DNA from: Flavobacterium aquariorum
Lineage (GTDB): Bacteria; Bacteroidota; Bacteroidia; Flavobacteriales; Flavobacteriaceae
NCBI RefSeq assembly: GCF_003254745.1
Contig: NZ_QKXH01000001.1
Coordinates: 1 to 64,000 of the forward strand
Direction: 5' to 3'
DNA length: 64,000 nt
Made by a program: the position numbers and the translations under genes. Position 1 is the first letter of the stretch; every line of letters begins with the position of its first letter. Under the pieces are notes generated by a model, which saw nothing but the letters and a program-made list of their open reading frames with translations, made no database searches and was not told where the DNA came from. Below, in pieces: positions 1 to 64,000 of this stretch.

Positions 1-67
1 TTTGCAACCAAAAGTCCTTTTCGTCTTCTTTCCTCAGCGTGTATTACTACTAACACTAAGGCTCTAG

Positions 68-1583
<1,516 letters not shown>

Positions 1584-1766
1584 ATTGTTTGAACTATAAA
1601 TAGCTCTTTATTTATTTGACTGAAGTTCTAGTGGTTCTATTCAAATCTTCCGATTCTATTACTCTTATTTTATTTGTTCTTATCTTTCGATAAAAACGGC
1701 TGTCAATTCAATATGTCTAGGAACGTATCTTCTTTTTTTGTGCGCCAGTCTTTCGATTAGCGGGTG

Positions 1767-1796
1767 CAAAAGTAGCTATTCTTTTTAAACCTGCAA
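1767..1796 (-). promoter_or_regulatory. rrn promoter P1 (proximal)
   Basis: Bacteroidetes-type promoter read on the minus strand: TTG at 1794-1796, a 19-bp spacer, and TACTTTTG at 1767-1774, followed by CACCCGC. It is the nearest of three tandem copies upstream of the 16S gene. The spacing and -7 sequence fit the primary sigma factor consensus TTG-N19-TAnnTTTG known for flavobacteria. Confidence 0.85.
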
Positions 1797-1890
1797 GCAA
1801 TTTTTGAAGTTTTTTTGAAAATTTTTATTTCCAATTTTCTTCTCAATTTCTTACCAGTCTCTCAAGGAACGTTACGCGTTTTGCGGGGTG

Positions 1891-1921
1891 CAAAAATAGC
1901 TTACGTTTTCGAATCTCACAA
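1891..1921 (-). promoter_or_regulatory. rrn promoter P2 (middle)
   Basis: Second tandem rrn promoter on the minus strand: TTG at 1919-1921, a 20-bp spacer, and TATTTTTG at 1891-1898, followed by CACCCCGC. A conserved ACGTTCCT block follows in the transcribed direction, as it does after the other two copies, which suggests that the promoter arose by tandem duplication. Confidence 0.82.
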
Positions 1922-2011
1922 GCTTTTCTGAATCTTTTTTGAAAATAAATTTTCGTCTGGATTTCATCGGGCTTGTCAGGATTTCTAGGAACGTCTGCGT
2001 CGTTGCGGGTG

Positions 2012-2041
2012 CAAAAGTAGCTCCTTTATTCGTTTAAACAA
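2012..2041 (-). promoter_or_regulatory. rrn promoter P3 (distal)
   Basis: Third and most upstream rrn promoter on the minus strand: TTG at 2039-2041, a 19-bp spacer, and TACTTTTG at 2012-2019, followed by CACCCGCAACG and then ACGTTCCTAGA. The sequence from the -7 box to the ACGTTCC block is nearly shared with P1 and P2. Confidence 0.83.
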
Positions 2042-2554
2042 TGACTTTTCTAAGGTTTTTTTGCTTTATTTTTCAATCAACTGGTATGTTGTTCTTTACG
2101 GGGTGTCGTTTTTAAGAATTTATGGGGTTTTACCCAGCTGTCTTGATAATTTGCCCTGTCGGGGCGTGATTCTTGGGGTTTGTTTAAGGGATTCGCAGAA
2201 GAATCGCGTACCTAGTTCTAGCTAATTTCCTTTTACTCCTTTTCTTCCTATTATATAAAGGTGTGGATTTTTCGCTTCCTTTCCTATGAAAAACCCATGC
2301 CTTAGCCCCGATAGCAGTGGAAATCCTTGTGGTCCGGGGTTCGGACCACAAGATTGTAGCGGATAGCGGGAAATAGCTCCTGAAGATTTGAATCGACTTA
2401 ATCGCATTCATCCAAAATCATACCCTATATATAGGTAACAAAAAACAGAAGCAGTCAAAACTAAATTAAGCCATAGAAATTCAGCTCCCTTTTTAGAAAG
2501 ATTTATCAGAGTTGCCAATACAAGGTGCGATTTTACTAAGAAAAGGGATTAAAA
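2042..2554. other. gene-free stretch upstream of rrn, holding one dispersed element
   Basis: No credible gene. The stretch holds the dispersed hairpin element at 2299-2383 and a small inverted repeat GATTC/GAATC near 2190-2205. The open frames across 2184-2411 are products of the structured element and have no recognisable protein character. The remainder is AT-rich sequence without visible promoters or terminators. Confidence 0.6.
2299..2383 (+). repeat. dispersed structured element, copy E1
   Basis: Conserved left arm (CCTTAGCCCCGATAGCAGTG), a perfect 11-bp hairpin (2326-2336 with 2342-2352, loop GGGTT), and a right arm ending GGAAATAGCTCC-type (here GCGGGAAATAGCTCC). The arms match copies at 4246-4370, 17867-18023 and 21271-21350 while the hairpin sequence differs. 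The function is unknown. Confidence 0.75.
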
Positions 2555-2583
2555 CAAAAAAGCTCCTCAAGATGAGAAGCTTT
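2555..2583 (-). terminator. terminator of tRNA-Leu
   Basis: Minus-strand hairpin immediately after the tRNA: an 11-bp stem around AAAGCTTCTCA / TGAGGAGCTTT with one G-U-type position, then a T-rich tail. Confidence 0.8.
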
Positions 2584-2668
2584 TGGTGCGGATAATAGGA
2601 CTCGAACCTACACGCCTTGCGGCACCAGATCCTAAGTCTGGCATGTCTACCAATTTCACCATATCCGC
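2584..2668 (-). tRNA. tRNA-Leu (anticodon UAG)
   Basis: Class II tRNA on the minus strand beginning GCGGATATGGTG and ending TATCCGCACCA, so CCA is encoded. The anticodon arm CCAGA-CTTAGGA-TCTGG gives anticodon TAG. The long variable arm (GTGCCGCAAGGCGT) and the TTCGAGTCC T-loop are present. A single-gene unit: its own promoter lies at 2682-2710 and its terminator at 2555-2583. Confidence 0.97.
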
Positions 2669-2681
2669 GTAATTGTGGGTG

Positions 2682-2710
2682 CAAAGATAATCATAACTTC
2701 GAATTTTCAA
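2682..2710 (-). promoter_or_regulatory. tRNA-Leu promoter
   Basis: Minus strand TTG (2708-2710), 18-bp spacer, TATCTTTG (2682-2689), followed by CACCC. It is 13 bases upstream of the mature tRNA 5' end. Confidence 0.78.
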
Positions 2711-2746
2711 AGGATTTTTTAAAAAAAATATTCATTCTCTTTTTTG

Positions 2747-2754
2747 TATTTTTG
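2747..2754 (+). promoter_or_regulatory. -7 box of the M20 dipeptidase gene
   Basis: TATTTTTG, a match to TAnnTTTG, 22 bases before the ATG at 2777. No clear TTG -33 box is seen in the T-rich upstream tract, so the assignment is tentative. Confidence 0.45.
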
Positions 2755-2776
2755 ATCCTCAAAAAAATTTGATTCA

Positions 2777-4165
2777 ATGGAAGATATAAAATTGTACGTT
2801 ACAAAACACAAAGATCGCTTTATCAACGAGTTAATTGAGTTATTGAAAATTCCATCCGTAAGTGCAGACACCGCTTTTTCTCAAGATGTTCTTGACACAG
2901 CCGAAGCTGTTAAAGCAAGTTTAGTAAAAGCTGGATGCGATTTTGTCGAAATTTGTGAAACTGCGGGCTACCCTATTGTTTACGGAGAGAAAACAATCGA
3001 CCCAAAATTGCCTACCGTTTTAGTTTACGGACATTATGATGTTCAACCTGCTGATCCATTAGAATTATGGACTTCCCCCCCTTTTGAACCAGTTATCAAG
3101 AAAACAGACATTCATCCCGAAGGTGCTATTTTTGCCAGAGGCGCTTGCGATGACAAAGGCCAGATGTACATGCACGTAAAAGCATTCGAATACATGATTC
3201 AAAGCAATACTTTGCCTTGTAACGTAAAATTCATGATTGAAGGCGAGGAAGAAGTTGGTAGTGTTAACCTAAAAACCTTTGTGGAAAACAACACGAAAAA
3301 ACTAAAGAATGATGTGATTTTGATTTCGGACACCGGAATGATTTCCAATCAACAACCTTCTATCACCACTGGACTTCGTGGATTGAGTTATGTAGAAGTG
3401 GAAGTTACGGGACCAAATCGTGATTTGCATTCCGGATTGTACGGAGGTGCTGTTGCTAATCCTATAAATATTTTGGCAAAAATGATTGCCTCATTGCACG
3501 ACGAAAACAATCACATTACGATTCCTGGTTTCTACGACAATGTTGAAGAATTGTCATTAGAAGAAAGAGCCGAAATGGCCAAAGCCCCTTTTAATCTCGA
3601 TAATTACAAGAAAGCGCTAAACTTAAATGATATTTATGGTGAAAAAGGATTTGTAACCAATGAACGTAACTCCATTCGACCAACACTGGATGTCAACGGA
3701 ATTTGGGGAGGCTACACAGGCGAAGGCGCAAAAACGGTTATTGCAAGCAAGGCATTTGCAAAAATCTCAATGCGTTTGGTGCCAAACCAAGACTGGGAAG
3801 TCATCACCGACTTGTTCTCCAAACATTTCACCAACATTGCTCCGGCTGGAGTTACCGTAAAAGTTACTCCTCATCATGGCGGTCAAGGTTATGTGACCCC
3901 AATAGACAGCATCGGTTACAAAGCGGCCAATATGGCTTACACTGAAACCTTTGGTGTTCCTGCAATTCCTGTGCGTTCCGGAGGCAGTATTCCAATTGTT
4001 GCTTTATTTGAAAAAGAGCTAAAAAGCAAAACAATACTTATGGGCTTTGGTCTTGACAGTGATGCTATTCACTCACCAAACGAACATTTTGGAATTTTCA
4101 ATTATCTGAAAGGGATTGAAACCATTCCGTTATTCTACAAATATTTTGTGGAGTTAAGCAAATAA
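2777..4165 (+). CDS. M20 family metallodipeptidase
   Basis: Cytosolic zinc dipeptidase of peptidase family M20, which hydrolyses dipeptides in peptide turnover. 462 residues, the usual length for the M20 dipeptidase subfamily. Visible metal and catalytic motifs are GHYDVQP (His86, Asp88), GACDDKG (Asp125/126), the EGEEEVGS block near 155-161 (catalytic Glu and metal ligand), and a C-terminal DAIHSPNEH with the last His ligand. The central dimerisation domain lies between. No signal peptide. Monocistronic: a terminator follows at 4185-4209. The exact substrate range cannot be read from the sequence. Confidence 0.9.
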   Translation: MEDIKLYVTKHKDRFINELIELLKIPSVSADTAFSQDVLDTAEAVKASLVKAGCDFVEICETAGYPIVYGEKTIDPKLPTVLVYGHYDVQPADPLELWTSPPFEPVIKKTDIHPEGAIFARGACDDKGQMYMHVKAFEYMIQSNTLPCNVKFMIEGEEEVGSVNLKTFVENNTKKLKNDVILISDTGMISNQQPSITTGLRGLSYVEVEVTGPNRDLHSGLYGGAVANPINILAKMIASLHDENNHITIPGFYDNVEELSLEERAEMAKAPFNLDNYKKALNLNDIYGEKGFVTNERNSIRPTLDVNGIWGGYTGEGAKTVIASKAFAKISMRLVPNQDWEVITDLFSKHFTNIAPAGVTVKVTPHHGGQGYVTPIDSIGYKAANMAYTETFGVPAIPVRSGGSIPIVALFEKELKSKTILMGFGLDSDAIHSPNEHFGIFNYLKGIETIPLFYKYFVELSK

Positions 4166-4184
4166 GAATTCTCAAACAATATCT

Positions 4185-4215
4185 AAATCCGTTCCGTGTG
4201 AGCGGATTTTTTTAT
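4185..4215 (+). terminator. terminator of the M20 dipeptidase gene
   Basis: Ten-base stem AAATCCGTTC / GAGCGGATTT (one G-U pair) with a five-base loop, followed by a run of seven Ts. It starts 19 bases after the stop codon. Confidence 0.8.
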
Positions 4216-4245
4216 GTCTACTCCGAAATGATTTTAATTTTAATC

Positions 4246-4370
4246 AGGAGCTATTTACTTCGTCTGTTCGCTTCGCTCGTGTCCAGCTGTACAATATGTC
4301 TGTTGTTCCTCTCGTCTTTTGGGACAAGACGGGACAACAGGATGCCGTTTCCATCTGGGCTAGGGCTTTT
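4246..4370 (-). repeat. dispersed structured element, copy E2, with a nested 26-bp insert
   Basis: Inverted copy of the element seen at 2299. In its own orientation the left arm reads CCCTAGCCCAGATGGAAAC, then an interrupted hairpin (TGTTGT..CGTCTT with AAGACG..ACAACA), then ACAGCTGGA and AATAGCTCC. The right arm is split by 26 extra bases (TACTTCGTCTGTTCGCTTCG plus CTCGTG in plus orientation, about 4256-4281) that also occur, at a different point, in the copy at 17867. Confidence 0.7.
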
Positions 4371-4387
4371 GATTTTCAAAAAAAACA

Positions 4388-4413
4388 AAATCCGCATTTT
4401 TCAATGCGGATTT
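4388..4413 (-). terminator. terminator of the saccharopine dehydrogenase-like gene
   Basis: Perfect 11-bp stem AAATCCGCATT / AATGCGGATTT with loop TTTC. On the minus strand it is followed by a T-rich tract, as expected for the gene that ends at 4457. Confidence 0.75.
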
Positions 4414-4456
4414 GTCCAAAAAAAAATTTAAAAAAATTAAAAAATTAAAAAAAACC

Positions 4457-5827
4457 TTAACTAAAAACTTTATCAGGATTGTATCCTATATATGGCATTT
4501 CTTGCTCATTAAAAATAACGCCGTATTCTTCTAGCTCTTTCAAAATAGGTTCGTACACTTCTTTGCGAATAGGAAGCTGCACTCCTGGAGTAGTAATTTT
4601 ACCATTCAGAATTAATAAAGTTGCCATTGCAACAGGCAATCCTACTGTTTTGGCCATTGCAGTATAGGTTTGGTCTTCACCTATACAAACCATTTTGGAG
4701 TCTATTTGTTTATCTTCGCCATTAATAACATATCCAAATTTGTGATACATCACAATCATATCCTTATCGTTAGGCTGTAAAGTCCAACTGTCTGTTAGAA
4801 TTTTTTCAAGAATTTGAGCGGGTGTAGCATCTTTTAATCCTACTTTTTTATTACGATTGAACAAATCCAATTCCAATAATTTATCCCACATGATATCGTC
4901 TTGGTCGATTTTTAGAATCAAACGTGTTTTAATTTCAACCGAATCAGTTGGGTGATACGGAAGGAACGAATTCACAAATTGACGGTAACTCATGTTTTCA
5001 GAGTTTTCCATAATATAGCTATCGTCCGTCATACCCAATTGCACAAACATATTCCATGCCTTAGAAAATCCCACTCTTCGTATTGTACCTCTATATAAGG
5101 TAAGCACATCATCAAGACCATAAACACTTCTGTATTTTAGCGAATCTCTATTCGAATAGGCTTCAAATTTACCGTAACCTTCCACTTCTAAAAACTCAGT
5201 TCTGCGAAATAAACTTGTATAAGGGATGTATTTATATGCACCTTCCTGAATAAACTTTGCAGCGCCTCCTTGTCCTGCAAGCACAACATTTCTTGGCGCC
5301 CAAGTGAATTTATAATTCCATAAATTATTATCTGACTCTGGAGCTACAAGACCTCCGCAAAAGGATTCAAACAAAAGCATTTTACCTCCTTGTTCCCTAA
5401 TCTCGTCGATCACTTTCATTGCACTCATGTGGTCGATTCCTGGATCAAGTCCAATTTCATTCATAAAAATTAGATTGTTAGCTTTGGCAGCCTCATCTAA
5501 TTCTTGCATTGCATCGCTTATATAGGAAGCAGTTACAAGATGTTTTTTATATACGATACAATCCCTTGCAACTTCGATATGAAGGTGAGCCGGCAACATG
5601 GATATTACAATATCAGCTTTTTCAATCGCATTTTTTCTTTGCTTCTCATCAAATATATCCAAAGCAATAGGAGTCGCATTTGGATGATTATTTGTCTTTT
5701 TGTTAGCTAAATCCAAAGACAAATCACCTATAATAAGATGCAATTCTTCGGATACCGATTTATTCAAAAGGTATTGTATCAACGAAGAAGCAGATCTTCC
5801 CGCCCCAATAATAAGAATTGTTCTCAT
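4457..5827 (-). CDS. saccharopine dehydrogenase-like protein
   Basis: 456 residues with an N-terminal Rossmann fold (IIGAGRSASSLIQYL at about residues 6-20) followed by the saccharopine dehydrogenase catalytic and C-terminal domains (GLDPGIDHMSAM near 150). The family interconverts saccharopine with lysine- or glutamate-derived semialdehyde using NAD(P). Cytosolic. A glutaryl-CoA dehydrogenase gene occurs at 43285 in the same window, so a role in lysine breakdown is possible, but the two are not clustered and this is inference. A likely promoter is at 5945-5975 and a terminator at 4388-4413. Other members of the family act on related carboxynorspermidine-type substrates. Confidence 0.82.
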   Translation of the reverse strand: MRTILIIGAGRSASSLIQYLLNKSVSEELHLIIGDLSLDLANKKTNNHPNATPIALDIFDEKQRKNAIEKADIVISMLPAHLHIEVARDCIVYKKHLVTASYISDAMQELDEAAKANNLIFMNEIGLDPGIDHMSAMKVIDEIREQGGKMLLFESFCGGLVAPESDNNLWNYKFTWAPRNVVLAGQGGAAKFIQEGAYKYIPYTSLFRRTEFLEVEGYGKFEAYSNRDSLKYRSVYGLDDVLTLYRGTIRRVGFSKAWNMFVQLGMTDDSYIMENSENMSYRQFVNSFLPYHPTDSVEIKTRLILKIDQDDIMWDKLLELDLFNRNKKVGLKDATPAQILEKILTDSWTLQPNDKDMIVMYHKFGYVINGEDKQIDSKMVCIGEDQTYTAMAKTVGLPVAMATLLILNGKITTPGVQLPIRKEVYEPILKELEEYGVIFNEQEMPYIGYNPDKVFS

Positions 5828-5944
5828 GAGTTAATTATTTAAAAAACGTAACATTATACCTTTCAATATATTTTTCTTGATAAACAGGATATTTTTGTCC
5901 CTATTTAAAATAGATTACATTTTGATTGATTTAAAAATATAACA

Positions 5945-5975
5945 CAAACATACAATATTGTTGTATTTATAACAA
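5945..5975 (-). promoter_or_regulatory. probable promoter of the saccharopine dehydrogenase-like gene
   Basis: Minus strand TTG (5973-5975), a 20-bp spacer and TATGTTTG (5945-5952), leaving a leader of about 110 bases before the ATG at 5827. The rest of the 320-base gap between the divergent genes is AT-rich and shows nothing else. Confidence 0.5.
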
Positions 5976-6119
5976 ATTATTTTTAAAAAACATTTACGAT
6001 TTAAATCCATTCGTCATTTTAAAAATGGTGAAAAAAATTCAATTATCTATGTTTTGAATTACTAAAAAACTACTTTTATCATCGCTTATAAATTACTTTC
6101 AGTTTAAAAATATTAGAAA

Positions 6120-6127
6120 TACTTTTG
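6120..6127 (+). promoter_or_regulatory. -7 box of the DUF423 gene
   Basis: TACTTTTG at 6120-6127, 21 bases before ATG 6149. An upstream start at 6125 would fall inside this box, which is why the start at 6149 is preferred. No good TTG box is visible. Confidence 0.55.
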
Positions 6128-6148
6128 CCTTTTATAAAACAAAAAATA

Positions 6149-6544
6149 ATGGATAAAAAAATAATTACGACAGCAGCCATTTTTGGGATGATAGCCATAA
6201 TTTTAGGTGCTTTTGGTGCACATGCCCTAAAAAAAGTACTCAGCATCGAACAACTTACTACTTTTGAAACAGGTGTACGGTATCAAATGTACCATGCTTT
6301 GTTTTTATTGTTTATTGGGACAACAACAATAATTCGTCAAAAATCAAAAAAAACAATTTATAATTTGACTGTTTTTGGAGTTATACTTTTTTCAGGCTCA
6401 ATCTACTTGTTGGCAACCAATTCTTTGATGCCAATTGATTTCAAGATATTTGGTTTCGTTACACCAATTGGGGGAATATTTCTTATTTATGCATGGTTCC
6501 GTCTGTTTTTTGACTTAATAAAACCAATAAAAAAAGAAAAATAA
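6149..6544 (+). CDS. DUF423 family small membrane protein
   Basis: 131 residues with four predicted transmembrane segments. The N-terminal GAFGAHAL and the YQMYHALFLL motif in the second helix are signatures of the DUF423/YgdD family of inner-membrane proteins, whose function is unknown. The start at 6149 (MDKKII) is chosen because a frame start at 6125 overlaps the -7 box. The next gene, pckA, has its own -7 box 28 bases after the stop, so the two are probably separate units. Confidence 0.85.
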   Translation: MDKKIITTAAIFGMIAIILGAFGAHALKKVLSIEQLTTFETGVRYQMYHALFLLFIGTTTIIRQKSKKTIYNLTVFGVILFSGSIYLLATNSLMPIDFKIFGFVTPIGGIFLIYAWFRLFFDLIKPIKKEK

Positions 6545-6571
6545 AATATAATATGGTTCTAAAAAAAATTA

Positions 6572-6579
6572 TACTTTTG
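6572..6579 (+). promoter_or_regulatory. -7 box of pckA
   Basis: TACTTTTG followed by GC, 37 bases upstream of the pckA start codon. No clear TTG is present at the usual distance. Confidence 0.55.
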
Positions 6580-6616
6580 CGCTGAAATAAACAACACTCA
6601 AAAAAATTTATTTTTT

Positions 6617-8218
6617 ATGGACAACTACGCTTTGTTTACGAAATCGATTTCGTTAAAAGAACTGGGAATTGAAAATGCAAAAATTCAGTATCAACTAACC
6701 CCTAATGAGTTACACGATATCACCATTCAATCTGGACAGGGAGTTGAAAATTCTACTGGAGCATTAGCAATTAACACAGGGGAATTCACAGGACGTTCCC
6801 CACAGGATCGTTTTATTGTAAAAGACAGTATTACTGAGAATCAAGTATGGTGGGGGAAAGTAAATATCCCTTTCGAACCAACTGCTTTTGATGCTCTTTA
6901 CAAAAAAGTTACAGATTACTTATCTAACAAAGAAATTTTCGTTAGAGATTCTTACGTTTGCGCCGATACCAATTACAAATTAAATGTTCGCGTAGTAACT
7001 GAAACCGCTTGGGCCAATTTGTTTTGCCACAACATGTTTTTAAGACTTACCAATGAAGAGCTAGAAAATTTTACCCCTGAATGGACAGTAATTTGTGCTC
7101 CTGGATTCGTAGCGGACCCAGCCATTGATGGAACACGTCAAGGGAATTTTGCAATCTTGGATTTTACTAAAAAGGTTGCGCTTATTGGAGGTACTGGATA
7201 TACTGGAGAAATGAAAAAGGGTATATTCTCAGCATTGAATTTTATTCTACCCGTTTTCAAAAACACATTACCTATGCACTGTAGCGCTAATGTAGGAGAA
7301 GATGGAGATACTGCCATATTCTTTGGATTGTCTGGAACTGGAAAAACAACTTTATCTGCAGATCCAGCCCGAAAATTAATTGGTGACGATGAACACGGCT
7401 GGACAAACGAAAATACAGTTTTCAATTTTGAGGGTGGATGTTATGCCAAAGTAATCAATCTTACTGAGGAGAACGAACCAGACATTTTTAGGGCTATTAA
7501 AAAAGGAGCCATTCTTGAAAATGTAGTTTTCAAACCTGGAACAAATGAAGTTGATTTTGAAGATATTTCTATCACACAAAATACAAGAGTCAGCTACCCA
7601 ATTGACCATATCGATAATATTCAACACGGATCTATTGGTAAAGACCCAAAGAACATATTTTTCCTAACTGCCGATGCTTATGGGATTTTGCCTCCTATAT
7701 CCAAACTAACGGCTGGACAAGCTGCTTATCACTTTATATCCGGATATACCGCAAAAGTAGCTGGAACAGAAGCAGGTGTAACTGAGCCGCAGCCTAACTT
7801 TTCAGCTTGTTTTGGAGCACCTTTCATGCCATTGCACCCAACAAAATATGCAGAAATGTTGAGCAAAAAAATGAAAGATGCCAATGTGAAAGTTTGGTTA
7901 ATCAATACTGGATGGACAGGCGGACCTTATGGAACTGGAAACCGAATGAAATTAAAATACACTCGTGCGATGATTACAGCTGCCTTAAAAGGGCAATTAA
8001 ATGCTGTTGAGTTTATCAATCATGATGTATTTGGGATTGCAATTCCACAATCTTGCCCAGAAGTTCCTGCTGAAATTCTAAATCCAAGAAACACTTGGGA
8101 GAACAAAGAATTATACGACACAAAAGCTACTGAATTAGCTCATAAATTCGAAGAGAATTTTGCGAAATTTAAAGAATTTGCCAATGCCGAAATATTAGCC
8201 GGCGCACCGATTATATAG
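6617..8218 (+). CDS. pckA: phosphoenolpyruvate carboxykinase (ATP)
   Basis: Converts oxaloacetate plus ATP to PEP, CO2 and ADP, the entry step of gluconeogenesis; cytosolic and monomeric. 533 residues, the normal length for the ATP-dependent family. Visible signatures include the P-loop GLSGTGKTTL at about residues 236-245, the upstream GRSPQDRF substrate loop near 60, the kinase-2 type GDDEHGW motif (about 255), and the C-terminal NTGWTGG..GTGNRMKL block. Monocistronic, between a -7 box at 6572 and a strong terminator at 8239. Confidence 0.97.
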   Translation: MDNYALFTKSISLKELGIENAKIQYQLTPNELHDITIQSGQGVENSTGALAINTGEFTGRSPQDRFIVKDSITENQVWWGKVNIPFEPTAFDALYKKVTDYLSNKEIFVRDSYVCADTNYKLNVRVVTETAWANLFCHNMFLRLTNEELENFTPEWTVICAPGFVADPAIDGTRQGNFAILDFTKKVALIGGTGYTGEMKKGIFSALNFILPVFKNTLPMHCSANVGEDGDTAIFFGLSGTGKTTLSADPARKLIGDDEHGWTNENTVFNFEGGCYAKVINLTEENEPDIFRAIKKGAILENVVFKPGTNEVDFEDISITQNTRVSYPIDHIDNIQHGSIGKDPKNIFFLTADAYGILPPISKLTAGQAAYHFISGYTAKVAGTEAGVTEPQPNFSACFGAPFMPLHPTKYAEMLSKKMKDANVKVWLINTGWTGGPYGTGNRMKLKYTRAMITAALKGQLNAVEFINHDVFGIAIPQSCPEVPAEILNPRNTWENKELYDTKATELAHKFEENFAKFKEFANAEILAGAPII

Positions 8219-8238
8219 TTAATTTTAATTCAATATGT

Positions 8239-8271
8239 AAAAAAGCTGTTCTTAATAGAACAGCTTTTTTT
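8239..8271 (+). terminator. terminator of pckA
   Basis: Stem AAAAGCTGTTCT / AGAACAGCTTTT with loop TAAT followed by further Ts. It begins about 20 bases after the pckA stop. Confidence 0.85.
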
Positions 8272-8380
8272 GTATATAAACTACGAGAAAAAAGTCTAAC
8301 AAAAAACAAATCAGCAATTTAAGATATAATTAATTTATTTGGTATTAAATTTGTATCGTCATTCAATAATTATCGAGACA

Positions 8381-8410
8381 AAAAATCAATCAATCAAAAA
8401 TCAATCAATC
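8381..8410 (+). repeat. 15-bp tandem duplication abutting the DUF4407 start codon
   Basis: Two exact copies of AAAAATCAATCAATC run from 8381 to 8395 and 8396 to 8410, and the ATG of the next gene follows directly at 8411. The duplication lies in the presumed untranslated leader downstream of a TAAATTTG box (8346-8353). Confidence 0.85.
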
Positions 8411-9511
8411 ATGTTAAAACAATTTTTCATCCTGTGTTCAGGCGCAGACAAACCGCTGCTAGACGGTTGCTCCGAAGGTGAACAAACCAAATATGTGGGT
8501 ATTGGTGCCACCGTTTTTTTTACCGCAGTTATGGCTTTTATCGCCAGCGCTTATGCTCTTTTTACTGTGTTCGACAATGTCATTCCAGCGTTGCTTTTTG
8601 GATTTGTATGGAGTCTGCTTATTTTTAATCTGGATCGTTTTATCGTTTCAACTATTCGAAAAAGAAACAGTTTTACTAGCGAATTTCTGCAGGCTACTCC
8701 CCGAATTATTCTAGCAATTATTATTGCAATCGTGATTTCAAAACCGTTGGAAATCAAAATTTTTGAAAAGGAAATCAACACCGTTTTATTGAAAGAGAAA
8801 AATGCGATGGCCTTGAATAACAAAAAGGAAGTCGCCAGTTATTTCAAGTCGGATTTGGACAAAAACAAAAACGAAATCAAGAACCTAAAAGCCGAAATCG
8901 TCAATAAGGAAAAAGAGGTAAACACGCTTTATGACACCTATATCAAAGAAGCCGAAGGAACAGCTGGAACAAAAAGAATAGGCAAAGGTCCTGTATTTAA
9001 AGAAAAAATAGCCAAGCACGATTTATCTAAAAAAGAATTGGACACCATCAGGAAAAACAATTTAGCCAAAATTGCTGTTCTGGAAAAAGGAACGAAAACA
9101 CTGCAAACCGATTTGGACAAAAAAGTAACCGAAACTCAACCCATCATCGATGGTTTTGACGGGTTGATGGCGCGAATCAATGCTTTGAACAAACTTCCTT
9201 GGCTTCCATCATTTTTTATAATGCTATTATTCTTAGCCATTGAAACCTCTCCTATTATTGCAAAATTATTATCTCCAAAAGGAGAATACGATTTCAAATT
9301 GGAAGATTTGGAAACAGCGCTCAAAGCCACAATAGAACAGGACAAATACCAACGGGAATTATTGATAAAAACCAGTGCCACAATGCACGATAAAGTTTAT
9401 GCCGATATTGCCGAGGATAAAAAATTATATGATTTGCAAAGAAAAAATGCAACCGAATTACTGGAACAGCAATCCAATAATTTTGTCGAAAAGCAAATGA
9501 AAACTTTATAA
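8411..9511 (+). CDS. DUF4407 membrane protein
   Basis: 366 residues of the DUF4407 family, function unknown. Two hydrophobic segments near residues 32-54 and 59-78, a third around 93-112, a long charged coiled-coil stretch (about 115-225, rich in Lys/Glu) and another transmembrane segment (LPWLPSFFIMLLFLAIE, about 255-275), then a charged cytoplasmic tail. The start at 8411 (MLKQFF) is preferred over an in-frame start at 8339, because 8339 precedes a TAAATTTG -7 box at 8346-8353 and its extra residues are encoded by the 15-bp duplication. It stands alone, with no tight neighbour. Confidence 0.8.
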   Translation: MLKQFFILCSGADKPLLDGCSEGEQTKYVGIGATVFFTAVMAFIASAYALFTVFDNVIPALLFGFVWSLLIFNLDRFIVSTIRKRNSFTSEFLQATPRIILAIIIAIVISKPLEIKIFEKEINTVLLKEKNAMALNNKKEVASYFKSDLDKNKNEIKNLKAEIVNKEKEVNTLYDTYIKEAEGTAGTKRIGKGPVFKEKIAKHDLSKKELDTIRKNNLAKIAVLEKGTKTLQTDLDKKVTETQPIIDGFDGLMARINALNKLPWLPSFFIMLLFLAIETSPIIAKLLSPKGEYDFKLEDLETALKATIEQDKYQRELLIKTSATMHDKVYADIAEDKKLYDLQRKNATELLEQQSNNFVEKQMKTL

Positions 9512-9695
9512 AAATCAAGGCTTTCCATACTTAAATTAACGGCAGTATTTTATCCAAATAAAGCATATTAATATCTCTTATCAAACTTAAAAAAAGCCTT
9601 TCCAAATAAATTTATTTATATAAAAACCTGATTATTTGTGTTTTATGTTTATTTTTTTGTTAATTTTAATTAATTAACTTAAAAAACACAAACCT

Positions 9696-9935
9696 ATGGA
9701 ATTTTTTTATTTTCTTTTAATCGGCGCCATTTCGGGATGGTTAGCCGGGCAACTATGGAAAGGTAGTGGCTTTGGTCTAATCGGCAACATAATTGCTGGA
9801 ATAATAGGGGGAATATTTGGAGGCTGGCTTGCCGGTAAATTAGGAATTGGCGGTGGTGGCTTACTATGGCAAATTATAATTGCAGCTGGTGGCGCATGGA
9901 TTTTGCTTTTCTTAATTAGTTTATTTAAAAAATAA
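9696..9935 (+). CDS. GlsB/YeaQ/YmgE family membrane protein
   Basis: 79 residues, almost entirely hydrophobic, with three predicted helices and glycine-rich turns (GAISGWLAGQL, GIIGGIFGGWLAGKLG). This matches the GlsB/YeaQ/YmgE (transglycosylase-associated) family of small inner-membrane proteins, often linked to envelope or general stress. The biochemical role is not known. Monocistronic, with a strong hairpin terminator 20 bases downstream. Confidence 0.85.
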   Translation: MEFFYFLLIGAISGWLAGQLWKGSGFGLIGNIIAGIIGGIFGGWLAGKLGIGGGGLLWQIIIAAGGAWILLFLISLFKK

Positions 9936-9954
9936 TATCTCAGAAATAAAACAA

Positions 9955-9988
9955 AAAAAGGGATTTCAAATAATTGAAATCCCTTTTT
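9955..9988 (+). terminator. bidirectional terminator between convergent genes
   Basis: Perfect stem GGGATTTCAA / TTGAAATCCC, loop ATAA, flanked by A- and T-runs. It can serve both the gene ending at 9935 and the minus-strand gene ending at 10040. Confidence 0.85.
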
Positions 9989-10039
9989 ATGAATCATTGT
10001 CCCGTCCTGAAATAACCTGAATTTCAAAGACAATGTAGT

Positions 10040-10738
10040 TTACATATAACTCAAAATCTCTTTTTTGAAAGCATCATATTCCCCTTGTAAAATCAAACCG
10101 TTATCAAGGAGTTTTTTATAGTTTTGAAGCTTTGCAAAAAGTTCGTCTTGTGTCAACTCACTTGGCTTTTTCTCAGTCGAAGCAGTTGTGCTATCTGCAA
10201 CAGGTTCTGCATAATTAGAAACTACTGGCATTATTTCGGCAAAATCAGTCACTTCTTCTGTTTCCATTTCCTCGATCAATTCTGATTCTTGAATTAATGT
10301 TGGAGCGATTTCTTCCGTAATTGGAGAAAGAGAGTTTGCGCCATTTTTTAAGATATCCAATTGCTCTTTGGCATATGTAAATATTTTACGAGCTTGAATC
10401 TTTGGAATATAATCAATCGAAACCTGCATATCTGTTTTGGTAGAAAATGAAAATTCAGAACCAAGAATATTCTCTTTTACAAAAGTTCCTTCGATATCAT
10501 CCCAAGTATAATCAATAAAATTCATTGATAAACCTAAATTTTTGGGTTGACAGATGATTATTCTTTTGTTAGTCATAACAATACTGTCCGGAAGAACTGT
10601 CAATGCTGGTTTTTTCTGAACAGCAATATAGCCTACTTCTTCGTTTTTCATCAAAATATCCTGCAATTTCGAAGTGACTTTCTCAATCGCTTTTGGATCT
10701 TGTTCTTCGTTTAAAAATTTTTTAATTTGTTCTTTCAT
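10040..10738 (-). CDS. PH-domain protein with a C-terminal SHOCT domain
   Basis: 232 residues. Residues of about 25-125 resemble a bacterial PH-like (YokE/bPH) domain (SIVMTNKRIIICQPK, DYTWDDIEGTFV). A Glu/Thr-rich linker follows, and the last 35 residues (ELTQDELFAKLQNYKKLLDN onward) form a SHOCT short C-terminal domain, usually an oligomerisation or localisation module. No signal peptide or transmembrane helix. The specific function is unknown. It lies downstream of the MmcQ/YjbR gene on the same strand, with an octamer repeat array in the 72-base gap just before its start. Confidence 0.75.
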   Translation of the reverse strand: MKEQIKKFLNEEQDPKAIEKVTSKLQDILMKNEEVGYIAVQKKPALTVLPDSIVMTNKRIIICQPKNLGLSMNFIDYTWDDIEGTFVKENILGSEFSFSTKTDMQVSIDYIPKIQARKIFTYAKEQLDILKNGANSLSPITEEIAPTLIQESELIEEMETEEVTDFAEIMPVVSNYAEPVADSTTASTEKKPSELTQDELFAKLQNYKKLLDNGLILQGEYDAFKKEILSYM

Positions 10739-10746
10739 TTTGTATA

Positions 10747-10778
10747 AAGTTGCTGAGTCACTAAGTAACTGAGTTGCT
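10747..10778. repeat. four tandem octamers (RAGTNRCT)
   Basis: AAGTTGCT, GAGTCACT, AAGTAACT and GAGTTGCT follow each other without a gap, eight bases upstream of the start codon of the PH/SHOCT gene. The array is degenerate, which points to an old or imprecisely copied tandem repeat rather than recent slippage. Confidence 0.7.
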
Positions 10779-10810
10779 ACGTTTTTCTAATTGTTTTACA
10801 AAAGTACTCC

Positions 10811-11182
10811 CTATTTTTCTAATTCAATAATTTCCATTTGAATTTTCTTGGCCAAACTTTTAAAAACCAAGTCATACGAATGATCGATTAATTCCTTAAA
10901 TAAAACATCCGAAACATCTTTATTTACAGCAATTGTATTCCAATGTACTTTATTCATATGAAAACCGGGTCGTATAGCATCGTATTCGGCTCTCAGTTCT
11001 TGTGCCCGTTCTGGATCGCATTTTAGATTTACTGAAGGATTTCCTTTTTCCCATTGCAATAAAGAAGACAAAGCGAATATTTTTCCGCCAACTTTAAAAA
11101 CTAAAGTGTCTTCATCGAATGGAAAATGTTCCGTAACTCCTTTTTTAGAAAGGCAATATTCGTAATAGGTTTCTAAATTCAT
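10811..11182 (-). CDS. MmcQ/YjbR family protein
   Basis: 123 residues, the full length of the MmcQ/YjbR family (double-wing DNA-binding-like fold). Typical features are the N-terminal YYEYCLSKKGVTEHFPF, the KVGGKIFALSSL strand pair, SVNLKCDPERAQELRAEYD and the C-terminal LIDHSYDLVFKSL. DNA binding is suggested only by fold and the role is unknown. It sits six bases downstream of the DUF4260 gene, so it is probably in the same transcript. Confidence 0.85.
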   Translation of the reverse strand: MNLETYYEYCLSKKGVTEHFPFDEDTLVFKVGGKIFALSSLLQWEKGNPSVNLKCDPERAQELRAEYDAIRPGFHMNKVHWNTIAVNKDVSDVLFKELIDHSYDLVFKSLAKKIQMEIIELEK

Positions 11183-11188
11183 ATTTTA

Positions 11189-11542
11189 TTATTTTCCGAT
11201 TTCGCCCAAATGGGTAAACTTAAATCCCGTTTCATATTTCAGTCCATAGCCCAACATCCTATCCATAGACGAATGGGTAAATAAAATAACTCCTGAAAGT
11301 TGAACTCCCTCATTGGAACAATAAATCCCAACAAGATACAAAGCAATCGCTATGCCCCTATGATGAAACACATTATAGCAAAAAGCACCTATTTTATCTC
11401 CAAATACATAGCCAATCATAGAGAAATCCGGAAATAAAATTAGCACCAAAAAACACCACCATGCATAGCTTAATTGACTAAAAAAATAAATACCAAGTAT
11501 AAACAATCCTAATTCTTCGAGTTTAATAACTTTTTGCATCAT
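11189..11542 (-). CDS. DUF4260 membrane protein
   Basis: 117 residues with three to four hydrophobic segments and the family pattern FPDFSMIGYVFGDKIGAFCYN, MDRMLGYGLKYETGFKFTHL and a C-terminal GEIGK. This matches DUF4260, small integral membrane proteins of unknown function. The start overlaps the stop of the upstream GNAT gene by four bases (11539-11542), indicating translational coupling. Confidence 0.8.
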   Translation of the reverse strand: MMQKVIKLEELGLFILGIYFFSQLSYAWWCFLVLILFPDFSMIGYVFGDKIGAFCYNVFHHRGIAIALYLVGIYCSNEGVQLSGVILFTHSSMDRMLGYGLKYETGFKFTHLGEIGK

Positions 11543-11937
11543 ACTATTTTTTCCATCATTCGTTCGGGATGCGCTAATTCTTTGAAACCAAATTTCTCAT
11601 ACAAAAAATGTGCATCCCTTGTGGCCAATCTCCATATTTTCACTTCTTTCAATGAGGGTTCTTCCATCATTGCCGAAATCAAAATAGAAGAATATCCTTT
11701 TCCCCTATGTCCTTCAGATATAAAAACATCCATCATATAGGCAAAAACTACATAATCGGTAATGACTCTTCCAAAACCAATTTGTTCATCGTCTAGATAA
11801 ATTCCAAAACAAACCGAACTGTCAATCGTTCGCTGGACTTCTTCAATGGTTCTTCCTGCCGCCCAGTAAATATCTTTTAGAAAATATTGGATAAAAGGGA
11901 CATTCAGTTTATATTTATCAGTAGAAACGGCAATCAT
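11539..11937 (-). CDS. GNAT family N-acetyltransferase
   Basis: 132 residues. The acetyl-CoA binding motif A is visible as GHRGKGYSSILISAMM (about 76-91), followed by WRLATRDAHFLYEKFGFKEL, the usual GNAT C-terminal strand and helix. The substrate is unknown. It begins 30 bases after the cyclase-family gene and overlaps the DUF4260 gene by four bases, so it is part of a minus-strand operon running from about 13200 to 10040. Confidence 0.85.
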   Translation of the reverse strand: MIAVSTDKYKLNVPFIQYFLKDIYWAAGRTIEEVQRTIDSSVCFGIYLDDEQIGFGRVITDYVVFAYMMDVFISEGHRGKGYSSILISAMMEEPSLKEVKIWRLATRDAHFLYEKFGFKELAHPERMMEKIV

Positions 11938-11966
11938 ACTTTCTTATTTTAAAATTCCATTGACTC

Positions 11967-12740
11967 TTAAAGCATTCTATGCTTATATAAAATAGGTTTA
12001 CTCGGACTAGCATCATTTTCAAAAGAAGCAATCTGTAAATTCAACAGATAGCTTCCATCTTCCACGGTATCATCCACAAAAATCATTTCGGTAATTGTTG
12101 CATCCAGTCTAGCATTCGCATTCAAATTATTGACATCTTTTACATTCCAAAACTCTTTGTGTGCCAATAATTTTCCTTCGTCATGTTCTTTGTCCACACT
12201 CGGCAAATCAATCAGTAAATGTTTGATGCCGCTTTCGCGAATGAAAACCGCAGCATCTTCTGCCAGATAAGGCGGATTGGTATTCGAATATTTCAGTGAT
12301 TTTTTTATTTTAAAATTAGGCAATGTTCGGATAATTATGGCTTCTGGAGTTTTATTGCCCAACGCTTTTTTAATCTCATTTCTGCTTATTACCAAATCAT
12401 CACCTTGAATTTCCGGCACAACCGAAACCAATTCGGCCAAAAAGAAAAACTGCTTCAACGACTGATTTACACTGTAAAACTCTCTCGTAATATGTCCTAA
12501 ACATTCTGTATGTGTCCCGTGTCCGTGTGGATTGAAGAAAATGTTATTGAAGTTGGTCGATGACTTCCCTTCCGAAACTTTGCCTATCCAATCGCCAAAA
12601 ACAACGGGTTCTATCACCGGTTTTTCTATATACCAGGCAATCGGATTCTCATCTGTATTGGTTAATGGAATCGAAATATCAATGGGTTTTGATAAGTCAA
12701 CTTCAATAATTTGGTCATTATGTTCGATAGTAGTCTTCAT
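11967..12740 (-). CDS. cyclase family protein (kynurenine formamidase-like)
   Basis: 257 residues of the metal-dependent cyclase family (PF04199), which contains kynurenine formamidases and related amidohydrolases. The metal-binding signature is visible as NPHGHGTHTECLGH at about residues 90-103; the usual HxGTHxDxPxH has Glu in place of the Asp here, as in many members of this subfamily. DLPSVDKEHDEGKL later supplies the DxPSxD motif. No signal peptide. It is four bases downstream of the DUF3291 gene, so the two are co-transcribed. The substrate cannot be assigned. Confidence 0.78.
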   Translation of the reverse strand: MKTTIEHNDQIIEVDLSKPIDISIPLTNTDENPIAWYIEKPVIEPVVFGDWIGKVSEGKSSTNFNNIFFNPHGHGTHTECLGHITREFYSVNQSLKQFFFLAELVSVVPEIQGDDLVISRNEIKKALGNKTPEAIIIRTLPNFKIKKSLKYSNTNPPYLAEDAAVFIRESGIKHLLIDLPSVDKEHDEGKLLAHKEFWNVKDVNNLNANARLDATITEMIFVDDTVEDGSYLLNLQIASFENDASPSKPILYKHRML

Positions 12741-12744
12741 AAAA

Positions 12745-13200
12745 CTAATAAAGCGGTTTAGGATATTTTTGTTTAAAGTTAAAAACTATTTCCGAAGCAC
12801 CATTTTTTTGCAAATAATCCAATTTTTCCATTGCTTCGGTAACATCTGGAATTTCGCCTTTTTTAACCCACCACATCGCTGTAGCAACTTGTCCAAAAGT
12901 TTGAAACCATTCTTTTCTTCGTTTTAAAAACTCCGAGTGAAAGGTTTTATACATATAATGTTCCAAGGTTTCAATACTTTCCCAGATCGAAAAATTCACA
13001 ATGATTTGTTCATCATTGTAAGGATTAAAATTTGTTGCATTATTGTCTTCATCTTTTAATCGCCATACAAACCCATCACTTTTTTCGGCAATTTCATTGA
13101 CTTTATCCAAATTATCGACAAATTCTTTCATAATAGGATCGTCAATATTAACACCCTTCATTCTAGCAATATTTATTTCTGCAAGTTGATATTCAGCCAT
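12745..13200 (-). CDS. DUF3291 domain protein
   Basis: 151 residues matching the DUF3291 family (ferredoxin-like dimeric alpha-beta barrel fold): it starts YQLAEINIARMKG, has the NFSIWESIETLEHYMY strand, the SEFLKRRKEWF helix, and ends with the AMWWVKKGEIPDVTEAMEKL block. The function is unknown; the fold is shared with monooxygenase-like and EthD-like proteins. It is the first gene of a tight pair with the downstream cyclase. Confidence 0.82.
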   Translation of the reverse strand: MAEYQLAEINIARMKGVNIDDPIMKEFVDNLDKVNEIAEKSDGFVWRLKDEDNNATNFNPYNDEQIIVNFSIWESIETLEHYMYKTFHSEFLKRRKEWFQTFGQVATAMWWVKKGEIPDVTEAMEKLDYLQKNGASEIVFNFKQKYPKPLY

Positions 13201-13242
13201 TTTAATTCTTTTTATTTGACAATTAAGACTTTGCGGTTAAGC

Positions 13243-14376
13243 CTATTCCAAATTTAAATAAAATAAATCTGATGCAATTCCGTCAGTCAAGAATTTTCCC
13301 TTTGGAGTTGGTTTCAAAATATTGTTATCAACGGAAAGCAAATCGTCATTTATAAATTTCTGGGCTTGCTTATGCAGATATTCAAGATATTTGCTCCCAA
13401 ATTCAGTTTCAATTCGGCTCAGAGAAACTCCCCAAATCGTTCTCAAACCCGTCATAATATATTCATTATAACGGTCGGTAATGGATAAAATTTCAATTTC
13501 ATTGGGAAGTTTGTCTTCTTGAATGGATTTCAAATAAAGTGAATTATTCGAAACATTCCAGCTTCTGGAAATACCATCATAACTATGAGCAGAAGGACCT
13601 ATTCCTATATATTTTTTCCCTAACCAATACGCCGAATTGTTCTTTGAAAAATAATTGGTCTTTCCAAAATTGGACAATTCATAATGGATAAAATCATTTG
13701 CTTCCAATATTTTTACCAAAATTGCAAAATGTTCCTGCGCCGCTTCGTCATTGGGTTGGGCTATTTTTCCCGTTTGTATGAGCTTGTTCAAAGCCGTTTT
13801 GGGCTCGACAGTCAATGCATAACTCGAAATATGCGGTATTCCAAAAGACAAAGCCGTTTCAATATTTTGCTTCCATTTCTCGTTGCTCATTCCAGGAATC
13901 CCATAAATCAAATCGAGAGAAATGTTATCGAAATATTTTGTCGCTTCTTCCAGACATTTTTTGGCTTCCGCCGAATTATGGGCACGATTCATCATCACCA
14001 AATCGTCTTCAAAGAAAGATTGAATTCCGATGCTTAGTCGATTGATTCCAATTTTTGAAAGCTCAATTAAATACTCTTCCGACAAATCATCAGGATTCGC
14101 TTCAAGAGTGATTTCAGGATTTTTGGCAACTTGATAATTTTTATAAATCGAATCAATCTGCAATCTCAAATCTGCAATCTGCAATCTGCTCGGCGTTCCT
14201 CCTCCGAAATAAATAGTTTCAACGAGTTCGTTCTGAAACTCGATTTTACGCATTTGCAATTCTTTGGCGATAGCCAAAACCATCTCTTCTTTCTTCTTCA
14301 TTGAAGTCGAAAAATGAAAATCGCAGTAATGACAAGCCTGCTTACAGAATGGTATGTGAATGTAGATTCCTGACAT
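13243..14376 (-). CDS. hemW: radical SAM heme chaperone HemW
   Basis: HemW, formerly called a coproporphyrinogen oxidase-like protein, is a radical SAM protein that carries heme. 377 residues, the usual length. The cluster motif CKQACHYCDF (Cys11, Cys15, Cys18) is near the N terminus, followed by YFGGGTPS (about 58-65) and ITLEANPDDL. The C-terminal HemW domain includes YIGIGPSAHSYDG. Immediately after GGGTPS the peptide RLQIADLRLQID is encoded by five near-perfect AGATTGC-type heptamers (14156-14190), which is unusual. By memory of homologues the length here is normal, so the heptads seem to replace rather than extend the loop. Confidence 0.93.
   Translation of the reverse strand: MSGIYIHIPFCKQACHYCDFHFSTSMKKKEEMVLAIAKELQMRKIEFQNELVETIYFGGGTPSRLQIADLRLQIDSIYKNYQVAKNPEITLEANPDDLSEEYLIELSKIGINRLSIGIQSFFEDDLVMMNRAHNSAEAKKCLEEATKYFDNISLDLIYGIPGMSNEKWKQNIETALSFGIPHISSYALTVEPKTALNKLIQTGKIAQPNDEAAQEHFAILVKILEANDFIHYELSNFGKTNYFSKNNSAYWLGKKYIGIGPSAHSYDGISRSWNVSNNSLYLKSIQEDKLPNEIEILSITDRYNEYIMTGLRTIWGVSLSRIETEFGSKYLEYLHKQAQKFINDDLLSVDNNILKPTPKGKFLTDGIASDLFYLNLE
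14156..14190 (-). repeat. heptamer array inside hemW
   Basis: On the minus strand the units are AGCAGAT, TGCAGAT, TGCAGAT, TTGAGAT, TGCAGAT. The same TGCAGAT unit forms the 11-copy array at 17691-17767. It is in frame and encodes alternating RLQI/AD residues directly after the GGGTPS motif. Confidence 0.85.
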
Positions 14377-14381
14377 TTATT

Positions 14382-14483
14382 AATTAGATATTTTGAAAAT
14401 TAGATGATGAGATAATTTTGAAAATATGTTTATTAAATAACCCGAGTAATTATCTAATTGGCACATTTTCAAATTATCTAATT
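14382..14483. repeat. 19-bp inverted repeat between hemW and ruvC, reaching into ruvC
   Basis: AATTAGATATTTTGAAAAT (14382-14400) is repeated in inverted orientation at 14465-14483 with one mismatch. Partial extra copies lie between them (14398-14426 and 14447-14459). The right arm includes the last codons and stop of ruvC (AGA ATT AGA TAA on the minus strand). Confidence 0.75.
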
Positions 14484-15025
14484 CTTTTCTCATTCTGTTT
14501 CACAAAAGCATCCCAACCTGTATAGCTTTTATCACCAACCACTTTTCCCGAATTAAAAAAATGACAAACCGCGGCGGCTAATCCATCGGTACTGTCCAAG
14601 TTTTTCGGTAATTCTTTAAGTCCTAATAATTGTTGAAGCATTTTGGCCACTTGTTCCTTGCTGGCATTTCCGTTTCCGGTGATGGCCATTTTTATTTTTT
14701 TGGGTTCATATTCAGTAATGGGAATATCTCTGGAAAGCCCTGCTGCCATTGCTACGCCCTGCGCACGTCCCAACTTCAGCATTGATTGTACGTTCTTCCC
14801 GAAAAAAGGAGCTTCAATCGCAATTTCATCGGGATGATGTGTTTCGATTAACTCAATGGTTCGTTCAAAAATGATTTTTAATTTCTGGTAATGATTGTCA
14901 TATTTGGACAATTGCAATTCGTTGAGTTGCAAGAATTCCATTTTTTTATTGACAATCCTTATCAATCCAAAACCCATAATGGTGGTTCCGGGGTCGATTC
15001 CTAATATGATGCGTTCTTTTGTCAA
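14474..15025 (-). CDS. ruvC: crossover junction endodeoxyribonuclease RuvC
   Basis: Resolves Holliday junctions with RuvAB. 183 residues. Acidic catalytic motifs are GIDPGTTIMGFGL (Asp at about residue 11), IAIEAPFFGKN (Glu about 72) and the late DSTDGLAAAVCH (Asp about 145). The start is TTG at 15025: no in-frame ATG exists between the upstream stop and the catalytic GIDPGT, and the resulting N terminus MTKERIILG fits the family. It follows the DUF1003 gene by nine bases. Its final codons and stop lie inside a dispersed repeat. Confidence 0.95.
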   Translation of the reverse strand: MTKERIILGIDPGTTIMGFGLIRIVNKKMEFLQLNELQLSKYDNHYQKLKIIFERTIELIETHHPDEIAIEAPFFGKNVQSMLKLGRAQGVAMAAGLSRDIPITEYEPKKIKMAITGNGNASKEQVAKMLQQLLGLKELPKNLDSTDGLAAAVCHFFNSGKVVGDKSYTGWDAFVKQNEKRIR

Positions 15026-15034
15026 GGTTTGTTA

Positions 15035-15463
15035 TTAAATGGTACTATTGGAGTTGAATTTCATTTCTTCCAGCATCTTGATTATTTTATCTAATTTTTC
15101 AATTTCAATTGTATCCAACTTAATTGTTAAAGCTTCAATTTCCAGCTTTGCTTCAATATTGGTCTGATAATCGGATTGTGCCTGAATTCTGTCTCTCTCA
15201 TTTTGCCTGTTTTGTGACATCATAATAATGGGTGCCGCATAAGCAGCCTGAGTAGAAAAAACAAGATTCAGTAATATAAAAGGATAAACATCCCAATGAT
15301 ACATATAACCAATCAGGTTTAATCCCATCCATACTATTACAAAAACACTCTGAATAATAATGAATTTCCAAGAACCCATTCCTTTAGCCACTGAATCGGC
15401 CAAACGGCTACCAAAACCCAATGTTTCGATGTGTTTATCATGCCAAGTTTTGTTATTCTTCAT
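15035..15463 (-). CDS. DUF1003 membrane protein
   Basis: 142 residues with two closely spaced transmembrane helices (FIIIQSVFVIVWMGLNLIGY and FILLNLVFSTQAAYAAPIIM), followed by the DUF1003 signature MMSQNRQNERDRIQAQSDY and a coiled-coil tail. The function of the family is unknown. It probably shares a transcript with ruvC, nine bases downstream. Confidence 0.87.
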   Translation of the reverse strand: MKNNKTWHDKHIETLGFGSRLADSVAKGMGSWKFIIIQSVFVIVWMGLNLIGYMYHWDVYPFILLNLVFSTQAAYAAPIIMMSQNRQNERDRIQAQSDYQTNIEAKLEIEALTIKLDTIEIEKLDKIIKMLEEMKFNSNSTI

Positions 15464-15645
15464 GTCTTTTAAAGTTAGTTTTATTTAAATCATTTAAGTT
15501 AATATGCAAAGCTACTCGAAGTTGATGCTTCCATTCATAAAGTTTGCTTCTTTAACAAAAGAAACAATCTTTGTCTTCCTTGGCAATTTCTTCGCGAATC
15601 TTTACTAAATAGCATTTTCACGACGATTTTGCTTTACTTTGTGGC

Positions 15646-16590
15646 ATGATTTCAATTCCACACAAAACTAAGCAATTCCTCGTACTTCTGGTCAAACTTT
15701 TAATTGTCGGGGGTGCCTTTTATTTTATTTACAATCAATTGGCCAACAATGACAAACTGGACTGGCAAAAATTCTTAGTGCTTTTTCATAAAAATCAGTC
15801 GGTATTGGGAATAAGTTTTATTCTCCTTTTGAGTGTATTGAACCGCCTGTTTGAAATTTTAAAATGGAAATATCTGGTTTCCTATCTCCATCCTATTTCT
15901 TTGGCTGAAGCAACCAAACAAGTTTTGGCAGGACTTACTGCGGGACTATTTACTCCAAATGGTATTGGAGAATATGCCGGAAAAGCATTGTATTTTGATA
16001 AAAAAGAAGCCAAAAAGGTTGTATTCTTAAACCTGATTTGCAACGGAATCCAAATGATCCTGACAATGATTTTTGGCGTTTTTGGATTGTTGTATTTCAA
16101 TGCGCAATACAACGTGATTACCAGTAAAACGGTAGCAGTACTATTTGGTATTTTGGTAATTCTATTTGCTATTTTATTTTCAGTCAAAAAAATCACGATC
16201 AAAGGTTACTCCATAGAAAAACTGATTCATAAAACCAACGAAATCCCAAAATCGATTCATCAAAAAAATACGCTTTTGGCCATTTTAAGGTATTTGGTTT
16301 TCACGCATCAATATTATTTTTTGTTTCTGGCTTTTGATGTTGATTTGCCCTATTTTATTTTAATTTCGGCCATTTCGAGTGTTTACTTTTTGGCCTCTTC
16401 TTTGCCTACTTTTCAGTTTTTGGATTTTGCCGTAAAAGGAAGTGTCGCTGTATATTTCTTTGGCATATTGGGTGTAAATGAATGGGTGGTTGTCTTTGTC
16501 ACTATGCTGATGTGGTTCCTTAATGTGGTTTTACCTGTGCTTATTGGGAGTTATTATGTGTTGAATTTCAAACCCAAAATGGCGATATGA
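15646..16590 (+). CDS. flippase-like (UPF0104/LPG synthase transmembrane) protein
   Basis: 314 residues with about eight transmembrane helices, resembling the lysylphosphatidylglycerol synthase transmembrane/UPF0104 family. The family motif around TAGLFTPNGIGEYAGKAL (about 103-120) is clear. Such proteins are thought to move lipids or glycolipids across the inner membrane, often with a glycosyltransferase. Its stop overlaps the start of the glycosyltransferase gene by four bases (ATGA), so the two are translationally coupled and likely act together. Confidence 0.8.
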   Translation: MISIPHKTKQFLVLLVKLLIVGGAFYFIYNQLANNDKLDWQKFLVLFHKNQSVLGISFILLLSVLNRLFEILKWKYLVSYLHPISLAEATKQVLAGLTAGLFTPNGIGEYAGKALYFDKKEAKKVVFLNLICNGIQMILTMIFGVFGLLYFNAQYNVITSKTVAVLFGILVILFAILFSVKKITIKGYSIEKLIHKTNEIPKSIHQKNTLLAILRYLVFTHQYYFLFLAFDVDLPYFILISAISSVYFLASSLPTFQFLDFAVKGSVAVYFFGILGVNEWVVVFVTMLMWFLNVVLPVLIGSYYVLNFKPKMAI

Positions 16591-17690
16591 TTTTCTTTTT
16601 ATTAAGCATAGCAATCGTTTATATGCTGACTATAAGTTGGCTCATTTATGGTTTTACCAAAATAAATCAGTTTGAATTCATTGGTCTGCCTCCAAAAACC
16701 AGTTTTAGCATTATTGTCCCTTTTAGGAATGAAGCCGAAAATTTACCGGTTTTATTGGAAAGTTTTTCAAAATTGAATTACCCAACCGATTTATTTGAAG
16801 TGATTTTGGTTGATGATGAATCGGAAAAAGAATTCAGATGGCAGAATACAGATTACAGAATACAATTTTTGAAAAACATCAGACTGTCGAATTCTCCCAA
16901 GAAAGATGCCATTACAACCGCTATGGAAATCGTAAAATCCGATTGGGTTGTTACCACCGATGCCGATTGTGTGGTTCATAAAAATTGGTTATTAGCTTTG
17001 GACAATTTCATTCAGTTGCATCATGTTTCGATGATTGCAGGAGCGGTTACCTACAATTACAATAATTCCTTTTTACATCATTTTCAACAATTGGATTTGG
17101 CTAGTTTACAGGGCGCAACTATAGGAAGTTTTGGAATCAAAAAAGGTTTTATGTGCAATGGAGCCAATTTTGCCTATACCAAATCATTTTTTAAAAAGCT
17201 CAAAGGCTTTGAAGACAACTCTGCAATTGCCAGTGGTGATGATGTTTTTCTGTTGCAAAAAGCGTTAGCCAAATACCCCGAAAAAGTAGCCTATTTGAAA
17301 TCGAAGAATACTATTGTAACCACAAAGCCAGTGAATGATTGGAAATCGCTGTTTTATCAGCGAGTGCGCTGGGCTTCCAAAACGACTTCTTATCAAAGTG
17401 TCTTTGGAAAAAGATTGGGGCTACTTGTATTTGTGATGAATTTTAGCTGTGTCTATTGTTTGGTGCTGACTTTTTTGGGCATGTTTCCCTATTTTTTCGT
17501 TGGGCTATATTTCCTAATCAAGTTTGGAATTGACTCTGTGCTGATACAGCAAACAAACAAATTCTTGACGAGACATAAAATCCGCTATTTGTTTTTAAGC
17601 AGTTTGTGGTATCCGTTTTTCAGTACCACTGTAGCTTTGTATTGTCTGTTTGGAAAATACGAATGGAAAGGGAGGAGGTTTTTGATTTAA
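16587..17690 (+). CDS. family 2 glycosyltransferase
   Basis: Inverting GT2 enzyme that transfers a sugar from a nucleotide donor, probably to a lipid or envelope acceptor. 367 residues: an N-terminal membrane helix, the GT-A domain starting SIIVPFRNEAENLPVLL (about 46), the DxD region TTDADCVVH (about 128), the GDDVFL motif (about 216), RVRWASKT (the Q/RxxRW motif), then two to three C-terminal transmembrane helices. Residues FRWQNTDYRIQ (about 83-93) are encoded by five degenerate heptamers. The stop codon runs directly into an 11-copy GATTGCA array. Confidence 0.9.
   Translation: MIFFLLSIAIVYMLTISWLIYGFTKINQFEFIGLPPKTSFSIIVPFRNEAENLPVLLESFSKLNYPTDLFEVILVDDESEKEFRWQNTDYRIQFLKNIRLSNSPKKDAITTAMEIVKSDWVVTTDADCVVHKNWLLALDNFIQLHHVSMIAGAVTYNYNNSFLHHFQQLDLASLQGATIGSFGIKKGFMCNGANFAYTKSFFKKLKGFEDNSAIASGDDVFLLQKALAKYPEKVAYLKSKNTIVTTKPVNDWKSLFYQRVRWASKTTSYQSVFGKRLGLLVFVMNFSCVYCLVLTFLGMFPYFFVGLYFLIKFGIDSVLIQQTNKFLTRHKIRYLFLSSLWYPFFSTTVALYCLFGKYEWKGRRFLI
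16833..16867 (+). repeat. degenerate heptamer array inside the glycosyltransferase gene
   Basis: Five consecutive units: TTCAGAT, GGCAGAA, TACAGAT, TACAGAA, TACAATT. They match the family unit TGCAGAT with one to four changes each and are translated in frame. Confidence 0.6.
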
Positions 17691-17767
17691 GATTGCAGAT
17701 TGCAGATTGCAGATTGCAGATTGCAGATTGCAGATTGCAGATTGCAGATTGCAGATTGCAGATTGCA
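17691..17767 (+). repeat. eleven perfect GATTGCA heptamers
   Basis: Eleven exact tandem copies (77 bp) start at the base after the TAA of the glycosyltransferase gene. Because 7 and 3 are coprime, the array has no stop codon on this strand in any frame, which creates a spurious open frame reading RLQIADC repeatedly. Perfect copy identity points to recent expansion by slippage. Confidence 0.98.
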
Positions 17768-17866
17768 CTAAATTGTCATCAGAGATGACAATTTAGAAAA
17801 AACCAATTCTAATATTGTCCATTCTTCATTTATTCAAATTATGAAATCTTGTTATGAAAACGAAAT

Positions 17867-18023
17867 GCCCTAGCCCAGATTACTTCGCCAGTTCGCTACG
17901 CTCGTGTGAAGTGAAAATCCTTTATGTTTTTCTTTAAAAACATAAAGATTACTTCACTTAAAGTCTATTTTCATAGGAGTTCAGTGAACTTCGTTTGCAA
18001 CGAATAGCTGGAAATAGCTCCTC
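17867..18023 (+). repeat. dispersed structured element, copy E3, enlarged by insertions
   Basis: Left arm GCCCTAGCCCAGAT, then the 26-bp TACTTCGCCAGTTCGCTACG/CTCGTG insert, then GAAGTGAAAATCC, a perfect 12-bp hairpin (17920-17931 with 17936-17947), then about 50 bases not present in other copies (with a TTCGTT-TGC-AACGAA palindrome), and the right arm ATAGCTGGAAATAGCTCC. It lies between two convergent genes and between two heptamer arrays. Confidence 0.7.
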
Positions 18024-18038
18024 TTGAATATTTACTGC

Positions 18039-18080
18039 AAAATCTAAATTCTGTAATCTGCCTTCTGAGATCTTAAATCT
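18039..18080 (-). repeat. degenerate heptamer array at the stop codon of a lipoprotein gene
   Basis: On the minus strand six units follow one another: AGATTTA, AGATCTC, AGAAGGC, AGATTAC, AGAATTT, AGATTTT. The first unit contains two bases of the TAG stop of the gene ending at 18079. The unit is a variant of the AGATTGC heptamer on the other side of this intergenic gap. Confidence 0.6.
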
Positions 18081-18555
18081 ACTCCACTTTTAGAATTACG
18101 GGAAGGATAAACTGGGTTTTTACGGGTAATCCTCGCTTGATTGCCGGATGGATTTCAGGAAAACCTACTAAACGAGCCTTTAAAATACTGTCTATTTTTA
18201 CTTTATCATACATAACCGAATCTTTAGGAAACTGCGGTTCGAATTTCAAGGTGGCATTCGGGAAAATGGTCACTTTTACCTCGATAGTATCCAGCTCAGG
18301 ATAGAGCATTGCCAATGTATCGTTACACAATTTCTCCTGTATTAACTGCGTTAGTACCTCAAAGAAACATTGCTCACGTTGTTTTTTGTCTTCGATTTTA
18401 TCACAATCCACAACCGATGGATACTCGTCAACCTCTTTCCAATTGATGGACTTCAATTCCTTTTGCAATAATTCCTTTTCGGAAGGAACCTGCTTGTCAA
18501 AATATTGACAGGAATTAAAAAGGATAAAGGCTAAAAAAAGGGAATACTGCTTCAA
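18079..18555 (-). CDS. lipoprotein with a TonB-C-like C terminus
   Basis: 158 residues. The N terminus MKQYSLFLAFILFNSCQYF is a lipoprotein signal with the lipobox ending FNSC, so the mature protein is probably lipid-anchored. The last 45 residues (AIKRGLPVKTQFILPVILKVE region) resemble the C-terminal strand region of TonB-type energy transducers, but no proline-rich spacer or membrane anchor of TonB is present. The central part has Cys-containing repeats of unknown role. It ends convergent to the glycosyltransferase. The function is unassigned. Confidence 0.6.
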   Translation of the reverse strand: MKQYSLFLAFILFNSCQYFDKQVPSEKELLQKELKSINWKEVDEYPSVVDCDKIEDKKQREQCFFEVLTQLIQEKLCNDTLAMLYPELDTIEVKVTIFPNATLKFEPQFPKDSVMYDKVKIDSILKARLVGFPEIHPAIKRGLPVKTQFILPVILKVE

Positions 18556-18667
18556 TGCTTGTTATTTGAATGGGACTAATATGTTATAAAAATACAATTA
18601 TTTTTCTCATATTCGTGTACGAAATGAGTGCTGCATTTTCGGCATCAAAATTACTAAAAATATTTTT

Positions 18668-19168
18668 ATGGATATCCTGCTTTTGTTATTGGGTTTTGTT
18701 TGTGTGGTTGCGGGTATTTTTGGGAGTTTTTTGCCTGTTTTGCCTGGACCAAGCATCAGTTGGATTGGAATCGTATTGTTGTACTTTACTACAGCCGTTC
18801 CTGCTAATTATTGGATTCTGGGGATTTCTTTATTGATTACTGTTACACTAACGGTTTTGGACTATGTTATTCCTGCCAAGGGAACAAAAAAATTTGGCGG
18901 GAGCAAATATGGCATTTGGGGAACGAATATCGGTTTGATTATTGGGATTTTTGCACCAATTCCGTTGGGTTTTATTATCGGGCCGTTTGTTGGTGCTTTT
19001 ATTGGCGAACTGATTTACGATAAACAAGACCATCAACGCGCTTTGAAAGCGGCTGCTGGCTCTCTGCTAGGCTTCCTGGCTTCCTCTTTCATGAAGTTTG
19101 TCGTGTGCATGATGTATTTGGGATTGTTTCTTTGGATTGTGTGGGAGAATAGTGAGGCTTTGTTTTAA
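18668..19168 (+). CDS. DUF456 membrane protein
   Basis: 166 residues, four or five transmembrane segments. Family features: the N-terminal GFVCVVAGIFGSFLPVLPGP, the loop DYVIPAKGTKKFGGSKYGIW, and IGPFVGAFIGELI. This is the DUF456 family of unknown function, common in Bacteroidota. A TATTTTTA box ends directly at the ATG region, so the promoter is unclear. No cotranscribed neighbour. Confidence 0.85.
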   Translation: MDILLLLLGFVCVVAGIFGSFLPVLPGPSISWIGIVLLYFTTAVPANYWILGISLLITVTLTVLDYVIPAKGTKKFGGSKYGIWGTNIGLIIGIFAPIPLGFIIGPFVGAFIGELIYDKQDHQRALKAAAGSLLGFLASSFMKFVVCMMYLGLFLWIVWENSEALF

Positions 19169-19273
19169 TAAAATTCTTGACAATTAAGTTAGTTCGTTGA
19201 TTATGACAAAAAATAGGCCACGGATTTGACGGATAAAACGGATTTTACACAGATTTTTTTATTTTTAAGCATA

Positions 19274-19304
19274 AAAAAAGCCTCTCCATTTAAGGAAAGG
19301 CTTT
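19274..19304 (-). terminator. terminator of tRNA-Asp copy 1
   Basis: Minus-strand hairpin AAAGCCTTTCC / GGAGAGGCTTT followed by Ts, located just after the tRNA 3' end. Confidence 0.8.
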
Positions 19305-19316
19305 AAACAATATTTG

Positions 19317-19390
19317 CGGTCTGGACGGGACTCGAACCCGCGACCCCATGCGTGACAGGCATGTATTCTAACCAACTGAACTACCAAACC
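19317..19390 (-). tRNA. tRNA-Asp (anticodon GUC), copy 1
   Basis: Minus-strand tRNA starting GGTTTGGTAGTTCAG with acceptor GGTTTGG / CCAGACC, anticodon loop CTGTCAC (GTC) and T-arm GGGTTCGAGTCCC. The 3' CCA is not encoded. It is identical over the gene to the copy at 19635, and each copy has its own promoter and terminator. Confidence 0.97.
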
Positions 19391-19407
19391 CTGTTTTATT
19401 GCGAGTG

Positions 19408-19437
19408 CAAATATACAATAGATTTCCGTTTACGCAA
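19408..19437 (-). promoter_or_regulatory. promoter of tRNA-Asp copy 1
   Basis: Minus strand TTG (19435-19437), 19-bp spacer, TATATTTG (19408-19415). The spacer ends AAATCTATTG exactly as in the copy-2 promoter, so promoter and gene were duplicated together. Confidence 0.88.
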
Positions 19438-19485
19438 CTATTTTATAACACAAGAATCAAAAAAAAATATAACTCCTTTAAAATC

Positions 19486-19516
19486 AAAAAAGCTATCCAC
19501 AAAGTGGAAAGCTTTT
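19486..19516 (-). terminator. orphan terminator-like hairpin between the tRNA-Asp genes
   Basis: AAAAGCT-atCCAC-AAA-GTGG-aAAGCTTTT folds into a stem with a T tail on the minus strand. It lies about 80 bases downstream of the copy-2 terminator with no recognisable gene between; a 7-bp hairpin TCTCGTC/GACGAGA (about 19539-19560) occupies that gap. Confidence 0.55.
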
Positions 19517-19594
19517 CATTGGTCTAACTACAAACCGGTCTCGTCATATTAGGACGAGAAACAACACAACTAGCTTTAGATACCGTATTTGGGC

Positions 19595-19624
19595 AAAAAA
19601 GCCTTTCTGTTACGAAAGGCTTTT
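19595..19624 (-). terminator. terminator of tRNA-Asp copy 2
   Basis: Perfect stem AAAAGCCTTTC / GAAAGGCTTTT with a TGTTAC loop and a T tail in the minus direction, ten bases after the tRNA. Confidence 0.85.
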
Positions 19625-19634
19625 CCCAATATTG

Positions 19635-19708
19635 CGGTCTGGACGGGACTCGAACCCGCGACCCCATGCGTGACAGGCATGTATTCTAACCAACTGAACT
19701 ACCAAACC
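19635..19708 (-). tRNA. tRNA-Asp (anticodon GUC), copy 2
   Basis: Same sequence and structure as the copy at 19317. It lies upstream of it on the minus strand and is flanked by its own promoter (19727-19756) and terminator (19595-19624). CCA is not encoded. Confidence 0.97.
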
Positions 19709-19726
19709 TCTGCTTTATTGCGGTGG

Positions 19727-19756
19727 CAAAGATACAATAGATTTTCGTTTTCACAA
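19727..19756 (-). promoter_or_regulatory. promoter of tRNA-Asp copy 2
   Basis: Minus strand TTG (19754-19756), 19-bp spacer ending AAATCTATTG, TATCTTTG (19727-19734). Confidence 0.88.
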
Positions 19757-19794
19757 GCCTTTTATTAGAGAATTTAAAAAAAATTTCAACTGCC

Positions 19795-20721
19795 TTACCC
19801 AAACTTTTGTTTTTCAATTAGGTAGGCCGTTAAAATTTTTTCAAAACTTTCACCAACTCCCACAGGAATGTACTTTATTTTGTTTTGAGCGCAGGTTAAA
19901 GCCAACTTTTTGAAGTAATCGACCACCTGCTTTTCATACTCTTCCTTAACATTATCAGCAAAAATGACTACCTCATCTCCTGTTTCTACATCAATAAACT
20001 TCCTAGGTGCATTGTCAAAATCAAATTTAAGCTCCGTTTCGTTGTCCACCACATGAAATAAAACCACTTTATGCTTGTCGTGTTTCAAATGTTGCAAAGC
20101 ATTAAAAAGTGCTTCTTCATTTTCAGACTGAAACATATCCGTAAACAAAATAATCATCGAACGGCGATGGATTTTCTCGGCTATCTGATGCAAATAAGTA
20201 ATAGTATCTGTCTGCTTCTTCTCTTTGGAGTTATCCAAAAGTCCCTCGAGCTTGTTCAAAATCATCCTATGATGACGATCACTTCCTTTCTCAGGCGCAT
20301 AATATTCATAACTATCCGAAAATACACTTAGCCCCACTGCATCACGTTGTTTTTTCAAAAGATTCATCAAAACCGCCGAAGCCAATACCGAAAAACCTAT
20401 TTTACTCTCATAGAACTGCTGATCGTCCTTCAATTTAGGATAATGCATCGACGAGGAATTATCAATGATAATATGACATCTCAAATTCGTCTCTTCCTCA
20501 AAACATTTGGTGTACAATCGATCCGTTTTGGCAAACAACTTCCAATCTATATGTTTGGTGCTCTCTCCAGTATTATACACTTTGTGTTCGGCAAACTCTG
20601 CCGAAAATCCATGAAACGGGCTTTTGTGCATTCCCGAAATAAAGCCTTCCACCACTTGATTGGCTAACAATTCCAAATGTTGAAAACTGGATATTTTTTC
20701 TATTTGCGATTCAATCTTCAT
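19795..20721 (-). CDS. DUF58 domain protein
   Basis: 308 residues of the DUF58 family, von Willebrand A-like proteins that commonly work with MoxR AAA ATPases. The signature KVYNTGESTKHIDWKLFAKT (about 67-86) and the MIDAS-like IIDNSSSMHYPK (about 105-116) are visible. No MoxR, BatA or BatB gene is adjacent here, so it is an isolated member of that system; the partners may lie elsewhere. It follows trxA by about 95 bases with a terminator in between. Confidence 0.88.
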   Translation of the reverse strand: MKIESQIEKISSFQHLELLANQVVEGFISGMHKSPFHGFSAEFAEHKVYNTGESTKHIDWKLFAKTDRLYTKCFEEETNLRCHIIIDNSSSMHYPKLKDDQQFYESKIGFSVLASAVLMNLLKKQRDAVGLSVFSDSYEYYAPEKGSDRHHRMILNKLEGLLDNSKEKKQTDTITYLHQIAEKIHRRSMIILFTDMFQSENEEALFNALQHLKHDKHKVVLFHVVDNETELKFDFDNAPRKFIDVETGDEVVIFADNVKEEYEKQVVDYFKKLALTCAQNKIKYIPVGVGESFEKILTAYLIEKQKFG

Positions 20722-20760
20722 ATTTCAAATGTATAAAAAACTTTAGACAGTTTAATAAAC

Positions 20761-20791
20761 AAAAAAAGGCTTGACTTTCGCCAAACCTTTT
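20761..20791 (-). terminator. terminator of trxA
   Basis: Minus-strand hairpin AAAGGTTTG...CAAGCCTTT with a CGAAAG apex and a T-rich tail, about 25 bases after the trxA stop. Confidence 0.75.
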
Positions 20792-20815
20792 TATATAAAT
20801 TATAATCGTTTCCGA

Positions 20816-21133
20816 TTACAACAATGCGTCTAAGCTATCTGCATACGTTTGTTTTGGAGCCACTCCTACTTGTTTCCCTACTACTTCTCCATTATGAAAA
20901 ACCAATACTGTTGGAATATTTCTAACACCGTATTTTGCAGCAAATTCTTGGTTTGCATCTACATCTACTTTACCTACAACTACTTTACCTTCGTACTCGT
21001 TGCTAAGTTCGTCAATGATTGGTCCAACCATTCTACAAGGCCCACACCATGCTGCCCAAAAATCTACCATTACAGGTTGTGTCGATTTCAAAACTACTTC
21101 TTCAAAAGTAGCATCTGTTATTGCTAATGCCAT
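20816..21133 (-). CDS. trxA: thioredoxin
   Basis: Cytosolic disulfide reductase. 105 residues with the WCGPC active site (about residues 30-34) in FWAAWCGPCRMVGPI, the cis-proline strand NIPTVLVFHNGE, and no signal peptide. The length and motif are canonical for TrxA. A TAAATTTG box about 50 bases upstream (21182-21189) may be its -7 element; terminator at 20761-20791. Confidence 0.96.
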   Translation of the reverse strand: MALAITDATFEEVVLKSTQPVMVDFWAAWCGPCRMVGPIIDELSNEYEGKVVVGKVDVDANQEFAAKYGVRNIPTVLVFHNGEVVGKQVGVAPKQTYADSLDALL

Positions 21134-21270
21134 ACTATTTTTTATTTTATGTTTAAATGCTTATTTGTTTTAACTAGAGTACAAATTTAGAAATTAAAAA
21201 CCAACCAAATGCCATTCCCAAATTAGTTTTCATTATAAATGTATTGCTAATAGTTATTTCCAATCGATTA

Positions 21271-21350
21271 GAAGCTATTTCCAGCTGTACACTATATCTG
21301 TTGTCCCGAACCCCGGGACAACAGGATGCAGTTTCCATCTGGGCTAGGGG
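21271..21350 (-). repeat. dispersed structured element, copy E4
   Basis: Compact, apparently intact copy. In element orientation: CCCTAGCCCAGATGGAAACT, GCATCC, a perfect 10-bp hairpin (21299-21308 with 21314-21323, loop AACCC), ATATAGTGTACAGCTGG, AAATAGCTTC. It lies between trxA and the beta-barrel gene. Confidence 0.78.
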
Positions 21351-21382
21351 CATCAAGGATTTCAAGAACTTTTTTAAACAAT

Positions 21383-21411
21383 AAAAAAAGACCCTCTTTT
21401 CAGAAGGTCTT
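21383..21411 (-). terminator. terminator of the beta-barrel gene
   Basis: Minus-strand hairpin AAGACCTTCT-GAAA-AGAGGGTCTT followed by six Ts, 23 bases after the stop at 21435. Confidence 0.82.
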
Positions 21412-21434
21412 GATTCTATTTCAATTACGTTTGA

Positions 21435-22370
21435 TTACAGACTGTACTTCAATCCAAAAGTCATACCTAATCCACTAATTCCAACATAAGAACTAATATC
21501 TTCAGTAGCTTTAGTACTATCAAAACCAGCAGCATTAGTTACTTTACTGTTAGAAGTGCTGTTGATTTGCTCAACATAATCCACATGGCTTGCAGAATAT
21601 GACGCATCGGCACGGAAAGCTGTTGGAGTGTTTAATTTATCCACACCGTTTTCAGTGTACTCTTTTGTTTCTTTAGTTTTTCCATGAACAGTAAAGTTAC
21701 GGTATTCCAATTCAGCAAAAAGAGAAATGTTTTTTCCTAATTTGTAAGATGTTCCCAAAGCAGCCATAAATCCAACTGTTGGATTTGGTAATACTACGTC
21801 TTTTGCGTAAGCGGTTGTTGTACCAGCAGCAGTCGTATAAGTTCTGTTTGTTTCAATCGTTAAATCTCCAACTACAGGAACAATAACCCCTACTTTAGTA
21901 TAAGGCTCAAATCCACTTGTTTCACCAAGAAATAAAACAACAGCTGGAGCCAAATCAAAAGCAGTAATTTTACCTTCAGCAGTCCCAGTTACAAAAACAC
22001 CAGCAGCAATTTGTCTATTCACGGTTTCAACCATAGTTTTATCTTTTCCAGTAAAATAATTAAATCCCATCTCAACACCTAAACGTGGTGAAAAACGATA
22101 TCCTACATTTAAACCTGTACGAAAACCTTCTCCAAATGATCCGTGATTTGTTTCTCTAGAAGCCAAAGTGGTTCCGTTTGCAGCATAAACATCAGTGTTT
22201 GGCAATGCACCAGAAACAGTTGGGAATTCTGTTGCAGCCGTTTGGATAAAATAAGAACCTCCTAATTTAAAATACCAAGTTTCTGGCTTACTGTCTGCAG
22301 TACTTGTGGTTTGTCCTACCATAGTCATTGTAGAGACTAGTAATCCGAATAATAATAAACTCTTTTTCAT
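21435..22370 (-). CDS. outer-membrane beta-barrel protein
   Basis: 311 residues. Sec signal peptide MKKSLLLFGLLVSTMTMVGQ, then a series of amphipathic strands alternating with polar loops (GFRTGLNVGYRFSPRLGVEM, ISLFAELEYRNFTVHG) and a C-terminal strand ending in YSL, typical of an OmpW/OmpA-type barrel in Bacteroidota. Its cargo or partner is unknown. A TAAGTTTG box (22394-22401) upstream is a possible -7 element; terminator at 21383. Confidence 0.75.
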   Translation of the reverse strand: MKKSLLLFGLLVSTMTMVGQTTSTADSKPETWYFKLGGSYFIQTAATEFPTVSGALPNTDVYAANGTTLASRETNHGSFGEGFRTGLNVGYRFSPRLGVEMGFNYFTGKDKTMVETVNRQIAAGVFVTGTAEGKITAFDLAPAVVLFLGETSGFEPYTKVGVIVPVVGDLTIETNRTYTTAAGTTTAYAKDVVLPNPTVGFMAALGTSYKLGKNISLFAELEYRNFTVHGKTKETKEYTENGVDKLNTPTAFRADASYSASHVDYVEQINSTSNSKVTNAAGFDSTKATEDISSYVGISGLGMTFGLKYSL

Positions 22371-22548
22371 GATTTTTTGTTAATTAATTTGCGCAAACTT
22401 AAAATAATTTTGAGGATTCTTTAAAATCACTTTAAGCGCCTCAACACATAATTAACACTATTTATAATACTTGATGCTGTTTTTTACTATGCATGCATAA
22501 TTTTAACTAAAAAACATATTATACTATTGAAAATTTAACTTTTAAAAA

Positions 22549-25500
22549 TCAATTTAATTTAAAATTAATCTGCATTTTCTCCAATTCAAACAACAGTTCA
22601 TTCGAAATTTGAACTTTTAGTTTTCTACTCGGCATAGATAATTTGGTCACCACTTTTATTTCTTCCACTTCTGTGACTGGCTTTATCTCAGCCAACTCAG
22701 TTCCTTCTTCATTTTCATCGACAAAAGACTCTTCTTCATTTTCAACAAACTCAGGTGTAGCCTCAACAATTCGCTTTATTTTTTCAAGCTCCATAATTTC
22801 AAAAGACACTGTATTGTCTCCTCTATGATCTTGAAAAAGACGATTCAGTTTATGGATAAATTCAGTCTCAATGTCTTTTATATTCAACAAAAGAATTAAC
22901 TTTTTGGCAAAGGTACTCAACACATCTTGCAAGTACTGCACTAGTACAAACTGCATTCTAGGATCTGTTTTTTTACCTGTATCTTGATTTACCCAACCTT
23001 CTTTTATCATCACTTTCATGAATGTAAAATTGTTTTGGATAAAGAAATGCCTAAACTTTAAATACTCTTCTCCAAAAATTTTAAATTCATAACTCTCGTC
23101 ATATCCTTCCAACATAAAGGTTCCCCATCCTTTTCCGTTTTTGGCCACGCGGTGCTGTACATTAGTGATAATTCCACCGAAAGTCAAGTTCTTGCCAACA
23201 TACGCTTCCATGTTTTTAAGGGCTTCCAGCTTGGCATTACAAAAATATTTCATTTCAAATTTGTAATCATCCAGCGGATGTCCCGAAATATAAATTCCAA
23301 CCACCTCTTTCTCTTTCGCCAATTTTTCCATCGTGCTCCAGTCTTCACAAGGAGGTACTACTGGTTCCGCGATTTGTACATCACTACTCTCACCAAACAA
23401 ACTCACCTGTGATGAATTTTCATTCTCCTGAAATTTGGATCCATATTTAATCGATTTTTCATAGAATGTAATACCATCACCGTCATCGTGAAAATATTGG
23501 GCTCTGGTTGTCCCTTCGAATGAATCAAATCCACCGGCCAAGATTAAATTTTCCAATGCTTTTTTATTTGCTGCGCGCAAGTCAATACGTTTGGTCAAGT
23601 CAAAAATAGACTTGTATTTCCCATCTTTTCTGTTTTCTACAATAGTTGCCACCGCTCCTTGCCCCACTCCTTTTATAGCTCCCATTCCAAAACGGACAGC
23701 ATAATCATCATTTACCGTAAACTTGTAAAACGATTCATTGACATCAGGTCCAAGAACCTGCAATCCCATACGCTTACATTCTTCCATAAAGAAAGAAACC
23801 TGCTTAATATCACTCATATTATTGGACAAAACCGCAGCCATATATTCTGCAGGATAATGAGCCTTTAGATAGGCCGTTTGATACGCAATCCAAGCATAAC
23901 AAGTAGAGTGCGATTTATTAAAGGCATAACTCGCAAAAGCTTCCCAGTCTTTCCAAATTTTCTCCAAAATCTTTGCATCATGTCCTTTTTCGGCCGCTTG
24001 GGTAACGAACTTAGGTTTCATTTTGTCCAGTACATCCTTCTGTTTCTTACCCATGGCTTTACGCAAAACATCAGCCTCACCCTTTGTAAAACCTGCCAAC
24101 GACTGGGACAAAAGCATTACCTGCTCCTGGTAAACGGTAATTCCATAAGTTTCGGATAGATATTCAGCGCAGGCATCCAAATCGTATTTGATTTCTTCAT
24201 CGCCATTTTTTCTTCGGACGAAAGAAGGAATATACTCCAAAGGTCCCGGACGATACAATGCATTCATCGCAATCAAATCCCCGAAAACCGTCGGTTTCAA
24301 ATCTTTCATGTATTTTTGCATTCCGGGTGACTCGTATTGGAATATACCAACCGTTTCACCTCTTTGGAACAGCTCGTATGTTTTGACGTCGTCGATCGGA
24401 AAAGTATCGGGATCCAATTGAATTCCAGTTCTGTACTTGACCAATTTTACGGTATCTTTTATCAAAGTAAGGGTCTTCAGACCCAAAAAATCCATCTTTA
24501 ACAGTCCTGCACTTTCGGCAACGGAGTTATCGAATTGAGTAACATACAAATCCGAATCTTTGGCAGTCGTTACAGGAACGAAATTGGTGATATCCGATGG
24601 GGTGATAATTACACCACAGGCGTGAATACCTGTATTCCGCATCGAGCCCTCCAATATTTTAGCCTGCTGAATGGTTTCTCCCGCTAAGCTATCTTCATTG
24701 GCAATGGCAATCAGCTCTTTTACATTTTCAAACTCATCCGATCGCAAGGCTTTTTTAACCTCATCCTCACTTTCAGAAATAAAACGGGCCAAATTCCATT
24801 TGGATGGCATCATTCCTGGAATCAGTTTTGCAATCCTGTCGGCTTCAAACAAAGGCAAGTCCAATACACGGGCCGTATCACGAATAGCCGATTTGGTCGC
24901 CATTTTACCATAAGTAATAATTTGCGCCACCTGATTGGCTCCATATTTATTGATTACATAATCCATTACACGACCACGGCCCTCATCATCAAAATCGATA
25001 TCAATATCGGGCATGGACACACGATCCGGATTCAGGAAACGCTCAAAAAGCAAATCATACTTAATCGGGTCTATATTCGTAATTCCTAAACAATATGCCA
25101 CCGCCGAACCTGCAGCCGAACCACGGCCGGGCCCAACCGAAACATCCATTTCTCTGGCTTTGGCAATAAAATCCTGTACAATCAGGAAGTAACCCGGATA
25201 TCCTGAATTGGAAATCGTGAGTAACTCAAAATCCAATCGTTCCTGAATGTCGGGAGTAATTTCGCCGTATCTTTTTTCTGCGCCAACCATTGTAAGGTGA
25301 CGCAAATATTTGTTTTCACCTCGAACACCTCCATCAGCCTCATCTTCTGGAACTATAAATTCTTCTGGAATATCATACTTAGGAAGCAATACGTCGCGAT
25401 ACAGCGAATAAATTTCGACCTTGTCTACAATTTCCTGAATATTCACAATGGCATCGGGCAAATCGGCGAAGAGTTTTTTCATTTCCTCTTCCGACTTATA

Positions 25501-27072
25501 ATAATATTCTTGATTAGGTAATCCGTAACGATATCCGCGACCACGACCAATAGGCGTGGCCTGCTTTTCACCGTCTTTTACACACAACAAAATATCGTGC
25601 GCATTGGCATCTTCCTTATTTACATAATAGGTGTTATTAGTCGCTATTAATTTTACATCGTGTTTTTGAGAAAAAGCAACCAAGGTTTGATTTACACGAT
25701 TTTCATCCTCTTGATTATGACGCATAATTTCGAGATAAAAATCGGAACCAAATTGTTCTTTCCACCAAATTAAGGCTTCTTCAGCTTGGTTTTCACCGAT
25801 ATTCAGAATTTTACTCGGAATCTCTCCGTATAAATTCCCAGACAAAACCATGATATCTTCCTTGTATTTTTCTACAATTGCTCTGTCAATTCTCGGCACA
25901 TAATAAAAACCCGCAGTGTATGCAATCGAAGCCATTTTGGCCAAATTGTGATATCCTTTTTTGTTTTTGGCCAACAAAACCACTTGATAACCATTGTCCT
26001 TTTTGGATTTATCCAAATGGTTTTCACAGATATTAAATTCGCACCCTACAATAGGCTTGATTTCGGTTTCTGTGGGTTCTTCTCCTTTTTCTACTAACTC
26101 CTTATTTTTGGCAGAAGCCGATTTGTTGTGATTCATTACTGCACTCACAAAATGGAATGCTCCCATCATATTTCCCGTATCCGTCATCGCAACGGCAGGA
26201 AATTTATTTTTGGCCGTCACCGAAACCAAAGCCCCAATAGCAATGGTCGACTGCAAAACCGAAAACTGTGTATGGTTGTGTAAATGCGCGAAAGACGCAT
26301 CTACCAATACTTTTTTATTCTCTGTAAGTTCTTCTTTCGAAACCGAAACAGCTTGTTTTTCGCCAAATTGAAGTCGGATTCTCTCGGAAGCTTCTTTTAG
26401 GTTAATGTGTTTTAAACCGATTAACTCAATTTCGTGCGGATTTTTACTTTTGAAATCCTTGAAATAACCTATTTCGACATCAAGCTCTTCTTTGGTAAAA
26501 ATATCTCTACGGATCAATTCCAAGAAACAACGCGTGGTAGCCTCAACGTCGGCAGTTGCGTTGTGTGCTTCCGCAAAAGGAACGTTGAAAAGATAACTAT
26601 GCAATTCGGTTAACGTAGGCAGTTTAAATTTTCCTCCACGTCCTCCAGGCAATTTCAATAACGAAGCAGTAACCTCGGTACAGGTATCCAGAATTGGCAT
26701 TTCACCCATTGGCGAAGTAACACCCATTCTGTAGAATTCACAGCCCATAATATTGATATCAAAACCTAGATTCTGACCCACAATAAATTTGGCTTTACCT
26801 AAAGCTACATTGAATTTCTCCAAAACTTCAGCCAAAGAAATTCCTTCGGCTTCGGCCAATTCGGTAGAGATTCCGTGAATACGCTCGGCATCGTACGGAA
26901 TGTTGAATCCTTCGGGTTTTACCAAATAATCCTGATGCTCGATGAGTTTCCCCATGTCGTCGTGCAACTGCCACGCGATTTGAATACATCTTGGCCAGTT
27001 GTCGGTGTCAGAAATGGGTGCGCCCCATTTCTTGGGTAATCCTGTAGTTTCGGTATCGAATATTAAATACAT
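22549..27072 (-). CDS. dnaE: DNA polymerase III alpha subunit with fused N-terminal exonuclease
   Basis: Replicative polymerase, 1507 residues, longer than the about 1160 of E. coli DnaE. Residues 1-190 are a DnaQ-like DEDDh exonuclease: FDTETTGLP (Asp6, Glu8), NLGFDIN (about 101) and HNATADVEAT (His170, Asp175). A linker leads to a PHP domain beginning HLHNHTQFS (about 263), the palm with PDIDIDFDDE (about 688), then finger, HhH and OB domains. The exonuclease residues are intact, so it should proofread. The fused layout is known in Bacteroidota. Monocistronic; a TAACTTTG box lies at 27086-27093. Confidence 0.96.
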   Translation of the reverse strand: MYLIFDTETTGLPKKWGAPISDTDNWPRCIQIAWQLHDDMGKLIEHQDYLVKPEGFNIPYDAERIHGISTELAEAEGISLAEVLEKFNVALGKAKFIVGQNLGFDINIMGCEFYRMGVTSPMGEMPILDTCTEVTASLLKLPGGRGGKFKLPTLTELHSYLFNVPFAEAHNATADVEATTRCFLELIRRDIFTKEELDVEIGYFKDFKSKNPHEIELIGLKHINLKEASERIRLQFGEKQAVSVSKEELTENKKVLVDASFAHLHNHTQFSVLQSTIAIGALVSVTAKNKFPAVAMTDTGNMMGAFHFVSAVMNHNKSASAKNKELVEKGEEPTETEIKPIVGCEFNICENHLDKSKKDNGYQVVLLAKNKKGYHNLAKMASIAYTAGFYYVPRIDRAIVEKYKEDIMVLSGNLYGEIPSKILNIGENQAEEALIWWKEQFGSDFYLEIMRHNQEDENRVNQTLVAFSQKHDVKLIATNNTYYVNKEDANAHDILLCVKDGEKQATPIGRGRGYRYGLPNQEYYYKSEEEMKKLFADLPDAIVNIQEIVDKVEIYSLYRDVLLPKYDIPEEFIVPEDEADGGVRGENKYLRHLTMVGAEKRYGEITPDIQERLDFELLTISNSGYPGYFLIVQDFIAKAREMDVSVGPGRGSAAGSAVAYCLGITNIDPIKYDLLFERFLNPDRVSMPDIDIDFDDEGRGRVMDYVINKYGANQVAQIITYGKMATKSAIRDTARVLDLPLFEADRIAKLIPGMMPSKWNLARFISESEDEVKKALRSDEFENVKELIAIANEDSLAGETIQQAKILEGSMRNTGIHACGVIITPSDITNFVPVTTAKDSDLYVTQFDNSVAESAGLLKMDFLGLKTLTLIKDTVKLVKYRTGIQLDPDTFPIDDVKTYELFQRGETVGIFQYESPGMQKYMKDLKPTVFGDLIAMNALYRPGPLEYIPSFVRRKNGDEEIKYDLDACAEYLSETYGITVYQEQVMLLSQSLAGFTKGEADVLRKAMGKKQKDVLDKMKPKFVTQAAEKGHDAKILEKIWKDWEAFASYAFNKSHSTCYAWIAYQTAYLKAHYPAEYMAAVLSNNMSDIKQVSFFMEECKRMGLQVLGPDVNESFYKFTVNDDYAVRFGMGAIKGVGQGAVATIVENRKDGKYKSIFDLTKRIDLRAANKKALENLILAGGFDSFEGTTRAQYFHDDGDGITFYEKSIKYGSKFQENENSSQVSLFGESSDVQIAEPVVPPCEDWSTMEKLAKEKEVVGIYISGHPLDDYKFEMKYFCNAKLEALKNMEAYVGKNLTFGGIITNVQHRVAKNGKGWGTFMLEGYDESYEFKIFGEEYLKFRHFFIQNNFTFMKVMIKEGWVNQDTGKKTDPRMQFVLVQYLQDVLSTFAKKLILLLNIKDIETEFIHKLNRLFQDHRGDNTVSFEIMELEKIKRIVEATPEFVENEEESFVDENEEGTELAEIKPVTEVEEIKVVTKLSMPSRKLKVQISNELLFELEKMQINFKLN

Positions 27073-27104
27073 AGTTTCTGAAAAGCAAAGTTAAAGTTCC
27101 AAAT

Positions 27105-27137
27105 TGCTTCGCCTGTTCGCCTAATGAGGCTCGAGTC
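27105..27137 (+). repeat. third copy-like occurrence of the CTTCG..CTCG insert
   Basis: GCTTCGCCTGTTCGC, seven extra bases, GGCTCGAGTCC. It resembles the 26-bp insert found inside elements E2 and E3 (ACTTCG-C-GTTCGCT-CGCTCGTG), here free-standing between dnaE and the PKD lipoprotein and close to where a -33 box of dnaE would lie. Confidence 0.5.
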
Positions 27138-27357
27138 CAAGTTTTTATTGCCTTAAAATATTGATTTTATGGACAGTAAAAAGTGTTCAAACACAAAATG
27201 GTGGAAGTTCAAATTTAGGTTTTTTATGGGGATTGAGAAGTCTTAAGTTATTAACAACTTTTAAAATAAATCATATAGTTTTATACAATTGTAAGAATAT
27301 GTATAAATTTGTAAATTAACAATGAAAATAATACTTTTAAAACCCCATTCCCTAATT

Positions 27358-28752
27358 ATGAAAAAAAATCTTTTTGCACTTATAATATTTGTAACGGCAT
27401 GCAGTAATAATGACAATCCTGATATTGAACAAAATAAATTAACCGCTAACTTTAAATTTGAATCAAATACATTCTATGTTGGTAATGATATTAAAATAAC
27501 TGACATTTCCGAGTCAGATTTAAAAATTGTTTCTTATTCATATGAATTTGGCAATAGTACTAAATCAACAGAAACAAACCCAGTAATTCAATATAATGAC
27601 CCAGGAGAATACACTATTACACTATCTATAAAGGATATTAATGGTAATACCTCAAGCACTTCTGTTAAAATTACCGTACTTATGTACGAACCTTACGATT
27701 ACATAGAAGAATCCTCTCTTCCAAATGCTGGATTTTTCCCTTTAGAAATAGGCATTTATAACAATCACATATTTTATACTCAATATTACAGTCCTGATTA
27801 TAGTAAAATAACTGCCTATTATAGACATGTTGAATTTGATGAAAATGACAAAACTTTTAATTACAAATTACTTTCTGAAAGTACCCGAAATTCTGGCCAT
27901 TCACATACTACTTTTTTAAATAACGGAAATAAAATTGTAAATTTAATAGAAACTCTAGGAACTAGTTTATGGATCAGTGAAGCAGTTGAAACAAATTCCG
28001 ATTGGAGTACTATACTTAGCAAAAACATATCTACACTAACTACTTATGGCTCAGTATCCAATATTAATAATTTCTATTTTTATGGTTCCAAAGATGGAAA
28101 TCCGGCCATTGAAATTAGAGATGAATCTGGTAAGTTAACCAATACAATAGATTATATAAATGACATTAAAAATGGTTTTATTGGTGACTTAATCAAAAAT
28201 GGAAACTCTTATATTGGTTTTGGGGGAAAATTTGAAAATTCATCAGGAATGAAAGATTTTGAAAATTATAAACCTTTGATTTTGTTTTTTGACGAAAATC
28301 TTCAATTAATTAAATACAAACTTTTTGATTCAACTTTATTGTCAAATAGATTAAAAAGTTGGAATGACTTGAACGGTTCTTTTTTAATAAGGAAATTATC
28401 TAATGGCAATTTCGTCTTATATAGCCATGATGAAATAAGAATAATTAATCCTCTTGGAGAAGAAATTAAATTTATAAAAATTGAAAATATTAGCAATTAT
28501 GACGTTAATGGTCTTATAGTTATAAATGACGAATTTATCATTTCAACTTATAGGAAAATTTTAAAATATGACAATAATGGTACTCTAATAAAAGGAATTA
28601 ATTTTAAGGGCGAAATAACTCCAGGTTTTGTTACGAAAAATAATACGATCTATTTCACTTCAGGATATGCTTCTCTATCTAATAATGTAACAGTATTCAA
28701 AACTTTCATTGGAGCAATAGACTCAAGTTTAAATTTCATAAAAATTAAATAA
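27358..28752 (+). CDS. PKD-domain lipoprotein
   Basis: 464 residues from the chosen start. Lipoprotein signal MKKNLFALIIFVTACSNN (lipobox VTAC), then one PKD domain (about 25-105; SYEFGNSTKSTE..NPGEYTITLSIKD-type pattern), then a repetitive region of short strands with many Asn/Tyr that could form a beta-propeller. The start at 27358 is preferred over 27322 because it gives a proper signal and because a TAAATTTG box at 27304-27311 leaves almost no leader for 27322. A surface or periplasmic location is likely. The ligand is unknown. Confidence 0.7.
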   Translation: MKKNLFALIIFVTACSNNDNPDIEQNKLTANFKFESNTFYVGNDIKITDISESDLKIVSYSYEFGNSTKSTETNPVIQYNDPGEYTITLSIKDINGNTSSTSVKITVLMYEPYDYIEESSLPNAGFFPLEIGIYNNHIFYTQYYSPDYSKITAYYRHVEFDENDKTFNYKLLSESTRNSGHSHTTFLNNGNKIVNLIETLGTSLWISEAVETNSDWSTILSKNISTLTTYGSVSNINNFYFYGSKDGNPAIEIRDESGKLTNTIDYINDIKNGFIGDLIKNGNSYIGFGGKFENSSGMKDFENYKPLILFFDENLQLIKYKLFDSTLLSNRLKSWNDLNGSFLIRKLSNGNFVLYSHDEIRIINPLGEEIKFIKIENISNYDVNGLIVINDEFIISTYRKILKYDNNGTLIKGINFKGEITPGFVTKNNTIYFTSGYASLSNNVTVFKTFIGAIDSSLNFIKIK

Positions 28753-28793
28753 TGTTATTTTTTAAAAAAACCAATTTAAATTTAACTATACAT

Positions 28794-28831
28794 AGAGGCC
28801 ATCCGAAAATGATTGTTCGGACGGCCTCTTT
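28794..28831 (+). terminator. terminator of the PKD lipoprotein gene
   Basis: Long stem AGAGGCC-a-TCCGAA / TTCGGA-c-GGCCTCT with one A-C mismatch, followed by TTTTG. Confidence 0.85.
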
Positions 28832-29560
28832 TGTTACAATAGTTTTAGATGTTGATTCTCATACACTTTATTCGTTGCACAAATCGTTTCGACGAAACTT
28901 AAGATTGTAGTTAATTATATTCTCAACGGGTTGAAATCCATTCTCGGCGCCTGTAAATCCTCAAAATTCCAATTGTAAAAACAACATTTCTCGAACACGC
29001 CAAATGTCCTTTCGGACGAGTGAGGGATAGAAGCTAGCTACCGAAGTAGCGCGGATAGCCCGACAGCGTTGAGGAAAGGGGCTGTATAAGCGGTGCAAAA
29101 AGTAAGCCCCTTTCCTCAACGGTGGCACGCCCAACTTATTTATAGTTTTAGATTCATCCAAAAACCTACTTTCTAATCAAATATTCATCTGTTCTTTTTT
29201 TTGGATGTCGTAGTATTTTAGCAAAAAAAGTGAGGTCTAAAAACTCAAAAAAAGCATTATTTACAGCTTCATAAATTGGTTTTTTAGTTAATTTTTATCA
29301 AATATTAAGAATACAAAATATAACAATAATCACTATTTTTTAAATTTTTGTTGTGATTTTTTAATCAAATTAGATATTTATGCGTTTTATTTGTAATAAA
29401 TTTGCAAATTATTAAAAACACAACAAAAAGCATCAAATCTACTTTGAAAAGAAATTCAAAGTCAAATTAAGAAAGTGTATTTTTTTATCGAAAACAACGA
29501 ACTAAAGTGCAATAGTGTTGTAAAGCCCTTTTGGGTATCGTATATAAACACTTTTCTAAA
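28832..29560. other. gene-free stretch upstream of leuC
   Basis: About 730 bases with no credible gene. It holds the GC-richer structured repeat at 29011-29131 and AT-rich sequence. A possible TAAATTTG box at 29397-29404 lacks a TTG partner; a 7-bp hairpin CTTTGAA/TTCAAAG lies near 29450. No leader peptide with leucine codons and no T-box-like structure was recognised. Confidence 0.5.
29011..29131 (+). repeat. structured repeat E5 (GGGATAGAAG...GCGGATAGCCCGAC type)
   Basis: Contains GAGGGATAGAAGCTAGC, a small hairpin GCTAC-CGAA-GTAGC, GCGGATAGCCCGACAGC, and a perfect 15-bp stem (29068-29082 with 29106-29120, 23-base loop). The AGCGGATAGC core resembles the right arm of E1, so it may be a diverged relative. 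It is markedly GC-richer than its surroundings. Confidence 0.6.
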
Positions 29561-29590
29561 TTGACGACTCTCTTTTCTTTTTTAAATTTG
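29561..29590 (+). promoter_or_regulatory. leuC promoter
   Basis: TTG (29561-29563), exactly 19 bp, TAAATTTG (29583-29590). Transcription would start near 29596, giving a leader of about 65 bases before the leuC ATG. Confidence 0.8.
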
Positions 29591-29660
29591 TTGCCAATGA
29601 TATAATTGTTTAGGAAATTGTCCTGATTATAAAAGAGAAATACACTAAAAAATAGTTAAA

Positions 29661-31055
29661 ATGAGTACTACATTATTCGACAAAGTATGGGATTCGCACG
29701 TGGTGCGTAAAATAGAAGATGGACCAGATGTGTTTTTTATTGACCGTCATTTTATTCACGAAGTGACTAGTCCTGTAGCTTTTTTAGGTTTAAAAGAAAG
29801 AGGTATTAAGGTATTGTATCCTGAGCGTACTTTTGCAACTGCCGATCATAATACACCAACTATAAACCAACACTTACCGGTTGCCGATGCCTTATCTGCC
29901 AACCAATTGAAAGCGTTGGAAGACAATGCAGCTGAATATGGTATTTCACACTGGGGATTGGGACACCAAAAAAATGGTATTGTTCACGTAGTAGGACCTG
30001 AAAACGGAATTACTTTGCCTGGTGCAACTATCGTTTGTGGTGACTCTCATACTTCTACTCACGGTGCTTTTGGAGCTATTGCTTTTGGTATCGGAACTTC
30101 AGAGGTGGAGATGGTTATGGCTACTCAATGTATTATGCAGCCTAAGCCAAAGAAAATGCGTATCAACGTAAATGGAACTTTAAGTAAAGGTGTGGGTCCA
30201 AAAGACGTTGCACTATATATTATTTCAAAATTAACTACTTCGGGCGGAACAGGATATTTTGCTGAATATGCCGGAAATGTTTTTGAAGAAATGTCAATGG
30301 AAGGTCGTATGACCGTTTGTAACTTGAGTATCGAAATGGGTGCCCGTGGTGGTATGATTGCTCCTGACCAAAAAACTTTCGATTTCTTAGAAGGACGTTT
30401 ATACGCTCCAAAGGGCGAAGCTTGGACAAAAGCAGTTGAGTATTGGAAAACCTTGAAAACTGATGCTGATGCCGTTTTTGATGCTGAATTGAACATCGAT
30501 GCTGCTGATATCGAACCAATGATTACTTATGGTACGAATCCTGGTATGGGAATTGGTATCACAAAACATATTCCAAACGCCAACCAAGTGGAAGGTGGTG
30601 AGGAAACTTATAAAAAATCTTTGGCCTATATGGGCTTCCACGAAGATGACGTGATGATTGGGAAACCAATTGATTTTGTTTTCCTTGGAAGTTGTACAAA
30701 TGGTCGTATTGAAGATTTTAGAGCTTTTACAGAAATTGTAAAAGGAAGAAAAAAAGCAGAAAATGTTACAGCTTGGTTAGTTCCAGGTTCTCACGTTGTA
30801 GAAGCACAGATTAAAGAAGAAGGTCTTTTGGACATACTTACTGAAGCTGGTTTTGTATTGCGTCAGCCAGGTTGTTCAGCTTGTTTGGCAATGAACGATG
30901 ATAAAGTTCCTGCAGGAAAATATGCGGTAAGTACATCAAACAGAAACTTTGAAGGTCGTCAAGGTCCTGGTTCAAGAACGCTATTGGCCAGCCCAATTAT
31001 GGCTGCTGCTGCTGCCGTTACTGGAAAACTGACAGATCCAAGAGAATTGATGTAA
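29661..31055 (+). CDS. leuC: 3-isopropylmalate dehydratase large subunit
   Basis: With LeuD, isomerises 2- to 3-isopropylmalate in leucine synthesis; a 4Fe-4S aconitase-family enzyme. 464 residues, canonical. Cluster cysteines are seen in [12 protein letters not shown] (about 347) and [10 protein letters not shown] (about 407-416). [13 protein letters not shown] (about 129) is the active-site loop. First gene of the leu locus, behind a good promoter. LeuD is not immediately next: a repeat-flanked four-helix-bundle gene intervenes. Confidence 0.97.
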
Positions 31056-31058
31056 AAA

Positions 31059-31114
31059 GGCTGTGGGCTTTGAGCCGTCGGCTATCGGCAGATTGCTCAA
31101 AGCCCAATGCCGAT
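31059..31114 (+). repeat. left heptamer array of the four-helix-bundle insertion
   Basis: Eight contiguous heptads beginning three bases after the leuC stop: GGCTGTG, GGCTTTG, AGCCGTC, GGCTATC, GGCAGAT, TGCTCAA, AGCCCAA, TGCCGAT. All share GC at positions 2-3. Within it GGGCTTTGAGC (31065-31075) and GCTCAAAGCCC (31095-31105) form a perfect 11-bp inverted repeat. Confidence 0.8.
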
Positions 31115-31121
31115 CGTCCAT

Positions 31122-31475
31122 ATGAGAGATTTTAGAAAATATAATGTTTGGCAAGAAAGTCATTTGTTTACACTTGAAGTTTATCAAGCAACGAAAGAAT
31201 TTCCAAAAGAAGAATTATTTGGATTAACAAGTCAATTGAGAAGAGCAGTTTCTTCTATTCCAACAAATTTTGCTGAAGGTTGTGGTTCTAATTCCGAAAA
31301 AGAATTTGCAAGATATTTGAATATTGCAATTGCTTCCTGCTCAGAAGTTGAATATTTATTATTGCTTTCTTCTGACTTGAAATATTTAAAACCTGAAATT
31401 CATCAGACTTTAGAAAGCAAAGTAATTCAAATTAGAAAACAGATTTATCAATTAAGACTAAAATTAAATCAATAA
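31122..31475 (+). CDS. four-helix-bundle protein (S23/IVP family) inserted in the leu operon
   Basis: 117 residues from ATG 31122 (MRDFRKYNVWQ). Pattern of the 23S-rRNA intervening-sequence protein (S23) family: W-x-x-S near the N terminus, LTSQLRRAVSSIPTNFAEGC, then EFARYLNIAIASCSEVEYLL and a final amphipathic helix. The family forms pentameric four-helix bundles and is related to the Avd protein of diversity-generating retroelements. Its cellular role is unknown and no reverse transcriptase is nearby. It sits between leuC and leuD and is bracketed by heptamer arrays (31059-31114 and 31490-31524). The start at 31107 is rejected because it lies within the left array. Confidence 0.9.
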   Translation: MRDFRKYNVWQESHLFTLEVYQATKEFPKEELFGLTSQLRRAVSSIPTNFAEGCGSNSEKEFARYLNIAIASCSEVEYLLLLSSDLKYLKPEIHQTLESKVIQIRKQIYQLRLKLNQ

Positions 31476-31489
31476 AATTAGTGCAGTTT

Positions 31490-31524
31490 TGCCCAAAGCC
31501 CAAAGCCCAAAGCCGACTGCCAAA
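31490..31524 (+). repeat. right heptamer array of the four-helix-bundle insertion
   Basis: Five contiguous heptads: TGCCCAA, AGCCCAA, AGCCCAA, AGCCGAC, TGCCAAA, preceded by one offset TGCAGTT (31482-31488). AGCCCAA is also a unit of the left array. It ends 11 bases before the leuD start codon. Confidence 0.85.
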
Positions 31525-31535
31525 AACAAATCACA

Positions 31536-32132
31536 ATGGCATACGATAAATTTAATATCCTTACGAGTAGTGCAGTGCCACTACCAATAGAAAACGTAGA
31601 TACGGATCAAATCATCCCTGCTCGTTTCTTGAAAGCTACAAAACGTGAAGGTTTTGGAGACAACCTTTTCAGAGACTGGAGATACAATGGAGACGATACT
31701 CCAAAAGCAGATTTCGTTTTAAACGATAAAACATACAGCGGAAAAATATTAGTGGGCGGAAAAAACTTTGGTTCGGGTTCTTCAAGAGAGCACGCGGCTT
31801 GGGCGGTTTACGATTACGGATTCCGTGCAGTAGTTTCTAGTTTCTTCGCAGACATCTTCAAAGGAAATTGCTTAAACATTGGTGTTTTACCTGTTCAAGT
31901 TAGTCCAGAATTTGCTGAAACTATTTTCAAAGCTATCGAAGCAGATCCAAAAACAGAATTAGAAATTAATCTTCCTGAGCAAACCATTACACTAAAAGTA
32001 ACTGGTCAAAAAGAATCTTTTGCCATTAATGGGTACAAAAAGAACAATATGATTAACGGATTTGATGATATTGACTACTTGCAAAACATTAAAGAAGAGA
32101 TTACAGGGTTTGCAGATAAACTGCCTTACTAA
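31536..32132 (+). CDS. leuD: 3-isopropylmalate dehydratase small subunit
   Basis: Swivel-domain subunit partnering LeuC. 198 residues, canonical. Features: VPLPIENVDTDQIIPARFLK near the N terminus, GGKNFGSGSSREHAAWA (about 73-89) substrate-binding loop, GVLPVQVS. A strong terminator follows at 32156, so downstream leuA-leuB may depend on read-through or on a separate promoter. Confidence 0.97.
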   Translation: MAYDKFNILTSSAVPLPIENVDTDQIIPARFLKATKREGFGDNLFRDWRYNGDDTPKADFVLNDKTYSGKILVGGKNFGSGSSREHAAWAVYDYGFRAVVSSFFADIFKGNCLNIGVLPVQVSPEFAETIFKAIEADPKTELEINLPEQTITLKVTGQKESFAINGYKKNNMINGFDDIDYLQNIKEEITGFADKLPY

Positions 32133-32155
32133 AAAAATAAATACAATTAGTTAAG

Positions 32156-32188
32156 AAACCCGACACATTTTTTAAATCTGTCGGGTTT
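32156..32188 (+). terminator. terminator after leuD
   Basis: Ten-base stem AAACCCGACA / TGTCGGGTTT with a 13-base loop, ending in a short T run. It separates leuCD from the cassette and leuAB. Confidence 0.78.
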
Positions 32189-32204
32189 GTATATAAAAAT
32201 AGGT

Positions 32205-32507
32205 ATGGTTTTAGAAATGGCTATTCTGCAGGTAATAAAAGGAGAAGAACAAAATTTCGAAAGAGATTTTGCAATTGCCAGTCAGTTCATACAATCCATT
32301 CCAGGTTATGCAAGTCATAGTTTGAGAAAATGTTTAGAGGAGGAAAATAAATATCTTCTCTTAGTAGATTGGGAGAAATTAGAAGATCATACGGTTGGCT
32401 TTAGAGAATCGGAAGCCTATTTAGAATGGAAAAAATTGTTGCATCATTATTACAATCCGTTCCCTGTCGTGGAGCATTACGAAATGGTTTTGGAGAATAA
32501 AAAATAA
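32205..32507 (+). CDS. antibiotic biosynthesis monooxygenase-fold (ABM) protein
   Basis: 100 residues from the start at 32205 (MVLEMAILQV). A dimeric ferredoxin-like ABM fold: LQVIKGEEQNFERDF, IQSIPGYASHSL, YLLLVDWEKLEDHTVGFRES, then HHYYNPFPVVEHYE. The catalytic activity is not predictable from the fold; members include quinol monooxygenases and cofactor-free proteins. The upstream frame start at 32187 is rejected because it lies in the leuD terminator stem. First gene of a four-gene cassette inserted between leuD and leuA. Confidence 0.8.
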   Translation: MVLEMAILQVIKGEEQNFERDFAIASQFIQSIPGYASHSLRKCLEEENKYLLLVDWEKLEDHTVGFRESEAYLEWKKLLHHYYNPFPVVEHYEMVLENKK

Positions 32508-32523
32508 TTTTAAATTATAAAAA

Positions 32524-33228
32524 ATGAAATCAACTTTATCTGAAATACAACAGCGTTTTGACAATGAAGTAGAGCGTTTTTCTAATTTAGAAACAGGCCA
32601 AATCAGTACTGTTGATGCCACTTTGAGTTTAGAATTATTGACCCAAGCAGCTAACGCCTGTTGTCCTGATGCCATACAGGTTTTGGATTTGGGCTGTGGT
32701 GCAGGTAACTATTCTTTGAAATTATTAGATCTTATTCCTGATTTTGATTCCACCTTAATTGACTTGAGCCAACCGATGCTGGACAAGGCTAAAGAAAGAA
32801 TTTTTAAAGCTTCGGAAGGGAAAATCACCACTATTCAAACTGATTTTTTGAGTATGGAATTGCCCAGCGAAACTTTTGATATTGTGATGACCGGAGCAGC
32901 GATGCATCATTTGAGAGCAGATGAAGAATGGGAAACGGTTTTCTCCAAAATATATAAAAGTCTAAAAAAGGGAGGCTGTTTTTGGATTTCAGATCTAATA
33001 AAACACGACCATCCTGCTATTGACCAATTGATGTGGAAACGCTATGCAGATTATTTAGAAGGTGTGGGTGGCAAAGCATATCAAGAAAATGTGTTCGATT
33101 ATATTGCCAAAGAAGATACTCCCCGATCTGTGATGTATCAATTGGAAGTATTAAAGAAAGTAGGCTTTTCGTATGTGGACGTTTTACATAAAAACAGTAA
33201 TTTCTCCGTATTTGGAGGTATAAAATAA
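32524..33228 (+). CDS. class I SAM-dependent methyltransferase
   Basis: 234 residues. The Rossmann motif I VLDLGCGAGNYSLKL (about 58-72), the acidic strand STLIDLSQPMLDKA and motif IV FDIVMTGAAMHHL (about 119-131) are typical of methyltransferase family 11/25. The substrate is unknown. It lies 16 bases after the ABM gene and six bases before a second methyltransferase, so it is in one transcript with both. Confidence 0.88.
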   Translation: MKSTLSEIQQRFDNEVERFSNLETGQISTVDATLSLELLTQAANACCPDAIQVLDLGCGAGNYSLKLLDLIPDFDSTLIDLSQPMLDKAKERIFKASEGKITTIQTDFLSMELPSETFDIVMTGAAMHHLRADEEWETVFSKIYKSLKKGGCFWISDLIKHDHPAIDQLMWKRYADYLEGVGGKAYQENVFDYIAKEDTPRSVMYQLEVLKKVGFSYVDVLHKNSNFSVFGGIK

Positions 33229-33233
33229 TATAT

Positions 33234-34022
33234 ATGAAAGCAAACAAACACATACAAAGAGACGAACAGGCGACCAAAATATTTGATGACCGAAGCCTTA
33301 AAAATGATTACAGAAATCTGATGGGCATTTTAAAACCGGGCATGAATATTCTGGATGTCGGCTGTGGGACAGGCGCTATTTCAAAAGACATTGCAAAAAT
33401 AGTTGGAGAAAAAGGAAAAGTTATTGGAATTGACAATACCGAAAATTTCATTTTAAGTGGAAAGGAATCCTATCAAGACATCACGAATTTAGAATTAATT
33501 CATGTTGATTTATTTGATTTCAATCCAGAAGAAAAATTCGATTTAATTGTTTCGGCCAGAGTATTACAATGGTTGAGTAATCCAAAAGAAGCTTTGTTGA
33601 AAATAAAATCCCTTTTGAAACCAAACGGTCAAATTTCAATTTTGGACTATGATCACACGAATTTAGATTGGAATCCTGCTCCGCCAGAAAGCATGCAGAC
33701 CTTTTATGATACTTTCTTAAAATGGAGACAGGACGCTGGAATGAATAATAGAATTGCAGAAGATTTGCCTGATTTATTGAAAGAAGCAGGTTTTCATTCT
33801 ATCGAAAAAATAAATTCTGATGACTTTTATAATGAAGAAAGATCAGATTATAAATCGAAAATAGGCATTTGGTCAAAAGTTGCCGGCTCTCTTCAAATGG
33901 TAGAAGAAGGTTATTTAGACAATGAATTACGATTGAAAGCCATAGAAGAATACAACCATTGGATAGAAACCGAAGCAATTTCTATGACAATGAAATTAAA
34001 TGAAGTGCGAGGAAAAATATAA
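33234..34022 (+). CDS. class I SAM-dependent methyltransferase (second)
   Basis: 262 residues. Motif I ILDVGCGTGAISKDI (about 37-51), the acidic GIDNTENF, motif IV FDLIVSARVLQWL (about 102-114), and ISILDYDHTNLDW for motif VI, which resembles UbiE/Coq5-type methyltransferases. It is clearly different in sequence from the preceding methyltransferase, so it is not a recent duplicate. The substrate is unknown. Confidence 0.88.
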   Translation: MKANKHIQRDEQATKIFDDRSLKNDYRNLMGILKPGMNILDVGCGTGAISKDIAKIVGEKGKVIGIDNTENFILSGKESYQDITNLELIHVDLFDFNPEEKFDLIVSARVLQWLSNPKEALLKIKSLLKPNGQISILDYDHTNLDWNPAPPESMQTFYDTFLKWRQDAGMNNRIAEDLPDLLKEAGFHSIEKINSDDFYNEERSDYKSKIGIWSKVAGSLQMVEEGYLDNELRLKAIEEYNHWIETEAISMTMKLNEVRGKI

Positions 34023-34032
34023 AACTATCAAG

Positions 34033-34539
34033 ATGAATTTCAAACCCAGCACGATTGAAGATATAGACAGCATTTTTGAGTTTTATGATATGGCGATTGC
34101 GTATCAAAAAACTAAATTTAATAAACAATGGCAAGGTTTTGACAGAGCATTAGTAAAAAAAGAAATTGCAGAAAACCGCCAATGGAAAATTACAATTGAT
34201 GGTGAAATTGCTTGTGTATTTGCCATAACATTTGAAGATAAAAGTATTTGGAAGGAAAAAAATAGTGACAGAGCCGTTTATTTTCATCGAATTGTGACGC
34301 ATCCAAAATTTAGAGGTTATCATTTTGTAGAAAAAATAATCGATTGGGGACTGCAGTTTGCAAAAGAAAATAATTTGGATTTTTTGAGAATGGATACTTG
34401 GGGAGATAACGAATCCTTAATTGAATATTATCAAAAATGTGGGTTTAATTTCCTTGGAATTATCATCCCGGATTATGATGGTTTGCCTAAACATTATGAA
34501 GGAATAACATTGAGTCTATTTGAAATTAAAGTAGAATAG
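34033..34539 (+). CDS. GNAT family N-acetyltransferase
   Basis: 168 residues from ATG 34033 (MNFKPSTIEDID), which starts 11 bases after the preceding stop; the alternative start at 34000 overlaps the methyltransferase gene and adds residues unlike the family. GNAT motif: YFHRIVTHPKFRGYHFVEKI, then LRMDTWGDNESLIEYYQKCGF, FLGIIIPDYDG. The V/IxxxxRGxGxx segment is degenerate (KFRGYHFV), but the overall pattern is convincing. The substrate is unknown. Last gene of the cassette between leuD and leuA. Confidence 0.85.
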   Translation: MNFKPSTIEDIDSIFEFYDMAIAYQKTKFNKQWQGFDRALVKKEIAENRQWKITIDGEIACVFAITFEDKSIWKEKNSDRAVYFHRIVTHPKFRGYHFVEKIIDWGLQFAKENNLDFLRMDTWGDNESLIEYYQKCGFNFLGIIIPDYDGLPKHYEGITLSLFEIKVE

Positions 34540-34583
34540 TAAAAACATATAATACCCTTTTTAAAAGGAATACAAAAAGCAAT

Positions 34584-36107
34584 ATGGAAAAAAGAAAAAT
34601 TGAAATAATGGATACTACACTTCGCGATGGTGAACAAACCTCGGGAGTATCCTTTTCTGCTGCAGAAAAGTTAACCATTGCGCAATTATTGCTAGAAGAA
34701 CTAAATATTGACCGTATCGAAATTGCCTCTGCTCGTGTTAGCGAAGGTGAATTTCAAGGTGTGAGCGGAATTATGTCTTGGGCTGAGGAAAAAGGATATA
34801 CCGACAGAATCGAAGTATTGGCTTTTGTAGATGGAGGAATTTCTATCGAATGGATGAAAAAAGCAGGAGCAAAAGTGCAAAACCTATTGACCAAAGGCTC
34901 TTTAAATCATTTGACGCATCAATTAAAAAAAACACCAGAACAACATTTTGACGAAATTGCAAAATCTATTACTTTGGCAAATGAAAACGGAATTTCTACC
35001 AATGTCTATCTTGAAGACTGGAGTAATGGTATGCGTAATTCTCCTGAATATGTTTTTCAATATTTGGACTTTTTGGTGACACAACCTGTGAAAAGAATAT
35101 TATTACCCGATACTTTGGGAGTTCTTATTCCATCGGACACTTTTGAATTTATATCTAAAATAACTGCAAAATATCCTAACATTCATTTTGATTTCCACGC
35201 GCACAACGATTATGATTTAAGCGTTGCCAATGTGATGGAAGCTGTGAAAGCAGGCATCAACGGATTGCACGTTACCGTAAACGGAATGGGAGAACGCGCT
35301 GGAAATGCTCCGCTTGAAAGTACTGTTGCCGTGATTAATGATTTTATGCCCGAGGTAAAAATCAATATCAAAGAATCATCTTTATACTCAGTAAGCAAAC
35401 TCGTTGAAACATTTACCGGTTACAGAATCCCCGCCAACAAACCTATTGTAGGTGATAATGTTTTTACACAAACTGCAGGAATTCACGCAGATGGAGACAA
35501 CAAAAACAATCTGTATTTTAATGATTTACTTCCAGAACGTTTTGGCAGAAAACGAAAATATGCCTTAGGAAAAACATCTGGCAAAGCCAATATTGAAAAA
35601 AATCTTCAAGAATTGGGATTGAAACTAAACCCAGAAGATTTGAAATTGGTTACGCAAAGAATAATTGAATTGGGAGACAAAAAAGAAACGGTTACCAAAG
35701 AAGATTTGCCATATATCATTTCAGATGTATTGGACAGTCAATCTTATGAAGAAAAAATTGTAGTAGAATCGTATGTATTGGTTCACGCCAAAGGATTACG
35801 CCCTTCAACTACTCTATGTTTAAAAATCGACGGTGAAATTTTTGAAGAAAATGCACAAGGTGATGGTCAATTTGATGCTTTTATGAATGCCCTTTCAAAA
35901 ATTTATAAAACAAAAAAAATGATTTTGCCTAAATTAGTCGATTATGCGGTTCGCATTCCACCAGGCAGTAGCTCGGATGCATTATGCGAAACCATTATCA
36001 CTTGGACTCACAACGGAAAAGAATTTAAAACAAGGGGACTAGATTCCGACCAAACTGTAGCCGCTATCATTGCCACTCAAAAAATGCTGAATGTGGTGGT
36101 GATTTAA
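34584..36107 (+). CDS. leuA: 2-isopropylmalate synthase-type enzyme
   Basis: Condenses acetyl-CoA with 2-oxoisovalerate, the first committed step of leucine synthesis. 507 residues. IMDTTLRDGEQTSGVSFS near the N terminus (catalytic Asp/Arg), DFHAHNDYDLSVANVMEAV (metal ligands His/His) and NGMGERAGNAPLE are visible in the HMGL-like TIM barrel. The C terminus (about 370-507) is the LeuA allosteric dimer domain, where leucine usually inhibits. The citramalate synthase subtype cannot be excluded by motif alone, but the position between leuD and leuB favours LeuA. Confidence 0.85.
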   Translation: MEKRKIEIMDTTLRDGEQTSGVSFSAAEKLTIAQLLLEELNIDRIEIASARVSEGEFQGVSGIMSWAEEKGYTDRIEVLAFVDGGISIEWMKKAGAKVQNLLTKGSLNHLTHQLKKTPEQHFDEIAKSITLANENGISTNVYLEDWSNGMRNSPEYVFQYLDFLVTQPVKRILLPDTLGVLIPSDTFEFISKITAKYPNIHFDFHAHNDYDLSVANVMEAVKAGINGLHVTVNGMGERAGNAPLESTVAVINDFMPEVKINIKESSLYSVSKLVETFTGYRIPANKPIVGDNVFTQTAGIHADGDNKNNLYFNDLLPERFGRKRKYALGKTSGKANIEKNLQELGLKLNPEDLKLVTQRIIELGDKKETVTKEDLPYIISDVLDSQSYEEKIVVESYVLVHAKGLRPSTTLCLKIDGEIFEENAQGDGQFDAFMNALSKIYKTKKMILPKLVDYAVRIPPGSSSDALCETIITWTHNGKEFKTRGLDSDQTVAAIIATQKMLNVVVI

Positions 36108-36163
36108 AAATAAAATTAGAATTGAAAAAAATCTATTAAAAATATAATTAAAAATTAACAACA

Positions 36164-37225
36164 ATGAAATTCAACATTGCCCTTTTAGCCGGAGACGGAA
36201 TCGGACCAGAAGTAATTAACGAAGCAGTTAAAGTTTCGGATGCCATTGCCAAAAAATTCAACCACGAAATCACTTGGACACCTGCACTTACAGGTGCTTG
36301 TGCTATTGATGCCGTTGGTGTTCCTTACCCAGACGAAACTCACGAAATTTGTATGGCTGCCGATGCTGTTCTTTTTGGAGCTATTGGACATCCAAAATAC
36401 GATAACAATCCAAGCGCACCAGTACGTCCTGAACAAGGTTTATTGTTAATGCGTAAAAAATTAGGTCTGTTTGCAAATGTGCGTCCAACCTTTACTTTTC
36501 CATCATTGATTGATAATTCTCCATTAAAAAGAGAGCGTATCGAAGGAACCGACTTGGTTTTCTTAAGAGAATTAACTGGAGGTATTTATTTTGGAGAAAA
36601 AGGAAGAAGAGACGACGGAGAAACTGCCTTTGACAATTGTGTATACACTCGAGTTGAAGTTCAACGTTTGGCAAAAAAAGGTTTTGAACTAGCAATGACA
36701 CGTTCTAAAAAATTATGTTGTGTGGACAAAGCTAATGTATTGGAGACTTCTCGTTTGTGGAGAGAAACTGTTCAAGCTATGGAAAAAGATTATCCAGAAG
36801 TTGAAGTGAGTTATGAATTTGTTGATGCAGTTGCAATGCGATTGGTACAATGGCCAAACTCTTATGATGTTTTAATCACAGAGAATTTATTTGGAGACAT
36901 TTTGACAGATGAAGCTTCTGTTATTTCTGGTTCAATGGGATTAATGCCATCTGCATCAGTAGGTGAACATACTTCATTATACGAGCCAATCCACGGATCT
37001 TATCCACAGGCAACCGGACTAAATATTGCAAATCCATTGGCGACAGTTTTATCAGCCGCTATGATGTTTGAAGATGCATTTGGATTGAAAGCTGAAGCTG
37101 AAGCAATCAGAGCTGTAGTTAACAAATCATTGGAACAAGGAATTGTAACCGAAGATTTAGTTTCAAAAGGATCAAAAGCATACTCTACCAGTCAAGTAGG
37201 CGACTGGTTGGTAGCAAATTTATAG
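36164..37225 (+). CDS. leuB: 3-isopropylmalate dehydrogenase
   Basis: NAD-dependent oxidative decarboxylation of 3-isopropylmalate. 353 residues. Visible are GDGIGPEVINEAVKV, the substrate loop LLMRKKLGLFANVRP, RELTGGIYFGEKGRR, and the metal-binding ENLFGDILTDEASVISGSMG (about 245-264), followed by the NAD-binding HGSYPQATG. It follows leuA by 56 bases and closes the leu locus; a hairpin and a strong terminator lie downstream. Confidence 0.97.
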   Translation: MKFNIALLAGDGIGPEVINEAVKVSDAIAKKFNHEITWTPALTGACAIDAVGVPYPDETHEICMAADAVLFGAIGHPKYDNNPSAPVRPEQGLLLMRKKLGLFANVRPTFTFPSLIDNSPLKRERIEGTDLVFLRELTGGIYFGEKGRRDDGETAFDNCVYTRVEVQRLAKKGFELAMTRSKKLCCVDKANVLETSRLWRETVQAMEKDYPEVEVSYEFVDAVAMRLVQWPNSYDVLITENLFGDILTDEASVISGSMGLMPSASVGEHTSLYEPIHGSYPQATGLNIANPLATVLSAAMMFEDAFGLKAEAEAIRAVVNKSLEQGIVTEDLVSKGSKAYSTSQVGDWLVANL

Positions 37226-37237
37226 ATATATTACGAT

Positions 37238-37261
37238 AGAGGCGCATTACGGTGTGCCTCT
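37238..37261 (+). terminator. hairpin after leuB
   Basis: AGAGGCGCA / TGTGCCTCT stem (one G-U pair) with a TTACGG loop, 12 bases after the leuB stop. It has no U tract, so it may be an RNA-stabilising 3' structure rather than a terminator. Confidence 0.5.
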
Positions 37262-37284
37262 ACTAATACAAAATGGAATACAAC

Positions 37285-37317
37285 AAAAAAGGTGTCAATT
37301 TACATTGACACCTTTTT
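37285..37317 (+). terminator. bidirectional terminator between leuB and the RRM protein gene
   Basis: AAAAAAGGTGTCAA / TTGACACCTTTTT with a TTTACA loop: symmetric A- and T-runs allow it to serve both convergent genes. Confidence 0.88.
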
Positions 37318-37338
37318 AATATATGATTGAAAAAAATA

Positions 37339-37701
37339 TTAATATCTTCCTCCTCTGTCTCCACCACCACGGTTATCTCCACCACGGCTGTTTCCACCAC
37401 CATAACCTCCGCGAGAATCACCTCCACGGCTGTTGTTAAAACTTCTTCTTTCACCTTCTGGTTTTGGTTCAGATTTGTTTACAACGATTGCACGTCCTTG
37501 AACAGTAGCTCCGTTCAATTCGTCAATTGCCTTCTGAGCTTCATCATCATTTGTCATTTCAACAAAACCAAATCCTTTACTTCTTCCTGTAAATTTATCA
37601 GTGATAATTTTAACTGAATCAACTGCTCCGTAAGCCTCGAAAGACTCTCTTAAATCTGCTTCCTCAATACTGAATGGAAGGCTTCCAACAAAAATATTCA
37701 T
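37339..37701 (-). CDS. RRM-domain RNA-binding protein with an RGG tail
   Basis: 120 residues. An N-terminal RRM of about 80 residues with RNP2 (NIFVGSLPF, 2-10) and RNP1 (KGFGFVEM, about 42-49), then a short linker and an Arg/Gly-rich tail (RGGDSRGGYGGGNSRGG, and so on). This architecture is common in Bacteroidota and cyanobacteria and is usually linked to RNA chaperone function and cold response; that role is inferred from the family. It has its own TTG-N18-TACATTTG promoter. Confidence 0.93.
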   Translation of the reverse strand: MNIFVGSLPFSIEEADLRESFEAYGAVDSVKIITDKFTGRSKGFGFVEMTNDDEAQKAIDELNGATVQGRAIVVNKSEPKPEGERRSFNNSRGGDSRGGYGGGNSRGGDNRGGGDRGGRY

Positions 37702-37726
37702 AAGTACCTATTTATAATAATTAGAG

Positions 37727-37755
37727 CAAATGTACTCTATTTTTTTTCTAAACAA
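37727..37755 (-). promoter_or_regulatory. promoter of the RRM protein gene
   Basis: Minus strand TTG (37753-37755), 18-bp spacer, TACATTTG (37727-37734), 26 bases from the ATG. Confidence 0.75.
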
Positions 37756-37971
37756 CTATAAATTAGCTTATTTATGATATTATTTATAATATACCCCTAT
37801 TTTGCTTTTTGACAAATCTCTATTTCAACAACGAAAAACTAACTTTTATTCCTTTATTAATTTAAGAATCAACCGAAATAGTTTTTTCTGAACCCTCAGC
37901 TATTTTTTTCTGGGAAGTATAATTTCATTCCTTTAAAATACCAAATCGTATTTCGTATTTAAAAAAATTGA

Positions 37972-38451
37972 CTATTTGGTGGTTACCGTTAATGGCACTT
38001 TGTAAAAAATCCCTTTTTGAAAATTTACATTTGGATTTATTGAAGGATCTGCTGAAACATTTAATGCATTAATTTTAAATTCACCCGTAATAGTATGGTT
38101 TACCGCGTCTATTTCTGTGATTACAATTTGGCCATCACCACTATTTATGCCAGTTGAAAAAACAGTCTTTACATCACCAACTTTTTCTACTAATGTTGCT
38201 TTATTAGCAAGGGTAATACCTAAAGGGTAATTTTTAACCAATGTTGTCGAAGTTCTCAGCGTTAAAATTTCGTTTCTTTGATAGGCCTCTATAGTCAAAG
38301 AGCCATCAGCAGCTTGAACAGCGGTAAACAAAGTGGCTCTCCAAACCACATTATCTTTTAATCCTTGAACAGCAGGATTATTAAATTTAACTTGATCTTC
38401 ACAGGATAGTAAAATAAAAAACAGGGCTATAATTGAAAAGAACCTACTCAT
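37972..38451 (-). CDS. DUF6252-like lipoprotein
   Basis: 159 residues. Lipoprotein signal MSRFFSIIALFFILLSCEDQ (lipobox LLSC). The mature part is all-beta with WRATLFTAVQAADGSLTIEAYQ at its start and AVNHTITGEFKINAL near its end, a pattern of the DUF6252 family of Bacteroidota lipoproteins. The function is unknown. It stands alone on the minus strand, divergent from rpsP. Confidence 0.7.
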   Translation of the reverse strand: MSRFFSIIALFFILLSCEDQVKFNNPAVQGLKDNVVWRATLFTAVQAADGSLTIEAYQRNEILTLRTSTTLVKNYPLGITLANKATLVEKVGDVKTVFSTGINSGDGQIVITEIDAVNHTITGEFKINALNVSADPSINPNVNFQKGIFYKVPLTVTTK

Positions 38452-38591
38452 AAAATTGATTTTGATTCACAAAAATAAAGGTTTTGGAGCTAATATGTGA
38501 GTTTTCTTATTCAAAATAAAACTAAAAAAACAGCTAACAAACTATTAATCATTAAAATAATAAACTTTTTAGATAGTTTCGATAAAAGATG

Positions 38592-38599
38592 TATCTTTG
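38592..38599 (+). promoter_or_regulatory. -7 box of rpsP
   Basis: TATCTTTG followed by CACCC, the same discriminator seen at the rrn and tRNA-Leu promoters, 49 bases before the rpsP ATG. No clear TTG at the expected distance. Confidence 0.6.
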
Positions 38600-38648
38600 C
38601 ACCCTTAATTAATCGAGGTCGAGTACCTCAAAATTTAATCATACGATT

Positions 38649-39206
38649 ATGTCAGTAAAAATTAGATTACAAAGACACGGAAAAAAAGGAAAACCTTTTT
38701 ACTGGGTTGTAGCTGCAGATGCACGCTCAAAAAGAGATGGTAAATACCTAGAAAAAATTGGTACTTACAATCCAAACACAAACCCTGCAACTATCGATTT
38801 AAATCTTGATAGCGCAGTAAAATGGTTGCACAATGGTGCTCAACCAACTGATACAGCAAAAGCTATTCTTTCTTACAAAGGTGCTTTATTGAAACACCAC
38901 CTAGATGGAGGTATTCGTAAAGGTGCTTTAACACAAGAACAAGCTGATGCAAAATTAACTGCTTGGTTAGAAGCTAAAGCTGGAAAAGTTGATGCTAAAA
39001 AAGAAGGTTTAACTAAGGCACAAGCTGATGCTAAAGCTAAAGCTTTCAAGGCAGAACAAGAAGTGAATGCAAAACGTTTAGCTGCTGCTGCACAAGCTGA
39101 AGCTGATGCTATTGCTGCCGCAACTCCTGCTGTTGAAGAAGAGGTTGTTGCTGAAGCTGAAGAAGCTCCTGCTGCTGAAGAAAATAACGAAACAACTGAA
39201 GCATAA
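38649..39206 (+). CDS. rpsP: 30S ribosomal protein S16, long form
   Basis: S16 core in the first 80 residues (KIRLQRHGKKGKPFYWVVAA, SKRDGKYLEKIGTYNPNT). The rest, to residue 185, is a low-complexity Ala/Lys/Glu tail with repeated QADAK units (QEQADAKLTAW, KAQADAKAKAF), about twice the length of E. coli S16. Such tails are common in Bacteroidota. It heads an operon with rimM (15 bases downstream) and probably the methyltransferase after it. Confidence 0.97.
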   Translation: MSVKIRLQRHGKKGKPFYWVVAADARSKRDGKYLEKIGTYNPNTNPATIDLNLDSAVKWLHNGAQPTDTAKAILSYKGALLKHHLDGGIRKGALTQEQADAKLTAWLEAKAGKVDAKKEGLTKAQADAKAKAFKAEQEVNAKRLAAAAQAEADAIAAATPAVEEEVVAEAEEAPAAEENNETTEA

Positions 39207-39220
39207 TTTAGAAGGCGAAA

Positions 39221-39745
39221 ATGCGTAAAGAAGATTGTTTCTATTTGGGTAAAATCGCCAAAAAATTTAGTTTCAAAGGGGAAGTTCTTGCTTATTTAGA
39301 CACGGATGAACCTGAGTTATACGAAAACTTGGAATCAGTGTTTGTTGAATGCAACAAACACTTGGTTCCTTTTTTTATTGAAAATAGCTCATTGCACAAA
39401 AATGATTTCCTCAGAATTCGTTTTGAAGATATCAATACCGAAGAGGAGGCTGATACACTACTAGGCAACGACCTTTATCTTCCTTTGAAAATGTTACCCA
39501 AACTTTCGGGTAATAAATTCTACTTTCATGAAGTTATTGGCTTTGAAGTAGAAGACAAACGTTTGGGATATGTTGGAGAAATCCAGTCTATCAACGACAC
39601 CACAGCTCAACCTCTTTTCGAAGTACTCAAAGGAGATACCGAGATTTTAATTCCAATGATTGATCATTTCCTTGTAAAAATAGACAGAGAAAACAAAAAA
39701 GTTATCATGGATTTACCTGAAGGGTTAATTGAAATGTATCTTTAG
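39221..39745 (+). CDS. rimM: 16S rRNA processing protein RimM
   Basis: Ribosome maturation factor that binds S19 and helps assemble the 30S head. 174 residues with an N-terminal RimM domain (LGKIAKKFSFKGEVLAYLDT) and a C-terminal PRC barrel (HEVIGFEVEDKRLGYVGEI, ILIPMIDHFLVKIDRENKKV, ending DLPEGLIEMY). It follows rpsP directly, the usual arrangement. Confidence 0.96.
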   Translation: MRKEDCFYLGKIAKKFSFKGEVLAYLDTDEPELYENLESVFVECNKHLVPFFIENSSLHKNDFLRIRFEDINTEEEADTLLGNDLYLPLKMLPKLSGNKFYFHEVIGFEVEDKRLGYVGEIQSINDTTAQPLFEVLKGDTEILIPMIDHFLVKIDRENKKVIMDLPEGLIEMYL

Positions 39746-39790
39746 GGAGTTTAATTGATAATTTGTTTATTCGGTTAATCTGAAATTTCT

Positions 39791-40504
39791 ATGTCCAAAT
39801 TCCAATTCAAACAATTTTCACTGGAACAAGATCGCTGTGCGATGAAAATCGGCACCGATGGTGTATTATTAGGCGCATGGACCCCGATTGAAAACAATCC
39901 ATTTAGCGTTCTTGATATTGGAACCGGAACCGGAATTATAGCTTTGATGCTGGCGCAAAGAAGCCATGCCGAGCAAATTGACGCGCTGGAAATTGACGAA
40001 AATACTTATGAACAAGCCGTAGACAATTTTGAAAATTCACCTTGGGGCGATCGTCTATTTTGCTTTCATGCAGGTTTAGATGAATTTGTTGAAGAACCCG
40101 AAGATGAATATGATTTAATTGTTTCCAACCCTCCCTTTTATACCGAAGATTACAAAACCGAAAACCAACAACGCGATTTGGCTCGTTTTTCCGATGCCTT
40201 GCCTTTTGAAGATCTAATTGAAGCAGCAGCATTATTGCTTTCAGAAAATGGAATATTTAGTGTTATTATTCCTTTTAAAGAAGAAGAAAATTTTATAGCC
40301 ATTGCAAAAGAATACGAATTACATCCCATTAAAATCACTAGAGTTAAAGGCAATCCAAATTCAGACATCAAACGTAGTTTATTGGCTTTCAGCTCAAATG
40401 AAAGTGATACTATTTTGAAAGATGAATTGATTATAGAAACAGGCAGACATATCTATACTCCTGAATACATCGAATTGACAAAAGACTTTTATTTGAAAAT
40501 GTAA
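39791..40504 (+). CDS. tRNA1(Val) adenine-37 N6-methyltransferase-like protein
   Basis: 237 residues resembling the YfiC/TrmN6 family, which methylates A37 of tRNA-Val. FKQFSLEQDRCAMKIGTDGVLLGAW (N terminus), VLDIGTGTGIIALMLAQR (motif I, about 41-58) and the N6-adenine catalytic motif VSNPPFY (about 115-121) are present. It starts 45 bases after rimM and is probably cotranscribed. Other N6-MTases share NPPF, but the N-terminal block is specific to this group. Confidence 0.87.
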   Translation: MSKFQFKQFSLEQDRCAMKIGTDGVLLGAWTPIENNPFSVLDIGTGTGIIALMLAQRSHAEQIDALEIDENTYEQAVDNFENSPWGDRLFCFHAGLDEFVEEPEDEYDLIVSNPPFYTEDYKTENQQRDLARFSDALPFEDLIEAAALLLSENGIFSVIIPFKEEENFIAIAKEYELHPIKITRVKGNPNSDIKRSLLAFSSNESDTILKDELIIETGRHIYTPEYIELTKDFYLKM

Positions 40505-40911
40505 TCCTTATTTTGTTTTCACACTTTCCTTAGTTTATCCAAAATAGACATTACTGTAATTATTATCGGTTTACCCTCCGTTGACAGCTCCTTTTTTCAT
40601 TCAAAAAATGTTGCAACATGATAATTTGCTATAACCCATTTTACACTCTTATTTAATACTGGAACTACAAGTTATTTTTTACCTCTTTAAAGAAAAACAA
40701 ATCAACTCTCAGTGTCAATCATTTAGGATTAAATCTTAAAATTTTTACAAAAAAATTCATAAATTTGATTAAAATGAAAGAATTTAAAGATTTCTGAATA
40801 TCATAATATCATCATGAAAATAATTTCAGAAAAGGTTTTGTAACAATTGACACAAAACATCAATATCAATTTTTAAAAAGTAGCTCAAACTCATCTTAAA
40901 AATAGAACCGA
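40505..40911. other. gene-free stretch upstream of the LamB-like porin
   Basis: 407 AT-rich bases. A TAAATTTG box occurs near 40760 without a clear TTG partner. No hairpin terminator for the preceding gene and no reading frame of note were seen. Confidence 0.4.
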
Positions 40912-42318
40912 ATGAAAAAACATTTAATTCTCTTAACTTTTTTTTTATTGTCACTAGAATTCTTTGCTCAATCTCCAGCTATTTCGAACAAAAAATTTTC
41001 AATTGGAAGCTACGGACGAGCTGGAATAGCACATAGTCTTGGAGCTACAGACAGTGAATTTCCCCAATCTCTCAATTTGAACGGAATGGGTTCTATTGGA
41101 GGAAGATTTGAAGAAAACGACTATTTCGAATTGGCTGCCGCTTTGCACTTTACTCCAACTATTTCCAGCAAAGACACCACCAAAATCAATGTTCAAGCAC
41201 GATTTGCATTTTACACCACTCAAGGACAATTAATAGGCAATGTTTCCAACAAATCTATTGGAGGAATCACAACAGCTCTACCTGAATTATTTGCCGAAGC
41301 CAATAATATAATGCGCAGTAATTGGAGCGTATGGTTAGGAGCGCGATTATTTCGAGGTGATGATATACATATTATTGACCATTATTATTTTGATGATCAT
41401 TCAGGGCAAGGCGTTGGTATAAAACACAAAAACACTCAGTTTTCTGTTATCTATACAGGTTCCATCGATACTACCTCGACACTTCCACCCAATTTCTACC
41501 TCAATATTGTAAATGGAACTCCCACTTTGGGATTACGCAACAGGTACATCTCCATACTAGAGCATACTCTAATAACAAAAAAAGGTTATGTAAAATTACT
41601 CGGTGAATTTCAACGACTCCCATCAGGAACCACTCAAGACGCAACCACAAAATACAATTACCCAGCCGATGTAGGTTATGTAGTTGGAGCAAAATATTTT
41701 AAAAACATTTCATCCAGACTCCCAGGTTCCTTTAATGCGATAAGCGCCCGTTATGGCGCAGGAATTGCCAATGGAGGTGATGGTGGAAGTAGCCGGACCT
41801 ACATAACTTATGGCGGACCTAATCTAGAAACGAATAGTTTCAGGAAGGCCTATTCACTTGCCCTTACCGAAACTTTTTTATTGAATTTTAACAAAAACTA
41901 TTCTCTGAATGGATATGCAATTTATACCAAAAGCAGAGGCGCTAGCGACAGTCTAAACACCACTACAGATTATCTGGGCAAACAAATATTATTCAACAGA
42001 AAACAGGATATCGCTTTTGGAGCAAGAGGCACTTGGTATATCAAAAATTGGCTGCATTTACTTCATGAAGTTGATTTGGCCTGGCGAAAGGACGGTACGC
42101 AGGATTTTGCACAAATGACCAAATTCACTATTGCTCCAACATTAGTCCCAACATCAGAGCGAAATGTTTGGGCAAGACCGCACTTTAGATTTGTTTATAG
42201 CGTAGCGCATTATAACAAATTTGCATCCAACAACCTCTACTCACCATACCTCACTCAAAGTGGTATCAAAAGCTGGGGACAATATATAGGGGCCAAAGTT
42301 GAGTGGTGGATCTGGTAA
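40912..42318 (+). CDS. LamB-like carbohydrate porin
   Basis: 468 residues. Signal peptide MKKHLILLTFFLLSLEFFAQ, then SIGSYGRAGIAHS, the maltoporin-like WLGARLFRGDDIHIIDHYYF with DHSGQGVGI, VWARPHFRFVYSVAHY, and a C-terminal strand ending KVEWWIW. These positions correspond to conserved blocks of LamB (GKRFYQRHDVHMIDFYYW, WARPEIRVFYTY, a terminal aromatic). It should form an 18-stranded outer-membrane channel for sugars. No sugar-utilisation genes are adjacent, so the substrate is open. Confidence 0.85.
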   Translation: MKKHLILLTFFLLSLEFFAQSPAISNKKFSIGSYGRAGIAHSLGATDSEFPQSLNLNGMGSIGGRFEENDYFELAAALHFTPTISSKDTTKINVQARFAFYTTQGQLIGNVSNKSIGGITTALPELFAEANNIMRSNWSVWLGARLFRGDDIHIIDHYYFDDHSGQGVGIKHKNTQFSVIYTGSIDTTSTLPPNFYLNIVNGTPTLGLRNRYISILEHTLITKKGYVKLLGEFQRLPSGTTQDATTKYNYPADVGYVVGAKYFKNISSRLPGSFNAISARYGAGIANGGDGGSSRTYITYGGPNLETNSFRKAYSLALTETFLLNFNKNYSLNGYAIYTKSRGASDSLNTTTDYLGKQILFNRKQDIAFGARGTWYIKNWLHLLHEVDLAWRKDGTQDFAQMTKFTIAPTLVPTSERNVWARPHFRFVYSVAHYNKFASNNLYSPYLTQSGIKSWGQYIGAKVEWWIW

Positions 42319-42330
42319 ATAACAAAAAAA

Positions 42331-42379
42331 TAAGCCCTAGTATATTAAGATTCGAAAATCGCAACATTACTAGGGCTTA
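42331..42379 (+). terminator. terminator of the porin gene
   Basis: 12-bp stem TAAGCCCTAGTA / TACTAGGGCTTA around a 25-base loop that can itself form GATT/AATC. No long U tract, but the position right after the stop and the perfect stem support a terminator. Confidence 0.7.
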
Positions 42380-42470
42380 AAATTAATTACAACAAAATTT
42401 ATTTTGTCAAAATCATGCAGTAGGTTTAAAACATAATTTCTTGACTTAAAGATTCTTGATATACTATTCA

Positions 42471-42857
42471 CTACTTTGCTATGCAGAATGTGCTTTCTGG
42501 ATCAACATCTCCATCTGGTATATTTTTACAATGAAAAGTTCTTTTAATCGTAAAACAATCACCATCTATACTCATAACATCTACCACTATCCTATCACCA
42601 ACCTCGATTTGACTCTCCACACTTTTTTTAGTACAAGTGACTTCATATTGACAATCAGTCACCCACTTTACACTCCATGACATTTGTAACACTCCATTAT
42701 CATAACTTTCTTGAGTATTGCCTTTTATTACAAAAGTTTTTTTAGGATAATCTGGGTTGTATGCTTTTATGTTTTTTAATTTACTACAATCTAAGGCTTG
42801 TGAATACCCTATTGCTCCTACTACTAGAAATAAAATAAGTACAATTTTCTTTTTCAT
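42471..42857 (-). CDS. small secreted protein of unknown function
   Basis: 128 residues. Signal peptide MKKKIVLILFLVVGAIGYSQ, then a mature domain with six cysteines (DCSKLKNIKAYNP, DCQYEVTC, GDCFTIKRTFHC, TFC), which could form disulfides in the periplasm or outside. No family was recognised. Divergent from the acyl-CoA dehydrogenase gene, convergent with the porin gene. Confidence 0.6.
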   Translation of the reverse strand: MKKKIVLILFLVVGAIGYSQALDCSKLKNIKAYNPDYPKKTFVIKGNTQESYDNGVLQMSWSVKWVTDCQYEVTCTKKSVESQIEVGDRIVVDVMSIDGDCFTIKRTFHCKNIPDGDVDPESTFCIAK

Positions 42858-43084
42858 AATTTTGATTTGGGTTAATTTGATGGAAAAATAAAGAATTAAA
42901 ATCTATTCATTTATTTAGCAATATTACAAAATTGTGTAGCTCAATCCAACACTTCTTCTTCACTTTCTTGCACCGACATAACTATCTGTAAATCTAAAAC
43001 ATACGTCACAATCCTGTGTATTAGATTACTTTTTTGGTAAAACCAAAATAGTTTATAGCGGAAATAATGTTTTAAATTCTTTAG

Positions 43085-43183
43085 TTATTTTAAACTAATA
43101 TTTCCTTCATCAGCTCCAGCTGTTTGGCTGCCAATTATTGTAGCATTACGAAACGCTTTCAAATACATTGTCATATACTTCAT
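43085..43183 (-). pseudogene. C-terminal remnant of an S41-family peptidase
   Basis: A 32-codon frame on the minus strand reads MKYMTMYLKAFRNATIIG then SQTAGADEGNISLK and a stop. The IIGSQTAGAD-GNIS block is the well-known segment after the catalytic region of S41 (tail-specific) peptidases, where it normally continues for another 60-100 residues. Neither the catalytic Ser/Lys part nor the remainder is present, so this is a decayed fragment. It lies in an otherwise empty 427-base gap (42858-43284). Confidence 0.55.
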
Positions 43184-43284
43184 CCTATTAATTTTCTTTT
43201 TTTTAGAAAAATTATTTTATAACAATTTATTTTAGTTTTGTTATATTTCTTTGTGTAGATTTGTAACAATAAAACAGTTATATC

Positions 43285-44463
43285 ATGAGACCCGATTTAT
43301 TTCAAGCCCCAGATTATTACAATCTAGATGATTTATTAAGTGAGGAACACAAACTAGTTCGTGACTCCGCCCGTGCTTGGGTAAAACGCGAAGTTTCTCC
43401 AATTATAGAAGAATACGCCCAAAAAGCAGAATTCCCAAAACAAATTATAAAAGGGCTTGGTGAAATAGGTGGTTTTGGCCCCTATATTCCAGCAGAATAT
43501 GGTGGTGCAGGATTAGACCAAATCTCTTATGGATTGATTATGCAGGAAATTGAACGCGGTGATTCAGGTGTTCGTTCAACTTCCTCAGTACAATCTTCGT
43601 TGGTAATGTACCCTATTTGGAAATACGGAAATGAAGAGCAAAGAATGAAATATTTACCAAAATTAGCCACAGGTGAATTCATGGGTTGTTTTGGCTTAAC
43701 CGAACCCAACCATGGTTCAGATCCAGGAAGCATGATTACCAATTTCAAAGACATGGGAGATCACTATCTTTTAAACGGTGCCAAAATGTGGATTTCAAAT
43801 GCTCCTTTCGCTGATATTGCTATCGTTTGGGCAAAAAATGAAGAAGGAAGGATACACGGATTAATCGTAGAACGTGGAATGGAAGGTTTTACAACTCCAG
43901 AAACACATAACAAATGGTCGCTTCGTGCATCATCTACTGGAGAATTGATTTTTGACAATGTAAAAGTACCAAAAGATAATTTATTGCCTAATAAATCAGG
44001 ACTGGGCGCACCTCTAGGTTGCTTGGATTCGGCTCGTTATGGAATTGCATGGGGAGCTATTGGCGCTGCAATGGACTGTTATGACACCGCTTTGCGTTAT
44101 GCTAAAGAAAGAATTCAGTTTGACAAGCCTATTGCCGGAACTCAATTACAGCAAAAGAAATTAGCCGAAATGATTACCGAAATCACCAAAGCACAATTAC
44201 TAACTTGGAGACTTGGTGTCCTAAGGAATGAAGGAAGAGCAACAACTGCACAAATTTCTATGGCCAAAAGAAACAACGTGGACATGGCATTGCATATTGC
44301 TCGCGAAGCCAGACAAATACTAGGCGGAATGGGAATTACCGGAGAATATTCCATCATGCGTCATATGATGAATCTAGAATCAGTAATTACATATGAAGGA
44401 ACTCACGACATTCATTTATTGATTACAGGAATGGACATTACCGGAATTCCAGCTTTCAAATAG
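43285..44463 (+). CDS. glutaryl-CoA dehydrogenase-like acyl-CoA dehydrogenase
   Basis: FAD flavoenzyme oxidising an acyl-CoA; close resemblance to glutaryl-CoA dehydrogenase, which also decarboxylates glutaryl-CoA to crotonyl-CoA in lysine and tryptophan breakdown. 392 residues. Visible: GCFGLTEPNHGSDPGSM (FAD binding, about 137-153), KMWISNAPFADI, the NKWSLRASSTGELIFDNVKV block, LDSARYGIAWGAIGAA, and the catalytic-Glu block VITYEGTHDIHLLI (about 370). A TAGATTTG box lies at 43256-43263 just before the start; terminator at 44503. Confidence 0.9.
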   Translation: MRPDLFQAPDYYNLDDLLSEEHKLVRDSARAWVKREVSPIIEEYAQKAEFPKQIIKGLGEIGGFGPYIPAEYGGAGLDQISYGLIMQEIERGDSGVRSTSSVQSSLVMYPIWKYGNEEQRMKYLPKLATGEFMGCFGLTEPNHGSDPGSMITNFKDMGDHYLLNGAKMWISNAPFADIAIVWAKNEEGRIHGLIVERGMEGFTTPETHNKWSLRASSTGELIFDNVKVPKDNLLPNKSGLGAPLGCLDSARYGIAWGAIGAAMDCYDTALRYAKERIQFDKPIAGTQLQQKKLAEMITEITKAQLLTWRLGVLRNEGRATTAQISMAKRNNVDMALHIAREARQILGGMGITGEYSIMRHMMNLESVITYEGTHDIHLLITGMDITGIPAFK

Positions 44464-44502
44464 AACTAAACAACTATTAAAGTATTTATAAAATTGATAG
44501 TC

Positions 44503-44531
44503 AAAGCTTCTTGGTAACGGGAAGCTTTTTT
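44503..44531 (+). terminator. terminator of the acyl-CoA dehydrogenase gene
   Basis: Stem AAAGCTTC / GAAGCTTT with a ten-base loop and six Ts, 40 bases after the stop. Confidence 0.78.
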
Positions 44532-44555
44532 AATTTTACACTAAAAAGAAACTCA

Positions 44556-45338
44556 ATGAATATTGCAACAATCAACTCAGGCATTCAAACCCAAAAACAA
44601 CAATTATTAAACCATTCTTTATACCAAAAAATAAATACTCTTGAAGATTTGCATCAATTCGTAGAAAACCATGTATATGCGGTCTGGGATTTTATGTCTT
44701 TGTTAAAAGCTTTGCAAAATAAATTAACCTGCACTTCAACACCTTGGTTTACGACACCAAATCCCGAAACCCGATATTTAATAAATGAAATTGTATTGGC
44801 AGAGGAAAGCGATTTAAGCATTGACGGTCGACGTTTAAGCCATTTTGAAATGTACATTGAGGCAATGCAAGATTGCGGTGCCAAAACAATCGGTATTGAA
44901 CTTTTTTTAGAAGAGGTTAATTCGCTTCACAATATATTTGTTGCGATCAAAAAAAGTAATCTACATCCAAATATAAAAGAGTTTCTTGACTTTACGTTCA
45001 GAGTTATCGAAGAAGGCAAACCACATAAAATAGCAGCAGCATTTACATTTGGCAGAGAGGATTTGATTCCAAAAATGTTTACCGAAATTCTGAAAAATTT
45101 TCAATCCAAATTTCCAGCTAATGATTTACGTAAATTACTTTATTACTTTGAAAGACATATCGAATTAGATGCTGATGAGCATGGACCAATGGCAATGAAA
45201 ATGATCACCGAACTATGTGGTGAGGATCCAAAAAAATGGTCGGAAGTGGAAGAAATTTCGATTCAGGCTTTAGAAAAAAGAATAACTCTTTGGGATGCTA
45301 TCGAAGAACAGATTCTCCTAAAAGCCGAAATGGTTTAA
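44556..45338 (+). CDS. DUF3050 (heme-oxygenase-like fold) protein
   Basis: 260 residues from ATG 44556 (MNIATINSGIQ); the longer frame from 44511 starts at a TTG inside the upstream terminator and is rejected. All-helical, with HQFVENHVYAVWDFMSLLKAL, PETRYLINEIVLAEESD, SHFEMYIEAMQDCG, FTFGREDLIPKMF and YFERHIELDADEHGPMA. The conserved Glu and His positions match the DUF3050 family, related to the heme-oxygenase-like di-iron fold. The enzymatic activity is unknown. Confidence 0.85.
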   Translation: MNIATINSGIQTQKQQLLNHSLYQKINTLEDLHQFVENHVYAVWDFMSLLKALQNKLTCTSTPWFTTPNPETRYLINEIVLAEESDLSIDGRRLSHFEMYIEAMQDCGAKTIGIELFLEEVNSLHNIFVAIKKSNLHPNIKEFLDFTFRVIEEGKPHKIAAAFTFGREDLIPKMFTEILKNFQSKFPANDLRKLLYYFERHIELDADEHGPMAMKMITELCGEDPKKWSEVEEISIQALEKRITLWDAIEEQILLKAEMV

Positions 45339-45385
45339 TAAAACATAAGCAACCTTAAGGATCGTTTAATTGTAATTTATTAAAA

Positions 45386-46126
45386 ATGGTTTATACATTG
45401 AAAATCTGCGTACTATTCTTAAGCTTTCTTTTTATAGATTGTCAATCTGACAATACTGAAATAAGATCTGTTGTTCCTCCACAAAACCCTAAACCAACTC
45501 AACTAACATTGGCCACTAAATCAGAACCAATCAAATATTTGGCTTTGGGAGACAGTTATACAATAGGGCAAAGTGTTTGTGAAACCTGTCGTTTTCCAGA
45601 ACAATTAAAAACCAAGCTCTATAATTTAAACACTCAAAACAGCATTTCGCTAGACATAATTGCAAAGACAGGATGGACAACCAGTAATTTAATATCGGCA
45701 ATAAACAGTCAAAATCCAAGTACTGATTATGACCTAGTTACCTTACTCATTGGGGTGAACAATCAATATCAAGGGAATTCTTTTTCTGAATATGAAAAAG
45801 AATTCCCTGATTTAGTAAATAAAGCCATTTTATTAGCAAAAGGCGACAAAACAAATTTAATCGTAGTCTCGATTCCAGATTATGCATACACCCCATTTGG
45901 CAATGGGAACAAAAGAGTATCTACAGAAATAGACCAATATAATTCTTATGCACAAAACTACTGCGCAGAAAACAGTATAATATTTGTAAACATTACAGAC
46001 ATAACTAGACAAGGACTATCAAATCCTAGCCTAGTTGCTTCAGACAACTTACATCCTTCTGAAAAAGCATATACCTTATTCGTAGAACGCATTTTACCAA
46101 AAGCAGTTGACGCTTTACAAAATTAA
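45386..46126 (+). CDS. SGNH/GDSL-family lipoprotein hydrolase
   Basis: 246 residues. Lipoprotein signal MVYTLKICVLFLSFLFIDCQ. Block I YLALGDSYTIGQ contains the catalytic Ser; the Gly block is in TKTGWTTSNL; block III is LLIGVNNQYQG; block V DNLHPSEKAY has the Asp and His. Likely an esterase anchored in the outer or inner membrane, facing the periplasm. The substrate is unknown. Confidence 0.88.
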   Translation: MVYTLKICVLFLSFLFIDCQSDNTEIRSVVPPQNPKPTQLTLATKSEPIKYLALGDSYTIGQSVCETCRFPEQLKTKLYNLNTQNSISLDIIAKTGWTTSNLISAINSQNPSTDYDLVTLLIGVNNQYQGNSFSEYEKEFPDLVNKAILLAKGDKTNLIVVSIPDYAYTPFGNGNKRVSTEIDQYNSYAQNYCAENSIIFVNITDITRQGLSNPSLVASDNLHPSEKAYTLFVERILPKAVDALQN

Positions 46127-46129
46127 ATT

Positions 46130-46447
46130 CTAATTCTCTGGAGCCAATTCCAATTCCAAGCCTTCAAGACTCTCGGTAATAGGGATTTGACAACCCAAAC
46201 GACTATTTGATTTTACATAAAAAGCTTCAGATAACATAGCTTCTTCATCATCACCCATAGCCGGCAACGGAACATCATTAAGAACATAACATTGGCAAGA
46301 AGCACACATTGCCATTCCTCCACAAGTTCCTTCAACCGGAAGCTCATAGGCTTTGCACAATTCCATTATGTTCATAGCCATATCTGTTGGGGCCTGTAAT
46401 TCATGAACAACTCCTTCTCTATCTTTAATTTTTATTAAAACGTCCAT
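46130..46447 (-). CDS. 2Fe-2S ferredoxin (adrenodoxin type)
   Basis: 105 residues. The cluster ligands CGGMAMCASCQC (about 39-50) with a fourth Cys at GCQIPI (about 88) match the adrenodoxin/ISC-type ferredoxins used in Fe-S assembly and monooxygenase electron transfer. No signal peptide. It lies downstream of the Nfu and Mrp genes on the same strand, with one unrelated gene between, so a shared role in Fe-S biogenesis is plausible but not shown. Confidence 0.92.
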   Translation of the reverse strand: MDVLIKIKDREGVVHELQAPTDMAMNIMELCKAYELPVEGTCGGMAMCASCQCYVLNDVPLPAMGDDEEAMLSEAFYVKSNSRLGCQIPITESLEGLELELAPEN

Positions 46448-46498
46448 TATATAATTTAACTTTTATTTAAAAAATCGGAGTTGTTTAAAACTTCGATA

Positions 46499-46972
46499 TT
46501 AATCTTTTACTGTAAGATCTAGTGCGTAATCCTTATTATTTTCGTTATTATGAATTTTCAAACCAATAACATCAGCCTGATTCACTACGAAAGTAACTTT
46601 CACAGCGGGCGTATAAGATCCTTCAAAAGTTTTAAATACTAACTTTCCCTCATACGTCAAATTCAACAAACCATTTTTTTCCGTTTTTGTTTTAGTCAAT
46701 ATTTGCGAGTCTAAAACTGCTGTAACATATGCGCTTTTATCTAACATTTTAGCCTTGCCTCCGCTTAGTTCAGTCAAAAATTCAGCATTGGCAATCTTTA
46801 ATTGTCCCTGTCTATTTGACGATACATCAACCATGGACGCAAAATTCAATTCAGTCCATTCTTCATCAACATTAACATACGTTTTGGACACATATGCCTC
46901 TTGAATTGGTTCTTGACCATAGTTTTTATAAAAACACAAAAATAGAATAATTAATAAGTACTGCTTTTTCAT
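46499..46972 (-). CDS. secreted protein of unknown function
   Basis: 157 residues with a signal peptide (MKKQYLLIILFLCFYKNYGQ). The mature part is beta-rich with alternating charged and hydrophobic residues (NLTYEGKLVFKTFEGSYTPAV); no family was recognised. It has a good promoter at 46999-47027 and is separate from the neighbouring Fe-S genes by strand position only. Confidence 0.6.
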   Translation of the reverse strand: MKKQYLLIILFLCFYKNYGQEPIQEAYVSKTYVNVDEEWTELNFASMVDVSSNRQGQLKIANAEFLTELSGGKAKMLDKSAYVTAVLDSQILTKTKTEKNGLLNLTYEGKLVFKTFEGSYTPAVKVTFVVNQADVIGLKIHNNENNKDYALDLTVKD

Positions 46973-46998
46973 AATTCAAATTTTATAGGTTAGTGCTA

Positions 46999-47027
46999 CA
47001 AATGTAAATTTTTATTTGAATTTTCAA
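46999..47027 (-). promoter_or_regulatory. promoter of the secreted protein gene at 46499
   Basis: Minus strand TTG (47025-47027), 18-bp spacer, TACATTTG (46999-47006), 27 bases before the ATG. Confidence 0.7.
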
Positions 47028-47267
47028 ATAAAAAAATCTTGAATTATTCACATCGTTTTTTACACAAAACAAAATAAACAGCGGTTTTATTGGTAATTCA
47101 TTAATAATAATCTTTAAAAAAAACCTTTTTATTGATTTTTAACAAGTATGAATCAATCTATTTAACAAGAGTGAACATGACTTTTATCATTTTATACTTG
47201 TCTTTTTGTTAGTAAAAAGTCATTTTTAAGACTAATAAAAACAAACAATAATCTATTTTTCAATGTC

Positions 47268-47507
47268 TTACATAATATTAACAACCGTTTCTATTTGAGG
47301 AGCATACTTTTTAATGGTAGTCTCCACTCCGGCTCTTAACGTCATTTGATTCACGCTACAGCTTGTACACGCCCCTTCAAGGCGTACTTTTACGTGTTTT
47401 CCTTCATCAATTGAAATAAGCGTAATGTCTCCACCATCTGAATTCAGAAAAGGTCTGATTTCTTCAAGTGCTTTTAGGACATTATTAGTTAATTCTTCTG
47501 TTTTCAT
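47268..47507 (-). CDS. NifU-like (Nfu) Fe-S scaffold domain protein
   Basis: 79 residues, a free-standing NifU C-terminal domain. IRPFLNSDGGDITLISI and GACTSCSVNQMTLRAGVE carry the CxxC motif (Cys46 and Cys49 by count of the reading frame) that holds a cluster for transfer. It follows the Mrp/ApbC gene by 118 bases on the same strand; the gap contains hairpins at 47532-47543 and 47557-47578 (8-bp stem GCAATCAC/GTGATTGC). Confidence 0.93.
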   Translation of the reverse strand: MKTEELTNNVLKALEEIRPFLNSDGGDITLISIDEGKHVKVRLEGACTSCSVNQMTLRAGVETTIKKYAPQIETVVNIM

Positions 47508-47556
47508 AAGTCGATATATATTATTCTTTTTCGGTCTACCGATATTTTTGGAGAAG

Positions 47557-47578
47557 CAATCACATATTAGTGATTGCT
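47557..47578 (-). promoter_or_regulatory. hairpin between mrp and nfu
   Basis: Perfect 8-bp stem GCAATCAC / GTGATTGC with an ATATTA loop, 50 bases before the nfu start. No U tract in either direction, so it is more likely an mRNA stability or processing feature than a terminator. Confidence 0.4.
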
Positions 47579-47625
47579 ATTTATCCTTCAATGTTATTTG
47601 AATTGTCATTCAGATAACAAAATTC

Positions 47626-48753
47626 TTATTTCTTAACAGCCGAACATCCAGCCATTGTAGTGATTTTGATTGCTTCAGTAGGTTCCAAATTTTCATTCCT
47701 ATTGACAACTTCGCTAACTACGTTTCGTGTTATCTCGTCAAAAACATTTTCAATAACAGAACCTGTTTGCAATGCTGCTGGATGTCCATAATCTCCCGCT
47801 TCGCGAATAGACTGTACGATTGGCACTTCTCCAAGAAAAGCAACTCCTAGATCTTGAGCAAGATCTTTAGCTCCCTCTTTCCCAAAGATATAATATTTAT
47901 TGTTAGGCAATTCTTCTGGTGTAAAATAGGCCATGTTTTCTATAATTCCCAACACAGGGACATTTATAGCTTCTGATAAAAACATAGAAACTCCTTTCTT
48001 GGCATCAGCCAATGCAACAGCTTGCGGTGTACTTACCACAACAGCGCCAGTTACAGGCAATGATTGCATAATTGATAGATGAATATCTCCTGTTCCTGGA
48101 GGCAAATCAATCAGCATAAAGTCCAATTCTCCCCAATTGGCATCAAAAATCATTTGATTCAACGCTTTTGAAGCCATCGGACCTCTCCAGATTACGGCTT
48201 GACTTGGCGAGGTAAAGAATCCAATAGAAAGCATTTTTACTCCATAGCTTTCCACAGGTTTCATCTTCGATTTCCCGTCAACCTCAACCGAAATTGGTTT
48301 TTCATTTTCTACATCAAACATGATTGGCATAGATGGACCGTAAATATCGGCATCCAATATCCCTACAGCAAATCCCATTTTGGCTAATGTTACCGCTAAA
48401 TTTGCCGTAACAGTAGACTTCCCAACACCACCTTTTCCTGAAGCAACTGCAATAATATTTTTTATCCCCGGAATAGCTTTTCCTTTTATTTCATTCTTTT
48501 CCGGAACTTCTACTTTTATGTTTACTTTAATTTTGGCATCTGGAGAAACTAATTCATGTATCGTCTTTCTAATATCATCCTCAGCTCTTTTCTTGATGTG
48601 CATCGCAGGTGTGTGCAATAGCAAATCTATAACAACTTCATCTCCAAAAGTAACCACGTTTGCTATAGCGCCACTTTCTACCATATTTTTACCTTCACCG
48701 GCAATAGTTATTGTTTCTAATGCCTTAAGAATATCTTTTCTATCTAATTTCAT
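47626..48753 (-). CDS. apbC: Mrp/NBP35-family Fe-S carrier ATPase
   Basis: 375 residues. An N-terminal MIP18/DUF59 domain (KDILKALETITIAGEGKN), then the P-loop IIAVASGKGGVGKSTVTANLA (about 99-119), GILDADIYGPSMP and LMLIDLPPGTGDIHLS-type Switch II. A late Cys (GCSAVKK at the C terminus) differs from the CxxC of NBP35, where the ligands are usually placed nearer 240-285. It probably supplies Fe-S clusters to apoproteins together with Nfu downstream. Confidence 0.92.
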   Translation of the reverse strand: MKLDRKDILKALETITIAGEGKNMVESGAIANVVTFGDEVVIDLLLHTPAMHIKKRAEDDIRKTIHELVSPDAKIKVNIKVEVPEKNEIKGKAIPGIKNIIAVASGKGGVGKSTVTANLAVTLAKMGFAVGILDADIYGPSMPIMFDVENEKPISVEVDGKSKMKPVESYGVKMLSIGFFTSPSQAVIWRGPMASKALNQMIFDANWGELDFMLIDLPPGTGDIHLSIMQSLPVTGAVVVSTPQAVALADAKKGVSMFLSEAINVPVLGIIENMAYFTPEELPNNKYYIFGKEGAKDLAQDLGVAFLGEVPIVQSIREAGDYGHPAALQTGSVIENVFDEITRNVVSEVVNRNENLEPTEAIKITTMAGCSAVKK

Positions 48754-49037
48754 GCGTAATTATTATTTTTTTGTTTGGAACATGTAGTGCCTTGTCCAAT
48801 TTATTTATCTTTTTTGAATCAGGCGATTTCATTATAAAACATTTTATAAAAGGTTTAAAAAATTGTCTTTATTTAAACTAATTTTAGATTGCAAAGATAA
48901 CGGATTAAGTTCTTATTCTAAAGGATTTGGATTGGATTTATTGATTGTGGTACATAATAACATCTTTCAACACAACTGTGATTTTTGCAATCCTAAAAAC
49001 CTTAAAAGCGATAACTACAAATAGCAGAAATACCGAA

Positions 49038-49370
49038 TTAAAGCCTCATTTCGGGCTCCCAAAAAACGGACTCAAAATTCATGATTTGATTATCCTCAAC
49101 AATAATACCCTCACTTTCCAGTAATTGTTGCATTAGATTAGTACCGTCAAAATGGTGCTTACCAGTTAACAATCCTTTTCTATTGACCACCCGATGTGCA
49201 GGAACATCCTCAAGATTGTGTGCTGCATTCATTGCCCAACCCACCATTCTGGCAGAACGTGCACTCCCTAAAACTCTGGCAATTGCGCCATAGGAAGTGA
49301 CTTTCCCATATGGAATTTGCCTGACGACAGCATAAACTCTTTCAAAAAAATTTTCGTTTGTTGCTTCCAT
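49038..49370 (-). CDS. alkyltransferase-like (Atl) protein
   Basis: 110 residues of the MGMT family: VYAVVRQIPYGKVTSYGAIA, SARMVGWAMNAAHN (the helix-turn-helix) and VPAHRVVNRKGLLTG. The catalytic PCHR cysteine of O6-alkylguanine transferases is replaced by Ala (PAHR), so it should bind alkylated bases without repairing them, as Atl proteins do. It probably hands lesions to nucleotide excision repair; that role is known for the family. It lies six bases downstream of the LysE gene. Confidence 0.9.
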   Translation of the reverse strand: MEATNENFFERVYAVVRQIPYGKVTSYGAIARVLGSARSARMVGWAMNAAHNLEDVPAHRVVNRKGLLTGKHHFDGTNLMQQLLESEGIIVEDNQIMNFESVFWEPEMRL

Positions 49371-49376
49371 TTTGTC

Positions 49377-50012
49377 TTATCCAAAATATCCTTTAATGAG
49401 TTTGAACAATGTAATTATAGAAACTAATCCGGTAATTGAACCAATAATATAATTCCCATTATTCATTAAAAAAGAGGATTTTGCTTCCCTTTTTTTGAAG
49501 TATACAATGTAAAGATAAAAAACCAAGAACGAGCCTGTAACTACTCCTCCCACAAAGGCAAAAATAAAAGACTCTAAAAAATAAAAATATCCATAAGTAG
49601 AAAGTGTAATGGACACGAAAACATAATATGGAATAGGGAATAAATTCAATGCCGACAATAACATTCCCAAAAAGAATCGATTCGTTTTGCTACGAACCTT
49701 CATTTCCGATTTTGGTAATTTTGGCTTTTTGGCTTTCCACAAAAAATAAATGGTCAATACAATAAATATAAATAGTCCAATTTCTTGAAGACTACTTATA
49801 ATATCGGGGCGGCTATTGATAAAATTGGCAAATAATAAGGCTAAAAATGTCTGAAAAAAAACAATTATTGTAGCACCAATAGCGAAAGAAATGGCCTCAT
49901 TTCTACCGTCTTTTAAGCTTACTTTTGCAGCTGTCATATTAATCAAACCAGGAGGTGTAATACCAATTGCTGCAACAATAAATCCGAGAAAAAAAGGCAA
50001 TAGTAGAGTCAT
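49377..50012 (-). CDS. LysE-type membrane transporter
   Basis: 211 residues with six predicted helices. The first helix carries FFLGFIVAAIGITPPGLINMTAA, which is the LysE/RhtB family opening (GxxPGP-type). An amino-acid or small-molecule exporter is likely; the substrate is not predictable. It follows trmB by 60 bases that hold a 13-bp tandem repeat. Confidence 0.8.
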   Translation of the reverse strand: MTLLLPFFLGFIVAAIGITPPGLINMTAAKVSLKDGRNEAISFAIGATIIVFFQTFLALLFANFINSRPDIISSLQEIGLFIFIVLTIYFLWKAKKPKLPKSEMKVRSKTNRFFLGMLLSALNLFPIPYYVFVSITLSTYGYFYFLESFIFAFVGGVVTGSFLVFYLYIVYFKKREAKSSFLMNNGNYIIGSITGLVSIITLFKLIKGYFG

Positions 50013-50016
50013 ACTT

Positions 50017-50049
50017 AGTTTGCAGTTTCAGTTTGCAGTCTCAGCTTAC
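50017..50049. repeat. 13-bp tandem repeat between lysE-like and trmB genes
   Basis: AGTTTGCAGTTTC, AGTTTGCAGTCTC and a partial AGCTTAC follow one another. The TGCAGTT core is a variant of the TGCAGAT heptamer; an identical TGCAGTT lies in the leuD-side array at 31482. The array begins four bases upstream of the LysE-like start codon. Confidence 0.65.
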
Positions 50050-50072
50050 AAACTGAAAACCATCTTAGAAAA

Positions 50073-50747
50073 CTATTTGATTTTAAAACGAATATACGTA
50101 ATTGCTTTGTTAATTTCCAAATATTGCTTCTCATAAAATGTCTGAAAAGCCGTAACTTCTTCAGGACTTCCCTCATTTACATACACATTATGATTAGCAT
50201 ACAAAACCTCATGTCCTTCCCCATGAAGCAATCCCAATGTGTAACCATGCATGAATTCACTATCGGTTTTAAGATTGACAACGCCTTCTTTCTTCAAAAT
50301 TTTCTTGTACAATTGCAAAAATTCCGAATTAGTCATCCTATGCTTCGTTCTTTTGTATTTTATTTGAGGATCTGGAAAAGTAATCCAAATTTCATCAACT
50401 TCATTTTCAGCAAAAATATGGTTGATCAATTCAATTTGAGTCCGAATAAAAGCCACATTATGCAATCCTGTTTCAACAGCAGTTTTTGCACCGCGCCAAA
50501 AACGGGCACCTTTGATGTCGATTCCCACGAAGTTTTTATTGGGATATTTCTCGGCCAATCCAACAGAATATTCTCCTTTTCCACAACCCAATTCAAGCAC
50601 CAATGGATTTTCGTTTTTAAAAAACTCCGAATTCCACTTCCCTCTTAGCGGAAATAAATTTCCAACTACTTCTTCTCTTGTTGGTTGAAAAACATTAGTG
50701 AATGTTTCGTTTTCCTTGAACCTTTTTAATTTATTTTTACTTCCCAC
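50073..50747 (-). CDS. trmB: tRNA (guanine-46-N7)-methyltransferase
   Basis: Methylates G46 in the variable loop of tRNAs. 224 residues. Motif I VLELGCGKGEYSVGLA (about 49-64), NFVGIDIKGARFWRGAKTA, and the TrmB signature ITFPDPQIKYKRTKHRM (about 121-137) are clear. The start codon is GTG (50747), giving MGSKNKLKRF; no better ATG exists in frame before motif I. Likely in one transcript with the LysE-like and Atl genes downstream. Confidence 0.96.
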   Translation of the reverse strand: MGSKNKLKRFKENETFTNVFQPTREEVVGNLFPLRGKWNSEFFKNENPLVLELGCGKGEYSVGLAEKYPNKNFVGIDIKGARFWRGAKTAVETGLHNVAFIRTQIELINHIFAENEVDEIWITFPDPQIKYKRTKHRMTNSEFLQLYKKILKKEGVVNLKTDSEFMHGYTLGLLHGEGHEVLYANHNVYVNEGSPEEVTAFQTFYEKQYLEINKAITYIRFKIK

Positions 50748-51017
50748 GATATGTTTGCTATTTCGGCAAAATTAAGGAATTATTTAAGACCGAAAACTTT
50801 GATGAAGAAAAAATGAAGATTTTAATCATGACCTAATATTTTTTAGCAGAACTTCTTTATACCTAAAAAGCATATTCTATCTCGTCCTTTCAAACCCTTT
50901 TTTGAATCAAAAAAGAGATGCTAAAAAACCAACTGAAATTATTCAGCACTAAACTTAAACTGAATTCACTTTTAACTAAAAATATATTTATGTACCTTTA
51001 TGTAAAATAATCTTTTG

Positions 51018-52625
51018 ATGAAAAAAAAAGTTTTATTTATAACAATAATAGCATTTACTCTTTCCCTCATTTCTTTCTACCGTTACAGAAAAGAAATTCT
51101 AACGGCTGAAGCCACTTCTTCTGCCCAACTACAACAAAAAACAGCTGCCAATAAACCTATAATTAGTATTGACAAAACTGCCATTATTCGTTTTTTTAAA
51201 CAATATTCTTCTCTGAAAAAATACCAGTCAGATGTTACTATCATTTACGTAAAGAGAAATTATAAGTCAATATGGTATAATCGCACGGGACTTATCAAAT
51301 TTGCCGATGTACTATATGCTAAAGTAAATCTTCTTGATGAAGAAGGATTAAATTCTCACTTACCGTACAAAGATAAATTTGACAGGATTTTTGACAAGAA
51401 CTCAGCTGATAAACCTTCCCAAACCGATACCGAAATAATGCTATCCACCGTATACGTTTTTTATGCCCAAAAAGTATTTCATGGAATGGACACAAAAAAA
51501 ATACAGGAAACCGGATGGTTTATCCCTAGAAATAATATTTCTTATGCAAATCTATTGGATTCTTTATTAGTCAATCCGGAATTACTAAGTAGAAATGAAA
51601 ACCTGGTATTTAACCAATATTACAAACTGCGAGATGTTTTAAAGAAATACCGACAAATAGAAAAAGAAGGTGGTTGGAATCAAATAGACTCTATTTCTGA
51701 GGCACAGGAATTGAAACCAAATGACAGCTCCAAAATCATTGGTCAAATAAGACACTGGCTTACCATTAACGGGGACTTAAAACGGGATTCCAAACTTAAT
51801 GTATACGATGATGAGATGATGGCCGCTATATTGAATTTTAAAAAAAGGAACGGTTTTAAGGCTAATTATCCCATTACATATAGACACATCAGACAAATGA
51901 ACATTCCTGCCGAAGAACGCATTAAAATCATTATGATAAACATGGAACGTTGTAGATGGATTGATCCAAAATTGGCTAAAGCCAATGAATATATAATTAT
52001 AAATATTCCATCCTTTAAATTAATTTATAAAAAAAACGGCAAAAAGGAACTGGAATCGAATGTGTTTTTAGGTCAAATCATTACCGAAACAGTTGTTTTT
52101 AGTGCCAATATGAGCAGTATAGTATTTAGTCCCTATTGGAATATCCCCAAAAGCATTGTTGAAAGTGAACTAAAAATACAAATAGAACGTGACAAAAATT
52201 ATCTGGCCAAAAACAATATAGAATGGAACAACGGTAATCCCAGACAAAAACCCGGAATAAATAATTCTTTGGGACTCGTTAAATTTGTTTTTCCAAATTC
52301 CAATAACATCTATCTTCACGACACGCCAGCCCGAAATCTATTCGACATGGAATACAGAACATTTAGTCATGGCTGCATCAATTTAGAAAAAGCCAAAGAA
52401 TTGGCCTTCTTACTTTTAAAAGATGATCCCGACTGGCCTATTGACCGGATCAATAATGCAATGAAAGGAGTAAAGGAAACCACCTGTATACTCAAACATA
52501 AAATCCCAATTCATATTGGCTATTTTACAGCTTGGGTTAACGATTCTGGCGAGATCTGTTTTTATAATGATATCTATTTAAGGGATGACCATCTGGCAGA
52601 ATTATTATTTTCAGAAACACCCTAA
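51018..52625 (+). CDS. L,D-transpeptidase, YcbB-like (copy 1)
   Basis: 535 residues from ATG 51018. The first 20 residues are a membrane anchor or uncleaved signal. An N-terminal scaffold region (KYQSDVTIIYVKRNYKSIWY) and a peptidoglycan-binding-like region precede the YkuD catalytic domain: NIYLHDTPARN and SHGCINLEKAKEL (catalytic Cys about 455). Such enzymes make 3-3 cross-links in peptidoglycan. A paralogue with the same layout lies at 56566. The motif HGCIN (rather than HGCIR in the paralogue) is within the family consensus. Confidence 0.9.
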   Translation: MKKKVLFITIIAFTLSLISFYRYRKEILTAEATSSAQLQQKTAANKPIISIDKTAIIRFFKQYSSLKKYQSDVTIIYVKRNYKSIWYNRTGLIKFADVLYAKVNLLDEEGLNSHLPYKDKFDRIFDKNSADKPSQTDTEIMLSTVYVFYAQKVFHGMDTKKIQETGWFIPRNNISYANLLDSLLVNPELLSRNENLVFNQYYKLRDVLKKYRQIEKEGGWNQIDSISEAQELKPNDSSKIIGQIRHWLTINGDLKRDSKLNVYDDEMMAAILNFKKRNGFKANYPITYRHIRQMNIPAEERIKIIMINMERCRWIDPKLAKANEYIIINIPSFKLIYKKNGKKELESNVFLGQIITETVVFSANMSSIVFSPYWNIPKSIVESELKIQIERDKNYLAKNNIEWNNGNPRQKPGINNSLGLVKFVFPNSNNIYLHDTPARNLFDMEYRTFSHGCINLEKAKELAFLLLKDDPDWPIDRINNAMKGVKETTCILKHKIPIHIGYFTAWVNDSGEICFYNDIYLRDDHLAELLFSETP

Positions 52626-52633
52626 TGTCATTA

Positions 52634-53143
52634 TTATTTCTTTTCCTGAAGATTTTTTATCATGACATCCTCAATCCCTTCTTTAATTTTTACCACTTCA
52701 TTTGTATTCTCATTTGGAACGGTCATAGACAAAACATAGTGTTTAATTTTCCATTCTTTACCTATTTTTACCAAAACACCAGAACCTCTGCAAATTTTCA
52801 TTTGAGTATTCAACAGTTCGTCAAACCAAGCCAGCTTACCTGATTTATCAAAATAAATGTGACGCTCCAATGCTTTAAAGTCCCAAGCTTTACCTCTGTC
52901 AAAATAAGGTTTTGCAAAGGCCTTAAAAGCTTTCAAATCCCAATTTTCTGTTGGATCTGTTCCGATGTAAATCGCATCATCTGTCATCATTCCAAAATAG
53001 ACCTTGGCATTGGCCTCCGCTGCCGCTTTATGCCAAGCATCAAGTGTTCTGTTCACCTGTTCTTTCTCATCAGATTCCTTATACTGTAAAGAATCAAAAC
53101 TAACTAATGTCAATACTGCTAAACTTAAAAAGAGCGCTCTCAT
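52634..53143 (-). CDS. NTF2-fold (SnoaL-like) secreted protein
   Basis: 169 residues with a signal peptide (MRALFLSLAVLTLVSFDSLQ) and a cystatin/NTF2-like domain: NRTLDAWHKAAAEANAKVYF, MMTDDAIYIGTDPTENW, GKAWDFKALERHIYF, KIGKEWKIKHYVLSMTVP. This fold is shared by ketosteroid isomerase-like proteins and stress-related domains; no catalytic pair is evident. It is convergent with the L,D-transpeptidase and lies 14 bases after AsmA. Confidence 0.8.
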   Translation of the reverse strand: MRALFLSLAVLTLVSFDSLQYKESDEKEQVNRTLDAWHKAAAEANAKVYFGMMTDDAIYIGTDPTENWDLKAFKAFAKPYFDRGKAWDFKALERHIYFDKSGKLAWFDELLNTQMKICRGSGVLVKIGKEWKIKHYVLSMTVPNENTNEVVKIKEGIEDVMIKNLQEKK

Positions 53144-53157
53144 ATTTTACTTTTTTA

Positions 53158-55626
53158 TTATTTCTTTGGAAGGCTTCCCATTTTAATTTTCATTTCACCA
53201 TTTTTCCCGTCTACAACCAATAAATGCAATACTATTCCTTTGTATCGTTTGGCTTCTCTCTCTTTTGGGTCTTTTATTTTATAATCATCCTCTGGATTTC
53301 TCAGCGGAATCGTCAAACCTAATTTGGTTCCTTTTTTGAATGAATAAATCCCCTCAACATCAAAATTCAATACATTCGAACTTACTTTAAAATAGTCAAC
53401 ATTTACTAGACTGCCGCTCATGTTCAATTGTCCTGATAAATCATTAAAAACAATATGTTTTACATCTCGATTAGGAAAAGCAAACTTACCTATTTTCATT
53501 ATTGGTTTAAAATCCGTTAAGGATCCATTTTTGATATCATATTGCAGATTCCCTTTGGCAGAATCGTCAACCAAATCACCATTTTGAGTCATTTTTACCG
53601 ACATATCAGCCCTTGCCGAAAGACTTCCTTTTATGTTTTGGGGTTGAAAAGAGGTAATCCCAAAGTTTTTAAAAGACGTTAAAAACTGTGGAATATCAAC
53701 CGTAGCTATATTTACATTTGTTTTTACATCAAACAAATTGCTGTTAGGAATTAACTGGGAAGCGAATGTGATTTTACCCCCGCAGGTTTCAATTGCTCCT
53801 TGTTTGACAAAAAATTGTCTATTCTTGGCCACAATAATAATTTTTGCGTTTTTGGCAGTCAAATTAGAATACACCATCTTTTGAAGATTCAAATTTAAAA
53901 CCACTTGACATTTTTCAACAAGCGTTATTCTTTTTTTAATATCTGATTTGCTGGCTATTTTTTTAACTTCCTTCTTTTTTCCACCGTATGCCAAAACACT
54001 CAAAAACTTTTTGACATCCATAAAAGGGCTATTGACATTCAAGACAGCAACCATTTTTTCGGGATCATCATAGTAGAGATTAAGAAAATTGTCTATTTTT
54101 CCGTCTAAGTAAACAATATTCTTATCTCTTTGATACTTAATGTTTCTAATAAATAATGCCTCGTCTGTAAAATCAAGAAGAATATTAGTTTGAAAGGGAA
54201 GATTTTTAGACTGTAAAAGCATATTCGCCTTTTCAATATTCACTTTTCCTGTAAAACGAGGTTTCGAAATTTGTAAGTCCACAATATTTACATTGAATTT
54301 TAAATCGACATTGGCAGTTCCTCCATTAAACTTTATAAATTCATCACCAAAAACATTTCCTAAATTTTCCACATCAAATTTAGAATGCAAGTCTCCTGTA
54401 GCAACCGGTTTTTCTAAATTATTAATTGCTGCCGCAGGAATAACTATTGGTATCCCCTTATAGTTCCCTTTAAAATTTTTAATGATAACGGCTGAGTTGA
54501 TATCATTGTTACCCAAACCATTCTTGAAATTATTGATATATCGACCTTCAAAACTGCAATCTTTAGTTTCTCCTTCTGAAGAGATCAAGACATTATCCTT
54601 GATTTGGGCATCCACAATAATTTCGGGATCTCCCTCGGCATTCATGTCTCCAATGATACTGCACTGAGCATCGAGCGGTTTGGTTATATTAAAATGATTC
54701 AGAATTTTAAACAAATGAGGGTCTAACAAATGTGCCGCATTCAACCATAAAATACTCGTTTTTATATTGATGTTCATTATTGGATGTTCCTTTTCCAAAC
54801 CAAAACTCGCTTTGATGTCAAAATCATCGTCACCAATTTCAAGATCTTCGGTAAGAACCTCAATTTTATTTTTGGCTTTGGAGAATTGTACCGCAAGTTT
54901 TCCTTTTACCCTTTTGTCTTTTATAAAACTACCATGTTTGGTATTGAATGCCATGCTTTTGGCAAAAACATCCAAAAACAAATCCGTTTGAAAACCATCA
55001 TCGGTATATTCGATTTTGCTTTTTAAAGACTTTACTTCAAAATGGAACAACTTATTTCTTTGCAGGTTTTGGGAAATAAAAACTACATTCTTGAAATCGA
55101 CTTCACCGATTTCAGTTTCAGTTTCGCTTTTGGGCTTATTGGTTTTGGGTTTTGGTCTAAAAATATTCGAATTGGAAACCCCATTCTTGTCTTTGAACAA
55201 ATCGATTTTAGTATCAATCAAAACTACTTTTTCGATATCTACCTTTTTATGCAATAAACTCAGCACATTCAGCCGCACTTCGATTTCTTCTGCTTTTAGC
55301 ACACTTCTTTTATGTACGGCATACAAACTGTCCTGCAACTCTACTTTATTCAAAACTACAGTAAAATTGGGAAAACCTATTAGGAATTTATAACCAACAT
55401 CTCCAATACTGGCATGACCCGAAATATTATCGTTGATTTTTTGATTGATCTCAGTCACTATGGTTTCTTTATTTTGAATGAAATAAAGACGTAATCCAAT
55501 AAAGAAAATCAGGATTAGTCCCAAAAAACCAATAATAAAAAAACCAATTCTCTTTAAAATTTTTCTAACTCTACTTGTTTTAAAAAATTCTTTTCCTTTT
55601 TCTATAAATTCTTCCATACTAGTCAT
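53158..55626 (-). CDS. AsmA-family protein
   Basis: 822 residues. An N-terminal transmembrane helix (KILKRIGFFIIGFLGLILIF), then a long beta-helical AsmA/TamB-like region with many repeated strands (VDIPQFLTSFKNFGITSFQ, KGNLQYDIKNGSLTDFKPI) and the AsmA C-terminal block LTIPLRNPEDDYKIKDPKERE. AsmA-like proteins are thought to bridge the inner and outer membranes and carry phospholipids. It precedes the NTF2-fold gene by 14 bases, so the two are probably cotranscribed. Confidence 0.88.
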   Translation of the reverse strand: MTSMEEFIEKGKEFFKTSRVRKILKRIGFFIIGFLGLILIFFIGLRLYFIQNKETIVTEINQKINDNISGHASIGDVGYKFLIGFPNFTVVLNKVELQDSLYAVHKRSVLKAEEIEVRLNVLSLLHKKVDIEKVVLIDTKIDLFKDKNGVSNSNIFRPKPKTNKPKSETETEIGEVDFKNVVFISQNLQRNKLFHFEVKSLKSKIEYTDDGFQTDLFLDVFAKSMAFNTKHGSFIKDKRVKGKLAVQFSKAKNKIEVLTEDLEIGDDDFDIKASFGLEKEHPIMNINIKTSILWLNAAHLLDPHLFKILNHFNITKPLDAQCSIIGDMNAEGDPEIIVDAQIKDNVLISSEGETKDCSFEGRYINNFKNGLGNNDINSAVIIKNFKGNYKGIPIVIPAAAINNLEKPVATGDLHSKFDVENLGNVFGDEFIKFNGGTANVDLKFNVNIVDLQISKPRFTGKVNIEKANMLLQSKNLPFQTNILLDFTDEALFIRNIKYQRDKNIVYLDGKIDNFLNLYYDDPEKMVAVLNVNSPFMDVKKFLSVLAYGGKKKEVKKIASKSDIKKRITLVEKCQVVLNLNLQKMVYSNLTAKNAKIIIVAKNRQFFVKQGAIETCGGKITFASQLIPNSNLFDVKTNVNIATVDIPQFLTSFKNFGITSFQPQNIKGSLSARADMSVKMTQNGDLVDDSAKGNLQYDIKNGSLTDFKPIMKIGKFAFPNRDVKHIVFNDLSGQLNMSGSLVNVDYFKVSSNVLNFDVEGIYSFKKGTKLGLTIPLRNPEDDYKIKDPKEREAKRYKGIVLHLLVVDGKNGEMKIKMGSLPKK

Positions 55627-55929
55627 TTATATATTATATAGGTGAAAAATATTTCTTACTGATTTCAAATATTTTGAATTAAATAATCTGCAACACGACT
55701 CGACCTTAATCAAAGTTAACATAATATATTACAAAAAGGGACGTTATATCTTAAAAACTTTAACATTGTAATGCAATTATATTCAAACAATTTAAACACT
55801 GACTTTGTTAAAATTCTCACACTTGTTTAAAGGTTTTTTTGTAGTATATTGATGTAAAAATTGAAAAATTGTACTACTTTTGAGGCCAATAAACTCTATA
55901 AATGAGTAACTAATTTAAAAACAAAAAAT
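55627..55929. other. divergent gap between asmA-like and porT-like genes
   Basis: 303 AT-rich bases. A TACTTTTG box at 55875-55882 could serve the PorT-like gene, but the nearest TTG is 23 bp away. Nothing else was seen. Confidence 0.45.
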
Positions 55930-56466
55930 ATGCGATCATTAAAAATTTTACTATTAAGTGCTTTCATAGTATTAGTATCTAATGCATCTTCAGCACAAGC
56001 TTGGGGAATTAGAGCAGGGGCCAACATTTCAGACATTACTGGAAATGGCTGGAACACAGACGCCAAAACCGGTCTTTATGTAGGTGTTTACAAAGAAATC
56101 CCATTGGTAAAAAGCTTGCTTTTCATACAGCCTGAAGTACAATACTCACAAGAAGGATTTTCTACTGCAAATGCCAAAGACACGAAGATAGATTACCTTA
56201 CTGTGCCTATTTTAGCAAAAATCTATGCTGTTAAATTATTAAGCTTTGAAACAGGACCGCAATTTGGATTTGTAGTTTCAGACAATGTTGACTATACTGA
56301 TGTAAACAGTTTTGTGCCTTCATGGGCTTTTGGAACATCTCTTAACCTACCTCTTGGATTGTCTATAAATGCTAGATACATTACAGGTTTGGATGATACG
56401 TTTGACAATCCTACTCTTTCAGGAAAAAATCAATCTTTTCAAATTGGTGCCGCTTTTCAATTTTAA
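55930..56466 (+). CDS. PorT-family outer-membrane protein
   Basis: 178 residues. Signal peptide MRSLKILLLSAFIVLVSNASSAQA, then WGIRAGANISDITG, KSLLFIQPEVQYSQEGFS and IDYLTVPILAKIYAVKLLSFETGPQFGF, the pattern of PorT-like beta-barrels. Original PorT helps type IX secretion, but most relatives have unknown roles. Strong terminator at 56489. Confidence 0.85.
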   Translation: MRSLKILLLSAFIVLVSNASSAQAWGIRAGANISDITGNGWNTDAKTGLYVGVYKEIPLVKSLLFIQPEVQYSQEGFSTANAKDTKIDYLTVPILAKIYAVKLLSFETGPQFGFVVSDNVDYTDVNSFVPSWAFGTSLNLPLGLSINARYITGLDDTFDNPTLSGKNQSFQIGAAFQF

Positions 56467-56488
56467 ATAAAACACCAACCTACCACCT

Positions 56489-56530
56489 AAAAGTTGCCTT
56501 AAAGTTCATTTCTTTAAGGCAACTTTTTTT
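56489..56530 (+). terminator. terminator of the porT-like gene
   Basis: 15-bp stem AAAGTTGCCTTAAAG / CTTTAAGGCAACTTT with a seven-base loop and a T run. Confidence 0.88.
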
Positions 56531-56565
56531 GTACATTTATAGTAGTCTCAAATAAACACTCCCTT

Positions 56566-58158
56566 ATGAGAAAATCTATTGTGTTGCTTATCCTTCTTAT
56601 TTTGGGCTCTTCCCTTTCTATGCTTTCCTGTAAAAAAAAGGAAGATGCTAATCTAAAATTACCTCATAAGATTAATGCCTTTAACAAAGTAAAAAGCCTG
56701 CCTCCATTTGACAGTACTCTGGTCAGCTCCTTTTTTACAAAACATCCTGAACTTCAAAAATACCAAGAAGAAACAAGCGAATTGTATCGAAAACGCAATT
56801 ATCAATACATTTGGTTTGATACCAAAGGCATGCTGGAAGTTAGCAATTTACTGTATAATAAATTAAACAATATGGAAGACGAAGGAATTAAAGCCGTCAT
56901 CCCATACAAAGAAAAACTTGACTTCCTTTTTCAGAATGCGACTGAAAATCAAAGCGCGAATGTCAATGATGAATTATTGATTACATCTCTTTATTTTTTT
57001 TATACACACAAAGTTTTAAAAGGAATAGACGACAAGAAAATTGCTGAATTGGGTTGGTATTTACCCCGAAAAAAACAATCCTACGTCAATTATTTGGATT
57101 CAATAATTGCCAATCCTTCGCTAATTAACAAAAACGAAAAAGAAATATTGAATGAGTATTACAGCCTCAAAGAAGTACTCCATAAATACAGAAAGATTCA
57201 AAAAAATAATTTTTGGAATACCATAGAAATGGATTCCAGTCATACCTATCTCAAGCATGGAGATTCTTCTCAAACTATTGTCCAAATCAGACAGCGGTTG
57301 TTTATATTGGAAGACATAGCAACAGACTCAAAAAGCACCATATACGATGAGTCTCTTGCTTCTGGAATTCTAAAATACCAAAAACGAAATGGTCTAAAAG
57401 AAAACCAAATAATTACTCAAAAAATCATAGCTTCTTTGAATATCCCAATAGAAAACCGCATCAAAACAATCATGGTCAATATGGAACGCTGTCGATGGAT
57501 TGATGTTGATGTTGCCAAATCCAAAGAATTGATTGTGGTGAATATACCGTCCTATCGATTGACGTATTTCAAGGAAGGAAAACCTGTTTTGACCTCCAAT
57601 GTGGTTGTTGGAAAAGACATGAACAAAACCGTGATTTTTAGTGCCGATATGCGTTATATCGTTTTTAGTCCCTACTGGAATGTTCCGACAAGCATTATCA
57701 AGAAAGAGATTAAACCTGGTATAGCCAAAAACAAAAACTATCTTGCCCAACACAACATGGAATGGAACAATGGTAATGTTAGACAAAAACCCGGACCTAA
57801 AAATTCATTAGGTCTAGTGAAATTTTTGTTCCCTAATTCGAACTCTATTTACTTACACGACACACCTTCAAAAGGTTTGTTTAACGAAGAAAAAAGAGCT
57901 TTTAGCCACGGTTGTATCAGAGTTGCGAAACCAGTGGAATTGGTTAATGAAATACTAAAAGACGATAAAAACTGGACACCCGAAAAGATTAATGCCGCCA
58001 TGCATAAAGGCAAAGAAACGTGGTATACCCTCAAGAACAAAATCCCTGTTTACATTGGTTATTTTACTGCTTGGGTTGATAACGAGGGGGTTATCCATTT
58101 TTATGATGATGTCTATCAAAGAGACAATCGTTTGGCAACGATGTTGTTTGAAGAATAA
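56566..58158 (+). CDS. L,D-transpeptidase, YcbB-like lipoprotein (copy 2)
   Basis: 530 residues. Lipoprotein signal MRKSIVLLILLILGSSLSML-SC. The same layout as copy 1 at 51018: a scaffold region (KYQEETSELYRKRNYQYIWF), peptidoglycan-binding-like region, then the catalytic domain with SIYLHDTPSKG and SHGCIRVAKPVEL. Shared stretches such as MVNMERCRWID and VFSPYWN show that the two are paralogues. This copy is lipid-anchored while copy 1 has a plain membrane helix. Confidence 0.9.
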   Translation: MRKSIVLLILLILGSSLSMLSCKKKEDANLKLPHKINAFNKVKSLPPFDSTLVSSFFTKHPELQKYQEETSELYRKRNYQYIWFDTKGMLEVSNLLYNKLNNMEDEGIKAVIPYKEKLDFLFQNATENQSANVNDELLITSLYFFYTHKVLKGIDDKKIAELGWYLPRKKQSYVNYLDSIIANPSLINKNEKEILNEYYSLKEVLHKYRKIQKNNFWNTIEMDSSHTYLKHGDSSQTIVQIRQRLFILEDIATDSKSTIYDESLASGILKYQKRNGLKENQIITQKIIASLNIPIENRIKTIMVNMERCRWIDVDVAKSKELIVVNIPSYRLTYFKEGKPVLTSNVVVGKDMNKTVIFSADMRYIVFSPYWNVPTSIIKKEIKPGIAKNKNYLAQHNMEWNNGNVRQKPGPKNSLGLVKFLFPNSNSIYLHDTPSKGLFNEEKRAFSHGCIRVAKPVELVNEILKDDKNWTPEKINAAMHKGKETWYTLKNKIPVYIGYFTAWVDNEGVIHFYDDVYQRDNRLATMLFEE

Positions 58159-58176
58159 CTGATTCCAACATAAAAC

Positions 58177-58208
58177 AAATGAGGCTGCCCCAAAAGACAG
58201 CCTCATTT
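58177..58208 (+). terminator. bidirectional terminator after L,D-transpeptidase copy 2
   Basis: Stem AAATGAGGCTG / CAGCCTCATTT with a loop of about ten bases (GCC..AAAAGA), symmetric for both convergent genes. Confidence 0.82.
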
Positions 58209-58229
58209 TATATGTATTTGATAATTCGC

Positions 58230-58544
58230 TTAATGTGCTTTTTGTTTATCGAATGTAGTGTTGAGCACTTTTTTGATTTTATCCAAAGCTCCGTTGAATG
58301 CTTTTTCGATAGAGTCAGCGTGTTCTGTGACTGCGATTGGCTGCATATTGGCAGGACGCGCTTCAATAAGACAACGCTTGTCGTTTACGCCTAATTTGGC
58401 ACTGTTTTCGTCTCCAAAATGCACTTCTATACGAGTCACTTTATCATCAAAACGGGATAATACTCTTGTTATTTCAGTAGAAAAATAAGATTCTAATCTT
58501 TCGCTTCCTTCTACATTCTTGTCTGTGTTGATTTGTACTTTCAT
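58230..58544 (-). CDS. ribosome hibernation factor (HPF/RaiA family, short form)
   Basis: 104 residues, the short form of the HPF/RaiA (sigma-54 modulation) family that binds the 30S decoding centre and stops translation in stationary phase. MKVQINTDKNVEGSERLESYF, VTRIEVHFGDENSAKLGVNDK and the AVTEHADSIEKAFNGALDKIKKVL helix match. No long-form C-terminal dimerisation domain is present. Confidence 0.88.
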   Translation of the reverse strand: MKVQINTDKNVEGSERLESYFSTEITRVLSRFDDKVTRIEVHFGDENSAKLGVNDKRCLIEARPANMQPIAVTEHADSIEKAFNGALDKIKKVLNTTFDKQKAH

Positions 58545-58683
58545 ATGTCTATTATTATTAATTTTTAATGCTTATTCTCAAAGTTAAAAATTATTCCCTA
58601 AAACAGTCCCGTTTTAGTAAAACATTATGAAAGAAAAAAGTTGTTTTTTGATTTAAAGACAGAAGTGTCTGAAAAAGAAAAAT

Positions 58684-59115
58684 TTATTGGTTGGCTTGGG
58701 TTTGCAGTAACGTAATTTCTTGTTGGATTACGGCAATACAATCTTCCAGCTTTTTTTCAATTTCGTGGCTCCAAAAACGGATTACTTTCCAATTTTGCGA
58801 TTCCAAGAAATTATTGACCTCAACATCTCTTTGAATGTTTCGTTCTATTTTCTTTTGCCAAAACTCAGTATTGGTTTTGACACGGTCTTTTTGGGTTTCC
58901 CAATCTTTTCCGTGAAAGAATTCGCTGTCTACAAATATGGCAATTTTAAGTTTTTTGAAGGTTAAGTCTGGCGTACCAAAAACAGTTCGATTGTTTTTAC
59001 GGTAACGGTAGCCGAGATGCCACAAAGCTTTTGCCAATCGCACCTCATCTTTGGTATTGGTGCTGCGAATGGCACCCATAATTTTGGAACGTTGTTGTGG
59101 TGTAATACGATCCAT
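58684..59115 (-). CDS. vsr: very short patch repair endonuclease
   Basis: Vsr nicks 5' of T in T:G mismatches formed by deaminated 5-methylcytosine. 143 residues, canonical. Motifs: RSKIMGAIRSTNTKDEVRLAKAL, YRYRKNNRTVFGTPDLTFKK (catalytic Asp about 50), IAIFVDSEFFHGKDW (His, Gly), NFLESQNWKVIRFWSHEIEK. It lies 151 bases downstream of the HpaII-type endonuclease on the same strand, so it likely protects the host of this methyltransferase from deamination. Confidence 0.95.
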   Translation of the reverse strand: MDRITPQQRSKIMGAIRSTNTKDEVRLAKALWHLGYRYRKNNRTVFGTPDLTFKKLKIAIFVDSEFFHGKDWETQKDRVKTNTEFWQKKIERNIQRDVEVNNFLESQNWKVIRFWSHEIEKKLEDCIAVIQQEITLLQTQANQ

Positions 59116-59266
59116 GACGTAACAATTTAAAAACTGTTACTCAAAGTTAGGGCTTTATTTAAAGAGAAACTATTTTTAAAAAATGATTATTTACAAGGAG
59201 AATATTTATTCTTCAACGAACTTATAAAATCCCCTATCAGTCTGAAGAACATTTATTTTACCAAGA

Positions 59267-60421
59267 TTATTTTATAAATCTAATTTGTAAATTGAGTTTA
59301 ATAAATAGCTCTCCATTTTCCTCATATATCCAACCATATTTATATGGTTTAGGTGATAGATTTTTTGCAAAACCTGGATTCAAGTCATCTTCACTTGTTG
59401 AAGCTTGTTCAAGTTTTGTATGATTAATCAAATAATCTTCAAATTCGTTCTTATTGTATATATGATAACAAACCAGATCACCATTATCTTTTACTATAAT
59501 AATCCCCCCCGTTGCATCATACTTACCTGTCCAAACTGATTCTGGAGTCATTCCTAAGGCACTTTCCGTAAGGAAATTTTTTATTTTATAATCATAAAAA
59601 GGGTGCCCTTTTGAAATATTAAAACCTAATGGATTCTTAAATTTAATTTCTTCCAGAAGGTCAGTTAATTTTGATTTTCCATTTTTGAATTTACAATAAA
59701 TCAAATGGGATAATATCTCAGGTAATTGAGAATCTATTAATTGTAAATTTAATTCTAAATTATCAGATTGGATTTTTTGAAACACAATCTTACAATTTAG
59801 ATCTTCTAATTCATTTAAACGTAAAGCAATTTTAGATGAACTCTTATTTTGTTGAGAATATAATAAAGTATCTGTATTAATTTTTTTAAAATTAAGAATC
59901 AAACCTTCTGGTTTTAATATTTTGAAAATAAAATTAGTACCTGCAGCAGGATTAAAAAGAGTTGAATCTTTACCAATCATTGATTTAATACTAAATCCAA
60001 GTGTTGGTTTTAAACCCGTATTCATATCATGAACGACAACTCTAATATCAGCCTTATCAGTTTTAACAGCAGCCAAAGATTTAACATCGATACTGTTTAT
60101 GAATGATTCTATTGTTGGAAATGAAAAACTTCTGCCAGTTGCTTTTTTCAGGTAACCAAAAAGTTCTTGTGATTTTTGAATAAAATCTAAAACAGAAACT
60201 GTAATGACTTTTTTAGAAGTATTCCCATCAATAATTTCAATATTGCCATTAAGAACAAATTCCCTCTTTTCAGCAGCTTCTTGTCTAAGTATTTTTATAA
60301 TTGGATAATAAACTCCAGGAATTGCATTTAGATTAGCATCTGCTGCATTTAGTTTTCCCTCAGCAAGAAGTTTTAAAAAAACATATATTTCACTCCATTC
60401 TCCTTTGTTTCCTGTTATCAT
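59267..60421 (-). CDS. HpaII-family type II restriction endonuclease
   Basis: 384 residues. The N terminus TGNKGEWSEIYVFLKLLAEG and the SIKSMIGKDSTLFNPAAGTNF region match the HpaII restriction endonuclease family (RE_HpaII); a predicted recognition site of CCGG is inherited from the family and not proven here. Its start overlaps the stop of the methyltransferase gene by four bases (60418-60421), so translation is coupled and restriction follows methylation. Cytosolic. Confidence 0.85.
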   Translation of the reverse strand: MITGNKGEWSEIYVFLKLLAEGKLNAADANLNAIPGVYYPIIKILRQEAAEKREFVLNGNIEIIDGNTSKKVITVSVLDFIQKSQELFGYLKKATGRSFSFPTIESFINSIDVKSLAAVKTDKADIRVVVHDMNTGLKPTLGFSIKSMIGKDSTLFNPAAGTNFIFKILKPEGLILNFKKINTDTLLYSQQNKSSSKIALRLNELEDLNCKIVFQKIQSDNLELNLQLIDSQLPEILSHLIYCKFKNGKSKLTDLLEEIKFKNPLGFNISKGHPFYDYKIKNFLTESALGMTPESVWTGKYDATGGIIIVKDNGDLVCYHIYNKNEFEDYLINHTKLEQASTSEDDLNPGFAKNLSPKPYKYGWIYEENGELFIKLNLQIRFIK

Positions 60422-61683
60422 AATTTGGATTTTATCAAATCAATAATTTTCTCAGCTGTTGCCTGTATTGCAGGAACTGCAACAGAATTTCCAAATTGTT
60501 TATACGCAGAAGCATCAGCAACAGGAATGATGAAATTATCTGGAAAACCTTGTAGCCTCGCCCATTCTCTAGGAGTCATTTTTCTAATTCCTTCACGATT
60601 AACTTCACCTTTAATATGGGTCGTCGGAGTGAAATCTGTAATTCTTTTATCAATCACAAGATTTCTCTCTCTTCCCATTCCTCCCACTAGAATTGAATTT
60701 GATATTTCATCATCTTTAATAATTGCGAAACCAAATCCATTTCCTTTATCAGCATGCCTAGCTTTGTGATTAATCAGAGTTTGCAAATATTGAGTTGACA
60801 AATAGTATTTAGTAGGAACAACTTTCTTTTCTTTTACGTTTTTAAAAAACACTTTTTCTTCAAAAGGTTCAGGATATTCAAATGAGTTTATTCCTAAATC
60901 TTCTCTAAAACCTACAATATAAATTCGCTCTCTATTTTGGGGCACTCCAAATTCTTTGGCATTAATAATTTGAGGTTCTGGGACAAAATATCCTAAATCA
61001 TTTCTCAAAACGTTTAAAATAGTTTCCAGCGTTTTCCCTTTATCGTGACTCCTTAATCCTTTAACATTCTCTAAGAAAATTGCTTTTGGTTTCTTTGTTT
61101 TTATAATTTCTGCTACATCAAAAAAAAGAGTTCCTCTTGTATCTTCAAAACCACCTCTTTTTCCTGCAATAGAAAATGCTTGACATGGAAAGCCAGCACA
61201 TAAAAGATCAAAATCATCAGGAATATATTTTTTTGTTCTTTCTTTTGTAATATCTCCAAAAGGAGTTTCCCCAAAATTTGCTCTATAGGTTTTTTTTGCA
61301 TTCTCATCCCATTCGCTGGTAAAAACGCATTTTCCTCCCAGATTTTGCATAGCCATTCTGAATCCTCCAATTCCCGCAAACAAATCAATGAATTTGAAAG
61401 TATAATTTTTTGGAGTTGGAAAAGGGACATTTTCTACTTCAAATAATAATTGTTGCAGTGCTATATCAGAAACAATATTTAAATTTTCTTCTTGATTTTT
61501 ATATTCAACAATCTCATTTAAATAAATTTTCGCTTCTTTTTCATAGTGTTTTTTTACTCCATTATGATAATTATGAAGATAATGAGTCACTACCGCTTTT
61601 TTGTTATCGTCTTCTTCCAAAGTTCGAATTTTAAACTTTTTACCATCAAACTCTTCTATTGATATTTGCTCTTTCATTTTCAT
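60418..61683 (-). CDS. DNA (cytosine-5) methyltransferase
   Basis: 421 residues. An N-terminal extension of about 95 residues of unclear fold precedes motif I FIDLFAGIGGFRMAM (about 103-117). The catalytic motif IV GFPCQAFSIAGKRGGFED (about 160-177), ENVKGLRS (VI), QNRERIYIVGFR (VIII) and QFGNSVAVPAI (X) are all intact, so it should be active. Target recognition lies between VIII and X. It overlaps the HTH gene by four bases upstream (61680-61683) and the endonuclease by four bases downstream, forming a coupled operon. Confidence 0.95.
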   Translation of the reverse strand: MKMKEQISIEEFDGKKFKIRTLEEDDNKKAVVTHYLHNYHNGVKKHYEKEAKIYLNEIVEYKNQEENLNIVSDIALQQLLFEVENVPFPTPKNYTFKFIDLFAGIGGFRMAMQNLGGKCVFTSEWDENAKKTYRANFGETPFGDITKERTKKYIPDDFDLLCAGFPCQAFSIAGKRGGFEDTRGTLFFDVAEIIKTKKPKAIFLENVKGLRSHDKGKTLETILNVLRNDLGYFVPEPQIINAKEFGVPQNRERIYIVGFREDLGINSFEYPEPFEEKVFFKNVKEKKVVPTKYYLSTQYLQTLINHKARHADKGNGFGFAIIKDDEISNSILVGGMGRERNLVIDKRITDFTPTTHIKGEVNREGIRKMTPREWARLQGFPDNFIIPVADASAYKQFGNSVAVPAIQATAEKIIDLIKSKL

Positions 61684-61901
61684 TTCTTAAAATTTAATTC
61701 GTTAAAAAAAGTCGCAAAATCACTATCCAATGCGAGGATTATTTTTTCAATTATTTCAATGGAGACATTTCTTTTTCCTTTCTCAATGTCAGAGATATAG
61801 GTTCTGTCCACATTTGAAATATTTGCCAAAAACTCAATTGAGAAACCTTTTTGTTCTCTAAGCTCTTTGACTTTAAATCCGAATTTTTCTTTTATATTCA
61901 T
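61680..61901 (-). CDS. small HTH (XRE-type) regulator of the restriction-modification operon
   Basis: 73 residues: one helix-turn-helix (GFKVKELREQKGFSIEFLAN, VDRTYISDIEKGKRNVSIEI), like controller (C) proteins of type II systems. It is the first gene of the operon and its start is 20 bases from a 12-bp inverted repeat (61922-61954) that could be its operator. Role in delaying endonuclease expression is known for C proteins and is inferred here. Confidence 0.85.
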   Translation of the reverse strand: MNIKEKFGFKVKELREQKGFSIEFLANISNVDRTYISDIEKGKRNVSIEIIEKIILALDSDFATFFNELNFKK

Positions 61902-61921
61902 AGTTTATAAAAATAGTTTCG

Positions 61922-61954
61922 TGAGGACAATTGACCTGCTTACAATCGTCCTCA
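61922..61954. promoter_or_regulatory. inverted repeat upstream of the HTH gene, possible operator
   Basis: TGAGGACAATTG (61922-61933), nine bases, CAATCGTCCTCA (61943-61954): 12-bp arms with one mismatch. A TATTTTTA box lies between it and the ATG (61908-61915). The position fits autoregulation by the HTH protein. Confidence 0.6.
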
Positions 61955-62170
61955 TTCATAATTAGTTTTCAACGTGTTTTCAGACCAAAAAACACCCCCT
62001 CTTTTCTCTAGCGTTTTCAGTAATTGGTAATTTAAGTCCCTTATCAAAGCCCCATCTGTTATAATTATTGAGAAGTAGGAACCAAAATGTTCAATAGACA
62101 TCTAATACGAGCTAAAGAAGGATTTAGCCCCATTTTTTATCCTAAACTAGCCTTATTAATCAAAAAAAGA
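61955..62170. other. gene-free stretch between the restriction-modification operon and the 22-bp array
   Basis: About 215 AT-rich bases with no open frame of note, no hairpin and no recognised repeat. It joins the possible operator to the repeat array. Confidence 0.4.
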
Positions 62171-62390
62171 GGTGCTAAGTACCTCTATTATTGGTGTTAA
62201 ATAGCAATAGTATTGGTTTTAAGTACCAATACTACTGGTGCTTAATACCTCTATTGTTGGATTTAAATACCTGCTTTGATGGTCTTAAATACCAATATTA
62301 TTGGTTCTTAGCACCTCTATTATTGGTTTTAAATACCTACTTTAATGGTTGTAAGTACCAGCAATAGAGGTGCTAAATACCTCTATTCAA
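62171..62390. repeat. ten-unit 22-bp quasi-palindromic tandem array
   Basis: Ten contiguous units of exactly 22 bp. Each has a first half GGTnnTAAnTA and a second half such as CCTCTATTATT or CCAATATTATT. The GGT..TAA..ACC core and the CC..TAT..GG junction are both near-dyads, so symmetry centres recur about every 11 bp. Units are degenerate. Stops occur in all frames, so it is not coding. It lies between the restriction-modification operon and the ThrE genes. Confidence 0.95.
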
Positions 62391-62415
62391 TTCTTTTTTC
62401 AATTTTGAAAAACAA

Positions 62416-62443
62416 AAAACGCCAATCTTTCGACTGGCGTTTT
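62416..62443 (-). terminator. terminator of the ThrE-type genes
   Basis: Minus-strand hairpin AAAACGCCA / TGGCGTTTT with a ten-base loop followed by T-rich sequence, 20 bases after the stop at 62465. Confidence 0.8.
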
Positions 62444-62464
62444 GAGGTTTACAAAAGGTTTATT

Positions 62465-62986
62465 TTAGTTTTCTTCTTCTAAGTTTTCGAGTTGTTTTTC
62501 TAAAACAATATCAGTTTTAATTCGCTTCACGGTTTCCTTACGGGTGATGAGCAACGGGATGGCAACCCCTGCGGCCAAAGCCAAGATGATAAAACAAGCC
62601 GAGAGACCGTTCTTTACCGTTTCAAAAAAGAGTTTGGTATAAACATCCGGATCTTGTTCGGCAGTTAATTTCATTACTCCTACCATGGCTTTGTAGGCAA
62701 AAAATCCCGGAATCATAGGAATCAATGCGGGAAGCGCAAAAGTCATGGGCGGCGCTTTGCGATAGTGTGCCGCCAATACACTAGAAAAACCAATAAGGCT
62801 TGAACCGCATAAGGCCGCGAAAACCAATCCTACTTCGAGTGATATTAAATAAAATTTGAGCAGTCCGCCCAGTGCTGCGATGATATATATAACTCCTAAA
62901 GTACGGCGAGGCACATTGAACAAAACGGCAAAACCGATACCTGCACAACCCAACCAAATTCCTTTTTCTAATAATGCAAAATCCAT
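62465..62986 (-). CDS. threonine/serine exporter, small subunit (ThrE_2 type)
   Basis: 173 residues, five predicted transmembrane helices: LGCAGIGFAVLFNVPRRTLG and ALPALIPMIPGFFAYKAMVG are typical of the ThrE C-terminal half. In Corynebacterium ThrE the two halves are fused; here they are split, and this gene follows the larger half by one base (62988 to 62986), so the two are cotranslated. The substrate, probably threonine or serine, is by family. Confidence 0.88.
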   Translation of the reverse strand: MDFALLEKGIWLGCAGIGFAVLFNVPRRTLGVIYIIAALGGLLKFYLISLEVGLVFAALCGSSLIGFSSVLAAHYRKAPPMTFALPALIPMIPGFFAYKAMVGVMKLTAEQDPDVYTKLFFETVKNGLSACFIILALAAGVAIPLLITRKETVKRIKTDIVLEKQLENLEEEN

Positions 62987-62987
62987 T

Positions 62988-63761
62988 TTAGTGTAAATTA
63001 AAAATTAATAATGAAACCATCAATCCCAATGCAATGGCAAAAGCGATGACCAAAACATTTACGCCTCTGGTGGTTCCGTTTAATATGTTTCCGTCGATCA
63101 AATCCGAGAAGGAATTAATCATAGGCACACCGGGAATTAAAAACAATACCGATGTGGATAAGGCATGTATAAATTCTCCCTCGGGATTTAGAAACGAATA
63201 GAGCCCGACCAAGAACGAAGAGGTTAAAGCCGCAAAGAAAATACACACATAAAAATTGAATTTGAGTTTCATGGTTTCCTGTCTCACAAAAAGCCCCAAG
63301 AAACTTCCTGAAAAGCATAGAATCATTTCGATTAATCCACCACCAAACAATCGGCAAAATGAAGCTCCTGCCAAAGCGACCAAAAACAAAACTGCAAACC
63401 TTGGATATAATGGTTTTCGGTCTAGCAATTTCATTTCTTTATTGATGCGCTCCACAGACCATTTTTCTTCCACAATTTTCCAACTCATCGTACTGATATC
63501 CGAAATGAGATTGAAATTGAGGTGCATATTCGGCACCCATTTTACACTGGTAAACGTTTTGATATTGTCTTTATAGGTTAAAGTAATCATCAAAGCATGA
63601 TTGGTAATCATTAAATCCGAATCACAGCAAAAAGCACCGGCTATTCTGCTGATGGTGACTTTGACACGTTCGGTATTGGCTCCTGAAACCATCAGTAAGG
63701 AACCTATTTCCAGGAGCATTTCTCCCAGTTCGTATTTGTTTGGTTTTGCAACTAATTCCAT
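62988..63761 (-). CDS. threonine/serine exporter, large subunit (ThrE type)
   Basis: 257 residues. The cytosolic N-terminal domain has MLLEIGSLLMVSGANTERVK and the RI..A..CDSDLMITNHALMITL pattern; five C-terminal helices include PLYPRFAVLFLVALAGASF and VLFLIPGVPMINSFSDLIDG. This is the N-terminal half of ThrE-type exporters. A symmetrical CATGATATACATCATG site lies 55 bases upstream of the start. Confidence 0.9.
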   Translation of the reverse strand: MELVAKPNKYELGEMLLEIGSLLMVSGANTERVKVTISRIAGAFCCDSDLMITNHALMITLTYKDNIKTFTSVKWVPNMHLNFNLISDISTMSWKIVEEKWSVERINKEMKLLDRKPLYPRFAVLFLVALAGASFCRLFGGGLIEMILCFSGSFLGLFVRQETMKLKFNFYVCIFFAALTSSFLVGLYSFLNPEGEFIHALSTSVLFLIPGVPMINSFSDLIDGNILNGTTRGVNVLVIAFAIALGLMVSLLIFNLH

Positions 63762-64000
63762 ATAAATGCGGTTGTTAATTTTACTCCCAAATTTAACAAA
63801 TTAACCCCTTAAAAGCATGATATACATCATGAAAGCATTAATTTGTTAAGATAATAAATAACAAGTGATTTCTAACGATTTCGCTTGTGGTTAAGCATGA
63901 AAAAAGACCCGAAATTGGGAAAGAAGTGGTGTATTTGCAGTTACTATTTGGCTTTTTGGAGGTCCTTTTTGGAGTTATAAAACACAAAAAACGTCAGACT
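63762..64000. other. gene-free stretch at the right edge
   Basis: 239 bases with no gene. It holds a TAAATTTG box on the minus strand (63788-63795), the 16-bp palindrome at 63816-63831, and T-rich sequence to the edge. No other element was recognised. Confidence 0.5.
63816..63831. promoter_or_regulatory. palindrome with TGAT-N4-ATCA core
   Basis: CATGATATACATCATG: six-base arms CATGAT/ATCATG around ATAC. The TGATnnnnATCA core is the layout of Crp/Fnr-family sites (TTGATnnnnATCAA). It lies 55 bases upstream of the ThrE start codon, slightly upstream of a TAAATTTG box, so it could act as an activator site. Confidence 0.45.

Follow-up and report, generated by a model that had tools for sequence, protein, structure and literature searches.

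What is the ten-fold repeat at positions 62171–62390 of the stretch of DNA analysed here (the window; 64,000 nucleotides of Flavobacterium aquariorum), and does it belong to the restriction-modification (R-M) operon beside it? From repeat calls and pattern analysis the repeat was annotated, with no strand assigned, as a solo (orphan) array of ten 22-bp units (GGTNNTAANTACCNNTANTATT). The units abut, each is exactly 22 bp long and no indels occur. GGT forms the unit start in nine of ten units, and ACC occupies unit positions 11–13, likewise in nine of ten. 13-bp palindromes (GGT-N7-ACC) alternate with 15-bp palindromes (ACC-N9-GGT), with half-sites in common and one dyad per 11 bp. Periods of 22, 44 and 66 bp were assigned by Tandem Repeats Finder. 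Self-identity was 0.66 at lags 22 and 44 and 0.75 at lag 66; since the lag-66 value exceeds that at lag 22, the array contains a higher-order repeat of three units (66 bp). The 66-bp repeat also hints at 66-bp duplication as a mode of growth.

The array is real and goes beyond a chance pattern. Compared with the 0.66 of the array, identity reached at most 0.44 in dinucleotide shuffles (n = 1000, lags 15–34) and at most 0.43 in any lag-22 stretch in the rest of the window. The dyad score gave a single centre-phase peak modulo 11 (0.69; runner-up 0.45). An earlier sequence-only reading had described a 22-bp period without slip over ten units, dyads every 11 bp, the dyad CCAATA-T-TATTGG at 62292–62304 and a distance of 270 bp between the array and the start (61901) of a C-protein-like helix-turn-helix (HTH) gene. 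All of this was borne out: the period by lag identity against shuffles and by unit alignment, the dyad spacing by the phase peak, the named dyad by reading the sequence, and the distance as given. A CRISPR array was rejected, as the units abut without spacers, and an Rfam scan of 58000–64000 returned no family at gathering score. Elsewhere in the window, AGATTGC is repeated perfectly 11 times at 17690–17767, a possible slippage site.

The surroundings of the array were annotated by domain search, alignment and comparison. On one side lies a terminator-like hairpin of a ThrE-like operon (62414–62444, minus strand; sequence and comparison), which forms an edge of the array-bearing segment. It is followed by a ThrE-like exporter pair as conserved flank (62465–62986 and 62988–63761, minus strand; domain search), the DNA of which was matched in genomes G030, G111 and G349. 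On the other side, 62021–62170 (no strand) is array flank in common with the orthologous ThrE site of G111 by alignment, and 61986–62020 (no strand) holds a second copy of the ThrE terminator, probably decayed (alignment, judged by eye in the window). Beyond this, domain searches placed the C-protein-like HTH_3 gene of the R-M operon (61680–61901), an HpaII-type R-M system (59267–61683; C5 methylase 60418–61683, HpaII endonuclease 59267–60421) and a Vsr mismatch endonuclease gene (58684–59115), all on the minus strand.

The same site is occupied differently in relatives. In G111 a window-type array is found at the same end of the ThrE-like operon, and an HNH gene replaces the R-M genes. The order after the array is this HNH gene, which is related to PT-DNA restriction enzymes and matches restriction models, a gene for a 163-aa protein, Vsr (86% identical to the window protein) and HPF (94%); no C-like HTH match accompanies the array. 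G030 has the C-like HTH (97% identical), the methylase (97%) and an HpaII-type gene (46%), as well as Vsr and HPF. At the array spot of G030 there is an array with a different unit and a period of 21 bp, which gave weak matches alone elsewhere. In G349 the region upstream of a 93% identical C-like HTH abuts the ThrE terminator, and the array is absent. The G349 methylase is 56% identical to that of the window, i.e. related and not the same R-M, and no HpaII match was obtained in the 6.5 kb read. In both G111 and G030, Vsr still lies beyond the variable genes as seen from the array. The second terminator copy, which bounds the array segment, is intact at the matching spot of G111; in the window and in G030 it seems to have decayed. 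Because array and R-M genes occur apart in G111, G030 and G349, they are separable at one busy site. The proposal that the array marks the boundary of a mobile locus is upheld in part, in that the array adjoins genes which differ between genomes.

The genome of the window (G000; 4.38 Mb, 57 contigs) was searched for further copies by DNA similarity and pattern. The window unit occurs in five arrays: the window array and those at C39:~104 kb, C39:~373 kb, C45:~197 kb and C56:~32.7 kb. Those at C39:104 kb and C56:32 kb lie directly upstream of paralogous 120-aa HTH genes. Two more solo arrays with period 22 belong to the GCC type, which is that of the C27 HTH, so that the solo arrays of this genome fall in two unit types. 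Altogether the genome contains at least five solo arrays and seven arrays upstream of ~120-aa HTH genes. Judged by sequence comparison, the window repeat is a solo copy of an array family, and its likely partner HTHs are those at C56:32855 and C39:104313. The adjacent C-protein-like HTH is probably no partner of this copy.

Genomes of the genus were scanned for the window-type pattern, which was found at least three times in 6 of 150 (G000, G005, G030, G031, G051, G111); single matches in ten other genomes are no more than the reversed-pattern control gives. Five of the six encode a close HTH (E<1e-56). G005 kept a solo array and has a C-terminal HTH fragment; an intact partner HTH was not found there. 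Window-type arrays are absent from the remaining 12 of 18 genus genomes in which the HTH was matched, which would be expected of HTHs with other units (period check only). The outcome of scattered arrays with variable period, named as a possible refutation, was not encountered as far as period is concerned, which stays at 21 or 22 bp. Relative to the downstream gene, eight of nine solo arrays share the orientation of the parent arrays; a uniform orientation was rejected, since the GH3 copy of G000 is reversed. Solo arrays did not consistently score best against the HTH array of their own genome; the window array scored highest against a G111 array. The evidence that solo arrays evolve in concert with the HTH array of their genome was mixed, and such concerted evolution is not claimed. 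As a separate observation, G098 carries GGGGTTCGGAACCCC/GACGTC-type arrays at three places (L224, L227, L229), one of them behind an X-like gene (X is described below), and has no match to the array-linked HTH family.

The HTH family was followed through its upstream arrays. G000 encodes six clear paralogs and a weaker seventh at C39:464735. An array precedes each of the seven genes (z 6 to 19), and several different units are represented. Repeated entries of one locus were dropped from the counts, and loci under 70 bits were kept apart. At 45 of 50 HTH loci with at least 70 bits, many of them orthologs from related species and hence not independent, the best upstream period was 21 or 22 with z above 3 (model A1, 30/34; model A2, 15/16). 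The five exceptions are L055, where a 22-bp array is present and outscored by another lag, L078 (lag 22, z 2.2), L162 (lag 20), L065 and L066. The HTH genes of the last two lack the N-terminal part and have no array upstream, and they are possibly decayed copies. Among loci under 70 bits, period 21 or 22 with z>4 was found in 4/12 (A1 set) and 6/8 (A2 set). Unit palindromy was supported (p<=0.05, column permutation) in 29 of 50 arrays. With the own genome counted each time, the HTH is found in 18/150 genomes of the genus sample, 9/395 of the phylum sample and 4/299 of the family sample.

An overlapping set of 40 loci was refetched with up to 13 kb. At a stricter cut of 0.50, an array was present within 320 bp before the HTH in 34 of 40; the six loci below the cut include the degenerate 22-bp arrays L167, L171 and L205. 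Elsewhere in the same loci, windows taken at 90-bp intervals reached this cut in 0/4997 cases for lag 22 and in 7/4997 for lag 21, a lag at which 7-bp simple repeats can also give a signal. Eight lag-21 stretches lie outside HTH upstream regions (one each at L173 and L191, two at L192, four at L202; one was judged by eye). Two of the L202 stretches, near the C56:205629 HTH at about +3718 and +4311 relative to its start, are possibly further arrays of its type or simple repeats.

An AlphaFold2 model of the array-linked HTH (mean pLDDT 81, pTM 0.52) contains a five-helix XRE/Cro-type domain (residues 19–78) and a 32-residue helix (88–119). The top Foldseek matches were XRE regulators, e.g. HipB, C.BclI, P22 c2 and SinR, with E values of about 0.01–0.04 and none below 0.001. 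NCBIfam gave no match and Pfam one sub-cut-off match to a coiled-coil family. Neither a WYL nor a transposase domain was matched, and phmmer against PDB chains returned nothing at E<=1.

The array unit varies with the N-terminal half of the HTH and not with the remaining C-terminal part. In the set of 24 loci that have 22-bp arrays, the similarity of units was correlated with HTH identity at r = 0.79 (residues 2–16), 0.74 (17–32), 0.85 (33–56, the predicted second and third helices), 0.44 (57–80) and 0.44 (coiled coil, 85–119), values which still include shared descent. With the other segments held fixed, partial r was 0.54, 0.32, 0.53, -0.30 and -0.22 in the same order. The unit thus tracks the N-terminal arm about equally with the recognition-helix region (0.54 vs 0.53). 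A dependence on residues 33–56 alone (partial r 0.75) was dropped, because it fell once the N-terminal arm was added and both then stood at about 0.5; the recognition-helix segment is no longer singled out. Some phage repressors contact DNA by N-terminal arms. The alignment column most associated with the unit was 10, followed by 50, 49, 31, 8 and 28. For the 21-bp arrays (25 loci) the correlations were weaker and much alike across the HTH segments (r = 0.47 for the HTH domain, 0.44 for 33–56, 0.41 for the rest), with 0.29 for the coiled coil. In Mantel permutations, which like the correlations include shared descent, the observed r was matched in 0/1000 cases, the exception being the coiled coil in the 22-bp loci (2/1000).

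Taken as a family, the arrays look like a gene-control switch which in Bacteroidota usually stands before an HTH gene. The array is probably a helically phased operator for multiple dimers, with the window copy probably bound in trans. About twenty alternating half-sites, one per helical turn, would all face one side of the DNA, and a dedicated XRE-fold HTH with a C-terminal coiled-coil helix would oligomerise along the array and coat it cooperatively. The two-turn spacing outlasts the divergence of the units, the units follow the HTH and the alternating palindromes share half-sites; all this suggests a filament of protein along one face of the DNA and most simply the operator of an autorepressor. 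In parent loci the repeated sites lie directly upstream of the regulator gene. The HTH most likely represses itself, since its gene starts roughly 0–140 bp behind its own array, and repression probably extends to the variable genes behind, which would be silenced in an all-or-none manner. No such regulator lies in cis to the window copy, which would be a solo operator, most likely bound by the C56:32855 and C39:104313 HTHs. The idea of a cooperative protein-binding array in helical phase, put forward from the window alone, is thereby strengthened by comparison (constant 21/22 bp, co-variation of unit and HTH); binding itself we infer. The solo array of G005 with its HTH fragment speaks against the operator reading. 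Further points against it are the arrays at X loci that lack the HTH (see below), unit palindromy supported in no more than 29 of 50 arrays, a recognition-helix segment that does not stand out beside the N-terminal arm, the weaker correlations of the 21-bp set, and solo arrays that do not consistently match the HTH array of their own genome best.

The same G005 array, found without an intact partner, would suit an account in which the window array is a relic, left over from an X-array-HTH cassette after loss of the HTH and without present function. No HTH of the array-linked family lies in cis and the spot differs among genomes, as such a leftover might show. We consider this unlikely, as the period is intact across ten units with each half-site kind kept in nine of ten, and as intact HTHs of the same array type are present in the genome. 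Nor did an HTH remnant show up beside the window array: an HMM search of its flank returned nothing above inclusion threshold. In the search of five flanks of solo arrays none exceeded the threshold (top match G051, E 0.013).

The array could instead act as single-stranded DNA or RNA, i.e. as a multi-hairpin recombination or attachment site at which neighbours are exchanged, a terminator or an RNA-stability element. Its RNA form folds much more stably than shuffles (z -8.5), an excess which the dyads by themselves would explain. Arrays do precede variable genes, and in G111 two terminator copies flank the array segment of the ThrE site. Flank duplication is not general, however: any match was present in 3 of 45 loci and the terminator only at the ThrE site of G111, so target-site duplication was rejected as a general mark of insertion. 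The constant 21/22-bp phase despite strong change of the unit suits helical phasing better, and changes of the unit go along with changes in the N-terminal half of the HTH. Together these points make a single-stranded role decidedly unlikely.

Very improbable is a nucleoid-organising or gyrase-type (BIME-like) element, whose dyads would serve to bend DNA or to attract an abundant chromosomal protein, with the HTH link as a secondary feature. Several intergenic arrays per genome, and 21-bp arrays that also follow X genes without an array-linked HTH, would agree with it. The genome has no more than about a dozen known arrays, however, and units of paralogs differ inside one genome and vary with the adjoining HTH. 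It is hardly credible that the array serves as control region for the R-M operon and is a binding site of the C-protein-like HTH encoded there. The array does lie 270 bp upstream of the C-like gene, and the weak structural matches of the array-linked HTHs include C.BclI, but the C-like HTH is arrayless in G349 and stands beside another unit in G030, the G111 array has no C-like match, and the window unit occurs at four other places of the genome, two of them before another HTH family. The earlier tie of the array to this operon and its HTH was accordingly abandoned, and direct control of the R-M genes is doubtful also because the array is 270 bp away and behind the probable decayed terminator copy.

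In the wider setting of the putative operator, a gene for a ~165-aa helical protein, here called X, is found upstream, and the array sits between X and the HTH gene. X was present upstream in 33 of 71 rows of HTH loci, a list that includes weak homologs, one locus twice and some short upstream stretches. X had no match at cut-offs in Pfam or NCBIfam (one of three queries gave a sub-threshold DicB match), no noteworthy PHROG or PDB sequence match and no useful PDB fold match. It was found in 25 of 296 genomes of the phylum sample. In 16 of 30 X loci examined, the 600 bp downstream of X contain an array of period 21 or 22 (z>=5), and the HTH is present in four of these 16. X loci without an HTH in the fetched flank are still followed by an array (z>=5) in 12 of 26 cases, from which it follows that an array can exist without the HTH regulator beside it. 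The X-array pair is thus wider than the HTH. If the operator reading holds, another binder must exist at HTH-less X-array loci.

The genes behind the HTH are variable. At an orthologous locus in four genomes they encode proteins of 364, 285 and 218 aa, of 322 and 254 aa, of 167, 153 and 179 aa, or a 521-aa kinase; orthology was called from shared neighbours, a 421-aa gene (G000, G030) and a 755-aa gene (G030, G111, G349). PADLOC (E<=1e-5) matched 174 model families for 82 proteins near arrays, i.e. next to HTHs or solo arrays, and 17 for 77 proteins farther off, a tally of redundant models rather than proteins, to which a few proteins including the window methylase contribute most. The near set was picked by hand: 13 of 87 proteins were removed as housekeeping-like and eight from solo arrays, including the window R-M, were added. 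An enrichment of defence genes beside arrays is therefore suggested and not more, given model redundancy, few driving proteins and hand selection. Individually confirmed near genes are LmuA and LmuB (L193), a PD-T4-6/mad6-like kinase (L194), two PycC-like cyclases (L204), an HNH restriction gene (L127) and a PDC-S09 protein (L199); in the one-by-one check, 4 of 10 proteins were without match. SieB, Abi_alpha, Cap4 nuclease and HepT appeared once each in the near set among 25 of 51 Pfam families listed. Matches of the far set included DprA and RmuC homologs, along with matches to AriA, AbiLi, GajA, PtuA and mad models. The variable genes downstream of arrays include Lamassu, Pycsar-type and restriction genes.

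Two individual loci were noted. At L204 (3412–5687), two genes for PycC-like cyclases and one for a 180-aa protein follow directly behind an array-linked HTH, possibly a two-cyclase variant of Pycsar. At L052 (1473–4036; G000 C56:202.5–205 kb), genes for a protein with TIR-like C-terminus, a 121-aa and a 365-aa protein lie upstream of the C56:205629 HTH; judged by eye, the group resembles a defence cluster.

Tentatively, X, the two-turn dyad array and its cognate HTH may form a chromosomal platform of Bacteroidota, at the downstream edge of which defence and other genes are swapped. In this possible joint scheme, paralogs would be orthogonal protein-DNA pairs with filaments of their own, solo arrays would extend the reach of a regulator, and the X-array pair would be older and wider than the HTH. 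Arrays and HTHs offer natural pairs of operator and protein in which the half expected to contact DNA varies with the unit, i.e. data for a code from protein to sequence. The uncharacterised X and the regulator mark spots in Bacteroidota where genes, including anti-phage genes, come and go. Such loci could aid the discovery of new defence genes and show how these genes stay quiet.

Several known systems share features with the arrays. Operators of C proteins of R-M systems and of XRE/Cro phage repressors consist of few sites; fold and likely autoregulation are in common with the present HTH, whereas the arrays have about ten units. Plasmid iterons and ParR/parC-type centromeres are phased repeats coated by a small DNA-binding protein. 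In contrast to these, the window array lies on a 630-kb contig of chromosomal size. Neither HTH nor X had a match in phage or plasmid records, and one pattern scan of viral contigs with the HTH alignment found nothing, which for the records searched speaks against a phage or plasmid origin. REP/BIME elements with RAYT are intergenic palindromic repeats with one linked gene family and solo copies. The present arrays differ in being strictly 21/22-bp, and the linked protein is an XRE-type HTH with coiled coil and no transposase match.

Within open-licence PMC papers, no title or abstract start was found that describes these arrays, nor a precedent for their scale, paired diversification, solo copies and X. 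The N-terminal domain of CapH (7t5u) is a weak structural match of the array-linked HTH. The WYL regulators BrxR/CapW, and CapK/CapS, likewise control or adjoin anti-phage operons (PMC9122601, PMC9122589, PMC9122588, PMC13373217); the abstract starts of these papers mention no multi-unit phased array, and the present HTH has no WYL match. RptR of E. coli is the repressor of a Type I R-M/DarTG2 defence island and acts on its own promoter via repeated palindromic sites (PMC12255303). It resembles the present case as a small regulator beside defence genes with serial repeated palindromic sites before its own gene (PMC12255303). The RptR sites are given there as three 9-bp repeats with a 6-bp palindrome, found across Gammaproteobacteria (PMC12255303). 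Unlike these, the present arrays consist of about ten two-turn units of 21/22 bp with overlapping alternating palindromes, are linked to an XRE-fold HTH with coiled coil, and have paralog-specific unit sequences, solo copies and X upstream. Because RptR works through repeated palindromic promoter sites (PMC12255303), the repeated-operator mode proposed here has a precedent.
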